A stretch of DNA of 64,000 bases from Cystobasidium ongulense (Eukaryota > Basidiomycota > Cystobasidiomycetes > Cystobasidiales > Cystobasidiaceae): the NCBI GenBank assembly GCA_022835595.1, contig BQUP01000007.1:930001-994000 (forward strand), read 5' to 3'. The notes beneath the pieces were generated by a model. That model was not told where the DNA came from, searched no databases, and worked only from the letters and a program-made list of their open reading frames with translations. A program made the translations under genes and the position numbers. Each line of letters opens with the position of its first letter. Positions within the stretch are counted from its first letter, which is position 1. Of the stretch, positions 1 through 64,000 are shown in pieces.

Positions 1-1680
1 CTCATGTAGCTTCTTGGCTCTTCTGCCCATTTGTCACCAATTTCATATCCATTCCGACCTTTGAGCGTGAAGCGAGGCCGCCACGAGCAGTCGAAGCCAG
101 TCGCACAGACAATGATATCGACTTTACGTTCCTTTCCATCAGCAGCGATGATTCCTTCGGGTGTGATCTCTTGGATTCTGAAGAGGGTGTCATGTTAGCA
201 AGTGAGAGGTGGCAAAGAAATCCTAGGAAGGGTAAGCTTACTCTTTCGATACGACTTCCACATTGGCTTCTGTCAATGCTTCTAGGAATCCTAAGCCAGG
301 TGATACGCGGCGACAGCCAATGTCCCAGCTGGGAATAAGCAGCTTGACAAGATCTGGTCTGTTTTGAAGCTTCTTCTTCATATGTGCAACAGCCTCTTCG
401 CGGAATGCCAAGTTCTCCTTGCAACCAGTATGGAAAGTAGCGAAGAAACCATTTAACTGACTTTCAATGGTTTTTCGGTACATCTTTAGGTATTCAGCAT
501 CTGTTGCAAAGCGCTTTCGGTCCGCCTCAGAGTACTTGAGATCGCCTTGATAGCTAGAAGATCGAAGTCAGATTAGATGTAAATCATTTAACAGCCATCA
601 TCGAATTGATAGAACCAACTTACCCCTCAGCGTGATTCTCTTGCAGGAAATCCTCAGCTAATGGAGCTGGAACATATGTGGAACTTCGGATGTAGGCGTC
701 CATGTGTGCTACCTTGGGTCTCATATTGGGAATGATCTGCACAGCTGAACTACCGGATCCAATGACCGCGACTCGTTTGCCCTCGTACTCCACGTTGTTG
801 TCCCATTGTGCTGAGTGAAGGAGAGTACCCTTGAAAGACTGAAGACCATTGATCTCAGGCCACTTCCATGCATTGAGGAAACCACCACTAACAAAAAACG
901 GGTGTCAATTGAGATGTGTCGGGATGATATTCCCTGCTTCTGGGCTCACCCGTTGATGAACACATCGGCAGAGTCTTCTACCGTCTGACCGTTGTTATCA
1001 AGCTTGAAGTTCCATTTTCCAGTCTCGTCGTCCCAGATAGCAGAGGTGACACGGTGTTGAAACTTGATGTACTGACGGGCTTTGAAAATGTCTGCACATT
1101 TGCGTAGGTAGTCAAGAATCTCGCTGCCGCCAGCGTAGTGCTACGATTGCACGAAAAAGTTAGCTCTTGTAAGGCTGACGCCAGGGTGTGATACTTACCT
1201 GCGACCAGGTAGTGTTGGGAAGGAAGCTGTAGGAATAGACGTGCGCAGGAATATCGCAAGCTACACCGGGGTAGGTATTCTCAAGCCATGTTCCACCGAC
1301 GTCGTGGTTCTTGTCGTAGATGACAAGTTCTACATTCTCGCATCTTTGCTGGAGACGATGAGCAAGGTATAGGCCAGAGAAGCCAGCGCCCATGCATACT
1401 ACGCGAATGGGGCGACGCTGATGATCATGGACAGTCTGTCAGCTGTCATTCTATCTATCTATAACCTTGATGGCCTACTCACAGTCTCAAAGGGTGTCTC
1501 CTGGACCTTGTACACTTCACCGACATCAGCACCGTTTGACCGTGGCTTGATGCCTAAACCGGGCACAGCAGTCGCAGCAGCAACGATCTTTTCGCCGAGA
1601 GGGTCCTTGCCGTTGATGTGGCCATTGCCATTGGCGTGTCCGTTTGTCTGGTGTGCAGCAGTCGCAGTTGAGCTGACCAT
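1..1680 (-). CDS. Baeyer-Villiger (class B) flavin monooxygenase, 3' end beyond window
   Basis: FAD- and NADPH-dependent enzyme that inserts oxygen next to a ketone to give an ester or lactone. The N-terminal FAD fold reads MGAGFSGLYLAHRL. The Baeyer-Villiger fingerprint FKGTLLHSAQWD matches FxGxxxHxxxW(P/D). A second Rossmann motif (VIGSGSSAVQ) and the ATGFD motif near the window edge follow in the usual order. At least five introns are needed; the first runs from 1482 to 1436 and the third has its donor near 950. I chose the ATG at 1680 (MVSSTATAAHQT); it gives an N-terminal tail rich in Asn, Gly and His before the flavin fold. The C-terminus lies outside the window. It is head to head with a dehydrogenase, which suggests an alcohol to ketone to ester sequence (inference). 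Substrate cannot be read from sequence. Confidence 0.93.
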
Positions 1681-2138
1681 GATTCTCTTCTTCCTTGAAG
1701 GTGGGTGATGATCGGTGGATTGTCGCTTCAAGGCCAGGTGGATGCAGAAGAAAAGGATGGGTGGATGGGCAGGAATATGAACAACCTCGACTTGGTACTA
1801 AGATGCTAAGGCGGTCTGCAGAAGCTGAGGCGATATGCACCAGGAAAAGCGGATCTCCAGGATCTCCGCCACATCCCACCCAGCGGAGGTCGACCCCGGA
1901 GAGCTCATTTAGAACAAGAAATGCAATTCCGCATGGATCAGCTAGGAAAGTCACTCGGATATGGAAATGGAATGGTCCTCCTATTACCGAGGTATACAGG
2001 CCGGATCATCCGTCCTGGTGGCACGCGTACTCTGGCAGGACCAGTGAAGCGGCCACATCGATACTTGGAGCTCCACGAACGCAGATTATTGCCTTGAAGA
2101 CGATACACCTGCTGCTTCTATCGAAAAACACATCCACA
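1681..2138. promoter_or_regulatory. Shared divergent promoter of monooxygenase and dehydrogenase
   Basis: This 458-base gap separates two divergent start codons, so both genes must be driven from it. I see no clear TATA box or repeated operator. Confidence 0.5.
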
Positions 2139-3334
2139 ATGTCTCGAGCGAATGTCATTATCACTGGAGGCGCGTAAGCCGGCCAGTTCACCAGCCACTC
2201 GGTGTACTCTCTTATTGACAACTCGTCTTCAGCAATGGCATGGGTAAAGGTGCCGCAATGCGCCTGGCAGAAGCTGGAGCCAATCTAGCCATCGTCGACC
2301 TGAACCAGGAGACGGGTGAACAAACAGTGCGAGAGCTATCCGAAAAGCACGGCAATCAAAAATTTATCGTATGCTTCTTCACACCTGACATTTCAAGCAG
2401 TTCGAATGCTAAAACTTTTACCTGCAGTTCAAAGCTGTTGATGTTACCGATGCGACTGCTGTTGAGGAAGCTGTTGATGCTATAGCCAAAGAATTTGGAA
2501 GTATTACAGGCTTAATATGCTCGGCAGGAAGTGAGTACCTGCAATACTTTTCTCTGTATTTCATGCTGATTAACGTATATCTTAGTTGCGATACCTTCAC
2601 CTCGTCTGCATGAAGTGAACCTAAAGCATTTTCAAAAGACAAGTACGTAGAATGAATCTTGAAAATGCCTGAGTATGTACGAAATACTGATGATATCCTG
2701 CAGTGGATGTAAACTTCACTGGGACGATGCTCTTCAACATGATGGCTTTACGGCACTTCATGAAACAGAATGAAGCAGGCGTATCCGCACCGAAGGGGGG
2801 TTATACAAGTATGTTGTTCAGAATGTTGATAATTCCCGTGCTGTCTTTGCTGACCCTATGTGCATAACAGTTGTGTAAGCCTGTTAGAAGCAAAGAAGAT
2901 CCAAGTTTGCTCGAATCTAACCTTTTCTTTGCAGCAATGTCGGCAGTAAAGGCTCAGTAGAGGGCTTGCCGTCAAGCGGAGCTTATACAGCTGTGAGTGC
3001 TTCCATGCCCTGAACTAACAGCGATTTAGGCTGACACAATCGAAAGTCTAAGCACGGTGTGCTCGGTCTCACCCGCGTGACTGCGAAGGAGTATGCAGCC
3101 GACAACATTCGAACGAATTGTATTTGTCCAGGTTTAATCTGGACTGACATGATGAAGCAGCTAAATGCAAGTGGCAAGGAGGAACTTAGCAAAGAATACC
3201 TTCTCCGTCAATGTTATTCGCGCCGTTACGGTACTGTAGAGGAGATGGCAAACATCATGAATTTCCTCATGAGTGACCAAAGCAGTTATATTACAGGACA
3301 AGCAATAGAAGCGGATGGTATGTGGGCAATCTAG
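2139..3334 (+). CDS. Short-chain dehydrogenase/reductase (classical SDR)
   Basis: NAD(P)-dependent oxidoreductase of the classical SDR family, about 250 residues. The cofactor loop TGGANGMGKG forms when exon 1 (2139-2173) joins exon 2 (from 2233). The acidic residue in IVDLN suggests NAD preference. The active site is VNVGSKGS followed by YTASK (YxxxK), then NCICPGLIWT. The end DGMWAI is typical of the family. About seven introns are needed. One exon, 2871-2874, is only 4 bases long; without it the IVNV strand cannot be read in frame. It shares a promoter with the Baeyer-Villiger gene, so it may supply or use that enzyme's ketone (inference). Confidence 0.92.
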
Positions 3335-3941
3335 TACAATCATTCCTGATTCTGCACGTCATTATAGCAGATTATTGTACATAGCACTGAAGTGATGATG
3401 GTAATGCGAAATGCGAATACTATGAATGACTATTCTTTCTCGTTGCGAATATCGTCGGTGTTCTTGCCCTGTCGAAACGGCTGAAAGCTTATGCCTGAAG
3501 GTCGCTAGCAAGTACCTACAGTACCGGTACTTCCTTCAAAGGTACGGAGTTCGAGCTTGCCCTTGGCGGTGCCTGATCGGGAATCCGCGGCGCCCCGCGA
3601 TCTGATTTCAGCCGCTGAGTGAATTTCCCTTCAAAGGCGCGCCTTCTATTCAGCCAATCCACACGAGACCCAACGGGACTGAATTCCGGCGTCCTGACTG
3701 ACTGCTGCGAGAGGTCCATCAAAGAGAACCAGCATGGAAAGATGCTCCTCTAAAAAGGAAGTGGAGCCCCCACTCTGATCATTCCTTACTTCTTTCCTCC
3801 ACATATTATTGCGGCTCTGTTCTTTGCTTCTGTTTGGACAACACACATCGGTTCATCAAGCTCCTCTGCTGTCCCATCCTCGGAACCGCCCCGGTTCAAG
3901 CTGCCCCAGCCCTTGTCCACCATCCGAGGAATCATCTCAAG
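3335..3941. other. Intergenic, upstream of sugar-type carrier
   Basis: 607 bases between the dehydrogenase stop and the carrier start. It must hold the terminator of one and the promoter of the other. The part near 3600-3900 is pyrimidine-rich, as fungal leaders often are. I see no gene. Confidence 0.5.
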
Positions 3942-6065
3942 ATGAAGCCATTCACTGCTCCACTCTTGGAGGGCACCCTCAAAGGTCCTCCTCTTCTGGC
4001 GGTATCCATCATGGGCTGTTCAGCCGGTTTCCTGTTGTTCGGTTATGACCAGGGAATTGCCAGTGAGTTCCAATGCTAGTTCACTTGAACGCTCGAAAGC
4101 TGACTGGTCCACGTTCTAGACGCACTCACACAGTCCCCGGACTTCGCCAGAGAGGTGGGCCCCAATTAAGTTTGATTGGCGAGCAGTTCGCTGACTGTTC
4201 TACGGACTTTCTAGTTCCCAACGCTCATGGCTAAAGAGAATAGTACACTTCTCGGTGCAACCTTGTCATTCTTCGTTCTTGGAGCCTTCTTCGGCGCTAT
4301 GTTCAACACCTGGATCGGTAATAAACTAGGCCGAAGACCTCTACTTTACATTGGTACAGTGGGAACTCTCATTGGTGCAGCACTACAAGCTGGCAGTGTC
4401 AAACTACCCATGTTCATGGTCACTCGTCTCATCAACGGTTTCGCTGTCGGAGTCTTGACAGCTTCAGTCCCTCCTTACGTTGCGGAATTAACCAAGCCTC
4501 GCTTCAGAGGTCTCTTGATGAGTATCGAATTGGTACTTGCTGCAACTGGCTTAATGAGCGCTTTCTGGGTCGCCTACGCATTCCGAAAGGAAACCGGTCC
4601 TCTTGGATGGAGAATGGTATGTCGAGCTGCATAGAGCCTGTTCAGCAGGAAACCTCTAACTCATCTCCTTGATAGCCACTTGGTATCCAAGCCATACTTG
4701 TACTCATTTCGCTGGCCTGCCTCATGTTCTCACCCGAATCACCACGATACCTGGTGGAAGTCGGAAGAATGGAAGAAGCCCGTGCCGTCCTTCGCCGACT
4801 TTATGGTTCGGAGTATGCCGATCAAGCTATCAAAGAAATTCAGGAAGCTGTTGAGCTGGAAGAATCGGTTGCTGTCAGGAAGTGGTCAGACTGCTTCCAG
4901 AAGAATGGCCAATGCTTCAGATATAGAACGCTCTGCGCTATCGGTGTCAACTTTGCGGTAGGTAGATTCACAAGTACACCTGTGTGGGCATAACTTACTC
5001 TCTTGATTACAACAGCAACAAGCGACAGGTATCAACGTAAGCGACCACGCCCAACGTGACGTTGCTCAAAGACTAATACTTTGGATTTCACAGATCGCTA
5101 CCTACTATGCCGGAACCATCTTCATTGAAGGTGTTGGACTCGCCCCTGAGACAGCATCTCTAGTTCTCGGGAACCTTGGTGTGGTCGGCCTGATTTTTGC
5201 TATTGCGGGATGCTTCTACTTTGTCGACAACATTGGTAGGGTTAGGACCATGTGTCTTGTAGGTCGACGCGTTGAAACTAAAGGCACTGCAATTGCGATC
5301 AGTTTTAACGCGATTGTATTTGTTCATACCAGGGCTCCATTCTCCAGTGCTTCGGCATGATTCTTCTGTAAGGTCTCGAACTAAAGCGTCACCGCGGCTA
5401 TATCATTCGCTTGTAGTAGGTGTGCTGACTTCGTTCGTCTACAGCGCTGCCGGCCTCACCCAAACCGTCGATGGTGTAGTGACAAAGTCCGCCTCCTACG
5501 CCGCTGCTGTTGGAATGTTTCTCTTCCTAGCCAGTTTCTCTGGGTTCTGGCTAGTACCGTCGTGGATCTATGGTAATGAAGCTCCCTGTGACTATCTTGA
5601 ATGTCCTCCAGGCTGAGATATTGCTTTCCTTTCCCTTTTTTCGATCAGGCGCTGAGATTACCCCGTAAGTTTGCTTCGATTTTGCGGCAGACAGCAGACT
5701 GAATTGACAGGTTCTACTACAGTCTCGCAATCCGTCAGCGCAGTCAATCGCTTGGTATCGCAACCCAGTATCTGGCCAACTTCGTCGTAGTCATGGTCAC
5801 ACCGGTTGGCATCAGATCGATAGGAGGATACTACTATATCCCATGGGCCATCAGCAACGCTTGCATTGCGGGTCTTCTTTGGTACTTCTGCCCCGAACCA
5901 GCAAGACTCTCCCTCGAACAGGTCGACCTATTGTTCTTGGATGGCAAAGTCACGGTAAGAAGAAATCCAAGAGCGCCTGTCCGAGTTGGAGGAGGGGCAG
6001 TCGCTCCCACAAGCATGTCGCTGGAGAAGGACAAGGAAGCCACTGCACACGATGAATTGGCTTAG
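3942..6065 (+). CDS. MFS sugar transporter (SP family, quinate/hexose type)
   Basis: Twelve-helix proton symporter of the sugar porter family in the plasma membrane. Family marks in order: GYDQGIA in helix 1, GNKLGRRP in the first cytosolic loop, ELTKPRFRG, PESPRYL before the central loop, QQATGIN in helix 7, and IRQRSQSLG followed by the last helices. The tail is hydrophilic. The start is the ATG at 3942 (MKPFTAP), just before the first helix. About eight introns interrupt it. Exons near 5015-5038 (QQATGIN) and 5649-5664 (AEITP) are very short; the latter is 16 bases. Intron 5370-5444 is spliced at CTACAG, which keeps the LLAAGL frame. The substrate is not set by sequence; closeness to the quinate and lactose permease group is only an impression. 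Confidence 0.9.
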
Positions 6066-6793
6066 GAGATCGCTTGAGTTTGAGGACAGGCTGTACATGC
6101 CTCGATAATGTGATGGACGGATAGGTCTTGTGAAAGCAGAGGCAGGTTTTTTGTTTGGGGTGAAAGAGCTGAAACCAGTGTATCATACATGTTTTGACAT
6201 GTTCTCTTGCTCAGCGTCATTCAAGTAGTGTAATCTGAGGCGGCTTACGAATCCAATGCATCAGTCAATGTTGTGCAACATGTACAGAGGCAAGCCCGCT
6301 TATTGAGAGTCTCGTCGACGAAAAGGCGTGATCGAGTCGGTTGTAACCAACTTGCGAAGCCTTTATTAGCGGGAGTAAGTATGCACAAGGTATACATTGC
6401 TTGCGACTTCAGTTCTCCTCAAGAACAAGGTCCTAGCGACCCTCTGAACAATCGACCACTCATACACTACCCAAAGAAAAGCTAAGGCTGAGCAGCGAGT
6501 AAAACAGATAAGAAGTGCTACTGCCTCTAAGAATGCGACTGGTGTGTAGCAGCAATATAACGAGTACCAAATGTGTATATTAAGTAGAGTGATGCGACCT
6601 ATTGATAAATGCGTTGCGGGTGCTTATTGCGAATGAAGGCGCTTGGACGATTTGATTGTTAATGCTGGTGGCAAACATCTGAGGGACGAACAGCACGTCG
6701 CGTCAGTATGATGTTGCATTGAGGAGGTTGATGCGAAGCAGTCACTGACCCTACATACAACTATCTACATGTATAGAGAGCTTCGATTCAGGT
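6066..6793. other. Intergenic between convergent genes
   Basis: 728 bases between the carrier stop and the 3' end of the small minus-strand gene. It holds the 3' untranslated regions of both. I see no gene, repeat or RNA in it. Confidence 0.5.
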
Positions 6794-7095
6794 TCACGCT
6801 TTGCACGGCTCGGGAATGACAGCCTTGTCGTCTAACGAAAGCGACCCTTCCGACATTGCGATGAGCTGGGAGAGGCTGACGCTTGGATCTGAACAACGAG
6901 GATGCTATAGTCAGTCTCCTGGACCTACGTCGCACTCCATCATCATCACCCACCGTATGGAGCAGCCTGTGTTCTAGCGGTGCCTATCCGTCCCAGAAGT
7001 CTCTCCAGCTCGTCACATAAATGGAGCAGCTCGTTGGAACTGGTAGACATGTCAGCTGATGACGATGGAGAGAGGGAGGTGTAGTAGGATGCCAT
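6794..7095 (-). CDS. Small hypothetical protein, 78 residues, two exons
   Basis: I do not recognise this protein. The first exon starts at the ATG at 7095 (MASYYTSLSP) and has a Ser-rich head, then a leucine-heptad stretch (NELLHLCDELERLLGRIG) that could form a short coiled coil. The donor follows a CCATACG exon end near 6954. A branch site ACTGAC and the acceptor TTCAG lead into DPSVSLSQLIAMSEGS and the tail VIPEPCKA. The join restores an open frame with balanced, protein-like composition, which is the main reason to believe the gene. Size and the single helix would suit a small subunit of a larger complex, but no family can be named. Confidence 0.5.
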
Positions 7096-7521
7096 GGTGA
7101 TGTGCTGCCAGAGCAGGGAAGAGAGAGTTCTCGCAGACCTGTCTGTCAAGGACGCCACTCGACATTCTCCAGCTCGAAGAACGCCAATCGAAAAAGCAGA
7201 CGCGTGCGCGTGAATGGCAAGCAAAGCCTACACGATACACGATGGGAATGTAGAGCATACTGTGTTGGAGCGGGAGTGTGCTACAATGCATGTATGCGCA
7301 GACAATATCTGCGTCTGCGTAGCCTACTTGGTCTTTTCTTATGCTTGTACCGCCGCCACTTGGGACTCACTACCATTCTTGCGGGTAATGCGGGGCGCCG
7401 GAAGGTAATTCCCCCATATTGGACTTTCAAGGCTTTGGATCTGCACGAGATTCCAGTCTGCTGCAGCCTGTTCGATACACCCACACTTACTTTTTCTATT
7501 CCATCTACCTTTCTCAAGACC
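7096..7521. promoter_or_regulatory. Divergent promoter of small protein and Ayr1-like reductase
   Basis: 426 bases between two divergent starts. The last 50 bases before 7522 are pyrimidine-rich. No repeated operator is visible. Confidence 0.4.
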
Positions 7522-8720
7522 ATGTCCTCCAGAAAGACCGCTCTCGTCACTGGCGTCACCGCCGGCATGTATCAGCTAGCAAAAGAAAGGCAGAATTAAA
7601 GCTGACTCAAGGAAGTTGGACCTTTTCAACAGGAGGAATTGGGTACTGGCTTGCTCGCAGTAATTTGCAGTCGTTTATATTACCCCGGTACAGATCCTCT
7701 TCTAACATCTTGGGTATCTGTCCACAGCTTTACAAGAATCAGGCTACGATGTCGTCGGCTCGGTGCGAGCCAAGGGCAAAGAGGGAGATCTAGGTACTTT
7801 CGGTGTAAAGGTATGTTTCTACTGGCGTTACCATAGCTTGTCCACCCAGCTGCTTACTTCCATCCACTATGCAAGATTATCGAGATGTCAATCGACTCTC
7901 TCGACTCCATACAGGCAGGCAAAGAAGCTTTCCTCCAAATCAGTTCACGGCTGGACTTACTTATAAACAATGCTGGACTAGGTACGCATCTGCCTTACTG
8001 CTATATTATTGATTATCAAATTTACTGTTAGTATTACTCGAAATAATCTAGGCACCAAAGAAGCGCTTCTCGAAGTGCCCGCTGAGCAAGTCCAGAAAAT
8101 CTTCCAGACCAATGTTTTCGGTCTACTATGGTGCTGTCAAGCTTTCGGCAAAATTATGGCAAAGCAAGGCTCGGGAATAATAGTCAACGTAGGAAGCGTA
8201 GCTGGATTAGCATCCGTGCCCTGGATGGGTCTCTACGGTGCTACGAAAGCTGCTGTCAGAAGCTTGTCCGCCACTCTCGACTACGAACTGCGCCCACTAG
8301 GCATCAAAGTCGTACACCTCGCACCCGCTCTGATTGCTACGCCTTTCTCTACGAAAGTGACCAAGCTTGACTATCAAGGTGACGTTTATGATAAGGAGTC
8401 TGTCGCTATTTCCGATGAAGGTGGGGCACCGCTTTCGTTACAGGCATGTCACCTCTCGCAGCGACCAACTGAGTGCTTGTTGTCATGTGTTAGCTACCGA
8501 CGTTATGGTAAACACCGATAATGGCCGTGGCATGAAGCCAGATGAATTCGCCAAAGAGGTAGTACGCCAGTTGAGCTGGTCAGAACCTCCAGCCGAGATC
8601 ATCGTTGGCACCGATGGATGGCTGTTCAAGCTTGTCAACCCATACATGCCAACGCGCATGTGGAGATCAATGACAGCAAAGAGCTGTAAATCTACAGCTC
8701 TCAAGGCGGCCAGTGCTTAG
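7522..8720 (+). CDS. Ayr1-like NADPH-dependent SDR reductase
   Basis: Short-chain dehydrogenase resembling 1-acyldihydroxyacetone-phosphate reductases of lipid droplets and ER. The cofactor loop TGVTAGGIG has the GGIG form seen in that group, then NNAG, the catalytic Ser in NVGSVAG and YGATK. After the fold come a long tail (EIIVGTDGWLFKLVNPYMP) and ALKAAS. Six exons. Intron 1 (7565-7632) appears to start with GC rather than GT: only a GCATGT donor at 7565 gives TAGGIG. The last intron uses a GTGGGG donor near 8421 so that DEATDVMV stays in frame. Its 3' end meets the Zn2Cys6 gene with 51 bases between stops. The substrate could be another ketone. Confidence 0.88.
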
Positions 8721-8771
8721 AGAATTAGGATCAATTGATTGTATCGAGTACAGCGCTTGCTTGCATTATAT

Positions 8772-11700
8772 TTAGGAGGAACCGCCAGGAAATGATTGAA
8801 GTAAATCCGCACTGTATAGATATCCACTATGTTGAGCCAGGAAAGAGTCTAAATCTGAAAAGTCATCGAGTGGTCCATCGTTGCTATAAAATAGAGGAGC
8901 ATGAAGTCCGCTATCCATGATCCCAAAAGAAGGTACATTCTGCCCTCCTGCTGTGCCAGCATTAAATGTATTCTCGCTATGGATATTCAGATGCGGTAGA
9001 CCCGGATCCAGTGGTGCTGAGGTGTAGCTATCCAATAACGTATTGCTATCGTCCGTATGGAGGAAGTTGGGACTATATCCGAAAGGGTTCATCGCTTTCT
9101 GAGATGTAGAATTTTGAACAGAGGGAGGGGCACCTTGAGTTAATCTAGCTTCACGTCTTCGCCGTTGATCGAAAGAGTTTTTCAAGTTCGCTAGCGCTTG
9201 CCGTGCTGCAGGTCTATGAGCTGCCATTTCCGCCAGGATTACGAAGGCTCTTTGCAAACACTCGTTTGCGATTCTGCTTTCGTATGTCGCTATGAATGTC
9301 CCTGTCACAGAAGTGACTTGGAAGATGAGTATAGCAGCTGCAATCACGACATTATGCTGGTGGCAGTTCAAAGTAGGCTGTATGCCACTTGGAGTCATGC
9401 TTCTGAACATGTCAATCAGGCGAATGAGCTCTTGAGCGCTGTGAAAGCATCTCTTTCGAGGCGTGTCTTCTAAACCTCCCGCAGCGCTTGGCGGCCTTGA
9501 AGCTCGTTCTTCGGGATCATCGAATAGGAAAGGACGGTTGATGATGATGATATGGCAGTGATAGGTCATGCTGCAATAGACATCATCAGCACATCTCAAA
9601 ACAAGATCTATCCAAGTAAGCAGACCTACGTGAGAGTGATAGCATGAGGGACGAGACCTTGCGCCAAAGCAGTATCGAGATTCGGTAACAATGCCATAGC
9701 AGCTCTAGTTTCCGCCATACTAGTTTCCAGATTGCGCGAATGCTCAATTGTCGAAGTTTGTGTTTCTCCCCAATGTAAGCGTTCCATTGAGCGGAGGTGG
9801 ATACCTGCCATGTCCAACGCCGCTCTCGCTATACCGGAGATAGTTAACAAAAGAAATTGTCAGCCAACCTGTAATACGATACTCCGTCGAAAGACAAGAC
9901 ACCTGTCTGCCTTGCACCGGATATGAGGACTCACCAACTGCGCATGGACCTTTCCACGGTTCTGACAGGGAGACAATAGTTGGGCTTATCTGTCCAGTCT
10001 TATAGGCCTCCCACCAGTCCTGTATAAAAGGATAGATTATCAGAGTCAACACCGACACGAGCTCGGAGATAAGAACGGGCGGTGAGAAACGACTCACGAA
10101 ATCCTCTAGTGGCCAGTAACCGGGCTTAGGGCAAGTGATGACGACATTTCGGATGTTACACGGTCTGCCGACCATTGCTGAGTACTCTGTGTCAATTTCA
10201 TGATGATAAGCTAGCGTTTCGGGCAGCTTATTGGTACAGGATATGGATATACGCACCTTTGTCCACTGACCAAATGCCCCAAAAGGTAACAGATCGAACA
10301 TAACGATCTGTGTCTGTTAGGATTCCTCTGTCTAGCAAATGTAGACAGTCGAGATGTAATCCTAGATCGAGGACTAGTCGTCCACACCTGGTCGGAGAGA
10401 AAAGACACCATGTAAATCAGCTTGCCAACCCTATGCACGCAGAGAAGCATTGGTCTGACTATTTGCGACTCACATTGCTATGTAGAGGCCTCCTCGAAGA
10501 GGTCTGCCACAATACGCTTCTCGCTTTGCCATTAATAACAGTGCTTGGACCGTAGTGACTGACGGCCGCTCGAGCTCGTCTTCAAGCAGGCTTTTCGCCA
10601 TGTCGAAGAATGTATTGCCGGCGGTATAGGGGTCTTCCGCATGGGCACGTACTCTATGAAGTGAACAGAGTAAGCTCTGGACGCTCGAATGTGCAAGTAT
10701 CTAGCGAGCTGCGGAAAGCGGATTACTTACACCTTCCAGTCCGAAAGGTGACTCGCAAGAGCAAGGAGGGCCTAATGGTATCGATACGAGCTATCAGTCG
10801 ATGTCCTGTGAAAAGGCGCGAGAGGCAGGACTCACGTTCAGCAGGAGTGGAGAGTAGTATTGCCCGCCGTTTGTGAAATGTTGCATGAATATCTGCCTAG
10901 ATATGACTGGAAACATAGGCCACGCCCAGAGAAAATACAGATGCAGCAGATGCTGTACAGTCCGGATGTCGGTGCCTAACGGTAGCGCGGTTATGTTATT
11001 GGCGGCAGCGGCAAGAGCCGAAGACTGTAAAGGCTGTACATCCGCGGGAGGCGTTACTTCTCTTGGTGGTTCTCTACTATTGAGAGCTGAATGATACCGC
11101 CTGGTATTGTAGACTGTTTTTTGATTGGGAAGATCTTCAAACCCTGCCAAGGCTGTTTCGGAGGTAGCACCATATGCTCGAATGAGACCATTTGATTCGA
11201 CTGCTAGATGGTCCATCACTGCCAGCATATCGGGTGTGCGAGCGCTGACACGCCTGTGTGCGCTTGGATGACTGCCTATGCTTTGATTATGGGAGTGGGC
11301 TGAGCCTTCGTATGCATCGCCATTGTTTGCAGCAGGCCTTGAACTGGATCCAGCAGTGACTGTACCGTTGATTTCCTCCCTCGGACTCTCGTGAAGCTGT
11401 CTTGATGCTATAGTGGATTGCGGTGTTCTTGTTAGGACGGCTGAGGCGTCGCTCGTACCATTGTTAGCCTGGTCGAAGAAAGCCGAAGTGGAAGCATTGT
11501 TGGCGTTGCCAAGTGCGTTGCTGCTGCTACTGCTGCCTGAAAATGCATTGCCGTTGGTATTATTGCTGTTTGAGAGGAAGTCAAAGCTTTCCAAGTGCTG
11601 CTGGTGGTCCTGCATTGATTGATCGACGGCAGCGGAAGCAGCAGAGGATGCATGGTGTAAAGTGTTGCGCTGGCTGTTGCTGCCATTCTGCAGCGTCTCA

Positions 11701-12035
11701 AACATGCTTTCGTAGAACGACAGCTTCTCGCGCAGCTCTTGTATCCCATCGCGCCGCTTGTCGAATTGCGCGAAAGCGCATTCTGATCCGCTGGCCTTGC
11801 ATCCTCGACACACACTCGCGCCCTCGTCGACGATGCAGCGGTTCCTCTTCCGCCGACAGGTGTTGCAGGCCATCGTTGCATTCTTCTTGCGCTTCTTGTG
11901 GCTGCTGCTGCCGTTGGTGGAGGTCGATATGCTGTCTTCCCTCCTCGTCGTGCTGTTGCTGCCATCCGACGCCCCGTCGTTGCTTTCTCGCTCATGGCTA
12001 GTGGTCGAAGAGCGCATGCTGGACTGCGGCTGCAT
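8772..12035 (-). CDS. Zn2Cys6 transcription factor with fungal-specific middle region
   Basis: Nuclear DNA-binding regulator. The zinc cluster reads CNTCRRKRNRC, eight residues, then CRGC and a final Cys (C-x2-C-x6-C-x8-C-x2-C-x6-C) at about residues 57-86. It follows a Ser/Thr-rich head with a basic KKRKK stretch and precedes a short coiled coil (ELREKLSFYESMFETL) of the dimer-forming kind. A long Asn/Ser/Ala-rich linker follows. The fungal transcription factor domain then starts near FLWAWPMFPVISR, continues through DWWEAYKTG, and ends in an Asp/Phe-rich acidic tail likely to activate transcription. The start is the ATG at 12035; MRSS five codons on is an alternative. About eight introns cut the second half. 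Its targets are unknown. Confidence 0.9.
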
Positions 12036-12481
12036 ATCGTCTTGCTATCCTTTATCGCTGGTACCTCCCTTCCAGCTCTCAGCTTGATACTACTGAGCGA
12101 AACGTGATAGTCGGCCACGGAAAAGCAGCCCGCTCATTGCCTTCCCCGCGAAGAAGAAAGAGAGAAGATTCAGGTGCCCCAGCTTGGCACGGCGAGCGAC
12201 GGCAATAATGATAAGGCAACGAAAGCAGTTCAATGGGAAGTTCAAAAGTATAATTTGGCACAAGGTCTACAACATCTGCGAGAGATCAATGCTAACGAGG
12301 GAAGCTCAATGCGACAAAAACAAGTAACGCGGTGCTGTGATGCGCTGTGGAGAATAGCAGATGATCATTGAGTGAAGATAGTGATGTGCAGAGGAACGAG
12401 TGTGAAAAATTTAAAATGTCAGACGACATCCAAGTGAGTCGGATAGCGGTGTTGTTCAGAACTCCTTGCTATTGTTATGCT
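12036..12481. other. Intergenic, promoter of Zn2Cys6 gene
   Basis: 446 bases upstream of the regulator and downstream of the first secreted-protein gene. One GATAAG lies near 12209. No gene seen. Confidence 0.4.
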
Positions 12482-13279
12482 TCACTGGCCGGGTCCAGAA
12501 TAGCGGAGGCACCCCATGCGGACAAGCGGTGCAGCTGATTGGAAGCTAATCCATTGGTCGTGATAGCGCTGGTTTTCAATGACTTTGACTCGATAGTCAC
12601 CGCATGTCGCGTCCTTGGGTACACCGAGCCAGACATCGATGTTGGCAGACGGGTCATCTTTATTCGCTTGCAGGAAGCTTGCAAGCTGTAGCAGTAAGCA
12701 AAGAATGGGAAGGAAACATAGAGGTCAGTCGTTGCTCTTGGGTAGCAGTCGCTTCTGGAAAGGCAGAACAGGTACTTACGTTGAACTCGGCTTTGTCGGT
12801 TTCGCGCACGAGGCTGACTTCCAACCATCTTGTTTCAATGGAGCATGCCTGACGTTGGTTCACACAGTCAGGATCTGGGTTCTTCTGGTGGATGGGCTTG
12901 TAAACGAAGTTGAATCCTGTGTGTGTTGAAGAAAGCAGATGCGTTCGAAAATCAGATCCTGTCGCTTGAATTCAATTCAGGAAAGGAAGTGCCGCTTACC
13001 TGCGCCTGACCAGTTGAGCTCGGTTGGAATCAATGNNNNNNNNNNGAACAGGATCAGATTAATAGTGAAAGAATTGCCAAGGATGGATTTCATAATGCGT
13101 AAGCCTCCGCTAATACGATGTCGAATGGTAAACCCTTCAAGGGGAGCAGACTTACAAGGACCAGGTTCATCACCGCGTACAACGAGAGTTGATGCAGTCT
13201 CTACCTGGATAGGGGAGGAGGCAACTAGGCCAGCTAGGGCGAATGCCGATGCGGCGAATGCTGGAATATTGAAGAGCAT
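12482..13279 (-). CDS. Small secreted cysteine protein, paralog 1 (gap inside)
   Basis: Predicted extracellular protein of unknown function. The signal peptide is clear: MLFNIPAFAASAFALAGLVASSP, a short charged-free head, an Ala/Leu core and a cleavage-like ASS-P site. The mature part has four cysteines in the pattern CVNQRQAC, ATCGDY and GCLRYSGPG, enough for two disulfides. It matches the gene at 22166-23006 over its whole length (shared VNQRQAC, SANIDxWLGVP, SFQSAAP, RYSGPG). Four exons share positions with the paralog. An N run at 13036-13045 falls in the exon that encodes the LNWSGAG stretch, so that exon is incomplete. Fungal secreted pairs of this size are often effectors or wall proteins, but nothing here proves either. 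Confidence 0.8.
13036..13045. other. Assembly gap (10 N)
   Basis: Ten unknown bases inside the second exon of the first secreted-protein gene. A round number such as ten often stands for a gap of unknown length, so the exon may be longer than it appears. Confidence 0.99.
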
Positions 13280-14398
13280 GGTTAATTGGGTTTCTTGAGA
13301 TTTTGTGCCGTTTGAGTGTGGATGCAGTAGTAGTGACTGGAATGGGAAGTGTGGTAGAGAGAAGAGAAGAGCAGCACGGATTAGCGAATCAGTATTTATA
13401 CTGTAATTCCACTCCGGTCATCTCCTCTCCGTCATTTTTCCAGTGCATTAAGCTTTCCGGCAGCAGACACAGCCACTGAAGAAGAATTGTAATTGTCAAT
13501 AGAGTAAGTGTTAGATTGGCCTGTAAGTCCGTCCTAATGCGTCCCCGACTTGACTCTGTTGTAATGCTACACCTGTCAGCTTTGTTGGCCAGTCTGGTAC
13601 GGACTTGGCACTGCATCTCGAGCATCGCGAGCGCTCTACCGAAGGAGCATCGAGTTTGCAGCAATATGTTACGCCCGCCTTGTCGGTGGGGCTTGAAGAT
13701 GTGATGAGTAGACCTATTACTTGTGCAGCTCCCTCCCAGCATTCGTATTAACATTGATTCACCTTACATCTTGTCGATTTGATCAGGACTCTATGATCTC
13801 TGTCTTCTCCCAAACGTGCAGAAAAGAAGGACAAGAGGCACGCTGCCTGCGTAGATACCCTGAGAACGTCAGGCCTGGCGGCATCGAAGAGCTGGCTCCA
13901 GCTCGGCGCGCTGCTGCCTAGGACCTGGCATTCGAGGAATCCGCACCAGCTGGCTTCGTCGAGGCAGGCACTCGTAACTTCGTCAAAAGGATAGTCCGAG
14001 TGAGGGATATGCATGGCCATGCTTGCTAGCGCATGCGAGCTCTTGAGCATGCAAGCCCTTCTTGCAAGACATCGGACGTGATTCAGTTGATGCGGGTGCA
14101 ATGAGATTGTTCCCCGAACGAGTCGAAGCAACGGCTGTAAGCGACAAGTGCGGCGGTATCGGATACTTTGGGTGAGTGAGCAGGTAATCTTACATCCAGT
14201 CCTGCTCACAAGGTTCTTGTCTGACCTGTTGCATTTCTGGCTTAGATTGATGCTCCTTGCAGACGGCACCACAGGATTGCGGTAGACGACGGCCAATACT
14301 GAAATGACGGATTGACAAGGCCACGCATCGCAGCGACAGATACAACCTAGTCCAAAGCTCTATCTACTGATTCCCTACAAAGACTTGGAAAGCAGGCT
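13280..14398. other. Intergenic, no supported gene
   Basis: 1.1 kb between the secreted-protein start and the P450 stop. The first 200 bases resemble the region upstream of the second paralog (GAAGAGCAGCA and AAGCTTTCC motifs near 13367 and 13449, compared with 23107 and 23190). A minus-strand open frame at 13748-14296 has no domain or splice logic and I do not call it. Confidence 0.5.
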
Positions 14399-16288
14399 TC
14401 ACTGTACGAAGTTGGCTGGCCTCTCGCCCAAGATCTGCTTGAGAGCAGCAATGTTTCGCGGTTTGAGCAAGACATCGTATGGGTCAGGAGGAGTGCCCAA
14501 TGCAGTCGAACCGGTTGCACCCTTGATAGGATCATCTTCTGGCGCTTTGCTAGTCGGAGATGGATGGAATGTGAAGGACCAGATAAGACGAATAAGAGTG
14601 AGGTACAGCAAGCGGTATGTCAAGAATGACGCTGGGCATGCGCGAGCACCGAGACCGAAAGCATAGTTGATGTGAAGGAGGTTGGTCCTGTTATCGGCTT
14701 TGAGCCAGCGTTCTGGCATGAAGCGATTGGGCTCATCGAACACGGTTGGATCTACATTCAACAAGCATGCTAAGCGATGGCACAGTCTTTTGTTCCAAAC
14801 ACAATTTCCAGCTTACCTCGATTGCACGCCCAAATATTCAGGAGAGTTGTTGTCTTGGGAGGAATGACAGCATTCCCATAAGGCAGATCCTGGTAAGTCG
14901 CTCGCGGTATACCAGACCTGAGAGGAGGATAGAACCTGAGAATTTCTTTGATGAAAGCGTCGACGATAGGCACCTCTACTTCATGAGCATCGCCCCAATT
15001 GCTCTCGAACGAGTGCGCATCTCTGCTTGCTTGAAGCTCGCGATATAACCGTTCTTGCCATGCTGGATTCTGAACAAGGAACGCGACGATCCATCCCATA
15101 GTTGGGGTGCTCGAATCAGCGCCAGCTACAATTGAGAGTGAAATGCCCAAGAGCTCGGATCTTCGGAGCTTTGCATCCGGATCACCTGTGCGCGAATATG
15201 CGAAGGTAAGTTCTCTAGCTTCATTTAGCCAAGGTAGTAGGAAGCTTACGCATTACGTTGCCTTGAATACAGGGCTTATCGGTGTTCTGGGAGATGCGGT
15301 GCGACAGCTCGTCGAGGAGCTTGTAATTAAATGCCTTGCGGCGGTCACCGATGTCACGAGCATAGGAAGAGGTCTTTTTAAAAGGGTTCTTGAGGTATCG
15401 CAAGATGGGAAAGAAGTCCTGCAAGTTCTCGCTGGTCGAGCGGAAACCAGAGATGGCCTTTTCGACCTCGAAGATCTCCTTGAACAATGGCGCGTCCTTC
15501 GTAAGCAAGCGGGTTCCGTAATTTAGGGTCAAGCTCATGTTGATGGACAGATGGTATATCAAAGGTCGGAGATAAATTGAATTCTTTCCCTCTTGACTCT
15601 CCTCCAATAATTCTCGAATGAATTCTAGAGTTTCGAAATCCAGAATCTGGTAGGTTCTTGTCAGCAAGGTTCGATAATACTATTTGCAATAACTTACATT
15701 CGCATAAGACTTCGTTGCAGGAATGTTCAGTGCAGTAGCTGCAGCGCGACGTCGACGCTTGCAGCTAGCATCCCAGGGGCTCGTTCCAATGCTGAAAGTA
15801 CTGAATGGACTGTCGCTCTCGTCCGTCTTTTCGCCTATGGTGTTGACAGATTGATGAAAGGTATACAGAACTGGTCGCGAGATGACTGCAGAATGCTGCT
15901 TGACGAGAAGATCATGAGCAGACTGAGCATCGTTGATGATGACCATGGGTAAACTGCCCAATTGAACTGTGCAAGAGTAAGGATCAGCAACGATGTATGC
16001 TACTGATGGTACAAGTTCTAAGAGTCCAGGACGTAAAGTCTACTCACCCTGAAAAACTGGTCCGTATTCCTGCGCCCATTGTCGGTATCTTTCATACGCT
16101 GGCTTTCCCTTGATCTGAAATAGGTTTCCAACGATTGGATACCCGCGAGGACCTGGAAGACCTTTTATACGGGATCTTAAGCGCAGGTACTCATGGTACG
16201 CCGCGATAAGCACTACACTTGCGAGGCCAAGGTAGATCAACCTGAGTACCGAGTGCTGAAGTGCTTCGAGAAGCGACGCAGCTTCCAT
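14399..16288 (-). CDS. Cytochrome P450, CYP504-like (phenylacetate hydroxylase group)
   Basis: Haem monooxygenase anchored in the ER. An N-terminal membrane helix (LIYLGLASVVLIAAY) is followed by the hinge LPGPRGYPIVGN. The I helix has AGADSST. The K-helix ExxR motif is EILR. PERW precedes the haem loop FGLGARACPA, whose Cys binds iron. The order and the tail rich in Pro fit a microsomal class II enzyme that uses the cellular P450 reductase. N-terminal wording such as GNLFQIKG and YGPVFQ recalls CYP504 enzymes of phenylacetate breakdown; that is recall, not a search result. Six or more introns. It is divergent from the dipeptidase with 614 bases between starts. Confidence 0.88.
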
Positions 16289-16902
16289 TCTTTCCTACGG
16301 AGCGGCACAGAGGTCGGCGATAGACAGAGATGTGATACTGCTATGGTCAGACGCAAACGAAGCCAGCAAACTTTGACATCTCGACGCTGGCGCCATATTG
16401 GTACCGTCTCATTCGGTTGAAAATCCCATCCGTCCAGCGGCTGGCAGAAACCAGGCAGGACAAGCAAATACTGTCAACAAGTTGAAAACACACGAACAGA
16501 CCGTATACTTTCTGACCGGCATTCAACTCGGGATTTCTCTTTCTGTGGCCAGATCAGCTAAATCACGCCTTGGTGGTTGCAGGAAGACGTGATAAGTACC
16601 TCGATCACCTGTCGATGCCGACAGGTACTGATTCAGCCGGCGTCCAGACATGCTATGGAAGCTCGAGTAATGCGGAGCGGCGCTCAAACATGCCGAGAGT
16701 CAATGAAGATCCCCAGATTTGCCCACCTTATTACGCCTTTGGCGGATTTCACAAGGATTTGGGTCGGCGACCGCCCAAAGCCAGTAGCAAAGTTACAACA
16801 CGGTACCGGTACGGTAAACTTCGGCTTTGGAGACCATCGGGCAGGCGAAGCTTGCTTGTACGCGAACCGACTGTTAATTTTTGTCGGATAGAGCACCTGA
16901 AT
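16289..16902. promoter_or_regulatory. Divergent promoter of P450 and dipeptidase
   Basis: 614 bases between divergent starts. The dipeptidase frame stays open upstream to about 16570, so the 3' part may be leader or extra N-terminus. A GGTACCGGTACGG stretch near 16802 is a small repeat of GGTAC. Nothing else seen. Confidence 0.4.
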
Positions 16903-18481
16903 ATGGAAGCTCAAACACGTCGGTCAGAGCTTGCGCCTTTGCTGAATGGCAAGGTCGGCAAGAACACCAGGCATACAGCCCTGACAAGTCTACCGAAAAA
17001 CTCGAAACCACCACGCTTCGGCTCTATCTCTTCAATAAAACTGTTGCTGGCGGCGATAGTCGCAACCATTGCCTTCTATACCAGCTTCGGGCAGTTTGGC
17101 AAGAATCAAATCTCAAACTTGCATCCTCTGGACTTCGCTGCGCGGACAGAACGACTGTTGAGCAAGTATGGAGTATATGATGGGCATAATGACTTGGTCT
17201 ACCTCATTCGGATAGAGCTCAAGAACCAAATACAGAATAAAGACAGCTTCCCTTTAGGTAAAGGTCTTCTTAGCCATACGTAAGTCTTTGCGCATAAATC
17301 TCTGGCGCTTGTATATAAATGTGAAGCTAATTGGAAGCTTGTGTGATGCAGTGACATTCCAAGAATGCGAAAAGGAGGAATGGCCGGTCAATTCTGGAGT
17401 TTATACATAGCCTGCACGGACAAGACAGACTTCAATGAGCCCGACGATACCGTTCGAGACACGGTGGAGCAGATAGATACAGCCCATCGACTTTTTGCTG
17501 CCTACCCAGACGTTTTTAAATACTGCGACAATTCAGCTTGTGCACGCAAGGCTTCGAGGAAAGGCCAAATTGCATCAATGCTTGGAGCTGAAGGTCTACA
17601 TCAAGTTGGCAATAGTCTTGCCGTTATTCGCAAATTCTTCGATCTAGGCATGCGATACATTACCCTCACACACAATTGCGACAATGTCTTCGCTACAGCA
17701 TGGTCAACAGTTGCAGCAGGCAAGCCTGACCTGGGCTTGACTCCACTCGGTAGAGAAGCTGTACTGGAGATGAATAGATTGGGAATGCTGGTGGACATCT
17801 CGCACGTGTCCCATCGAACGATGCGAGACGTACTCGAAATCACACAATCGCCCCTCATTTTCTCACACACCACGGCGTACTCACTGGCTCCCTTCTTTCG
17901 CAATGCGCCAGACGATGTCTTGCGTGCTACAGCGAAGAATCGCGGGGTGGTCATGGTGACCTTCGTGGAGCGTTTCCTCACACCAGACGGCCGAAGAAGC
18001 ACCGTCTCTGATGTAGCAGATCACGTTATGCATATGGTACAAGTTATGGGGTCTGTAGGTCAGACTTCACACTATTGAGGCGCCAGCTTTCGTGAGACAT
18101 AAGCTGACTCTACTTGACTCACGACAGTGGGACTACGTGGGGATAGGAGGTATGTCAAAGTTCAGATGCAAGCATCTAACCTCCGTTGCTAATGTGACTC
18201 TGTGGAAAACAGGCGACTTCGATGGTACACCAGCTCTGCCCGAGGGACTTGAAGATGTCTCTAAATATCCCAATCTGATAGAGGAGTTGATGCGAAGGGG
18301 TGCATCAGAAGAGGATCTCGCCAAGTTTACACAACTCAACATCCTGCGTGTATGGGAGGAGAACGAGCGGATAGCGAAAAGGCTGCAAAAGACGAGACAG
18401 CCGAGCGAGATGACCTGGTCAGATCGTGTCTGGAGGCAGAATTACTATGGCCTACCCTATAGTGAGTTGGCCGCTGCTTGA
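16903..18481 (+). CDS. Membrane dipeptidase (peptidase family M19)
   Basis: Zinc dipeptidase that cleaves X-X dipeptides. A short cytosolic head with basic residues is followed by one helix (IKLLLAAIVATIAFY), so this is a type II membrane protein facing the lumen or outside. Metal ligands are visible in order: DGHNDL, the Glu of LGAEGLHQ, LTHN, the His pair in DISHVSH, and the Asp in GGDFDG. Four exons; intron joins at 17280, 18054-18126 and just after GIGG keep these motifs whole. I chose the ATG at 16903 (MEAQTRR) because it leaves a normal anchor; the frame is open further up. M19 enzymes occur in peptide turnover and in thiol-metabolite clusters, but no partner synthase is near. Confidence 0.93.
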
Positions 18482-19471
18482 TTTCTGGTCAAAGCTCTGA
18501 CGATGGTTGCTTCTCGTAGTGTTTTCGCATTCTGAGAAGACGCGTCTTCCCTCTGGCAAGGGCCCGCAGAGCAAGTCGGGACGCAAGGAGGAGGTCTGAA
18601 CAGTATGACATGTGTGTAGGGAGTGGAGAAGGCAATAAGCATCCCAACAATAGACCACAGTATCCTTTTTGCCACTGCTGTTTTTGTAATGCTCGTACGC
18701 ACAATTGCCAGTGCATCTCTTGACTTTCGTCCATTGCACACTTGCAACACTCACTTGCTGGGCAAGCTGTCGGATGACGACTCCCATCACCAGCAGGCCT
18801 CGCAATCACAGTCGAGCACACACGCTGGCAAGACCTCGCTGCGATTTTGAAGCCTCTCTCAGAGCATCATGCAAGTCGAGCCAGCAATCGAGCTGCATTT
18901 ATGCAGACAAGTATACCAGACCTGCGTACACAGGCGACCTTTGCAAGATACACTGCTTGCATAGTCTGCCATTCTACTACGCTTGGCCCAAAGTAAGACG
19001 CTTCATCACACCTGGCTTGTTCGGACCACCCCGCTGTTCCATCATGCGCCAAAATCTTGGAGAGACGCCGGCGAATGGCGTGATAGCGGAGCCGGGTCTG
19101 TCTCGGCACACAGCTCCGGCCGCCATGGTGCTCTTATTATTTACATGTCTCAAAGAACGACAGCAGATCCTGTCTTGCTCGAAACCTCTCGCTCTGCCTT
19201 TTATTTGGCTTCTGATCTTCTTCTGCAGCACGCCTTACTGAAAGGACCGGAATAATGAACACGGAGGATCTCGCCCATGAATCTACAAGGCGCAAGAATC
19301 ACGCTAAGAGCTGACAGTTTTCTGGGAACCTGAAGGAATTTCCCGCAGTCTGGTCAGCATCGAGATTTTGCGAGATCCGAGCTGTGTTTCTCTCTTTCGC
19401 TTTCTGTATTTCCATTCCCTCCTTCAAAGACTGCTGCAAGGCCTGCTTTATCGCACCAAGCCAAAGCAGAA
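18482..19471. other. Intergenic, no supported gene
   Basis: 990 bases between the dipeptidase stop and the next carrier. Several short frames overlap on both strands but none has a domain or a splice pattern. One CGGCGAA, the heptamer found in the hydantoin-block promoters, occurs at 19069-19075, about 400 bases upstream of the carrier. Confidence 0.5.
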
Positions 19472-21518
19472 ATGTCGTACACACCTCCTTCCCCTTCTTC
19501 CGAGAAGGATTTAAAAGTTACTGGGCCGTCTCCCGCTTCGAGCCTGGTCCTTACCGCCGAAGATGAGAAGCGTATCCTCCGCAAGCTGGATCTGAATGGT
19601 GAGCCACTCATCATCCAATAGGAAATCGAATGCCGCTGATTCATTGTGTAGTACTGCCAATATTGTCCTTACTCTACCTCTGGAGTTTCCTTGATGTAAG
19701 GCTCTGGTCTTGCCACTTTCCGCATGCTTTCCGCTAAACCAGTTTGACGATAGCGATCCAATATTGGAAATGCAGTACTCGGAGGGTGAGTTGTCCTTCT
19801 TAGTTGCTGTTGTGTAATCAATCTGACCGATTTCATCTAGCCTCAAAAAAGACCTCAGCCTGACTTCAACACAGCTCAATATCGCTATCTCTATTTTCTA
19901 TGCTTCCTACGTATCTTGGGAGGTAAGTAATAGTCCCGTCTAACACACTCATAGCTTGCTGACTGCTCGCATGGCTTTACAGGCGTTCTCCAACATTTTT
20001 CTCAAGAAACTCAGGCCATCCAAGTACATTCCTTCTCTTTGCTTGGCATGGGGTCTGGTCACTACCCTGACATGCAAAGTAGAGAGCTTTGGCGGTCTAG
20101 TAGCTACACGAATCTTCCTTGGTCTCACCGAAGCTCCCCTTTTCCCCTCGATCTGCTTCATCATCAGCATGTGGTATCCTCGAAGCACAACTTGCTTCCG
20201 ATTCGCTTTGTTCTTTTGCTCAGCCAGTCTAGCAGGTGCCTTTGGAGGTTTGCTTGCGAGGTGAAAACTATTCCCTGCTCTCAATATCCAGTATTGTCGC
20301 TGAACCCAAATTCGCATATTTTTCCGCCACCGCACTCTATCTTAACTACAGGGGTCTGATGACTATCGATACACCCGGTATAGCCCATTGGCGAGCAATC
20401 TACCTTGTGGAGGGTGAGTTGTGCACTCACTACCATTGATGGCTTTTTTGCTGAATTTTGTTCAAATTAGGCCTCATCACCATGGCGGTAGCAGTCTTGG
20501 CTTTCTTCCTTCTCAAAGACGACTTCGACAGCGCAGGCTTCCTAACAGCTGAAGATAAAGAGAAACTTCGCCAGTGGCATCTGAAGGATCGCCCAGATGA
20601 AAGTTTGGCCTTTAGCTGGCATGAAGTTAGGGATGCCTTGAAGATGCCTCTTACCTGGGTCAACGGTATTCAGGCAGTTGGCGTTGGTCTCCCTATCTTC
20701 TCCTCTGCTTCTTTCTTCCCTTCCATCGTCGCTGGTCTAGGATACTCCAATACTCAAGCACAATTGATGACTGTTCCGGTGAGTGGCAAAATTTTACGGT
20801 TGAATGCCCGTCTGTTTGGGTTGTTTGCGAGTGGTCGTGTGGCCATGCTAGTGGGAGCCATACTGACATGCTGCTACGCTATTCCACACCAGCCGTACGC
20901 CTTCTCCGCGGTTGCTGTCATTCTTACAGGATACTTCTCCGATCGCCTGGGAAAGCGCGCTATCTTCCTTCAATTGACATGTGCTGCAGGCATTGTAGGA
21001 TATGCTATACAGCTAGGTACTCTCAAGGCTGGGCCTAGGTATTTCGGACTCTTCCTCGTGGCCTATTCCGTCTATGGCGGCAACAGTATCACCAGTCAAT
21101 GGTACGGAAACAATCTCATCGGTCATTCTCGGCGTGCTACTGCCCAAGGCTTCTCTGTAGCTTTTGGTAACTTAGCAGTGAGTGATCTGGCTTCTCGAAT
21201 AAGAACTTTACAGTGACACGACTAACATGTTGCGTTCTCCTTTAGGCTATTGTAGGCATGCGTTCGCAATCGTGTTGGTTTTACCTATGCTGATGACAGT
21301 TCAAATTACAGGGCGGTTCTTACATTTATCCTGCCAATCAAGGCCCCGCGTATCACATGGGCCATAGTATCGCCATGGCATGCTTGGCCTTGGCCTTCAC
21401 CACGGCTACTTTCCAATGGTGGTGGTTCCACAGGAAGAATCAAGAACTTGATCGAAAAGCAGAACAAGCTCGGCTTGCAGGCGAGGAAGCGCCTAGCTCT
21501 TTCAGATATATGATCTGA
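19472..21518 (+). CDS. MFS transporter, anion:cation symporter family (Dal5/Tna1-like)
   Basis: Plasma-membrane carrier of the family that moves allantoate, nicotinate, pantothenate and similar organic anions. A charged head (EDEKRILRKLDLN) precedes helix 1; RSNIGNA, FSNIFLKKLRPS, GLTEAPLFP and RAIYLVEG follow as in Dal5 relatives; the central loop is EDKEKLRQWH. The second half has YFSDRLGKR and the NSITSQWYGNN region, then GGSYIYPANQGPAY. The start is the ATG at 19472 (MSYTPPSP) and the stop is the TGA at 21516. About eight introns; one after TVP at 20780 is about 115 bases. The substrate cannot be set from sequence. A similar but distinct carrier lies at 24199-27030. Confidence 0.9.
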
Positions 21519-22165
21519 AAAGCATATACTATTTCTTGCTTATTTACCGTTATTTTAGAGCTGGTTTGGCCTTCCTATTTAGACTTGGATATAGAAATAT
21601 AGATGCTTGGGGTGGTAATTCATACACAAATTTCGGAAACGAAGTTCTAGCGTATGCAGCGGATATGGCTCGCCTAACGATTTGTTTTGTGTCCTTGGCT
21701 CAACCTGGGTGACTTTCAGACCATCTTGAGCGGCAGCACCAGAAACTAAACCAAGAGGAGACTGATTCTCCGTCCAGTTCTAACGGGGAACGATTCGTGG
21801 CACAGTTGAAACGGTTAGATGAAGCAACAGATGATACCTTCGAACGCTGAGACGAAGAACCTTGTTGCTGACATCAAAGCACCTTTCGGCAACAAAGTCT
21901 ACATAGAGCACCGACCACTGTGAGCTACACAAATGCTACCGAGGGATTATGATGCGACCTCGGCTAGCCAGAAGGGAGAAGTCGATAAAAAGAGCTATGC
22001 GACGCTATAATGAGATGCGATGAGACGAGAGTCCGTGTGTATGATCATCAAATAAAGAGGGTGCTGTGCAGGAGAGCGAGTGAGAGAGATGAAAGTACCA
22101 GCCGATTGCCGACCGAATACTACTGTTAATGAAGACTCTTTGTTGATGTTCCCTTTCTTTTGTGT
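21519..22165. other. Intergenic between convergent genes
   Basis: 647 bases with the 3' regions of the carrier and of the second secreted-protein gene. No gene or repeat seen. Confidence 0.4.
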
Positions 22166-23006
22166 TTACTCGCCAGGTCCGGAATAGCGGACACACTGCA
22201 TGGTCACTGTAGGAGCAGCTGATTGGAAGCTGACCCATTGATTGTAGTAGCGCTGGTGTTCAATGACTCTGACTTGGTAGTTGCCGCATGTTGCATCTTG
22301 AGGTACGCCGAGCCAGGTATCGATGTTGGCAGATGGGTTATCGAGATCGTTGTGGAGGTAGTTTACAAGCTGTAGTTGACAAGGTCGAGCATGTCAGCGA
22401 GGGAAGGTTATATACGTCAGACCCGGAAGTGTCAAATAGGAAAGTTACTGACGTTGAACGTGGCACTATCGAAATCGCGGACGAGGTCGACCTGCAGCCA
22501 TCGAGTCTCGGCATAGCATGCCTGGCGCTGATTTACGCAGTTCGGGTCTGGGTTCTTCTTGTAGACAGGCTTGTAGACGAAGTTGAAGCCTGTATGATGG
22601 TCGCGAGGGATGGGCAACAGCTTCGTCAGTGACCGTACCCAAGCGTGAATGGTGGGAGTCTTCGCTTACCTGCACCTGGCCAGTCGACGTAGGTGAAGAT
22701 GAAGTCGCCTCCAGCTGGTTTCAATAGCTGTCCGGCTGAATGTGTGAAGAGGTTATATCGCCAAAGATACCGAATGTGTCAGCTCTTGCTGGGAGCCGGA
22801 ATGGCAATGTCAAAGGCTATAGACTTACAAGGACCTGGGGCACCTCCTCCACCGTTATCACCGCCACCGTGACTTCCACCGTCTTTTCCACCTGAACCAC
22901 CGCCGTTGGTACGTGCGACGAGAGAATCCTCCACGATAGGAGAAGAGGCTACCAAGCCAGCAAAGGCTAGGGCTGATAGAGCGACTACTGGAAGTTTGAA
23001 GAGCAT
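22166..23006 (-). CDS. Small secreted cysteine protein, paralog 2
   Basis: Predicted extracellular protein. The signal peptide (MLFKLPVVALSALAFAGLVASSP) is nearly that of the gene at 12482-13279. A Gly/His/Asp-rich insert (GGGSGGKDGGSHGGGDNGG) follows and is absent from the paralog. The mature domain continues through GGDFIFTYVDWPGAG, NCVNQRQACYAETRW, DTWLGVPQDATCGNY and QCVRYSGPGE, with the same four cysteines. Four exons with matching splice phases. The full-length match and similar upstream bases show a segmental duplication 9 kb apart in the same orientation. I do not recognise the domain. The conserved Trp, Tyr and Cys residues suggest a compact beta fold stabilised by two disulfides. 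Confidence 0.82.
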
Positions 23007-24198
23007 GATTGAAAGACTTCTTTAACTTTGACCTTGACTTTTGACTTCTTGCTGATTGATTGTGAAGATGCAGTAGATGATGAAATGTTGATGTGAAGGA
23101 GAAGAGAGAAGAGCAGCAAGGACTTCCAAATCAATTTAAAGAGATGGGCCATCCGCTCCCTTGGAGCCTGTCATCCCCTCGTCTTGGAGTCAAGCTTTCC
23201 AGCAGCTACAGAACGAGTGCGGGACCAGGTCATTATCCGCTAAGAGTCGCGGACGAGCTTGCTGATTCGTCACGAACGATGTACCAAGTCAATGTTGTCT
23301 CTGTTATGCTGCTGTTGCCAGCCGTTTCTCAAAACTAGTCTTCTCAGTTTCTGTCTCGAAGAGGTGATCCAGATCAGAGGCAGATCATATTGGGCCATTC
23401 CTCTCCAGGCTGGCCCGAGAATCAGCTGTCCAAATCAGAGCATGTCTCGCACCAGACGGAGTGTACTTGTGAGCACTGAGTGTTTCTGAGCAGCACAAGT
23501 GCGCTGCGCTTTATGCAGGATGCAGGCTTGACGGCTCATGGAAGCGCGGCAGCTTACCTACGCGACGAGACAGCCAGCCGTGTGTCTGTCTCTGCTTCAC
23601 TGACCAGCTACAGATCCACAACTCAGATGACACGAGACAAACCTTTGGCATTGACTTCTGCGAGCATCTAGATGCCTACCTGGCTCGGCGATCCCCATCG
23701 ATAAACAGGCTGACTGGCACTTAGCTTTGCAAGATGCGATGGCCAACCTGCATTTACCAAGGTACGAGGGCTGTATGCTGGCTGACCGCTTTGCCCATCA
23801 AACCCAGTTTGCATAACGTCAAAGATGAGGGTTTGGCGAGGTGGAGACAGTTAACGGCGTTGGTAGCTGAAACATCTGTATGCGCTCAAGCGGCCTTGGT
23901 GCTTATATATGGCTTCAACGTGATGTTTACCTGTAAACGTGCGCACGCAGTGCTGATGCCGAGCATCTCGGTCACAGGGCATCATTGGCCTAAGCTATTG
24001 ATTTATCATCATCAAGCGTATCTTTCAGGTATCAAACACTTTTCAGACTCATCAATCTCATCAAAGTCTCTACAGACGCAAGGACACAACCTAAATATAG
24101 CAAAGCATTTCTAATTCGCAAAGCGGAAGTCCAGCCTTTTGCCGCCGTCGTCTTTAGTAGTTGCTAGGTCTACAGAACACACTCAAATCAGCATGTGT
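23007..24198. other. Intergenic, no supported gene
   Basis: 1.2 kb holding the promoter of the secreted-protein gene and the 3' region of the next carrier. A 126-residue plus-strand frame at 23734-24114 has no domain; I do not call it. Confidence 0.5.
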
Positions 24199-27030
24199 TT
24201 ATCGCCAAAGGTGTGGCAGAGTCCTCTCACATTCCGACTTCTGCTCAGTCGACATAGCATCCCAGACGCGACTCTTGGATGCGTTCCTTGCTCGGTAATA
24301 TAAATAAGTGCCAGGGCTGCAGACCAGCAATGATTTAGCCGTGACCTTGGCAAGCTACATGGCCCTTCTTGCAACTCGACTTACTAGAGAATGATAAGAT
24401 TGAAGCAGATCAATCCAATCAAGCCTTTGTTAGCCTTGTAATAACGCGGTTTATCGCTGGCTTGATAAGCTGTTGCGATAAGAAAACATGTCAGGTTGAT
24501 ACAGGAGGCTACAAGTAGTAAGATACCGTCAGCTCACCATTTGCTCCAATGATACCGGAAATCTGTACCATCATATTATAGATACTGTTGAAGAACAGCT
24601 CGTTAGCTCTCATTGAATTTGCAGTGTGATCCAATCATAGCAAGGATCTCCCGACGATTAACTTACGCAGCTGAGACTGTGCGTGTGCGAACGTTACTGG
24701 AGTTTCGCGAGACCCACGCAACTTGGATAGCGTGCGAGTATGGGAAACCCAGAAGAAGAGTTCTAGAGCGAATAACACCAGCCGGCCTGTAAGTTTCACT
24801 TCGCTAGCTTCAAGACACAACGTCACTTACGCAATTGCGAACCATGTCCAAGGCTTGACAGCAGCAGGCAGAACGACTAGAGCAATGTAGAATGGAAGGA
24901 ACCAGACATCTTCCATCATGCATACAATCGTACGGTTGTTGACGAGCTCGGACGCAAGTGTTATGAGGAGCAGGTTGAACATAGAGATGACCACGTTGGG
25001 CACGGATAGTACGTTGGCCATTAATGTGGAGAAGCCGAGACCCTCTGTGACGGGAATCCGCATCAGCTCGGCCAGCTATCTAGCGTCAAGCGATAAATCC
25101 TCCACCTACTCATTGAGATTTGGAAGTAATTGCCAAGCGGGTAGCCTGGGATACCAAAGAGTAGTCCGATAGCATATAATGGCCATAGATCATACTCTTT
25201 CAGACCTTCCCAGAGTAGTCGAGGAGTGAGAGCTTGTCTAATAGCATGGGTGGATAAGCACGTCAGCAGCTCGATCACGTGATGTGGCAAGGAAAGCCCC
25301 GACTTAACGCACCTGTTATGCATGGAGCTCTTGCCCGGATCATCTCTAATAACGCGGTTTACCAGTATTCCAACCTCTCTGTCTGTAAAGAGGCCCTTCG
25401 GTCGCCATTTACGTTTCGTTTGAGATGGGGAAGGAGCCATGATAAAGAAGGACAGGATGCCGACCGCAAGCGTGATAAGGCCTTCTAATAGGAACATCCA
25501 CTGCCATCCTGCATATCCTCGCACACCTCTCATAGTGATAAAAGCAGCGCCCAAAAATCCTGTGACGATGCCCGCGAAGCTGTATAAAGCAGCGTTAGAA
25601 CGAAGGAGATGACGCCGTCTTTACGAAATATACTCACTAATTGCAGCACCAGAAGTAGGCCAGTCGGACAGGCAGCTCATGCTTGGTGTCTGTGATAAGC
25701 CGTCGTTATAAGCGCTACGTTTCGAGAAAGCGACGTATGAGCCTGGCTGAACTTACAGTAATAGGCTGAAGAACGCAAATTTGCAAATGAACGCCGGTCA
25801 GCAGTCGGAGTAGAGATCAGCGAATTTCATGCGAAGCTTACAGAGGTATAAGATGGTGTCAGGAATGACTGGATGTGTAGAGAGAGGTCAGTTCCATTGA
25901 TTCGAGTTGCCCAGCGACAATCGAAACTTACATCCGCCCTGGAAGAAAGCGATGAAAAACCGGAAAAGTAGGAAAGAGGTTCGACCGGTCATCCATGCTT
26001 GCGCAAACGATACTGTAGAACAAGATGTAAGCAAAAAGCTCTTGGCAGTATCTGACAGGGAACCCACAAATTGAGAAGATGCAGATTTGCATAGGAAGCC
26101 AGATGTCTACTCCAATCTTCTTGCCTACCATCTGACTGGGTAATTCCGCGCAGACTGTGCAACATGTCAGCTCAAAGAAAGAGGTCTATCGCATCAGAAG
26201 CACTTACGGAAGCCCACTGCGCTCGCAGGAGTCATAGATTAGTAGATGCTGGCGCAGAGCGTGCGGTGGAAACCCATACCTCTCCACAAAGTATTTCCCA
26301 AGTTGTAATCTCCCTGAGTGATATTGAGGTCGGAGAGAAGATTGTCGGCCTGTACAGTAAGAACATGCTTGTTAGGAGGAAGTTGCATTGTCATCTGAAT
26401 CCAGGCTAGCACTAACCGTTGCATTTGATATGTTGCCTCGATCCTGTTCAGGTGCACTGTAATTTAGTTGCCGATGCGACATGTGACGTCAAATGTCCTT
26501 ACAATATTAAGAGCCAAGAACATAACCAAGGTCCAGAGAAAGACTTTGTAATCTACCTTGCGGCGCGCTGCGCGCTCTTCTCGATAGGTCCATCTCAATG
26601 AAGGATCGAAAGCGCCATTGTTCTCCCACTTGGGGTGTGGCTTGTAGTGTGTTGCTAGCGGACCGTCAAATACACTCTCTCGCGTAGCAACCTGCATAGT
26701 AGCCAACTTTCAGTTTAAGAGTTGGCTGAGACAAGCGGAGTCGGGTCCACTTACAGCATCAAGAACGGGACTTCGACCGCCCTTCAGGATGCCTAATGCA
26801 ACCAACAAAGCTCTCCCAGGAGTGGGTATTTCGGTGTCTGAAGGCGCCAGCGCTTCCACGCTCTTGACATCGTACAGATAGCCAGAGCCGTTCTTCTCTG
26901 ACCTTTCTTTCTCTAGGCTGCTGAATGAGCGCGGTGTAGTACTTTGTTCATCGCTGGTATCGCTTGTAGAGGAATCTGAAGCTTTTCGTACTGGCACTTG
27001 GGGAAGTGTCGGCTCTTGGGCCAAGACCAT
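24199..27030 (-). CDS. MFS transporter, Dal5-like anion:cation symporter
   Basis: Twelve-helix carrier of the same superfamily branch as the gene at 19472 but clearly different in sequence. A long Ser/Thr/Pro-rich cytosolic head (MVLAQEPTLPQ) precedes RREERAARRK-type basic residues and KVDYKVFLWTLVMF. Later marks: DRGNISNATADN, WLPMQICIFSI, MTGRTSFLLFRFF, FIPDTILYL, WQWMFLLEGLIT, the loop RPKGLFTDREV, and PGYPLGNYFQI. The C-terminus is spread over small exons; YRARNASKSRVWDAMSTEQ and ERTLPHLWR end at the TAA at 24199. More than ten introns give it the densest splitting in this half. Likely substrate: a small carboxylate or vitamin. Direction and cargo are inference. Confidence 0.86.
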
Positions 27031-28103
27031 CTTGCTGGAAGGAAGAGTGCAAGAGATGGAGAGCAGCTGTTATGGGGTCGTGTGCAGAGAAGACAAGCTG
27101 AGTTCGTGACAAGAAGTCGTGGACAAGTCTGCTGCTGGGAAGTGTCATGGTGGAAATCCTGAATCAGAGCACGCCATGGAAGGCAACGACCTGGCTCAAT
27201 GATGGCGTGCGCAATTGCGAGACCTAGCAACAGCGGAGCTTTGGCTTAATACCGTACAGGGCGGCAAACCCGATATTGCACCGGTGGATATTGCAATTGA
27301 ATGCCGCAAGCCGTGTGGCATGTGAGCCATCCAGATACCAACCTTATCTTAGTGTGCATTCGGCATTCGTATCCTGTGTGGTGCAATCATTCAGAAACTT
27401 GCGAGTGGTGAAGGTGCTCAAATTCGCCATTTTCGCGCAATGTAGCACGGATATTGGGACAGGATGGCACAACATTAGCCAAGCTCCCTGATGATATAGG
27501 AGATACTTCAGCTAGCAACACCAACCGCTGTCGCCTTAGGGTAGACCCATGATAAAGGCGCAAGAGTTGGAGCGATAGTCACGGGTGCAGATTGCACCAT
27601 CGTCCATTTACTAGGCCAGAGCGACATTTATCGTCCACCGTGACTGCCATTGGCGGTACTACCGTATATCTTGCTGTAACAATAGTAGCGACCAAGACGG
27701 TTTCTTTGCCGATTGTTTCTGAGTGCTCATAGAAGGCGTGTTCTCGATTAAGGTGGCGACATTTGTGCTATAAGTGCGCCAACATTGGTGGCCTAAACAT
27801 CACAGAGATCATGTTTTCCAAGCGATACGTTGAGCCTATGAAAGGCTGTGATTAAGCTAAAGGCCTCTTGCAATGGTGCCTTCAACCGGAAGATGGACAT
27901 TGCCGCGAATTTGGCCAGCAGGTGGGCATGCACGGTGAGAGGAGGAGAGGATTGCGCAATGAAGGTGGGATGCCGCAATACTGAACTGTTGCCGAGGACG
28001 CGAAGATGGATAAGAGAGCGCCTGCGATACCTTCCTTGCTCTCTTCTTGCAATTCCATTGGGATACTCAAAGGTACTCCAGCCAGAATCTCCATCAAGCA
28101 AGC
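27031..28103. promoter_or_regulatory. Divergent promoter of Dal5-like carrier and dioxygenase
   Basis: 1.07 kb between divergent starts. GATAAG-type sites are at 27343-27348 (reverse) and 28009-28014. No gene seen. Confidence 0.45.
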
Positions 28104-29517
28104 ATGTCCTCCGTCACTCAAACCATCAGCGAAGCTGTAGGAACGCTCAGATTGAGGCCTTCTGAGCGTCAAGAAGAGGCTTCTCCTGTCGCTGCCTCCA
28201 CCGCTGCTCCTGCCAGCAAGCCCAAGTGGTACTCCGAGACCGCCAACGAAGGTGATGCTCGCGCTCCGTACAAGTACGCAGCTTATCTCCCAACCTTCGA
28301 CGGCCACTTGAAGCTGCCTCCTCTTGAACCATTCGAGCACGCCGACCCTGGCCTCCAAGCTCTGAACGACCCTGACCCCCGCTCCTTCCTGCGCGATGCT
28401 GAGGTCGAAGATATCACGCCTGGATTCGCGACTGAAGTTTTGTCGGGCGTACGACTCGAAGAGCTCGACACTCGAGGTCGACAGCAGCTAGCATTGTTCG
28501 TTGCTCAGCGCGGTATAGTCGTGAGTGACGTCTTGCAGTGCCATCTCTTCCAAGCTGATGTCGGTGATGCGACAACAGGTCTTCCGAAATCAAGAGAGCT
28601 TCATCGACAAAGATCCAGACTGGCTAATCAATAACTGGACCAAGTTCTTTGGACGCCCTCACATCCATCCTACAAGTGGTGCTCCTGAAGGATGGCCCGA
28701 GTTCCATCTCGTTTAGTGAGTTCATAGTCTGCGCTCAATGCTGCATGTATACACTATTCTGACCTGGACCTTCTACTTCAGCCGTGATGCAACCTCTACC
28801 TTCAACTACGACAAGCAGTCGCAGCTCAGCTCGACTACCTGGCACAGCGATGTTACCTACGAGAAGCAGCCTCCTGGATTGACTGCTCTTGCACTCTTTG
28901 ACAGCCCTCCTAGCGGTGGCGATACTGGTTACGCAGATCAGCGGTAAGTCTGGATAAAGGTATTGATACCGCCGACAGAAGCTGATTTTTACACTCTTGC
29001 ATTAGTGCCGCATATCAGAGGCTATCTCCACCTTTCAGAGAGTTCCTTGAGACTCTCCAGGTCATCCACTCTGGTGTTGCTCAAGCAGAATATTCTCGTA
29101 AAGGCAACCGCGGTGGCATCGTCAAGCGAGAACCTGTCGAGAATGCTCACCCACTCGTCCGCGTACACCCTGTCACAGGCGAGAAGGCTCTCTTTGTCAA
29201 CCGTCAGTTCAGTCGACGGATTGTTGGATTCAAGGACGAGGAGTCGGATGCTCTGCTCGAGCTGCTCTACAATCACATTGAGAAGGGAGCAGACTTCCAG
29301 ATCAGAGCACGATGGAGACCCAACACAGTCGTTCTGTGGGACAGTGAGTGTTTTCTAGTAGCTAAGGCGGATGCACATAGCTGACAATCTTTGTCGCGTA
29401 TTAGACCGCATTACCGCTCATACCGCCATTCTAGACTTTGCCAGCACAGGTCTAAGGCGACATGGTGCCCGCTTGACCCCTCAGGCAGAACAGCCTATCA
29501 AGGTGGGATCGTCATAG
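28104..29517 (+). CDS. TauD-type Fe(II)/2-oxoglutarate dioxygenase
   Basis: Non-haem iron oxygenase of the taurine dioxygenase family; relatives release sulfite from sulfonates or cleave aryloxy acids. The iron ligands are HSD in TTWHSDVTYE and the distal His in RITAHTA; the 2-oxoglutarate Arg lies in the RRHGARLT region. The exon order is start MSSVTQTISE, then VFRNQESF, HPTSGAP, the HxD exon, and the last exon. The final intron donor is inside DNRIT. I end the gene at TAG 29515-29517 (QPIKVGSS) because splicing out the next 31 bases would be too short an intron. The N-terminal 60 residues are Ala/Pro-rich. The sulfonate role is inferred from family only. The regulator at 29831 follows directly. 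Confidence 0.9.
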
Positions 29518-29830
29518 ATTCAAGTTTATACAGAAAAGGTCCACCTATCGGTGAGCGCTTGTCCGTGAAGGAGAAATAATCACCAGGAAAAAAGAGATTT
29601 TGAAAGAGTAGATTACTCATGATTCTGTAGCTATGTATTCTGGCCTGCAATGAAGTGATGCGCGAGTACACGAGATGATCATTGTAAAAGATCGCTTATC
29701 TCGTTACCAAGTCTTTGCTGCTATTCATTTTCGATCAGCCGCTTTGCTCGCTATCAACTGAATACTATTCGCGTCGCAAAGCATAGATTGCCGCTTCATA
29801 CAATGGAGCCCTGAAGAGCACATAGAGAAC
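29518..29830. other. Intergenic, promoter of second Zn2Cys6 gene
   Basis: 313 bases between the dioxygenase stop and the regulator start. No gene or obvious operator. Confidence 0.4.
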
Positions 29831-32284
29831 ATGGACATACCCATCGCGCCAGGCTCATCCACCTTTCCAAGGCTCGGCGAGAGCTCGCCTACTGCCACAA
29901 GCAATGTTGCCAGCAATGCAGCACCTGCGGCCAGCAGCTCGATACGGCCGTTCCGCTCACGCAAGCATCGACCGTGTGACTTGTGCAGGAAGAGAAGGTC
30001 GCGTTGTGCTATCCCTGAACAAGGCTCTGCCTGCATCGAATGCTTGCAGACTGGCAAAGCGTGCACTTTCTTGGATCAACCTGTAGATAGGAAGGAACAG
30101 CTCGCACGGAAGAGACAAAAGAGTGCACAAAAGAGCCCGCCTCCAGCTACAGCTGCACCTCTTTCCGATGTTAATGGGCTTAATGCTTTGCCAACTGGTG
30201 TCACCGAAGCTCAAGCAGCCTTCTCTAAAACGCCTCCGCTCCATGCTGTCGGCGACCATTCGGCAGAGAACATCTCTCTGCAAGTCTCGCTGGAGGCTAC
30301 AGCTACTTTTGATGCACTCGAACCCACTGCCATCACAGCTATGCTCACAGATGACCTCTTACCGGTTAGCGCAGGAGCTACAAACGCAAGCCAAGGCGCT
30401 GTCACGAGCCACTTTCAAATATCCTCGGATCGCAGTAGACCTACCTTTTTCGTCCTGCCTGATATTCCAGAATGTAAGCAGAAGACCACTTTCCATAACG
30501 GCTAGTAGGTTTCTGACTTTCAAATATTGTTGCAGACCGCAGAGCTCGCAGTAGCGAAAGCCACAGTCTGCTGCTGGAGCGTATCTTGTCCGCCTTGGAC
30601 ATTGCAAACATACGAAGTGAAGTCCTCAAAGATGAATACCTTGCAATCGTTCATCCTGCAATGCCTGTTCTATCCCATCAGTTGGGCTCACGGCTTGGCG
30701 AAGTACCGTCCGCTCTGCTAGCCATGATAATCGCAAAATCACTAGAGTCGGCACACGAGCTTCTACACCTTCGAAAGCATATTTGGCATATGATTAAACA
30801 AGATTCTATTGGAGACAATGCTTTACGAACACCTACTCTATCTTCCTTGGCTATCGCTACTTTAGAACTTTCAGCTTGCCCAAGCCTAGATGCAAGAAAT
30901 GATTACATGCTGTTGGCCAAAGTGAATACATTCTATTCGTTGAGTCGCAACGTCCACGCAGTAACTCATTAGCTTTCTCTCCCTTCCACAGGCTATCGCA
31001 CATGCTCAACTTTTGGGATTGCATCTCGCAAGCGGTCGCTGGCGCATTCCAACATGGGAAAGTGAGCAGCGAGAAAGATTGTGGTGGTCATTGCGAATCC
31101 ATGATGCATGGTGAGTCATTACGATGCACGCAATCGACCTGATAGCTTATTATTTCTATCTTTCTGCAGGGTTTCCTTCCTACATTCTAGACCTTCTCAT
31201 CTACAGCCCGGCAATTCCAATGTTCCAATCCCCTCGGTTCCTACTTATATCCCTAGGACTGAAGCAAATCATTTTGCCTCTTTCTCTTACAATTGTCGAC
31301 TTTCTCTACTCATCAATCGCCTACAGAATGGTCTGTGTTTGGTCGAACGATCTGGAGAAGCTAGCAGGAACGCAAAGATTCGACTGTGCGAGCAATTGCA
31401 AGAAGAGCTCATTATACTCGAGGACGAGATTGTCCCTCTGGTGGCTACAAATGGCAGCCTTCCTGGCATGGGTACGTCTCTCACCTTGTCGAATCATTCT
31501 TTACTTTCACTAAGACCAAAATCTACCTTTTGTAGCGAACTTCCAGCTGCTCCTGTACGGATTCCACTGTATGGTCCATCGTGTCAGTATCGAGCTCAGG
31601 ATAGGCCTAGGTACCGCCTTCCTGCCAGATCGTCAAAGTTTGCTCATCTTCAAGAAGTTTGTCGACTTTATCGTTAACATGCCAACACGTCAAGGTTTTT
31701 GGCTACCATGTAAGCACTTTATACAATGCAAAACACGATTTACAACTAATGCCTTCTTCTTGGAACACTTAGACGCATCGCACGTGCTATCGTCTGTGCT
31801 CTCTTCCCTCATTCGCCTTTCGCTTGCGATCGTCATTCACAACGCGGGTGCTCCGAAAAGTGCAACACAGAATTACGGTCCAGTCAGCCCAGTCATGCTG
31901 ATTAGCGAACTCTGTCGAGCTGTACTACCGAGCGAGGAACAATCTTGGGCCGTAGCAAGCGCAGCAGCTCAGCGTGCTCACAACGTAGCCGAACGGCTAC
32001 GCTCTGTTCGAGGTGCTGGAGACTCTGACGAGTATGCCGACCTCCTGCAAGCTCTTCAAGGAAAGCTCATCGTAGAGCAATCGAATCAATCGGATACAGT
32101 AGACTTTGATGCCCTCTTTCAGAGCTTGGCCCCACCAGCCCCATCAGAATCCGTGGGGATGTTTCCCGATCCCAGCTTCTCTTGGTCGAACTTGGACATA
32201 TGGCTTTCCAATCTCGATGGCAATGGACTTCAAACTTTCGAAACTTTTGACAGCGAGGGTGCACTTCAAACAGACTACGTATGA
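29831..32284 (+). CDS. Zn2Cys6 transcription factor with fungal-specific domain
   Basis: Nuclear regulator. The zinc cluster CDLCRKRRSRC, eight residues, CIEC and a final Cys sits at about residues 49-77, followed by a basic linker (RKRQKSAQK). The fungal transcription factor domain follows an Ala/Pro-rich linker; HPAMPVLSHQL, HAQLLGLHLASGRW and RERLWWSLRIHDAW are its usual marks. The C-terminal tail is acidic and rich in Phe, Trp and Asp (SFSWSNLDIWLSNLDG), as in activation domains. Six exons. It lies between the TauD gene and the hydantoin block, so it is a candidate regulator of either (inference). Proteins of this class bind CGG triplets, and CGG-containing heptamers occur in the nearby promoters. 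The stop lies 51 bases from the aldolase stop. Confidence 0.9.
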
Positions 32285-32335
32285 AACAGAAATCTTGCTA
32301 CGGATACAGATGCGTCCCACCAAAAGCTCGCGCAA

Positions 32336-33529
32336 TTACTCCAAGAAGATATGGCCTCGTTCCTGAAGTAGTAGACCATACTCTGCCTGGAAGTTGGCCC
32401 ACACATTTTCGGGATATTGAAGGGTATTGGCAGTGAAAGCTGCTTCATCGTTGCCGATGACTCGCTTCGTCAAGCCGTTCGCACAAGCTGCTTCCACTTG
32501 AAGCTGTGCATGGCACATGCGCTCAAGCGCTCCGAAGAGATATGCCGCTTCATCAACAGTGTTTCCCACTGCAAATGCAAGTTATCAGCGAGGAGCCTCT
32601 AGAAAACATTCAAGCATGTATCATAGCTTACATGTCAGGAGACCGTGGTTCTGCAAGATACAAGTCTTGTTCTTTGGTCCAAGAGCTTCAGCGATTTGTT
32701 CCCCTTCTTCTGCAGCTAGGACAATTCCTCCGAAATTCTCGTATACAGCTTGGTTATTATAAAAGAGGCAAGCATCTTGCGTAAGGATATCAATCTTGCG
32801 GCCGAAAACACTCCACGTCTTTCCATATAAAGAATGGCAATGTGCTGCAGCCTGGACTTCTGGTCGTGCCCTATGGATACTGTGTTCGAAAGACAACTTA
32901 GTTAAAAGATCGTTAAGCTCGATGGGCTACAAGATCTTACGCAGAATGGATATTGAAGCCGGCTTGATTGATGGGAAGTTGAGCACCATGCTCTGAGACC
33001 ATACCTTCGTGGTCAACTAGTACGAGATTCGAGACAGTGATGCAAGAGAAGTGAACGCCGAAGGGATTCATCCAGAAGTGATCTGGCAGAACAGGATCAC
33101 GGACAGTGATGTGACCTAGGATACTCGGGTCAGCGATATAGATCTAGTGCCAGTCAACGCAGAAGACCGCCTACCAGAGAGTCCATCACCGAAGCCGCAT
33201 TTGCCGAAGTATTGGAAAGCACCAGCTAGATGTTCCTGTTGGCTATAAGATCAGCACAGTCTCGTTCACAGATTGAATTGCATCTTGGATTAACTAACCT
33301 TGATGTACTGTCTATGCGCATACTTGTCCTCGCCGAAATCTGGGTATCCGTCGTAGCGGACTGTACCTGCCCGATTGCCGCGCCAGGTTCTTTGTAGCGG
33401 ATTCTTGGAGGCATCGAGGGTAGACATGGACTGGGTCTGGTGGAACTGCTGAGTAGGCAAACCCATCGCCGACTTTAGAGATGTAGGAATGCTTGCGCTT
33501 GCGTGGTCGACAAGTCTTCCTGGAGCCAT
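32336..33529 (-). CDS. Class II aldolase/adducin-domain protein
   Basis: Member of the metal-dependent class II aldolase family (fuculose-phosphate aldolase fold). After a non-conserved 75-residue head come GHITVRDP, FWMNPFGVHF, the zinc His pair in AAHCHSLYGK and the third site LQNHGLLTVG. These ligands are intact, so the protein is likely active rather than adducin-like. Five exons; the ATG is at 33529 (MAPGRLVDH). Its 5' end faces the permease at 33969 across a 439-base shared promoter that carries the block's CGGCGAA and GATAAG motifs, which suggests joint control. A role in the hydantoin route is not obvious; it could act on a side-chain product. Confidence 0.87.
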
Positions 33530-33968
33530 GGTAGAGATGTTATAGCTGTATCGGTATGTGCTGATACTCTGGGAGGTCTTGACTGGGCTGATGATATCCA
33601 GGCGATGTGTGTGCAGCCAGCTATCGAGCAGAAGTCTATATCTATCGACAGCGGCCCTCCCCGCTCCACTTGGCCGGCGGCGAATAGCTTTCTGCCTGGC
33701 CGGGTTTCGAGTTCCCGCAATCGGGTGATCGGCTCTCCTTATCTCTGACCGTAAATTCAGAGACAACTGAACAAAAAAGCTTTGGAGGCGGCCAAGCTAG
33801 CACGAGTTGCCCTGATGCTCTCGGCCGCGCCAAAGAACTGTGATATTGGAAGTCAAGCGATAGGCGCGATATCCTCTATCGGACTGTCAGTCCCACAACC
33901 TCTCTCTCTTCTCTCCTTCCTGTCAGAAGCCTTATCTTTCAACTCGCATTGCGAAATCTGCCTTCAAG
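33530..33968. promoter_or_regulatory. Divergent aldolase/permease promoter with CGGCGAA and GATA sites
   Basis: CGGCGAA lies at 33678-33684, and CTTATC (reverse of GATAAG) at 33738-33743 and 33931-33936. The last 80 bases before the permease start are a pyrimidine tract. The same two motifs occur in the other two shared promoters of the block. Confidence 0.55.
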
Positions 33969-36188
33969 ATGACAGTCGTCCGAAGATTTGCGAACAAAGT
34001 GGCCATCGAGCCCGAGCTCGAACCTGTATACGTCGGCAGGGATGGCATCGTCAGAACTGCTACTGCTGGAGACACAGACAGCAAAGATGGAGAGCTTATC
34101 ACGGCGGAGCGCGATATGCTGCCTGTAGCTTGGGACTCCCCTTTACGAACTTGGGGCTTCTTTAGTATGGCCGGGTAGTAAGTCATCGGTCACTACGCAT
34201 TGGGTACTGTACTGATATTGTTGCCCTATAGTTGGCTTGCCGAGGTAATTTTCCCGCCAATCATGCTGGCCGAAACGAAACTTACACCGACTCCTCACTT
34301 ACAATAGGGGTTCGGTATTTCTCAATACCAAGTAGCATCTGCTTCAGTATCTGCCGGTCTCTCTCCTGGTGCTGCTATTGGTGCTGTCCTGGTTGGCCAT
34401 GTCCTCATCAGTGTAAGTCCTGGCTGGTGGCTGTACCGATGCTACGCTGACATCATACTGATGCTTTGATGCAGCTGGCATGCGCAGCTACTGGATACAT
34501 TGGCTGTCGTTATGGTATCAAGTAAGTTAGAGTACCCTTGCGATTCCACCTTTCCTAATTCACCATTTTATTCCAGCATGCCGTCTTTGGCAAGGTCAAG
34601 TTTTGGCATTACTGGTATGTGGATTGCAATCCTCTGCAGGTCAGTTGCAGCAATCTTCTGGTTTGGTACGCAGACCTACGTGAGTATCTCCTCTCTAAAT
34701 TGAACATCTGGGGATAATCTGAGCCTTTTGGCACATACAGCAAGGGGGTCAAGCCGTCCAAGTGATGCTCACGGCCATATGGCCTTCATTCAAGACATTT
34801 ACCAACCATCTACCAGCATCTGCTCATGTTACATCGGCCCAGCTATTGTGCTTCTTTATTTTCTACCTAATCCAATTGCCACTTCTCTACATCCATATCT
34901 CAAAGCTCAGATACCTGTTCATGGTCAAGGTGAGTTTAGGACGAGGAGACAGCATCTGAAAATCACATTAGAATCTGACAGTTGAATATCAAAAGATTAT
35001 CCTTATGCCTATCTTCGGCTTCACATTGTTTGGATGGGCGGTTTCTCAAAGCAACGGATTCGGTCCAATTTTCAACAAGAAAACCAATATCACCACAGGC
35101 ATGCCAGCAGCAGCTGTCTTCTTCTCTGCTTTCACAAGCGCCATCGCTCCCAAAGCAACTCTAGCTTTAAACGTCTGCGATTTCACTAGATACGCCAAGA
35201 ATTCCAAGACCGTCGTTTGGACAAACATTTTCTCTCTTTCGATTCTCCTCACCCTTTGCGCAATCTTAGGTGTTGTCGTCACCTCAGCTACTGAAGTCAT
35301 CTATGGTAAAGCTACCTGGAATCCACTTCAAGTCTCTTCACTAATGGAGAACCGTGCCGCCCAATTCTTCTCTGCTCTCATGTGGGGCTTTGCCGTCTTC
35401 TCCACCAACATATCAGCCAATTCGACTGCTGTCGCAAATGATTTGATGGTGATTGCTCCGAAATATATCAACATCCGCCGTGGACAGTTCATCTGCGCTC
35501 TTCTTGGTCTATGCACCTGCCCTTGGATCATGTAAGCAGAGCGTCTAGGTCTTACATTTATCGAATAGTGGGCTGACTTACATTTCAAACTTAGTCAAAA
35601 CTCTGCCAAGAGCTTTACCGCATTCTTGGGAGGATACTCTGTCTTCTTGGGTCCAGTAGCAGGCGTTATGCTATGCGATTATTTCATCATTAGAAGAATG
35701 CAACTCTCTCTACCAGATATGTTCAAGCGTCAAGACTCAGTTTACTGGAACACATATGGAGTGAATATTAGAGCAATTGCGGCTTTCACTCTAGGCATTG
35801 TTCCCACACTTCCTGGCTTCATCCGTAATGTAAGTCGGATTAGTCTCAGCTTTGCCTCACAAATCGCTGATGGTCTAAAGCACATACTCACAGGTCAACC
35901 CAAACCTTGGCATTCCCATTGGTGCATACTACGCATACGTCGCAACATGGCCAGGTACACCATTTTTTGCTATTCTTGCTCGCTCACATTGCTAATGGTC
36001 TGAAATTCTAATTTGCAGTGGGCGCCGGTACTGCCGCACTTACTTACTACATATTCAACCAAATCTGGCGACCTACTCCACTCAGACAATTCGCGGCACC
36101 AAGCTCTTCTCCCAGTCTCAGCGATGATGGGAAAGATTTAGAAGCCGAGAAGGAACCTGCAGCTACCAAAGTCTATTCGGCAGCTTAG
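33969..36188 (+). CDS. NCS1 permease, FUR type (uracil/allantoin/hydantoin class)
   Basis: Twelve-helix sodium- or proton-coupled importer of nucleobases and related rings. The head leads into WGFFSMAGYWLAEGFG, then GISQYQVASASVSAGLSPG, FWHYWYV, QGGQAVQVML and the long exon 34997-35532 with FGWAVSQSNGFGP and FTSAIAPKATLALNVCDFTRY. The end has GGYSVFLGPVAGVMLCDYF, a signature of the FUR branch (Fur4, Dal4, Fui1). About ten introns; the exon 34232-34244 is only 13 bases. The FUR branch includes allantoin permeases, and allantoin is itself a hydantoin, so import of 5-substituted hydantoins fits the neighbouring enzymes. The substrate is an inference from context. Confidence 0.9.
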
Positions 36189-36516
36189 GAGGCACATCCG
36201 TGTCTTTATGATTTAAGGAATTCGTTGGCAATACGTGTAGAGATCTGTAAAGCTCGAATGTTTATGAAGTGCTCGCGTTCATGTTTCATTAGGAAATGTT
36301 GTGCTTTGCGAGTAATGCGATAAACCAATAGCGTCAGTTTCGGAGCGATAGTCAGCTACTCTTATGCCTTGCACGCAGCCTTGAGGTTTATAAGTTCACC
36401 GCCCCTGCCTTTCAAGTTCAACGTGAGCATAGTCAGCAGCATAGCTCTTCCCAAAAAGTCACAGATTTTGTGTAGGCGGAATATGTTGCCATTGCCGAGG
36501 CCGACACATACTAGAG
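36189..36516. other. Intergenic between convergent genes
   Basis: 328 bases holding the 3' regions of permease and oxidase. Nothing else seen. Confidence 0.4.
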
Positions 36517-37864
36517 CTACAGCTTTGCACTGGTGAAATTAATTCCCATTCGAATCTGCTCTCCTACCATCCTTTGAGCTTCTTCAGCTGAAGCCCAACA
36601 GCTCTGCCATCCATAACCTCCATGTCCATAATTGTGGATCACAGGTATCGAATTCTTCAGAGGTTTGGAGTCGACTTCTAGACGGATACCTTGCTCTCTT
36701 GTAGGTCTAAAACCAACAAGTGCACCCTTGACGATTGTTGAAAGGTCTTGAATTGGCTTTTGATCAGGTGGAGTAGCGAGTTGAGGACAGATTTCTAAAG
36801 CTCTTTTGAGAATATCGGTGGAAGTTTCTGCTCGAGATGCTTCTTCCCTGTTTAATCAAAGGTGAATCATCAGTGACTGCTTCTTTCGGTTACATGGCAA
36901 AAGCCTGTTTGCAAGAGTAGACTTACCAGTCTCCAGCCTCGCGAGTTCCACCGACAATGACTTCGCCACTCGCTCTAGGTATAATGTAAGTCCTTTGCCC
37001 GCCTTCTCCACCACTCAAGCTTCCGACCTGTCTCGTCCATCCCGTCCGTACCCAAGGTGCATCCAATGCTAGAACTTGGCCTCTGACAGGGATGACTGTC
37101 TTGTCTTGCACATCTTGCAAATCTCTTGCGCCCAAGCCAGTGCAATTGACGAGGGCAAGTGGTTTCTTGACGTAGTGAAGAGCTGCTTGTAAGGATGGCA
37201 AGCGTGGTATGCGTTGGATCTTGCCTCCTAGGTCTGTTATGCGTTGAACCAAGTATGGCATATAGCGTGCGGGTTCGACAGTGAAGGATGTGAAAGAGCA
37301 GGAGTGGTCGGCAAAGGCTGGGGCATCGAGCACCTTGAACTATGAGACGGACAAGAGCGTTAGCATAAGTAGTCCGACATGTACGGCACCTGAACCAGTG
37401 CAAGGCGGCCACTCACATCAGGCAGCTGTTCCAAAAATCGAATATGCTTTTCATCGCCAACGTAGTATTCAGTCTGCGTCAGTCGCAATATCCCGCGCTG
37501 GTTCGCAACTTGAGGATCTTCAGACTCTTTCCAGAAGATATCAAAGGTGCGTTGATCCAAGAATCTCTGTCGCCAGTCTTTGTTGTCTGCAAATGACAGA
37601 TGGTGTGCTCCAGCTGCTGTTGAAGAGTAGCGAGCCGTCAAGGGATCTGACGGGAGATGCTCTGCGATGACTAAGACGGGATAGCCAGCTTCGAGCAGCC
37701 TGACGGCTGTTGTGAGGCCCACGCAGCCAGCACCAACGACGACTGCATGGTTAATGGTGGATAGATAGTGATGGCGAAGAGCAGAGAAGCAAGCAAGCAA
37801 GCAAGTTCAGCTGAGAGTGATGGAAGCGACTGCACCAGCACCCACCAATGCGGGACTCGGACAT
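36517..37864 (-). CDS. D-amino-acid oxidase, peroxisomal
   Basis: FAD enzyme that turns D-amino acids into 2-oxo acids, ammonia and hydrogen peroxide. The flavin loop RIVVVGAGCVGLTTAV is made by joining a 19-base first coding exon (37846-37864) to the next exon at 37742. Later family marks: SSTAAGAHH, VNCTGLGARDL, RGQVLALDAPW, GGTREAGDW, GFRPTREQGIRLE and NYGHGGYGW. The last three residues AKL form a type 1 peroxisomal signal. The stop is at 36517. The intron between the first two exons holds a GCAA microsatellite. It is head to head with the hydantoin racemase, 228 bases apart. As the last step of the proposed route it would release usable nitrogen from D-amino acids. Confidence 0.95.
37787..37805. 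repeat. (AAGC)n microsatellite in oxidase intron
   Basis: About 4.75 copies of a 4-base unit lie inside the first intron of the D-amino-acid oxidase gene, close to the branch site. Confidence 0.9.
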
Positions 37865-38092
37865 TGAGCTACAAGCACTGTATGCTGCGATGCTTGCTAT
37901 GCTGGAGACACGCTTCTCGTTGTTGAAGACGATGCTGAATGCCGGTTTAATCGCCACAATTGTCCGCCGGCGAGATAGAGACACTTTCGCCGTCTGCGAA
38001 GAGCCGGCAAGCAGATAAGGAAGTCGGCAAGTAGCAAGGCGTAAGTGGGAGTAGGCTTAGACCAGCATACAGTCTGAATAGGTGCAAGAGTC
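37865..38092. promoter_or_regulatory. Divergent oxidase/racemase promoter with TTCGCCG and GATAAG
   Basis: TTCGCCG (reverse of CGGCGAA) at 37986-37992 and GATAAG at 38014-38019 lie 21 bases apart in the middle of a 228-base shared promoter. Confidence 0.6.
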
Positions 38093-38867
38093 ATGGCTCC
38101 AACAATCCTGGTCATCAATCCCAACTCTTCCAAGTCTATAACAGACGGTCTGCAATCTGCCCTGGAAGCGATATGTCCTTCAACAATACAGCTCGAGTTT
38201 TACACAGCTCCTTCATACGCTCCCAAGGCAATTTCAGACTTTAGAACAATGAACACGACTTCCACGCATTGCTATGAAGATCTGCTGAAACGCAATGCTT
38301 TTGAAAAATACGATGCTTTCCTCGTTTGTTGCTGTGAGTAGTGAACTTGTCATTTCAAAAAGAGAACAAAGTGACAATACACTGAGAGCTTAAATTACAG
38401 TCTCCGACCATCCTTTACAACATATGATTAGAGAAGAACTTGGACCCGCAACTTCAAAGCCATGTGTTGGAATGTTCGAAGCCGCCGTTACGGAGTGTCT
38501 GATGCTCTCCAGACGATTCGGAGTGGTCTGCACAGGCAGTGGGCCTAAACCGCTCTTAATTAAAGGCGTCTCTTCTTTTCTTGGAGGAAGCGCAAGTGAC
38601 CGTTGGGCAGGTTGCCTTACGAGTGGATTGGCAGTTTTAGAACTAAGAGAAGGGGACAAAGCAAGAGTAGAGAGATTAGTCAAAGAAACAGCTGGTAAAG
38701 TAGCCAAAATGGGAGCCGAAGCTATCATAATGGGATGCGCTGGCTTCGCTGGTATGGAGGACTGGATGCAAGAAGGTGTCCGTCAAGCGGGCTGCTCGGA
38801 AGTTAGAATAGTTGATGGTGCTAAGGCGGGCTTGAGAACGCTGTGTGGAATGTTGATGGTACAGTGA
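38093..38867 (+). CDS. Hydantoin racemase (Asp/Glu/hydantoin racemase family, Dcg1-like)
   Basis: Cofactor-free racemase that swaps the chirality of 5-substituted hydantoins (or allantoin) by two opposed cysteines. Both are present: VCCFSDHPL in the first half and MGCAGFAGM in the second. The start ILVINPNSS is the family hallmark. Two exons, 38093-38333 and 38401-38867, give 235 residues, the normal length. Yeast Dcg1 is the named fungal relative and lies in the DAL allantoin cluster. Here the neighbours are an oxidase for D-amino acids, a carbamoylase and a hydantoinase, which fits racemisation of L-hydantoins so that a D-specific pathway can use both forms (inference). Confidence 0.92.
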
Positions 38868-39219
38868 AGGCATCGCCTTCAAGCTTCTGTCGTGTATATA
38901 TATATTCGTGTAGACGTCGGCAGCCTGGCTGAATGAATCCAGATAAGCGACCACCCGAGCTGGGCAGCTAGCCCCTGTCGCCTTCCATCAATCTGCTTGA
39001 GAGTGGCTGCGGGGATGCCAATTTGAGCATTGGAATACCACCTGCCAGGTCCTGATGTAGGTGGTGGGCCCTTCTTCTTCGTTCAACCCTGCATCACTAC
39101 CCTCGGCGACGACTGGCGCGGCCGACATCAGTCTTCCTTCACTTGAAACGGTAATAATACCCTTTTCTATTGAAGCGAAGTAACCCGCGCTTGTGACGGT
39201 CTTCTTGACACGTTTAGCT
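38868..39219. other. Intergenic
   Basis: 352 bases after the racemase. A short TATATATA run occurs near 38900. No gene seen. Confidence 0.4.
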
Positions 39220-40290
39220 CTATTGGCAGCTTATCGCTTCACTCCTTCTCCGCCGCTTCTTCGTCTTCCTTTGAGATGCGGTGGGTTCTGTGAGCGAAGC
39301 AAGAGAGAAAAGATTGTCTGCAGCATTAACTATCACAGAATAGAGAGCATCGGCTGCCTTTCTCTCAATCTTCAGGCCGGCTCTTAATTCCTTCGCTGCG
39401 TCCTCCTTATTCTGTTTTACGCTGCCTTCTATAATCTGCAGCCGTTCTACCTCTTTCGCTTTGGCCTCTTCATCTGTCCTCAAGCGTTCTCCCTCTTCTT
39501 TCTTCTGGCTTTCGAGGCTAGCTCGAACTTCTGGTATCTGACGGTTGTTGCATCACCAATTAGATTCAACTCGCACTTGAACGATGCTTCTGTCCTGCTA
39601 TTCTATGGCGATGACTTTATTCTTCTTGTACGATTTGTAATACCCTCTTGCTAGATCGTTCTGATACATCGCGTAATGAAGAGGCTTTATCTTGAGCTGT
39701 TTGATGGCCACCTTGAAATCTTTCGGGCTTGCTGACCCCTTCATCAACTTATTCTTCAGGTATTGCTCATCCTCCAGTATCCATATTCTGAAAACGACTT
39801 CGGTGGATGAGTGCTTGAAGACGACCGGCAGTACATGAATGTATGTCTAAGTGTGCCGTCTTTCTCCTTGACTTGCTTCTGTGGCATTGGTAGAACTTGG
39901 TGGCTCCTGGAGGGCAATTGATCTTTTCTCCATTAGGTCTTTATTGAGTGACAAGGAGTTTTCGAGTAGAAGGTCGTGTCTACTAATCTTCGAGCTGATG
40001 TCCTGAAGAGCGTCCTGCGTTGTTGGAACGTGTTGAGAGAGCGCCTGTCGCTGCGAGGCTAGCTCTTGAGAGAAGAATTGAGCAATACCATTGACTCTAG
40101 CTTGAGATGTATGCTGCATGACACCAGTAAAACACGAAGAATAGTCTTAATCAGCTCTGATTCCCTACACATTCTTAGGCGAGTATACCAAAGAAAATAC
40201 TTACCTGTTCTCCAGAAGCGATCTTTCTGCCTCCTTGCGATCCGATATTTCCTTGTCCAAATTATTTGAGATGTCTTGATGCTATTGGAT
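39220..40290 (-). pseudogene. Degenerate coiled-coil protein gene
   Basis: Several stretches on the minus strand look like real protein but do not form one frame. In order they include ISDRKEAERSLLEN, then FFSQELASQRQALSQHVP and DLMEKRSIALQEPP, FRIWILEDEQYLKNKLMKG, KCELNLIGDATTVRYQKFE, and a highly charged block (EEAKAKEVERLQIIEG) ending in basic RKTKKRRRR. One good intron, with donor near 40206 and acceptor TAG near 40100, joins the first two. After that about three breaks interrupt the reading. The composition suggests a long charged coiled coil with a basic tail. I do not recognise a family. It may instead be a gene with introns I cannot place. Confidence 0.45.
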
Positions 40291-41018
40291 ATCATGTCTT
40301 TATTCATTTGCTCTGTGAGTGCCACAGGAGATCAGAAGCTATCCGTTCTTTGCCTGGTCGAATAGCGTCGACATCCAGCTGCTGTGTAGTAAAATTCGGA
40401 AGACCAGCTGCCTACCAGAGATGCTGGCATTTAAATTAATAATTAGTTGCAGAGCCAAGATGCATTGCCTCAAAACGCTTCCTTTTATACCCAAAAATTG
40501 GAAGGTTGGAAGGTTGGAAGGTGGGAGGCTTATTCAGCGTCTTGTTAGTTTTGGAAGCATTAACGTGTTCGACAGCTCATACATGGATATCTGGATGGAT
40601 ATTTCCAGGTGGCGCGGATATTTCCAACTTGTGGATGCATATCTTTTCGCGAGAAGAGAAGGGAAGCATCTTGATGACGTCGTTGTAGCTTTTCATTGCT
40701 GTACTGTAATGCCAATAGCTGAGGGTTGCTCCATGAAATCAGGCAGGTGTGCTTGCCTTGAAAACAGGCCTTAGTCTAGACGATCTGTGTATAGAAGCTT
40801 ATGTTAACAGCGGGTCAGCCCGTCAGGAACGATTGAATGCCAGATAGCGCAAAGCTGGCTGCTACTTAAAATGGCGAATGTAAACTGTGATCCTCCACAG
40901 TGGCTATGCATTGCGAAATTTGACTACAATCCAGCTCTTCTTATGTCGCCTCACTCGTTCGCTTGCTGTGTAGGATGATCATAACGCTTGAGACTTCTTA
41001 AGCTGTCGACGGTGGAAC
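40291..41018. other. Intergenic with short tandem repeat
   Basis: Includes four near-copies of TTGGAAGG at 40498-40525 and a pair of GGATATTTCCA units at 40596-40606 and 40617-40627. No gene supported. It may contain a first exon of the degenerate gene. Confidence 0.45.
40498..40525. repeat. Short tandem repeat, unit about 8 bases
   Basis: The unit TTGGAAGG is repeated about three and a half times with a drift to GGTGGG at the end. Confidence 0.75.
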
Positions 41019-41786
41019 TTAGACACTCTTCTCCAGATCATCTATGCTCGCTAAACCATTCTCAGTCAAGAATTTCCAAGCCAGACCTCGATGTTTGATC
41101 TGTGCGCTTTCTGCCATACGTGAAAGGGATAGAGACCATGTGCTCAAGGGCTTCATCTTGTCACCATTTCCAGCCGTGATGACTCCGTCTCCAGTAGTCT
41201 CTTCAGGCAGCTTGATGAAAGCTTTGAGCTCCTTGGCCTTCTCGTCACTGCCAGATAAACCATGACAATGTTAGCCAGCGAGTAGCTAAGGAAAGACAGA
41301 AAAACGAGCTTGATTTACTAATATGGGCAGAGTAGGTCGGTGGCTTTCAGACCTCCTTGCCAGAGACCTGTCTCTTCGTCGAGAGGTATCTCCATCAATA
41401 GCATCTGGCAGAAGAGAAAAGGACAGAACGGGTATCAGTATGAGAGGCCCACAGTAACAGCACGCGTGACGGTAGACGTACGCACCTGGTTTTCCTGCAT
41501 GGCCTTGAACTGTAGCAGCTTTCCATCGGCTTTCACCTTACCATCTAGCCAGTACGGAGCAGTGATCACGTCTTCTTTTTTGAGTGTGAAGTCGGCTAAG
41601 TGATTGAATGAATCAGCAACGAATAGCTAGCATCTGAGCTGGCAGTTGCTCACCTCTCATGTACTGCTCCCATGCTCGCTCTCTCTTGTCAATAGCTGAT
41701 GTTAATTCCTGAATCTTGGGTCTCCAAAACTTCTTCGCCTCCTCCATGCCTTTGAGAAAGTCCTCAGAGAACGCAGAGGGTGCCAT
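41019..41786 (-). CDS. Hypothetical protein, 185 residues, inside hydantoin block
   Basis: I do not recognise this protein. Four exons give a single open frame: MAPSAFSEDFLKGMEEAKKFW with a charged helix (KRERAWEQYMR), ADFTLKKEDVITAPYWLDGK, then MLLMEIPLDEETGLWQGGLK, and a last exon with KLPEETTGDGVITAGNGDK and the tail ASIDDLEKSV. Splice sites are canonical with clear branch sites. No signal peptide or membrane helix. Aromatic and acidic residues are spread as in a small soluble alpha/beta protein. It lies between the racemase and carbamoylase and is transcribed like the carbamoylase, so it may belong to the pathway, but its promoter lacks the CGGCGAA heptamer. Confidence 0.7.
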
Positions 41787-42106
41787 GGCTAGCGAGCTTG
41801 GATAGATGAGGGCACAACAGCACTATCTCCGAGCTGCAGAATGGTACAAGAGCAAGATGAGGATTGCTCGTCCATGTCGGACACGTTTGCTGGCTTGCTT
41901 GACAACAAATGAAGTGTCGGGTCTGAGCTTCGAGCTGGCACTGCAGTAGGGAAGAAACTTAGGAGAAGCACGTCAGCTCACTTCCAGCTCTTGACAAAGC
42001 CTTCCTGAACATCTCTGCGCTGGCTGCGACCTGACTTGGTCATCGCACTGTCACTCCACCGCAAGAGCTGCATTGCTGAAATCTGCACACAATCCAGCTA
42101 GTTCTA
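41787..42106. other. Intergenic, upstream of hypothetical gene
   Basis: 320 bases between the hypothetical gene start and the carbamoylase stop. No gene; no CGGCGAA seen. Confidence 0.4.
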
Positions 42107-43354
42107 CTACGCCTGAACAGGCTCCGGAGGCTCTACAACGCCCGCTTGCTGGGTGAGAATACCATAGTGCTCGATACGTCTATGCTTCTCAAAGCAGAAT
42201 GTCTTCTGCTTGCCTTGCTGGCAGGCGTCAATGTCGATATCCGCCCAGATGATCTCGTCCTCCTCCGTCTTGTTCTCAGCGACGATGTGCCCTTCAGGAT
42301 TGACTATCATTGACCCAGAGATGAGGGGATGGATGCCATCGTCTACACCACATCGAGCAGAAGTGATAAGGAAAGCTGGTGGAAGGGCAGCAGCGATAAA
42401 GTCTTTTGGATCAGCTTATATCTCCTCGATCACGTGAATGCAACAAGACCCACTCGAATTGGTGTATGCATGAGCTTGACAGACCAGCTTGTGGTGGAAC
42501 ATGGCATCTGCAGCTGCTGCTTCTCGCGTCATGGACTTGGGATCGATGCCCCATAGCTGTGGAGCCCATGCAGTCGTGTTCTGAGCGAGATTGCAGGCTC
42601 GTCAGTGCGCGCTTTCCTATCTACTAGATCTGATGGAGACCTACATAGCCAATACACATGATCTCGACGCCTTGCAGACCGTACGCACGCCATCCTTCTG
42701 CCCATCTTCTATCATTGCAGATGAGCATGCCGATAATAGGGCTCTTCTCCGACTTTGTAGCCTTCTGCAAGCCCGGCGCTCGGAAAGCATTAAAGCCAAG
42801 ATTGCCAGGCAGGAAGTATCGTTTCTCGAGCTGATTGGTGACTTTAGTATCCTTCGCATCGAATGGTTCGAACGTTCCAGGTAGGTGGATCTTTCTATAC
42901 TTTCCAATAACCTTCTTCGTCGCGCCTGAGACGTAAGAAGCAGTGTTATATCGCTTTCCGTCGGGCGTTTGCTCGCCATAACCGATAGCGATATCTATCC
43001 CTAGCTCAGCCGCTCTATCGAACAAGCTTTTCACGCTTTCAACAGCAGTAATGCCATCGTCATTATCTGGCTCTTGCTCGAAATACGACGCGAGCTCTTC
43101 CGACTTTAGATCTTCGAAATAGTAGCGAGGAAAGAAAGTGCCTGCGAGATTCGAGGATTAGTTTCGAATACTTCGCAAATTACTCCAGGCATATTTGCCT
43201 TACTGAAGGTAGTTTCAGGGAACACTACCAACTTGACTTCCCTTGATGCAGCTTCTTCAAGCAGTTTCGTCAATCTCGCCACTACTTCTTGCTTTGGCGT
43301 TCCTCTATCAATTCGGCCGACTTGGGCAGCGGCGACTCGGAGCATTCGGGGCAT
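42107..43354 (-). CDS. N-carbamoyl-D-amino-acid hydrolase (nitrilase superfamily)
   Basis: Cysteine amidohydrolase that removes the carbamoyl group from N-carbamoyl-D-amino acids, giving the D-amino acid, CO2 and ammonia. The catalytic triad is intact: Glu in VVFPETTF, Lys in GKYRKIHLPG and Cys in LICNDRRWAEGW. The CNDRRW wording is typical of D-carbamoylases rather than of beta-ureidopropionase. The end has ARCGVDDG, SMIVNPEGHIVAE and a His/Arg-rich KHRRIEHYG. Start at ATG 43354 (MPRMLRVAAAQ). Four or five exons; the first intron must be spliced from GTAAGG near 43195 so that TFSTFFPRYYFED reads through. It shares a 265-base promoter with the hydantoinase, its upstream partner in the route. 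Confidence 0.93.
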
Positions 43355-43619
43355 GGTAAGTTGCTGATATTGCTTTCGTTCAAGAGGGTTTTTCAAGACC
43401 AGCACCATCTCATTCCTGCTTCGCTTGTTTCCACTGTGGCGGCACACGCCTGCGGCGAAATCGATTCGACTTCGCCGGTCTTTGCTTGATCGGCCGGATT
43501 ATCGGCGAGAGATAAGCTTCAAGAAAGCCGAAGTGTTGACTTCTCTGTGCGTATCGACTTTGCTGTTACTACTTGTTCTCCACTAACTCGAGCTCTACTG
43601 TCCTATCCCTGCCACTACC
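43355..43619. promoter_or_regulatory. Divergent carbamoylase/hydantoinase promoter with palindromic CGG site
   Basis: CGGCGAA at 43453-43459 and its reverse complement TTCGCCG at 43471-43477 form an inverted repeat with an 11-base spacer, the geometry of a Zn2Cys6 dimer site. GATAAG lies at 43511-43516, and an ATTATC just before it. Confidence 0.6.
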
Positions 43620-45812
43620 ATGTTCAGCTTCGACCTCGTCATCAAGAATGGCATAGTTGCGACCGCTTCTGACGAATTCAAAAGTGATATCGGCATCAAG
43701 GATGGCAAGATTCTAGTCCTTGCTCCTCAGCTGGAAGTCCTTGAGGGATGTGAAGTCATAGACGCAGAAGGTGGATATGTGACGGTCAGTTCATTATTCG
43801 TGCAGTGACATTTCAACACATTCACTTTGTTCTAACTTGCTTTGCCACGCGTTTACTTTTTAGCCCGGTGGAATAGACTCGCATGTTCATATTGCTCAAT
43901 CCGCTGCGAAGTCTCTTGGTGCAAAATCTGCGGATGATTGGACTTCAGCTACTCGTTCAGCTGTTGCTGGTGGCACTACGAGCGTGCTTGCTTTTGCCGT
44001 GCAAAACAGGGGATGCAGCATGAAGGCAGCTGTGGATGATTATCATGGTGAGCATGCTATTCACTGCATAGTATAGTCAAAATAAACTAAACGTAATTCT
44101 CTTCCTAGGTCTAGCTACTGGAAATGCTATTTGTGATTATGGCTTCCATGTCATTGTCACCGACCCAAGCGAGGAGCAAATGAACAAGGAATTAGTACAG
44201 CTAATGGACGAAGGTATTACAAGCATTAAGATCTACTCAACTTACCCCGCTTTGAAACTCAATGACACGCAAATTTTGGATACCTTCTATGCCGCAAGAC
44301 GACATGGCGTTACTGTTAGTAAGTTGCAAGAAAACTTCTAGGTTCGAGACAAATGTGATTGAAATTGCAGCTGAACTTGTCAATTTCACAGTGGTACATG
44401 CCGAGAACAGCGATATGATAGAATGGTTTACCAAAGATCTCGAAGCTAGAGGAATGACCGAACCTTGGCATCATGGCACATCTCGACCTCCCATCGTAGA
44501 AGCAGAAGCTACAAATCGCATACTAGCTCTAAGCGAAATCATGGATTGCCCTATACTCTTCGTCCATGTCTCAGCACCCGAAGCAATCCGAGTCATCCGA
44601 GAAGCACAAGCTAAACTCCTAAGCATATATGCCGAAACATGTCCTCATTACATGTTGCTGACTGGCGAAGCCATGCGTGCACCTGGATTCGAGGGTATGT
44701 GCAACTTTCTTTGGTATTGAAGCTTAAGCACCACGGGCAAGGCAATCTGTAAGTAATTGCATTATGATCTCTAATGAGCGCCTGTGTAAAGACCCCTTTA
44801 CACAGGCGCCCAATGGCATTAGAGATCATAATGTAATTACTTACAGATTGCCTTGCCGCGGTGCTTTTGACTGGACAATCCTTTCTGATTTTTTGATGCT
44901 TAAACAGGCGCAAAAGCTTGCTGCGCACCACCACTCCGCGACAACCCAGAAGATAGAGAACGGGTATTCGAAGGATTGATGAATGGTGCTTTGACGATTT
45001 TCTCGAGTGATCATGCTCCTACGAATTACTACGACAAAGATGGCAAACAGGTATGATTAGAAAGATGCTAGGACGTAGAGTAATGCGAGCTAACCGTTTC
45101 CTGTCCCATCTATAGCTTGGACTTACTAAGAACCCAGGAAAGAATCCTCGTGGTAACTTCCGCTATATTCCAAACGGATTACCTGGTGTCGAAACGAAGG
45201 GCCCTCTTCTATGGAGTGAAGGTGTCTGCAAAGGAAGAATGTCAGTCAGTAAATTCGTAGAATTGAACTCGACAAATGCGGCCAAGTTGTACGGAATGTA
45301 CCCACAGAGTAAGTCATTCATTGTGAACACCGTATGAGAAAGAAGCTAAGCGGCAGCTCCTTTTTGTAATAGAGGGAACAATAGCTCCAGGCAGTGATGC
45401 AGATCTTATCATCTGGGCGCCTGCTCATAAGAGGCAGCCTTTCATCCTGAAGGTTGAAAAGGTAAGCCGAAGCTTGCTTCTTATGTATTTGAGTGCACTA
45501 GCTTACAAGCGATGGCCTTTCACAGCTTCATTGTATGTTTCGTATGATCTGAAAAGTCTAGTGATAGAGGGTCTTGCTAAAAAGTTTTGCTTCCTCCTCA
45601 CAGCCAAGTGCGACTATACGCCATACGAAGGATTTGAACTTCTCGACTGGCCTTTGAAGACCATACTACGAGGAAAAGTAGTGTACGATGGAAGGACGAA
45701 TGAAGTTATTGCCCCTCCCGGAACAGGTCAGTGGCTGAAGAGAGGGAAGAGCATATTGCAAGGACCCCGTAATAGATGGTTGAGCGAATGGAGACCTGCA
45801 TATGAGAAGTGA
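43620..45812 (+). CDS. D-hydantoinase (dihydropyrimidinase family)
   Basis: Zinc amidohydrolase that opens 5-substituted hydantoins to N-carbamoyl amino acids; relatives open dihydropyrimidines. Metal ligands in order: GGIDSHVHI, the carbamylated Lys in SIKIYS, VVHAENSD, FVHVSAPEA and SSDHAPTNYY. ETCPHYMLLT, IPNGLPGVE and GTIAPGSDADLIIW are further family marks. The start is the ATG at 43620 (MFSFDLVIKNG). About nine exons. The intron at 44695-44907 is 213 bases, three times the local norm, because of a 141-base hairpin element. Removing it would leave 72 bases. Neighbours (racemase, D-carbamoylase, D-oxidase) favour a hydantoin over a uracil role. Confidence 0.94.
44726..44866. mobile_element. 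MITE-like hairpin element in hydantoinase intron
   Basis: A near-perfect inverted repeat. The outer arms begin AAGCACC and end GGTGCTT; the shared arm runs through GGCAATCTGTAAGTAATT and ATTATGATCTCTAAT; the inner stem GCGCCTGTGTAAAG (44778-44791) pairs with 44796-44809 around a 4-base loop. One small bulge (2 against 8 bases) and single differences interrupt the pairing. No coding capacity. A TTGA flanks both sides loosely (44717-44720 and 44867-44870), but the target duplication is not certain. This is a plain non-autonomous DNA element or fold-back. Confidence 0.75.
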
Positions 45813-46072
45813 GCTTCATTTCATACATTCAGGTTCGGGCAGCATTGTCGTCTCCGTTTAGGATGTAGAATAGCTTGATCTGACTGGCGGGACTGCCATG
45901 AGTAATTTATTGAGGTAATGACGATGGTTTGTCGTGAATATGAGCGATACAACTATCTCTGGGTGGTTGTAATGAAAGCAGAGATTTGCGACTTTGGACA
46001 CCTTTGCCTGCTTGCCTGTTGTTCTTCGATCAACCTACAATATCAAGAGAGGAATATTACACCTAAAGCAGC

Positions 46073-48242
46073 AATGGCTAGACGTGAGTCACGCACGCTG
46101 TGTTGCTGTTTGAGCGATGCTGACTATTGTAGCGCAGCCCGGAGAAGTACCTCTGCTGCTCCAGCTGCAGACGAGAAGCCAGCATTAAGCGGCGCAAACG
46201 GTGAGGGGCGAGCAGCATTGAACGCTTTGAAAGCACATCCAGGAAGCTGATATCTTTCCACTCCCTGTGCTCTATAGGACGCAGTAAACGACCTCGCGTC
46301 TCCGACGTCGATGAGAACGGAGCTTCCACTTCTGCGTCTGCCAAAAAGGTCAACAAAGCAGCAAGCGCGAGCAAGGACGATGACAATACACCCGTCAAAG
46401 CTGACAAGGCATCAGTAGTCAAGAAGCGTCGTCTCAGTGTATTGCCCAAGTCACCTAAGAAGACGGTCAATCCCCTACCTAAGCCATTTGGAGTACTTGA
46501 AAGCGCAAGTGGAGCTGAATGGCCTTTAGCTGCTCAAGTGGACCCTAGGAAGACCGAGATCCCCTTGAGTGTATTTGCTGTTGGCAATGGAGACATGGGA
46601 CAACTTGGTATGGGCACAGATGAAACAAATGAATTGAGAAGACCTAAGCTCCATCCTTGGTTTGAGGAGAATAGTCAAATGCCAACGAAGGAGGACAAGA
46701 CGGTTGAACAAGATACTCCCGCTGAGAATGGAGATGCTTCAGAGGAGAAGAAGGAGGCGACAAGCACACAAACCGAGCCTACCCTCGGCAAGCTCGGCGT
46801 CGAGGATGTCGCTTGCGGTGGTATGCACTCGCTGGTAGTAGACTCGAACGGCAAGGTATGTGAAATGCTATTGCATTACCTTCAGAAGGACAATATCGCA
46901 TACGCTGACATATTTATCGTCTTCCGAAAACAGATGTGGACATGGGGCATCAACGATAATGGCGCTCTAGGCCGAATCACCCAGAATACAGGCGTAGACT
47001 CGGATGAACTGGAATACTTACCAATGCAAGTCACCGAGCTACCCGAAGAGTTCCGCACCGTGCGAGTATCAGCATCTGACAGTGCCAGTTTGGCATTAAG
47101 CGAGAAAGGTGAAGTTCTGGTGTGGGGCAGTTTCAGAGTAAGCGATATGCCCTTTCAGCCGTACTCTTTTTTCACCGGACTTCGTAGCTGATTACCTGAC
47201 TGAACCCAGGCGAGCGATGGACTACTCGGTTTCGATGCGAAAACCAAGATTCAAACTCTACCTATCTCGCTACCTGGCATGGCCAAGCTACAAACTGCCC
47301 AAATTGCCTGCGGTGAAAATCACGTTCTTATGCTGACTACCGGAGGACTGGTGTATTCTTTCGGAAATGGCGAGACTGGTCAGCTAGGAAGGTGCGTTGT
47401 ATCGTCCCTACGCATATCGTCTGCAATTTCATGAGACTGATTGGTACTGTTTTACTATATAGACACAGCAGTGCCCGTCGACGGTTGAATGGTCTGATCC
47501 CAGAACGGATAGGACAGCTTACCGATATCGTTCACGTCGCAGCTGGAGATAATCACTCTTTTGCCATCAAGAAAGACGGCACAGTCTATGGCTGGGGATT
47601 GAATCTGCATAAGCAGTTAGGAGTTGTTGATGCGGAAGAATCGTCAGGATCCGTCATCACTCCTATCGAGATCGAAGCATTGGACCCATCAAATCATAAT
47701 GGCTCAAAGGTCGTTCAAATAGGTGCAGGCACTTTCCATTCCGTCTTCTTATTCGACAATGGATCAGTGTACGTCTGCGGAGGAAACGACGAGCATGAAT
47801 TAGGGTTGTCAGATGACAACACAGCCATACAACAAAAAGGGGAAGATAAGAATTACATCTCACCACCTGTTAAACTTGATTTCCCAGCTTCAGATTTAGA
47901 AAGTGGGAAAGCAACGGAAATTGTTAAATTATCTATTGGTACTAGACATTCTTTTGCTCTTTCTACAACGGGTGAGTTATATGCTTGGGGTTTAGCTGGT
48001 GCTGAACAGTTGGGATGCAATGCTTCGGGCGAGGAAACTGTTGAAACTCCAAAAAAGGTTATTGGAAAGGCCATTAATGAATATAGAGTGAGTTATTGCG
48101 TTCTTGCTTGTCTTTTCTCTATTGTGCGAGCTTGTTACTAATGCTTGCTTGTCTCTTACAGGTCCTGGGCATGGCCACTGGAGGACAGCATTCGTTCATT
48201 ATTGCCGCCAAGGCTGCATCACCAACGAACGGCAGCGCATGA
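46073..48242 (+). CDS. SRM1: Ran guanine-nucleotide exchange factor, RCC1 family
   Basis: Chromatin-bound exchange factor that loads Ran with GTP and so powers nuclear transport and mitotic signals. The N-terminal head has basic nuclear signals (KRPRVSD and KKRRLSVLPKSPKK). RCC1 blades follow: FAVGNGDMGQLGMG, MWTWGINDNGALG, VLVWGSFR, VYSFGNGETGQLG, VYGWGLNLHKQLG, VYVCGGNDEHELG and LYAWGLAGAEQLG, each paired with a GxxHS-type turn. Seven exons; the first coding exon is 10 bases (ATGGCTAGAC), then an acceptor CGCAG gives MARPRRSTSAAP. The last exon is short and ends NGSA. Seven blades and the head match Prp20/Srm1/Pim1 rather than other RCC1-repeat proteins. Confidence 0.92.
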
Positions 48243-48747
48243 TTCATCTATAACGTTACGACAGGTTGTATAGTATGGCATAGATGGACGGATGCTGTGC
48301 TGATACACAAAAGTCGGCTCTGAGGCCGTTGGGACAGCATTTGAAAGAGAGAAGAACTACTATCTTACGGTAACGACAATCTGTAACCTATACCCCGAGC
48401 TGTTACGATGAAACTAGAGAGCTCTTACGAGGACGGAGGTGGTATCGGTAGCTGCATATACTGCAAGAAGCGCGTTCTTTGATGTGCTGCATCTCGACTA
48501 CTTTCTCGCCACACGTCCATCTGTCCGATCGTCCTCGACAAGCCGCCTTCATGCGCAATTGCAGTTTGATTCGCATTCAAGACGAGCCAGCGCGTCGAGC
48601 TGAGTGAGCCGAGAGTGAGCAGGTGGGCATTACAAGTGGACATCAACGAGGTAGACCTGCTTTCCAGTCCAGGTTGCATTCTATCCACTTTCCGACGTCA
48701 CGCCGCCATATCACAAGCGATCTCCCGAGGCCGGCAGGCAGTCAAGC
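48243..48747. other. Intergenic
   Basis: 505 bases between the exchange-factor stop and the next start. An open frame runs upstream of 48748 but has no good start. Nothing else seen. Confidence 0.4.
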
Positions 48748-49640
48748 ATGAAGATATCAGTCTACGCTGGAAGCTTTGTGTTCACTCTCTTCTCTACCGT
48801 TCTGAACCTGGTGTCGCTGAACAAGCGAGCGTGGTGTGTGAGACCTGCATTCTGAGGGCCTACACACCTACCCACTAATGCATTGCTCCGAGCAGGCTCA
48901 TTTATAAAGCACCTCCTGCAGTAGGACTACCACTCAAGACAGTCTGGGGTCTATTCGAAGTATGCGATTATGGTCCACAAGGCCAAAAACAATGTCACGA
49001 TTTTCCAATCCCCGGTCTCGATTGTATCGCTTCAAAAGTCATGAACAGTAATGCATCTTCGCATAGTGGTTTTACTTTTTGCGATAACTATAGGACTGCG
49101 GGAGTGAGTGTTTGATTACCGCCCTTCGCTCCTATCGTTATCGTTGGAATCTGACTGACGAGGCATGCCGCAGTACGCTGCTCAGCTGGCGGCGGTCTTT
49201 GGATGTGCTGCTCTAATTTCGCACATCATAATCGTCAGTCGAGGTCGTAAATTCCGTGACTTTGGATGGAGGGTATTGGTTGGCTTTATCTGTGCGAATG
49301 GTGAGTCGTCTCTCTTGTCATAGTCCTTTGACACCCATTCAGCCATCTAAAGCTGACTCTCAAACTCACGTTACTTCTATACCGTGATGTAGCACTCTGT
49401 CAAATCATAACTCTAGCATACATCATGAAATCCCTGCACAATTCAGGGGTATTTCCACCCGGCACCCACGTCTCATCAGCTTTCATTCTTTCTCAAATAT
49501 CATGGTCTACGGATGTTCTACTAGCTGCTTCTTTGGTAATAGCTGGCGTGATGGCTGCTAGGAGAGGGGATGGATATCAGAGTATTCCTGGTACTCCTAG
49601 AAGTAGGAGATATTCTGATCTAGAGGATGAAGATGATTAG
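48748..49640 (+). CDS. Four-pass membrane protein, possibly SUR7/PalI-like
   Basis: I cannot assign this firmly. Helix 1 follows the start (ISVYAGSFVFTLFSTVLNLV). A loop with five cysteines comes next (EVCDYGPQGQKQCHDF, GLDCIASK, TFCDNY), then helices in AAVFGCAALISHIIIV, WRVLVGFICANALCQIITL and WSTDVLLAASLVIAGVM. The tail is short, charged and acidic (RRYSDLEDEDD). One long Cys-rich outer loop after helix 1 followed by three helices is the claudin-like plan of fungal SUR7/PalI proteins of the plasma membrane. Four exons. The ATG at 48748 was chosen because it gives a short head in front of the helix. Confidence 0.65.
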
Positions 49641-50072
49641 ATTGTCTCTGCTATGTTTTCAGTTTGCACCTTCTCCGCCACTTTACCTCCACATGACCTT
49701 ACAATTATAGTACAAACCTCATAATTTCTGCATCGGACAGTCTTCTGGAAAGTAGCATGTAATTGTCTTGTAGACCTTGCGAATATGTAGCTAGAAGGAG
49801 TATAGCAATGACTTGTGACGATCCTGGCATGGAATAGGGCTGTAGAGATCTGCCGTAGTGCACCATTACCATTCATTGAAGCCAGGACTATATGCCATTC
49901 TAAGCTGTCAAGAATCCAAGAGCTACAGTTGCAGTCTGAATGGTAAGATGTATATATGATTTAATAATATTTCCCCAATTCTTTCCCTCCAGCTGCTCGA
50001 TCTCCGCGTTAAAGACACTTCTCTGCTCTTTCTCCCATCTACTCGCATCCAACACACGTACAAACTGCAAGC
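49641..50072. other. Intergenic, promoter of prohibitin
   Basis: 432 bases. AT-rich part near 49945-49975. No gene seen. Confidence 0.4.
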
Positions 50073-51466
50073 ATGTCAGGAGCAGGAGCACGCACACTGG
50101 GCAAGCTGCTGGCTGAGCGAGCGAGAGCAGCGGGAGTCGCGTATGGGGGTGGAGGTCGCGGTGGATCAGGAGGATCACAAGGTGGCCCATTGCCTCCGAA
50201 TCTAGGCAGGATACTGGGTGGATCTGGAGCCATCGTTGCATTGGTAGCTGGTGGACTGGTCCTGAATGCGTCCTTGTTCAATGGTGCGCATTCTCTCGTA
50301 CCTTGGAGTCGATGCTGCCTGCTTCTCGGCAAAGGCTGACGAGTCGATGGTTACTTCTTGGTGCGATTCGACAGTCGATGGTGGTCATCGTGCAATCAAA
50401 TACTCGAGACTGTATGGTGTCAAGAAGGATGGTGAGTGCGGTACTCTGTCTTGATGCGCTCACTCGCCGTCCGATGCTCGCTGTCCCACATGCTGATTTC
50501 TGCCATACCCATCCATCCAGTCTACCCTGAAGGAACACATCTTTTGGTGAGGCAGACACACTTACACAAGCATTAACATTGCAATACTGACAACAACCTC
50601 TTCAGATCCCCTGGTTCGAGTACCCTGTAGTCTACGATGTCCGAGCAAAGCCACGCAATATCGCTTCTCTGACAGGTACCAAGGGTGGGTATCTGTATCT
50701 CCTCCAAGAGAGCTGGTATAGTAACAGATTAACTAAATCTGTCTCTTCCTTAGATTTACAAATGGTCAATATCACATGCCGTGTCCTATCTAGACCTTCC
50801 ATCCCTGAACTACCAACGATCTACAGAGAGCTTGGACAAGATTACGATGAGCGAGTACTGCCCAGCATCGTCAATGAAGTCTTGAAGAGTGTCATTGCCC
50901 AGTTCAATGCGTCTCAATGTGAGCTTCGCTATCGTCTTTGGGCTTCTCGCCAACTTGCCCCGTACCGCACCCTTCGATGCTGATTGCCTCTTTCACCCGG
51001 ACATTCAGTAATCACCCAGAGAGAAATGGTCTCGCGCCTGATCAGAGAGAACCTGGCAAGACGAGCAGCTCGATTCAATCTAGTCCTCGATGATGTCTCT
51101 TTGACACACGTCGGTTTCAGTCCAGCTTTCAGCGAGGCAGTAGAATCCAAGCAAATCGCACAACAAACAGCCCAAAGAGCAGCCTTCTTAGTCGATCAAG
51201 CAATTCAAGAAAAACAATCTATAATAGTTAGAGCACAGGGAGAAGCTAAATCTGCTGAATTGATTGGTGATGCAGTCAAACAGAACAAGGGTTTCTTGAC
51301 ACTAAGAAAATTAGAAGCTGCTAGAGAAATCGCCCAACTCGTTTCTGGTTCTGGAAACAGAGTCATGCTTGATTCTGATTCTTTATTACTTAATGTTAAT
51401 GCTGCAGAATCAGATGGTGAGAGAAGCGGAGCTGTTGGTAAAGGTGGAAAGTTTATGGGCCGGTAG
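50073..51466 (+). CDS. PHB2: Prohibitin 2
   Basis: Subunit of the ring complex in the mitochondrial inner membrane that stabilises new proteins and regulates the m-AAA protease. A Gly-rich head ([14 protein letters not shown]) precedes the membrane anchor ([17 protein letters not shown]). The SPFH domain follows: [43 protein letters not shown], then [20 protein letters not shown]. The C-terminal coiled coil is AEAAR-type ([15 protein letters not shown]). Six exons. The head is longer in glycine than yeast Phb2. The last large exon uses AT-ending codons much more than the first. Confidence 0.95.
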
Positions 51467-52149
51467 ATAAAACGAGGTATCTATCGGTCATACAAGAAAG
51501 CTCAGCTCAAGTTGATGCCAGGCCCAGAAAAGCTCTTGTATATGCAGACTTTGTGAAACATGTAACCCACTCAGAAGAAAATCATCGCACAGGAACTTTG
51601 ATTTGAAATGACTGCTACCTTTCAAGAATCATTCCAAACCGTGATCTTGCACAGTGCTTTTTCTTATCTTATTCGAGCTAACTTGGAATGGCTGCATGCA
51701 ATCAGATCAGAAAGGGAGATCATAAAGCAAGGTAGATAATTGAATAATGTTGAAATGGGATTCTTTTTGCGTTCAAAAAATTGCTATCTGTTGACGGTTT
51801 TTTTTAACCGCGCTCTTGGCTGGCTGATAGGTTGGCTACAGAATACAAGGGACAAGATAATTACACAAAAACCTCATAGGTCCTTGCTTGTTCTAAAAAG
51901 AAGGACCCATGTGTATTAAGTCAGAGAAAGAATTGATCCAGTTTGCTGATTGGACGAGGAAAGGAAAGAGGGTGAAGGCTCTAGACATTCGTGGGAGTAA
52001 ACGATTGCAGGAGTAGAATGAAGCGTTCTTTTCGTGCGAGCTGTCGAAAGATGGCGAATTGAGCGACGGAGTGTGTTTCTTGCCCTTTTTGTTTTTAATT
52101 GTTTATTACAAGATCTCGTGGAGCCTCGCTTTTCCGCCCTTTTCTTTCT
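51467..52149. other. Intergenic between convergent genes
   Basis: 683 bases with 3' regions of prohibitin and Tom20. Poly-T runs (51796-51805 and near 52085) may be parts of terminators. No gene. Confidence 0.45.
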
Positions 52150-53358
52150 TTATGCACTTGAACCTGGGTATTCAACATCGACATAACTTCTAGCTTCAGG
52201 GCTTGAAGTATTGGTATTCTCTGACCCATTTCCAGATCTTTCATCATTTGAAGTAGCGGACGCATTATTAGAAGTAGTAGTTGATTCTTCAGTATCTATT
52301 TCTTCTAATATAGCACCTCCTCTGGGTTGTTGTGTTCTTGAAGAACCAGCAGCTCCACCGCCGACGGAAGAGGATGAACCTTCTAATTCAATGGATAATC
52401 GTAAAGCTTCCATTAATAAAGCGATAATTTCTGCTGGTTGAGTGCGTTGATAGATCATGAGTAATTCCTGCGAGGTTGATAAACGAATAAGCATGATCAG
52501 GTCTATCATCCTTTGGAGTATTGAGAGGAAAGAGGTAGAATCGAAAGGCAGACGATGCCGATTGTCAACAGAAGAGTGGAGTGTGAAAACGCACCTGTGG
52601 TTGAGGGTATACTTGAAGTCCCTTGAAGAAAGCGACTGCGGCAGCGACGTGATAAGCTTCGCCTGTTTGTTGTTGATAATAAGTGATTGTGGTTGAAGTT
52701 GTAGGTTTGAGTATATTGTACAGCGTATGGGATTTTGATGGGTTGGAATTGGCGGTGAGGTGAGGGAGAACCAATCAGTCAGTAAGGACAGTACAACAAA
52801 CTCGCAGCATACAACACAGCAAGTGTGAAATGGATTCAGACTCACCCTGAGCAGCGAGCGCTTCACCCATAGCTACATGTTCCAAGAAATAGGCCTCTCT
52901 CTCTTCGACGCTCTGAGGAGTTCTTTCGTCTCTCATATCTCTGACTGCATTCTTCAAAGCTTCTCCTTGGGACGCTCTTTGTTTGTTAGCTTGTGCAGAT
53001 TGGACCTTTTCTACTCTTTTGCGCTCTTTGAGTAGGTTTCTTCTGAACTCTAGACTGTTGCGGCGCTGGTCTGCGGTATGAGTTGGAGGGAGTGTCAGCT
53101 GGGGCACAAGGATGGTGGAAGGATGAGGGAAGCGAGGGAAGAGAGAGAGAGAGAGTCCATTCAGAAGCATGCAGGATGCAGTCCATGTCGTCCTGCATGC
53201 TTTGCTCGCCCACCCGTGCTTTGAGAGAGTGTGATAAAAGTTCTCGATGATCATGATGAAGAAGACTGACAGTCGAACCAGGCCATGTAGCCGATGGTGC
53301 CAATTGCGAGGGTCGTGGCAGCTCCAGTGAGGACTGTGGATGGGGTGAGTTTGACCAT
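52150..53358 (-). CDS. TOM20: Mitochondrial import receptor Tom20
   Basis: Outer-membrane receptor that binds presequences. Start MVKLTPSTVL leads into one N-terminal helix (AATTLAIGTIGYMAWFD), and joining exons gives WFDYQRRNSLEFRRNL, the fungal Tom20 hallmark. A charged linker with KERKRVEKVQSAQ follows. The receptor part has REAYFLEHVAMGEALA, EAYHVAAAVAFFKGLQVYPQP and ELLMIYQRTQP. The tail is long, acidic and Ser/Asn-rich (ILEEIDTEEST, NNASATSNDERS), longer than in yeast. Four exons. Head to head with the Vps74 gene, 293 bases apart. Confidence 0.93.
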
Positions 53359-53651
53359 GGCTGCAGCGTGGTGATGGGTGGTGGAGGTGGTTGATGGGTG
53401 TTGATGGTGGTGGATTGGATTGGAGAAAGAGAAAGACGGACAGGACAGCGAGCAAGCGAGTTGGCTTTCTCGCAACAGGATACAATACACTCGCTCGACT
53501 CTCGGTGCTGCAAGACAGAGCAGAGTACATCAACTATTGCTTTATATTGCATCGGAGGTGCTTCACTCGGGCGTGTCAAGTCGAGTCGTGTCCATCAAGC
53601 AGCATCCACGACGACCATCAACACACACAGCACCACCACACACCGCACAGC
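53359..53651. promoter_or_regulatory. Divergent promoter of TOM20 and VPS74
   Basis: 293 bases. Both ends are repeats of CAC/GTG (for example CACCACCACA near 53632), probably leader sequence. No operator identified. Confidence 0.45.
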
Positions 53652-55298
53652 ATGAGCGAAGGGCTCAGCAGGCGAAGAGGGCGGGCAGGCAGCGGGTCCA
53701 ACGGCCAGGCGGGGAGCAGCGCCAATGGCCCATCGTCGTCGGGTGGTGGTGGTCCATCAACAGGGCAAGCAGCAGCGGGAGGAAGCAACTCGCTCTCGCC
53801 GACGATGGATGGCAGCAAACGAGGGAGCAGTAGTAACAACAGCAGCAACAGCAATACCGGAACACTCCACCAAACGGCGGGCGGGGGAAGCGGGCACAAG
53901 ATTGCCTATGATCCTCTCGACCTCGAGACGCGCTCGGAAGAAGCTGAACTCCCAAAACTCACTCTCATGGAGGAGATTATCCTGTTGGGCATCAAAGAGT
54001 GGGGCATTATACCACTATAGACTGGGCCTTTACCCGAGCTGATTCCTGCTTCTATCGTGTCGCGTGTTTCCAGCAAATCGGTCAGTTGCTGCCTGCTTGA
54101 AGCGGTGGAAGTGTGACTAGACACGCACACTAACACACACTCTGCTGATATGCAGGGCCTACTCTCATTCTGGAATGACAATATATCATACACCCTCCGC
54201 GGCTGCATCGTCATCGAACTCGCACTTCGAGGCCGCATCGCGGTCATACGCGACCCCAACAGGCGCAGATTCCCTTTGGCGGATAGGTAGGGCCATACTT
54301 TACCTTGCGCCATTCAGTCTTGTTTCAGCTTTGACATGTTTCTGACTCCCCTCCCTTCCGTTCAAATTCTACAGATACATCGAAGTGGTAGACGAAAAGA
54401 TGACGGGAGAGGTACTCTTAGATGAAGCATTAAAGATGATGAAAGTGAGCGAGAGGATGAGCATAGGTAGTTGGGTGGATTTGATGAGTGGTGCGTCCCT
54501 CTTTCTCTCTCCCTCACGCTCTTGGGTGCTGTCTCAGGAATGTTAAAAGTTGCTGACGAGCAGCAATAACGCACCAAACCTCTCTCCATTCTTACAATCC
54601 ATCCATTCCGAATACACTTGACCTACACAGGCGAAACATGGAACGTTATGAAAATAGGCTATCAACTCAAACAAGTCCGCGAAAGACTAGCAAAAGGTCT
54701 AGTAGACAAAGGAGTACTACGTACTGAAAAGAAGAATTTCTTATTATTCGATATGGCAACACATCCAGTTTCAGATCCAACATTCAAAGATGATGTTCTA
54801 AGAAGGGTATTGAATTTATTAGCAGCAAGAACAGCAGCAGTACCCAATTCATCCTTATATTCAGAAAATGTTAAATATAGGACTATTAGAGCAGTTTGTA
54901 TGGTCTGTTCTGCTTTTGCTGCTAATGTTTTAGAAAATGCTTTAATTCATCTATCTTATGATCAAAGAGAATTAGCTTTTAGTAAATGTGATGAGTTATT
55001 ACAAGAATTTTCTATTTGGCCTTTTGGTGGTAGTGGTAGTACTCCTTCTACTGGTGGAGGTGGAATTGGAAGTGGGGGTGGAGGAGGTGGGAGAAATAGT
55101 GGAAATACAGTAATGGTTGGACAATCTGCTTCAAATTCTTCTACTGGTATATCAGGAAATCCAGATGCTACTGCTGGTGCAAACTTGGCTGAAATTATTA
55201 GATTAGCGAAGTTAGAAGCGAACAATGGAAATGATCTGCAATTGGAAGTAGTCGCGGGAGTGATCAGTATATTAGCGAGAATGGATAGTTTGCTTTAA
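53652..55298 (+). CDS. VPS74: GOLPH3/Vps74 PI4P-binding Golgi protein
   Basis: Peripheral Golgi protein that binds PI4P and retains glycosyltransferases. A Ser/Gly-rich disordered head precedes [29 protein letters not shown], the RRRFPLADR loop, [16 protein letters not shown] and [15 protein letters not shown], followed by [12 protein letters not shown]. These fit the PI4P pocket and hairpin of the family. Five exons; one, 54074-54080, has 7 bases and encodes the middle of IKDKSGLLSFW. The C-terminal part has an unusual Gly/Ser insert ([18 protein letters not shown]) between WPFGG and the last helix. The last exon is AT-rich, whereas exon 1 is GC-rich. Confidence 0.95.
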
Positions 55299-56261
55299 GG
55301 AAGGACATGCCGAAGACCTTCGGAAGAGAGAAGTCAAGATTTGAAGTTTCCGAAGTAGATGACTGGTAACGCAATTCTATAACACTTTCAATCGATAACA
55401 ACAGCGATACTACCAAGTCCTAAGGGGTATCAGCAAACAATTCGCGACTTGCAACAATAACAACACACTATCGACCAAAGCTCGAACACTTGTCGAAAAC
55501 GCCGCCATCTTTCATTGGTTCCAAGTCAGACAGGAAATATCCCAGCAAATAGCAACCATAATTGACAGCAACCGATGAGGGCATTCAATTACCTAAATTA
55601 TCGATCAAATCAACTCGAATCATCCCCATCTTCACCACGCTTCTTGGAAACTCGCTTCACTTCTCTCACAATGCTGCTGCATATTCTTGCAGTAATTCCC
55701 TCATTTGTCTTTTCCCCCGTCTCTCTTTCCTACCTCTCCGTCATTTCAATCCTATACAAGTTTCGATACTTTGGACAAAAGACCCTCCTGCGATGATACT
55801 GTATGATGGCACATGCACAGGACAGAATCATCCGGGTTCAATCTTCTCCGACATATACCCTTTCCTTTTTACGCGCCAATTCTTGGTTTCGGACTTAGTG
55901 TGTGATCTAAGTGCTGTCAACAATGTAACAATGGTTCCGATGTAGTGTTAGTCATTTCTTGTTGGTTCTCAAAAAACAAAACCGCACTTCATCTCGAGAA
56001 CTCTTGAGGTTTATCGCCTTGGAGTTGCAGGCGTGTGAAGTCAGTCTACTGAATGCGCAGTATGCGTAGGGTACGTCCCGAATACATACCATTTCAGTGC
56101 AAACGAGAAATAGATATCTTGCGTAGATTATATTACAAATTCAACTCTCCTTGTGACATTGAATACGATATATATGATCAACAACATTTATATTCCTGCC
56201 CAGCACCAGTCCCCTGAAAAGGCACATAAAAAGTGAATGGCGACACTAAAAAAGAACAAGC
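55299..56261. other. Intergenic between convergent genes, no supported gene
   Basis: 963 bases. A 73-residue plus-strand frame from ATG 55575 has a hydrophobic stretch (MLLHILAVIPSFVFSPVSL) but no family and no splice support. It may be a small membrane protein, but I do not call it. Confidence 0.45.
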
Positions 56262-57406
56262 CTATTTGGACTTGAGCTTGATTCCCAATAGACTACTTCC
56301 GTTTGCTTTCTTCTTCTTAGGAGGTAATGGCGGGGCTTTAAAGCTAGTTGACCCAACTATTTTACGTGCTTCTTCAGAAAGTAAAGATAATGCATCTGGT
56401 TCTACGTCTACCAGTTTCCGTTTCACTACTGATGTCGATGGAGTGGATTTGGATGTAGATGTAGAAGTAGCCGGTGTAGGTGCGGGACTGTCTTCTGTGT
56501 TATTCGTTGTACCCGACGGACCAGCTATCGGGCCAGCTTCTTCACCGCCATTCTCATCGATTGTATCCAGACCAGGCACTTCTCCAGTTGCACCTTCTGC
56601 ATCTTCACCTTCCAATTCAATAGAAGGAGGTTCAGCGACGCCTCTAGCAAAGTATTTTCTAATCAACTCTTCGTCCTCTTCTTCTTCTTGAGCTCTTTGT
56701 AATTCAGACTGTCTTTCCTCCTCATCCATAAGAGCAGGATCTCTTCGAGAGGAAATACGTTCTAAAACTTCTTCAGGATTTGCTCTTTCTAATCTTGCAT
56801 TTCTACCTCTAATCTCTTGTAGTTTATCCAATATATCCATTTCACGTTTTGAATCGATTGTGCGTGATTCTAAAGCTGACATTGCATCACCACCCGAACC
56901 ACTTATACCAACACCACCATTCTCTTCAGCTTCCGCTTCTAGCTCTTCAGCTTCTAGTCGATTCAGTCTATCCTCTTCTGTCTCTTGTGTTATGCTGTCG
57001 CTCTCTCTCCATGGTTCAAAGTTACGTTGTGCTCCATGCTCGACTGAGTAGTCTGTGTTCTTGGGGTCTGTCTTGAAGGTTATCTCTGAAGAACAGCGTG
57101 TGCATTTGATGTAGAATCGAAAGATCTTGACTCCAAAGTAGGTCTCTCCTTCTACTGTTTCCTTGCGTGCGTTGAACTTCTTGCCTTTGTAGATGTACTC
57201 TGCGCATGTCCTGAGCATACGGGGAGGGTGTCAGCTGGACATCCGGCACAATGCACTGAGTCAAGATGGACCTACGTGCACTTCATGCTGAACGGGGCCA
57301 TCAGACGGACGACCTGCTGCTTGTTCTTTGCCTTTTTGCCCCGAGGGATCTTTGAGGGATCAAAGTCTGGGGGGAAGTACTTGTTGAGCACCTTTCGCTC
57401 GGACAT
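56262..57406 (-). CDS. YJU2: Splicing factor Yju2/CWC16 (CCDC94)
   Basis: Step-one spliceosome factor that acts with Prp19 complex proteins at branching. Start [20 protein letters not shown] is nearly invariant in the family. [20 protein letters not shown] joined to [15 protein letters not shown] gives the first CxxC; the second is [12 protein letters not shown], so the zinc ribbon is complete. After [10 protein letters not shown] comes an acidic coiled coil ([19 protein letters not shown]) and a Ser/Thr/Pro tail ending in basic PPKKKKANG. Two exons; the intron lies between KCT and TCAEY. The second exon is one 0.95-kb piece, AT-rich in its 3' half. Confidence 0.95.
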
Positions 57407-57705
57407 GGTGTGAGAGTATGGGTGTTAATGTGGATGCGTGGTATCTCTTGTATGTAGTTGATGATGATGAGGATGAATGTCCAGTTGGAAGCAAGTCGAC
57501 CTCGTTCGTCGCCACTCTCGCTTTCTCTTCAATCGTCGACATCCACGTCGCTCTTTCTCGACACGACCAACTGAACATATTACGACAAGTGGGAGATAAG
57601 AGCAGCAGGAGCATACTTGCAAGTACATATCGTCCTCTTCACACCGTATCCGCTGCTCATAGCCAGCTCTCGCTTCCTGCCATCCAGCTTGCAGCGATCT
57701 CCGTC
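57407..57705. promoter_or_regulatory. Divergent promoter of YJU2 and membrane protein
   Basis: 299 bases. The frame of the plus-strand gene stays open through it, so part may be leader. No operator seen. Confidence 0.4.
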
Positions 57706-58416
57706 ATGGCTTCAGACGCATCCCCGTACTCGACACTGCAATACCTGCATTCATGGGCAGAACCACACCTCCCGCCATCAGTCAACTACGTAGTCAACAT
57801 GGGCTTCAAGCTTCTAGCGTCTCTCCCTCCGTCCGTCGCCAACGTCGTCCCGCTGGCCGTGGGTGGCTTTGTCGTGTACTGGACCCTCATGGCTGCTTTC
57901 TCGACTCTTCGCTCCACATTCCGACAGAGCTGGTTCTTTCTCAAATGGGGCACTATTGCGGTCGTCCTCGCTTATGGATGGGCAATGCTCAAGGGCGAAC
58001 AGCCGATGAATGCTCAGCAGAATCCTATCTCTTCCTTCTTAGGAGGTGGTGGAAGCAACAATCCACTCACCAATGGACCTCTGGGTGGTCTAGTCAACCA
58101 AGCCGCTAAATATGCTGGGCTCAATACCAACGGCAATGGAATCACCCAAGATGAAGTCATCAGAAGCGCATACAACAACCTCGTCCCTTACCCTGTCAGG
58201 ATGATTGGCAATTTCATGGGCATGAACCCCGCTGCTGTGAACAAGCGCGATAAGAAGAAGAAGCAAGGGGAAGCTCAGGATGACGTCGTCAATACCGCCA
58301 ATGTAGCTACAGAATGGCTGGGTGGGCTGTTTGGAAAGGTGTCGGAAGCACTTCAAGAGGGCAAGGAGGATAGATGGAGTGAGAGCAGACAGAGACGGGC
58401 AGCTGCCAATCGATGA
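57706..58416 (+). CDS. Two-pass membrane protein, possibly Apq12-like
   Basis: Single-exon gene of 236 residues starting at ATG 57706 (MASDASPYS). Two helices are clear: ANVVPLAVGGFVVYWTLMA and SWFFLKWGTIAVVLAYGWAM, with a short basic loop between (RSTFRQ). Upstream is an amphipathic stretch (SVNYVVNMGFKLLASLP). The tail is Asn/Gly-rich, then basic (KRDKKKKQGE), and ends DRWSESRQRRAAANR. Hairpin-like pairs of helices with an amphipathic neighbour occur in nuclear-envelope proteins such as Apq12, but I base this on layout only. The lack of introns is unusual here. Confidence 0.55.
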   Translation: MASDASPYSTLQYLHSWAEPHLPPSVNYVVNMGFKLLASLPPSVANVVPLAVGGFVVYWTLMAAFSTLRSTFRQSWFFLKWGTIAVVLAYGWAMLKGEQPMNAQQNPISSFLGGGGSNNPLTNGPLGGLVNQAAKYAGLNTNGNGITQDEVIRSAYNNLVPYPVRMIGNFMGMNPAAVNKRDKKKKQGEAQDDVVNTANVATEWLGGLFGKVSEALQEGKEDRWSESRQRRAAANR

Positions 58417-58838
58417 TAAGAGTGCAATGAAGGTAGATGCACGCATACTATAAGAGAAGCATGTAGCAAGCAATGAAGCATAGGAATGCAATGAAACATA
58501 GTCTAGATATTCCGTCACGTGCATCGGTGGCTGCATATGCATGCACTTACTCTAATGACGCGAAAGCCTTTACGACAAAGTTAGCAGCACTGCTGCGTTG
58601 TTATGCAATTTGCATACCCCCTTCGTGCATGAACGAAACAAGACCTCGTGTTTCATTCCTCGTTTGAAACGCCTTTTGTGTCGGCGATTGCGAATCCTGC
58701 AGCTTGTCCTTGTACACACCATTATCCAGCAAGCTGCACACCCGTCTTGCAAGAAGTGTACACGAGGAGTGCATCCTAGATGCTGAAGACTTGCTGAATA
58801 TCGCTATTGACCCTGCTAGACTGCTGGTGGTTTACACG
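58417..58838. other. Intergenic, promoter of ABC transporter
   Basis: 422 bases. The transporter frame is open without ATG from 58704, so leader sequence may start there. No gene seen. Confidence 0.4.
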
Positions 58839-61800
58839 ATGATGATCGCCGTATCGCGCTGGATGATGCAGCAATTCGACGATACTGCAAGCATGAGCAA
58901 GATGGTGGACATAACAGAGCCTGCAGATGGTGAAAAGATACAGCTCCTCCTGCTCTCCATCAACGCTCTCCGCCTCTTCATTCCCTCGGTTGGCCTGTTC
59001 CTCCTACTCTGTCAGCTGCTCCAGGTCTTGTTGCGCAGCTTGTTCGCTCGTCTTCAAGCAAGCAGCTTCCTCGAGACTCGCGATGGCTACCAGGCTATTC
59101 CGAATGCAGGCGAACCGATTACGAATGGTCCATCCATGAACGCTTTCTCAAACGGCAGAATCTCACTTCCACCCGATCAACATGGAATACTACCTGTAGT
59201 CGTCCCTGTACCTGCGTTACGCAGAGGATTAATATACGTTCTCTATGGAGCAACAATATTCACATACCTCGTCGAAGGCGCTCTTCTCATCGCGCACTCC
59301 CTCGTCTCCATGGAGTGGGAATCCCATACCACACCCTCCATCTACAAATTCGAAGAGTACCACCTCCTAGGCGCCTCAATCGCTTTATTCGTACAGGTCC
59401 TTTACATGGCTTGGCAAGAACGCTCATTAGGTTTAGGGAGATACAAGAGAACTTATCCCGTCCTGATGGCGTTGTGCTTGTGGATAGGAGAAGTAACACT
59501 ACTAGCAGTAATCGCGAGAACACTCGTCATACTCACTTCAACAACTTCCGCATCTGAAGAAGCACGAAAACTACATGGATGGACAATAGGTCATCTTGTG
59601 ATACAAGGAACTCGAATACTCTTCCTCTCATTCCTTCTATTGTCATTCACTTCACTCCTCCGACGAACGGACTTCAAACCGAATGAATATACAGCTATAC
59701 TAGCTGAGTCAGAAGCAGCACAAGCTGCTACATCTACAGTACCTGGACAATCCAACGGACGGCCAGCTACAAGTCAAGCCGGCGGATACGGTACTTTCGG
59801 AGGACAGGCTAAGAAGAATGCAGAAGATGGAAAGGACGGAAAAGCTCCTTTAAAACAGAATCTGTCGTTCTTGAAAAGAATGAAAGTCTTGGGACCGTAT
59901 CTTTGGCCTAAGAAGAGTAAAACCCTTCAAGTCGTAGCCTGTAAGTCACTCTCTGAACGTTTGTAAAAGTTCGCATGCCTGGACTAGGAGACTGAACATG
60001 CGATGTCAATCTCTCAGTGGTCTGCTTCCTGCTCCTTGGTGTCGGAAGAGTCGTCAATGTCTTTGTGCCTCGAACGTATGGTAACCTAGTTGAAGATCTC
60101 ACGAACAAGCGAGGTGAGTATTCCAATCGGGAAGGAGCCTCATTTTCCACGCTAAGGCCATGCTTGTATCGAAATAGCACCATGGAAACATCTCCTCCTC
60201 TACGCAGGTCTTCGTTTCCTGCAAGGCAATGGTGGTCTTACACAAGTTTTAGGATCAAACCTCTGGATACCGGTAGCCCAATATTCAGAAAGAGAAATGT
60301 CGATGATGACTTTCTCACATCTACTCAATTTATCACTTTCTTTTCAAGTTAGAAAGAAAACAGGCGAAGTATTAAGAACTTTAGATAGAGGTTCTGCTAT
60401 CAATTCCTTCTTTCAAACTTTACTTTTCCAACTCGCTCCTATTGGCATTGACATTGTGATTGCTATTATCTATTTCTGGGTTACTTTCGATATTGGGTAC
60501 GTGATTGCTGGAACATGGGCAAATGTTCGTTAAGCTGACTCACTTGCTCTTTCTTCCTTTCGTGAACCACCCAGCCTCGCTATCCTTGTTGCAGTCGTCA
60601 TGGTTGCATACGTAACCGCAAGTGTAGTACTCACTAATCTCCGAGTCAAACTCCGACGAGACATGAACGATAAAGACAAATATACGAGGGGTATCTTAGC
60701 AGATGCATTAGGAGCATGGGAAACAATAAAATATTTCTCAGGTGAAGAAAGAGAAATGAAAAGATATACAGATGCATTAAAAGCTTATCAAAAGAGTGAA
60801 TTCAAAGTTATTGCTAGTTTGAACTTCTTAAATTTACTTCAGAATGGTATTATCTCTTTGGGATTGTTAGTTGGTGCTCTTATCGTGGCATTCTCTGTTG
60901 TTCAGGGTACAAGGTGAGTTTGGCTCGAAAGGATTTCTCAAAATCCGAAGAGACATATCGTCCTGATATACATCTTTGCGTTCACAGGAAGGTTGGAGAC
61001 TTCGTAATGTGTAAGTCAAAATTGAAGAGCTTCTCTAAAGATAACCTAACACTGACCTCTTTACACCGGGAATGATCAGTCTTGACATACCTCAATCAGC
61101 TGTGAGCTTTTCTTTCGTATTGGTAGCACTTACGCGAAAACTGAGCCGTATTTAATCACGCAGATACGGACGTAAGCCAATAAAGCGAAGTTTGCTCCTT
61201 CCCAACGTTCGTACTAATCATTTTACTCTGGTTATCAACAGCTCTCAACATTCTAGGAACTCTTTATCGAGTTATTCAGTCCAATATCACAGATACGGAT
61301 AATCTCATGAAGCTACTCGCCGAAGAAAAGGAAATCGTTGATAAGCCTGGTGCTGAAGAACTAAAGAATGCCACTGGCGAGATTGAACTGGATCATGTGA
61401 GAAACGCAATTACCGTCTTATCATGATGCTGGGCAGCAGCACTGATGTGTGATATGTCAAATAGGTCAACTTCACCTACGATGGCCGGATGACCGCTCTG
61501 AAGGACCTCACTGTCAAGATCTCAGCTGGCACTAGTGTTGCTCTTGTCGGGTACGCCTCTGTCCACTGTGGTACTATGCTAATCGACACTGACATGCATA
61601 ACACTTTCAGCGAATCGGGAGCTGGTAAAAGTACGCTGCTTCGGCTGCTGTATCGATTCTATGAGGTCACTGGCGGAGCTATCAAAATAGATGGCAAAGA
61701 TATACGAGATATAACTCAGCATTCGCTTCGAAAAGCTATTGGCGTAGTGCCGCAAGGTACGTCAATTCCAAGGCTCAGATAATCGGAGTCTAAGCTGATG

Positions 61801-62553
61801 GATGCACTTTTTGCAGAGGCCGTCTTGTTTAATGAGAGTATAGCCTATAACATTGGCTACGGAAAAGAAGGAGCGACTCAAGCAGAGATTGAAGAAGCTG
61901 CAAAAGCTGCTAGAATATACGATAGAATCCAAACATTCCCAGATGGTGCGTCACTTTGCTTGGAAGTGTATTGAAAGAGGACTGTACTGATTCCAGTTCG
62001 ATTATTAGGCTGGAATACGATTGTTGGCGAAAGAGGAGTCAGACTGAGCGGAGGAGAGAAACAGAGAGTTTCCATTGCGCGTGCAATACTCAAGAATCCC
62101 GCAATACTACTCCTCGATGAAGCGACCTCTGCTCTTGATACCCAAACAGAACGAGAAATACAAGGCTCGCTGCAAAGTTTGGCTCAAGGCAGGACTAGCA
62201 TTGCGATTGCTCATCGTCTCTCAACAATCACTTATAGTGACCTAATCTTGGTTTTGAAAGACGGAGGTAGGTTGCGCTTAAGCATTGTGTATGCGTTCGG
62301 CCCAGGAGCTGAGATTCTTTGTACACAAACTTCACTAGAAATTGTCGAGCGAGGTGATCACAAAGAATTGCTTGGTCTGAAAGGCTTATACTATAATTTG
62401 TGGCAGAAACAAATCAGAGCCGAGGAGGAAGGGACAATCGACGATGGCAAAGACACGCTCAAGCTGCCTATCTCGAGTGCCTTGTCACGCCCCGTCACAC
62501 CGACCAGTGCAACATCTCATGTGCCGACTGAGCACGGTCATGGCCATTCTTGA
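58839..62553 (+). CDS. HMT1-type half ABC transporter (ABCB6-like)
   Basis: Half-size transporter with an extra N-terminal membrane domain, as in fission yeast Hmt1 (vacuolar phytochelatin/glutathione-conjugate pump) and human ABCB6. Start at ATG 58839 (MMIAVSRW). The N-terminal domain has about five helices, then [17 protein letters not shown] leads into the core: [44 protein letters not shown]. The nucleotide domain has Walker [10 protein letters not shown], split by an intron after [27 protein letters not shown] and AHRLST. About 14 exons; three in a row are 23, 22 and 8 bases (60988-61010, 61080-61101, 61164-61171). No mitochondrial presequence, so I prefer Hmt1 to Atm1. The end [12 protein letters not shown] is His-rich. 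Confidence 0.92.
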
Positions 62554-62788
62554 ATAAATCAAAGAGACTGCTTCCGAAGAAGTGTGTGTCGTATAGCCTC
62601 ATAACAATTATCTAGAGGTAGCCATAGTCGTCTTGATGGTCCATATGCTATGTAGGCCTGATACACACGCAGAGTAGTACACGCAAATCTCGTTGTACGT
62701 ATTAACAGATGAGTACTCAATCACAATGTTACACAGTCATGAAAACAATGCTGGCTTTATAGCTACATTTTGACTCTATGAACATCTA

Positions 62789-64000
62789 CTACTGTTTATC
62801 GAAGAAATCGATAACCGTCTCGCTGAATCTCTTTACACCCTCCTTGAGTTTCTCATGCGTAGAGAAACTGAAAGCTACTCTGAAATGACCAACTCCAGCT
62901 ATCATATCCTTATTGATGCCCGCGCTCGGTGTACCACCGAGAGCTCCGACTATAGTATGTTGAGCATCGGCAAGTATAGCCTGATCCTCGTCTGGGGCGC
63001 CTGAGCGCAAGCCATCGCCCGCGAAAAACCAGCCTGGAGCGACTAGAACGTGATTATTGGCCAATTGTATCCAAAGCTTGTTGAGCAAGTCCTTCGTAAC
63101 TTTGCTCTTTTCTTCCTCGCTTCCATTCGCAGGGAAGTCCGGATGATTAGAGATATGAACGTTCACCCAGACGAACATACCACCCTCAGGAGGTGAGAAG
63201 CTAATGAGTGGCTTTCGACCTTCAGACACGCCGAAGTTTGCGAACTTTTCGTTCAGATCAACTGTCTGTAAAGGCGTTCGTTTAGTCGAGCTGTATTTCT
63301 CGTAGCCGACAAAGGTGACTCTCGATTTTTGGGTGGTGCCAGTTGAGAGAGCGACCTGTCTATCGCTAGACCTGATGGCCTCAATCTTGAAGTTATCGTG
63401 GAAAGCATCGACGGTGACATCCCTTCTCTCCCTGTATTCAGCTCTGAGTCCTCTGAGCCATCGAATCCATCCGTCCATTCCCCAGCTTTCCAAAATCTTG
63501 CCAACAACGACTTGGGTAAAGCCGCTAGGCTGTTGAGTGGAAGTCTCGCTGGCTCGAAGCAGACGCTCCGAGAAACGTGCATTCGAAGTGATCCATCCTA
63601 GTCGGCATCCTGGAGCTACAGTCTTACTGAACGTGTCTAGGCGAATGACGCGACCTTGGTAGTCGAACGTAAGGTATGAAGGGGTGAGGGATCGCAGGAA
63701 CTGCCTGTTCTCTTCCTTTGGTGCGAAAGCAGTAGCTTCAAGCTCTTTCTCCTCCCATGGGAATTGTAGAATATAATACGGCTGCAATGCGACACCTATC
63801 AGTCTTCGGGTCTTCTCTATCAACAAGAAGTAAAACTTACGTCGTCCTCCGCAATAATGACATCGTATTTGACGCAAACGGCATAGATCTGCTTCTTCCT
63901 TTCGGTTTGAGCTACGGATCCACAAGGGTTCTGACCAACTGTAAAGGTAAAGAAGGACAGACAAAGTCAATATCGAAACATTCGCATATAGCGTGCAGGA
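62789..64000 (-). CDS. Aromatic amino-acid aminotransferase (class I, Aro8-like), 5' end beyond window
   Basis: PLP enzyme that transfers amino groups between aromatic amino acids (or 2-aminoadipate, kynurenine) and 2-oxo acids. Visible parts in order: GQNPCGSV, IIAEDD joined to PYYILQFPW, the PLP lysine in RLDTFSKTVAPGCRLGW, STQQPSGFTQ, GGMFVWV and a C-terminal FRVAFSF with the substrate Arg. Three exons lie in the window; the intron between AEDD and PYY runs at about 63840-63782. There is an insert (STGTTQKSRVTF) before SPPEGG. The N-terminus is outside the window. The stop is at 62789. The plain motif order matches fungal Aro8-type enzymes. Confidence 0.9.
   Translation of the reverse strand, partial: SCTLYANVSILTLSVLLYLYSWSEPLWIRSSNRKEEADLCRLRQIRCHYCGGRRKFYFLLIEKTRRLIGVALQPYYILQFPWEEKELEATAFAPKEENRQFLRSLTPSYLTFDYQGRVIRLDTFSKTVAPGCRLGWITSNARFSERLLRASETSTQQPSGFTQVVVGKILESWGMDGWIRWLRGLRAEYRERRDVTVDAFHDNFKIEAIRSSDRQVALSTGTTQKSRVTFVGYEKYSSTKRTPLQTVDLNEKFANFGVSEGRKPLISFSPPEGGMFVWVNVHISNHPDFPANGSEEEKSKVTKDLLNKLWIQLANNHVLVAPGWFFAGDGLRSGAPDEDQAILADAQHTIVGALGGTPSAGINKDMIAGVGHFRVAFSFSTHEKLKEGVKRFSETVIDFFDKQ

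Follow-up and report, generated by a model that had tools for sequence, protein, structure and literature searches.

We analysed a 64,000-nucleotide stretch of the Cystobasidium ongulense genome, hereafter the window, and found within it five multi-exon genes for an NCS1 permease, a D-amino-acid-oxidase-family (DAO) flavoprotein, an Asp/Glu/hydantoin racemase, an N-carbamoyl-D-amino-acid hydrolase (D-carbamoylase) and a hydantoinase-family enzyme (Table 1). Gene models were spliced by hand, and families were assigned using Pfam, NCBIfam and comparison with the sequences of solved structures. All five named genes are present, intact and supported by Pfam, in line with a preliminary description that placed five enzyme and transport genes within 13.5 kb. 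In these models and in that of an adjoining class II aldolase-fold gene, absent from the earlier gene list, every intron runs from GT to AG and the frame is open from ATG to stop.

Table 1. Features of the locus (positions in the window).
Feature	Position	Strand	Details
TauD-family 2-oxoglutarate dioxygenase gene	28104-29517	+	5 exons, 387 aa; Pfam TauD 173 bits
Zn(2)Cys(6) transcription factor gene	29831-32284	+	Pfam Zn_clus 21.2 bits, cut-off 21
Class II aldolase-fold gene	32336-33529	-	5 exons, 315 aa
Divergent promoter region, aldolase-fold gene/permease	33530-33968		AGATAAG at 33738 and 33931, - strand
NCS1 permease	33969-36188	+	10 exons, 563 aa
D-aspartate-oxidase-like DAO	36517-37864	-	4 exons, 362 aa
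Divergent promoter region, oxidase/racemase	37865-38092		AGATAAG at 38013
Asp/Glu/hydantoin racemase	38093-38867	+	2 exons, 235 aa
Unmodelled stretch	39.2-40.4 kb		Between racemase and carbamoylase
185-aa gene	41019-41786	-	No Pfam match; between racemase and carbamoylase
D-carbamoylase (N-carbamoyl-D-amino-acid hydrolase)	42107-43354	-	4 exons, 347 aa
Divergent promoter region, carbamoylase/hydantoinase	43355-43619		AGATAAG at 43510
D-hydantoinase/dihydropyrimidinase-family enzyme	43620-45812	+	9 exons, 500 aa

Organization of the locus

The five genes do not form an unbroken run, as the 185-aa gene and the unmodelled stretch intervene. The aldolase-fold protein matches Pfam Aldolase_II at 153 bits, and its best solved relative is TqaM (221 bits). 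Further upstream, the TauD-family dioxygenase, in whose model one of the four introns ends in CAGGTC rather than AG, is a possible member of an extended cluster; its best paralogue in the genome adjoins the genome's other hydantoinase-family gene. The Zn(2)Cys(6) factor, of which the first two exons were modelled and whose right end is the end of an open frame, is a candidate cluster regulator.

HGATAR, the standard GATA motif, occurs ten times in the 932 bp of the three divergent promoters, an enrichment matched by 0.2% of 20,000 random segment sets drawn from all of the window, including its coding parts. The AGATAAG form was picked for its test after the sites had been seen. A search for a shared 10-base promoter word gave best mismatch sums no better than those of shuffles.

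The racemase and the permease

The racemase matches Pfam Asp_Glu_race at 151 bits and carries cysteines C79 and C80 in CCFSDH and C193 in GCAGFAG. Two cysteines are catalytic in Asp/Glu/hydantoin racemases, and the earlier call of a racemase with both of them is upheld. Its best solved relative is an allantoin racemase (50 bits), followed by a putative hydantoin racemase at 38 bits, and it exceeds the cut-off of no NCBIfam model. We predict that it interconverts the enantiomers of 5-substituted hydantoins. A second racemase gene of the genome, on contig C5, is possibly Dcg1.

The permease scores 314 bits against Pfam Transp_cyt_pur (cut-off 23.5) and 338 bits against NCBIfam ncs1, just below the cut-off of 353; other NCS1 matches in the genome are weaker. 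The hydantoin permease Mhp1 is its best solved relative (76 bits), and it is predicted to be a hydantoin importer. Aspergillus NCS1 permeases transport uracil, cytosine, allantoin and similar ligands, according to the available portion of PMC10788122.

These two proteins raise the possibility of a DAL-type allantoin cluster as in yeast, in which the permease and the racemase would act on allantoin and the hydantoinase-family enzyme would be an allantoinase. The racemase is most similar to allantoin racemase, the permease matches NCBIfam allantoin permease models at scores below their cut-offs, and some relatives of the hydantoinase bear the name putative allantoinase. The yeast DAL cluster also includes Dcg1, an Asp/Glu/hydantoin-family racemase, near a permease; to our knowledge it includes no D-carbamoylase or D-oxidase, and we know of no role for either enzyme in allantoin use. 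In contrast to the DAL arrangement, a C. ongulense gene reading as allantoinase (C5:1801338) and the allantoicase matches over cut-off (on C6) lie on other contigs than the cluster. Moreover, the hydantoinase reaches 232 bits against the NCBIfam allantoinase model, below its cut-off of 358, as opposed to 479 against the D-hydantoinase model. Given these scores and the other-contig genes, we rejected this route as very improbable.

The hydantoinase and the carbamoylase

The nine hydantoinase exons include one of 7 nt (45526-45532), and the same nine were returned by a spliced aligner whose template was the same hydantoinase protein. The protein matches Pfam Amidohydro_1 (84 bits), passes NCBIfam TIGR02033 (D-hydantoinase; 479 bits, cut-off 393) and has H62, H64, K157, H189, H245 and D322, the His, Lys and Asp positions that are metal ligands in the family. 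Its best solved relative is the dihydropyrimidinase 2FTY (459 bits), presumably the Lachancea kluyveri enzyme, with which it shares a C-terminal extension. In our tree, however, it groups with support 1.0 in a clade comprising 28 rows that is separate from the L. kluyveri dihydropyrimidinase and from the second hydantoinase-family gene of the genome, and it is accompanied by a D-carbamoylase. The family and metal motifs of the D-hydantoinase proposed in the preliminary description stand, and the call is refined by the fact that the best solved relative is a dihydropyrimidinase. Because of that relative, the substrate was assigned from context: sequence alone does not separate a hydantoin from a dihydropyrimidine substrate, and the context favours hydantoin.

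The substrate loops of the hydantoinase contain lysines and arginines that might have pointed to an acidic substrate; we drew no conclusion from them, since such residues also occur in bacterial relatives. ErtD, the hydantoin-5-propionate amidohydrolase of bacterial ergothioneine use, belongs to the same amidohydrolase family; we did not classify the hydantoinase as ErtD because both NCBIfam ErtD matches (177 and 231 bits) fall well short of their curated cut-offs (600 and 650 bits). As the name of that model indicates, an acidic hydantoin is already an assigned substrate in the family.

Aligned over all or almost all of residues 1-338, the carbamoylase scores 207-223 bits against 11 D-carbamoylase sequences from solved structures; other nitrilase-fold chains score at most 47 bits. 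It matches Pfam CN_hydrolase at 137 bits, and E47, K134 and C192, located in FPE, KYRK.HLPG and ICNDRRW motifs, are invariant in 16 aligned sequences chosen from 121. Glu-Lys-Cys is the catalytic triad of D-carbamoylases, and the N-carbamoyl-D-amino-acid hydrolase named earlier on this basis is confirmed. No NCBIfam model exceeded its cut-off, the best being N-carbamoylputrescine amidase (83 bits, cut-off 410), and no second carbamoylase match was found in the genome at E <= 0.001.

Reductive pyrimidine catabolism, with a uracil permease, a dihydropyrimidinase and a beta-ureidopropionase, would account for the best solved relative of the hydantoinase, and the NCBIfam model passed by both hydantoinase copies of the genome is named dihydropyrimidinase. 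NCS1 permeases include uracil carriers (PMC10788122, in the portion available). Against this, the nitrilase-fold protein scores 42 bits against 3ivz, a chain also named beta-ureidopropionase, and 22 bits against CG3027-PA (2vhh), which we take to be an animal beta-ureidopropionase; set beside 207-223 bits to D-carbamoylases, these scores led us to reject a beta-ureidopropionase. Domain searches of the genome assembly with DHO_dh and Fer4_20 found no dihydropyrimidine dehydrogenase: the sole DHO_dh match reads as a class II dihydroorotate dehydrogenase and the sole Fer4_20 match as glutamate synthase. The uracil route has no place for the racemase or the D-amino-acid oxidase, and the second hydantoinase-family gene could serve pyrimidines. 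We consider this route improbable and discarded it on the two domain searches; both alternatives named in the preliminary description, allantoin and uracil, are unlikely.

The oxidase

The oxidase matches Pfam DAO at 122 bits and exceeds the cut-off of no NCBIfam model. It scores 328 bits against a solved D-aspartate oxidase, as compared with 137 and 114 bits for the two best D-amino-acid oxidases, and R218, R248 and R300 align with R216, R237 and R278 of chain 6rkf, presumably human D-aspartate oxidase. In the human enzyme, Arg216, Arg237 and Arg278 surround the acidic substrate (PMC8260693, in the portion available). By its sequence the enzyme is thus of the D-aspartate-oxidase type, which narrows the earlier call of a D-amino-acid oxidase while leaving its DAO-family membership in place. 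Its C-terminus, -AKL, resembles a peroxisomal signal, suggesting that the oxidase is probably peroxisomal in C. ongulense.

The D-aspartate oxidase of Vanrija (Cryptococcus) humicola (OXDD_VANHU, P0297) is 50% identical to the cluster oxidase, and the active sites of the two are similar in the stretches TRQVGSL and RTYIIPR. The Vanrija enzyme differs at the second arginine position, where it has Met and both the cluster oxidase and the human enzyme have Arg. The available portion of PMC8708985 describes it as indispensable for D-Asp utilisation and the class of enzymes as peroxisomal.

Both side-chain-pocket arginines are present in all of the 22 best oxidase relatives. Nine oxidases outside these 22 lie on a contig with a cluster gene; in two of the nine Tyr replaces the key Arg, in one the second Arg is missing, and none carries a peroxisomal-type C-terminal tripeptide. 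Other Agaricomycete relatives have Lys or Leu in place of the key Arg. Since the cluster oxidase shares these arginines with D-aspartate oxidase, we tentatively favour acidic hydantoins as the likeliest natural substrates, at somewhat below even odds. An overlapping variant is a cluster that, in the bacterial style, handles hydantoins with a broad range of neutral side chains, bacterial hydantoin enzymes being broad in substrate. The Tyr, Lys and Leu replacements speak for this variant, as do the mostly neutral ligands of NCS1 permeases (PMC10788122, in the portion available). The arginines of the 22 best relatives and the D-aspartate oxidase score speak against it, and on balance we regard it as possible but somewhat doubtful. 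The uracil-, cytosine- and allantoin-type ligands of NCS1 permeases are a poor fit with an acidic hydantoin.

Conservation in other fungi and bacteria

We examined three genes, the carbamoylase, the hydantoinase and the oxidase, in other fungi, taking as linkage locus tags at most 5 apart (15 fungi) or contigs of equal size (12 more). By these measures, two or more of the three genes go together in 27 other fungi or contigs, which we take to be Pucciniomycotina, Agaricomycotina and one Pezizomycotina. In Rhodosporidiobolus poonsookiae, for example, the hydantoinase, oxidase and carbamoylase have locus tags 2950, 2954 and 2955. The counter-cases, with genes on contigs of unequal size, are Meredithblackwellia, Aspergillus sclerotiicarbonarius, the Pseudohyphozyma hydantoinase and the listed Kwoniella shivajii oxidase. 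Co-location in relatives, which the preliminary description had proposed as a check, was not refuted by this indirect test of three of the genes.

The carbamoylase and a racemase are fused in one protein in 36 of the 120 carbamoylase relatives listed, and in two of the genomes with a fusion it lies on apparently the same contig (equal size) as a hydantoinase. The fused racemase domains are 31-39% identical to the genome's other racemase, as against 27-34% to the cluster racemase. Chance proximity of genes from unrelated pathways would be compatible with the gene and the unmodelled stretch between racemase and carbamoylase, and with the differing contigs in some fungi. Such an explanation is extremely unlikely given the recurrent linkage in Pucciniomycotina, Agaricomycotina and one Pezizomycotina genome and the physical fusion of carbamoylase and a racemase in other fungi.

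Among 80 bacterial loci with near D-carbamoylases, 46 had a racemase match in the examined flanks; for the hydantoinase family the number was 38, of which 13 are only 23-29% identical; matches to the cluster oxidase or permease were found in none of the 80 (flanks, E <= 1e-5). The introns and the trees of the hydantoinase and carbamoylase led us to reject a recent bacterial acquisition of these two genes, in agreement with the earlier view of a settled fungal locus.

Discussion

We propose that the locus is a gene cluster by which the fungus catabolises 5-substituted hydantoins through D-amino acids, a reading to which we assign a probability of about 0.7. We infer the following reactions, order and stereochemistry. 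The NCS1 permease would import the hydantoin, and the cofactor-independent racemase would interconvert its enantiomers. The metal-dependent hydantoinase would open the D-hydantoin to an N-carbamoyl-D-amino acid, from which the Cys-Lys-Glu D-carbamoylase would release carbon dioxide, ammonia and the free D-amino acid. The D-aspartate-oxidase-like flavoenzyme would then oxidise this to an oxo acid, with release of another ammonia and of hydrogen peroxide, presumably in peroxisomes. If the side chain is acidic, 5-(carboxymethyl)hydantoin or hydantoin-5-propionate would give D-aspartate or D-glutamate and, in turn, oxaloacetate or 2-oxoglutarate.

Bacterial hyu clusters also unite a hydantoinase, a D-carbamoylase and a racemase. 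Unlike them, the fungal set has introns, divergent promoters and a D-aspartate-oxidase-like last step, and carbamoylase-racemase fusions occur in other fungi. With its key genes together in many other fungi, the cluster appears to represent a long-standing nutrient pathway whose general type has been described in bacteria. Full-text literature searches on the topic and neighbouring topics found no described fungal hydantoin cluster, consistent with the preliminary description, which knew of none. Transfers of Asp/Glu/hydantoin racemases into fungi are treated in PMC5169069, where the word carbamoyl is absent from the available portion, and the available portions of PMC12735256 and PMC4489021 yielded no fungal hydantoin cluster.

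A more speculative extension, which we think doubtful, is a dedicated acidic-hydantoin pathway across Basidiomycota that leads via N-carbamoyl-D-Asp or -D-Glu to the free acidic D-amino acid. It would occur in Ascomycota too, with the fused carbamoylase-racemase, would end in peroxisomes in the C. ongulense lineage, and would provide a natural source of D-Asp and D-Glu for fungal D-aspartate oxidases, with the TauD dioxygenase as a possible activating first step. The acidic hydantoins would in that case be leftovers of orotate, histidine or ergothioneine chemistry.

Hydantoin use via D-amino acids is familiar from bacteria and is exploited industrially. A fungal counterpart that is conserved, contains introns and includes a D-aspartate-oxidase-like step would, if true, be a new eukaryotic nitrogen pathway and would place fungal D-aspartate oxidases in a metabolic setting. 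For the production of D-amino acids it would also supply D-carbamoylases of eukaryotic origin and naturally fused carbamoylase-racemases, and the natural substrate of hydantoinases would become testable by yeast genetics, for example in Rhodotorula toruloides.

Anatomy of the cluster

A permease, a racemase, a hydantoinase, a carbamoylase and an oxidase had been described close together in this window (positions 930001-994000 of C7, one of the 19 contigs that make up a 19.77-Mb genome), and all five genes are present as intact spliced models, each in its expected Pfam family. We rebuilt them by hand splicing, together with a sixth, aldolase-fold gene whose protein likewise falls in the expected Pfam family; all six models run from an in-frame ATG to a stop codon, with GT..AG introns. 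A spliced aligner, with this hydantoinase protein as template, gave the same nine hydantoinase exons, one of 7 nt. The anatomy of the cluster is solid.

Positions of the described features (window positions unless a contig is named)
Feature	Position	Strand	Remark
Aldolase-fold gene	32336-33529	-	hand-spliced model
Permease	33969-36188	+	hand-spliced model
Oxidase	36517-37864	-	hand-spliced model
Racemase	38093-38867	+	hand-spliced model
Open frames	39220-40331	-	~1.1 kb, no clear gene
Four-exon gene	41019-41786	-	between racemase and carbamoylase; 185-aa protein without Pfam match
Carbamoylase	42107-43354	-	hand-spliced model
Hydantoinase	43620-45812	+	hand-spliced model
Inverted repeat, hydantoinase intron 4	44726-44888		arms ~70 bp
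7-nt hydantoinase exon	45526-45532
Second hydantoinase-family gene with its neighbours (locus L028)	C3:1269500-1276000
Class II dihydroorotate dehydrogenase (locus L114)	C2:2099058-2100089

The 7-nt exon is required for the frame and for the HSKCDYTPYEG stretch. Intron 4 of the hydantoinase measures 213 nt, against 61-79 for the remaining introns, and it holds a long inverted repeat (84% self-match on the opposite strand) of which no further copy was found in the genome. The solved structure nearest to the aldolase-fold protein is TqaM (221 bits); behind it come, at 208 bits, an unnamed class II aldolase/adducin protein, at 199 a chain labelled fuculose-1-phosphate aldolase and at 181 the decarboxylase NovR.

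Three divergent pairs are formed by the aldolase-fold gene and permease, the oxidase and racemase, and the carbamoylase and hydantoinase, with start-to-start spacings of 439, 228 and 265 bp. Ten HGATAR sites fall within the 932 bp of these regions, a number reached by 0.2% of 20,000 random equal-length segment sets and by 1 in 5,000 shuffles. AGATAAG occurs in all three, as in 0.02% of random sets, although this word was picked after the fact. This enrichment suggests nitrogen control of the cluster by a GATA factor.

On its left side, the aldolase-fold gene has a Zn(2)Cys(6) gene and a TauD dioxygenase gene as neighbours. The second hydantoinase-family gene, on contig C3, has beside it a TauD gene, a Zn(2)Cys(6)-like frame and one more TauD match, a weak one, surroundings that mirror the left side of the window cluster. 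The C3 TauD gene is the best other match of the window TauD (40% identical); three of the five genomic places matched by this query, which may miss remoter TauD genes, adjoin one or other of the two hydantoinase-family genes.

Enzyme identities and rival routes

The carbamoylase scores 207-223 bits against 11 solved D-carbamoylase sequences and 47 against the best other nitrilase-fold chain; 3ivz, a chain also named beta-ureidopropionase, reaches 42 and CG3027-PA (2vhh) 22. Its E47, K134 and C192 are invariant across 16 aligned sequences. It passes no NCBIfam model (the top one, N-carbamoylputrescine amidase, gives 83 against a cut-off of 410), and no second match to it was found in the genome. 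The hydantoinase scores 479 bits on the NCBIfam equivalog model for D-hydantoinase/dihydropyrimidinase, above the cut-off of 393. A FastTree of 123 rows (118 of the 120 listed relatives, after removal of two short ones, and five further rows) places it in a 28-row clade with support 1.0, apart from the dihydropyrimidinase 2fty and from the C3 copy; the branch joining this clade to other fungal rows has a support of only 0.12. The top named relatives of these two enzymes and of the oxidase belong to Rhodotorula, Rhodosporidiobolus, Sporobolomyces and other yeasts like them, members of the Microbotryomycetes, which places the host among basidiomycetes close to that group.

Two other routes were weighed against the hydantoin reading. 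For a uracil route, 2fty is the first solved relative of the hydantoinase (459 bits), ahead of the D-hydantoinase 1nfg (358 bits). Against it, DHO_dh and Fer4_20 domain searches of the genome found neither a dihydropyrimidine dehydrogenase nor a DHOD-like dihydrouracil oxidase as described in PMC9585004; the sole match to each domain reads as another enzyme, a class II dihydroorotate dehydrogenase and a glutamate synthase, respectively. The searches took each exon separately, and an absence is only as reliable as the assembly. The dihydroorotate dehydrogenase frame spans at least 863 codons, its later part consisting of tandem ESAAAFRE.GRDIKHDPLL-like repeats. For an allantoin route, the racemase, a member of the Asp/Glu/hydantoin family (Pfam, 151 bits), has allantoin racemase as its nearest solved relative, weakly (50 bits). 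Against it, a gene reading as allantoinase is located on C5, and the matches to allantoicase are on C6. Among the readings that we found, only the hydantoin one employs all five enzymes.

Linkage in fungi and bacteria

Co-location in other fungi, which the preliminary description proposed as a check, was found for carbamoylase, hydantoinase and oxidase, with counter-cases, in searches that listed the best 120 relatives of each. In 15 fungi, at least two of these genes have same-prefix locus tags that differ by no more than five: Rhodosporidiobolus poonsookiae (all three; tags 2950, 2954 and 2955), R. ruineniae, R. nylandii and R. odoratus; Rhodotorula kratochvilovae, R. araucariae, R. babjevae and R. 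pacifica; Sporobolomyces salmoneus, S. koalae and S. pararoseus; Kwoniella dejecticola, K. pini and Kwoniella sp. CBS 9459; and Coniferiporia weirii. In 12 more cases cluster genes lie on equal-sized contigs, a sign of the same contig and not of adjacency. These are Phellopilus nigrolimitatus, Tremellales sp. Uapishka_1 and Dendrothele bispora (all three genes); Rhodotorula toruloides (its carbamoylase entry on a contig of slightly different size); Kwoniella shivajii, Stereum hirsutum, Naematelia encephala, Pseudohyphozyma bogoriensis and one 32-kb contig; Cryptococcus sp. DSM 104549, a weak case on a 4-Mb contig; and Gloeophyllum trabeum and Saccharata proteae (fusion plus hydantoinase). However, contigs differ in size for the carbamoylase and oxidase of Meredithblackwellia eburnea and for the fusion and hydantoinase of Aspergillus sclerotiicarbonarius; the Pseudohyphozyma hydantoinase and the listed K. 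shivajii oxidase are each on a contig of another size, and in Fistulina and Flagelloscypha the listed oxidase is on another contig and lacks the first arginine. Tallies were made by hand, leaving out the Armillaria group and species present in one list only. The repeated linkage of the three genes is strong.

Among the best 120 listed carbamoylase relatives, 36 exceed 560 residues, all with a racemase domain behind the carbamoylase; owners of these fusions include Aspergillus, Colletotrichum, Zasmidium and Gloeophyllum. The window carbamoylase is 51-56% identical to the first part and the window racemase 27-34% to the second. Because the fused domain is somewhat nearer to the second racemase of the genome, on C5 (31-39%), the fusion ties together the racemase and carbamoylase families, not strict orthologues.

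A carbamoylase-alignment scan of bacterial and archaeal genomes kept the best 80 of 567 relatives (43-49% identical), and we compared up to 8 kb per side (65 of the 80 loci exceed 15 kb) with the window proteins (tblastn, E <= 1e-5). Like the window, 46 of the 80 bacterial loci carry a racemase match and 38 a hydantoinase-family match, although 13 of the latter are only 23-29% identical and possibly other amidohydrolases. The oxidase, permease and aldolase-fold gene each matched in none of these 80 flanks. In a quick tree, one branch (99*) splits 39 fungal-side carbamoylases (that of the window and 38 picked from the 120 listed relatives) from 20 bacterial ones chosen of the 80 loci, and the window protein falls in a set of eight with Rhodotorula-like yeasts (99*).

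Oxidase signature and the proposed route

The oxidase scores 328 bits against a solved D-aspartate oxidase versus 137 and 114 against the two best D-amino-acid oxidases. Aligned with chain 6rkf, presumably human D-aspartate oxidase, its R218, R248 and R300 occupy the D-aspartate-oxidase arginine positions. All 22 best relatives (P0241-P0262) have both side-chain-pocket arginines, and 18 end in [SA][KR]L. Nine oxidases of other groups lie on the same contig as a cluster gene (P0264, P0266, P0272, P0277, P0278, P0280, P0283, P0284 and P0291); the first position is Arg in seven and Tyr in two (Phellopilus and Coniferiporia), the second is Arg in eight, and none has a peroxisomal-type tripeptide end. 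Given these counts, the oxidase is likely to be acid-specific in this lineage, with less certainty for others, and would be peroxisomal in this lineage only.

Full-text searches of open-access literature, which mostly excludes subscription journals, turned up no fungal cluster of this kind. For the window cluster, we infer the reaction, stereochemistry and substrate. The missing tripeptide in the nine linked oxidases outside this lineage slightly lowers the odds of the boldest reading, which we put forward tentatively and at clearly less than even chances: the cluster may serve an acidic-hydantoin route through N-carbamoyl-D-Asp or N-carbamoyl-D-Glu, with a possible TauD start and, in this lineage, a peroxisomal end.
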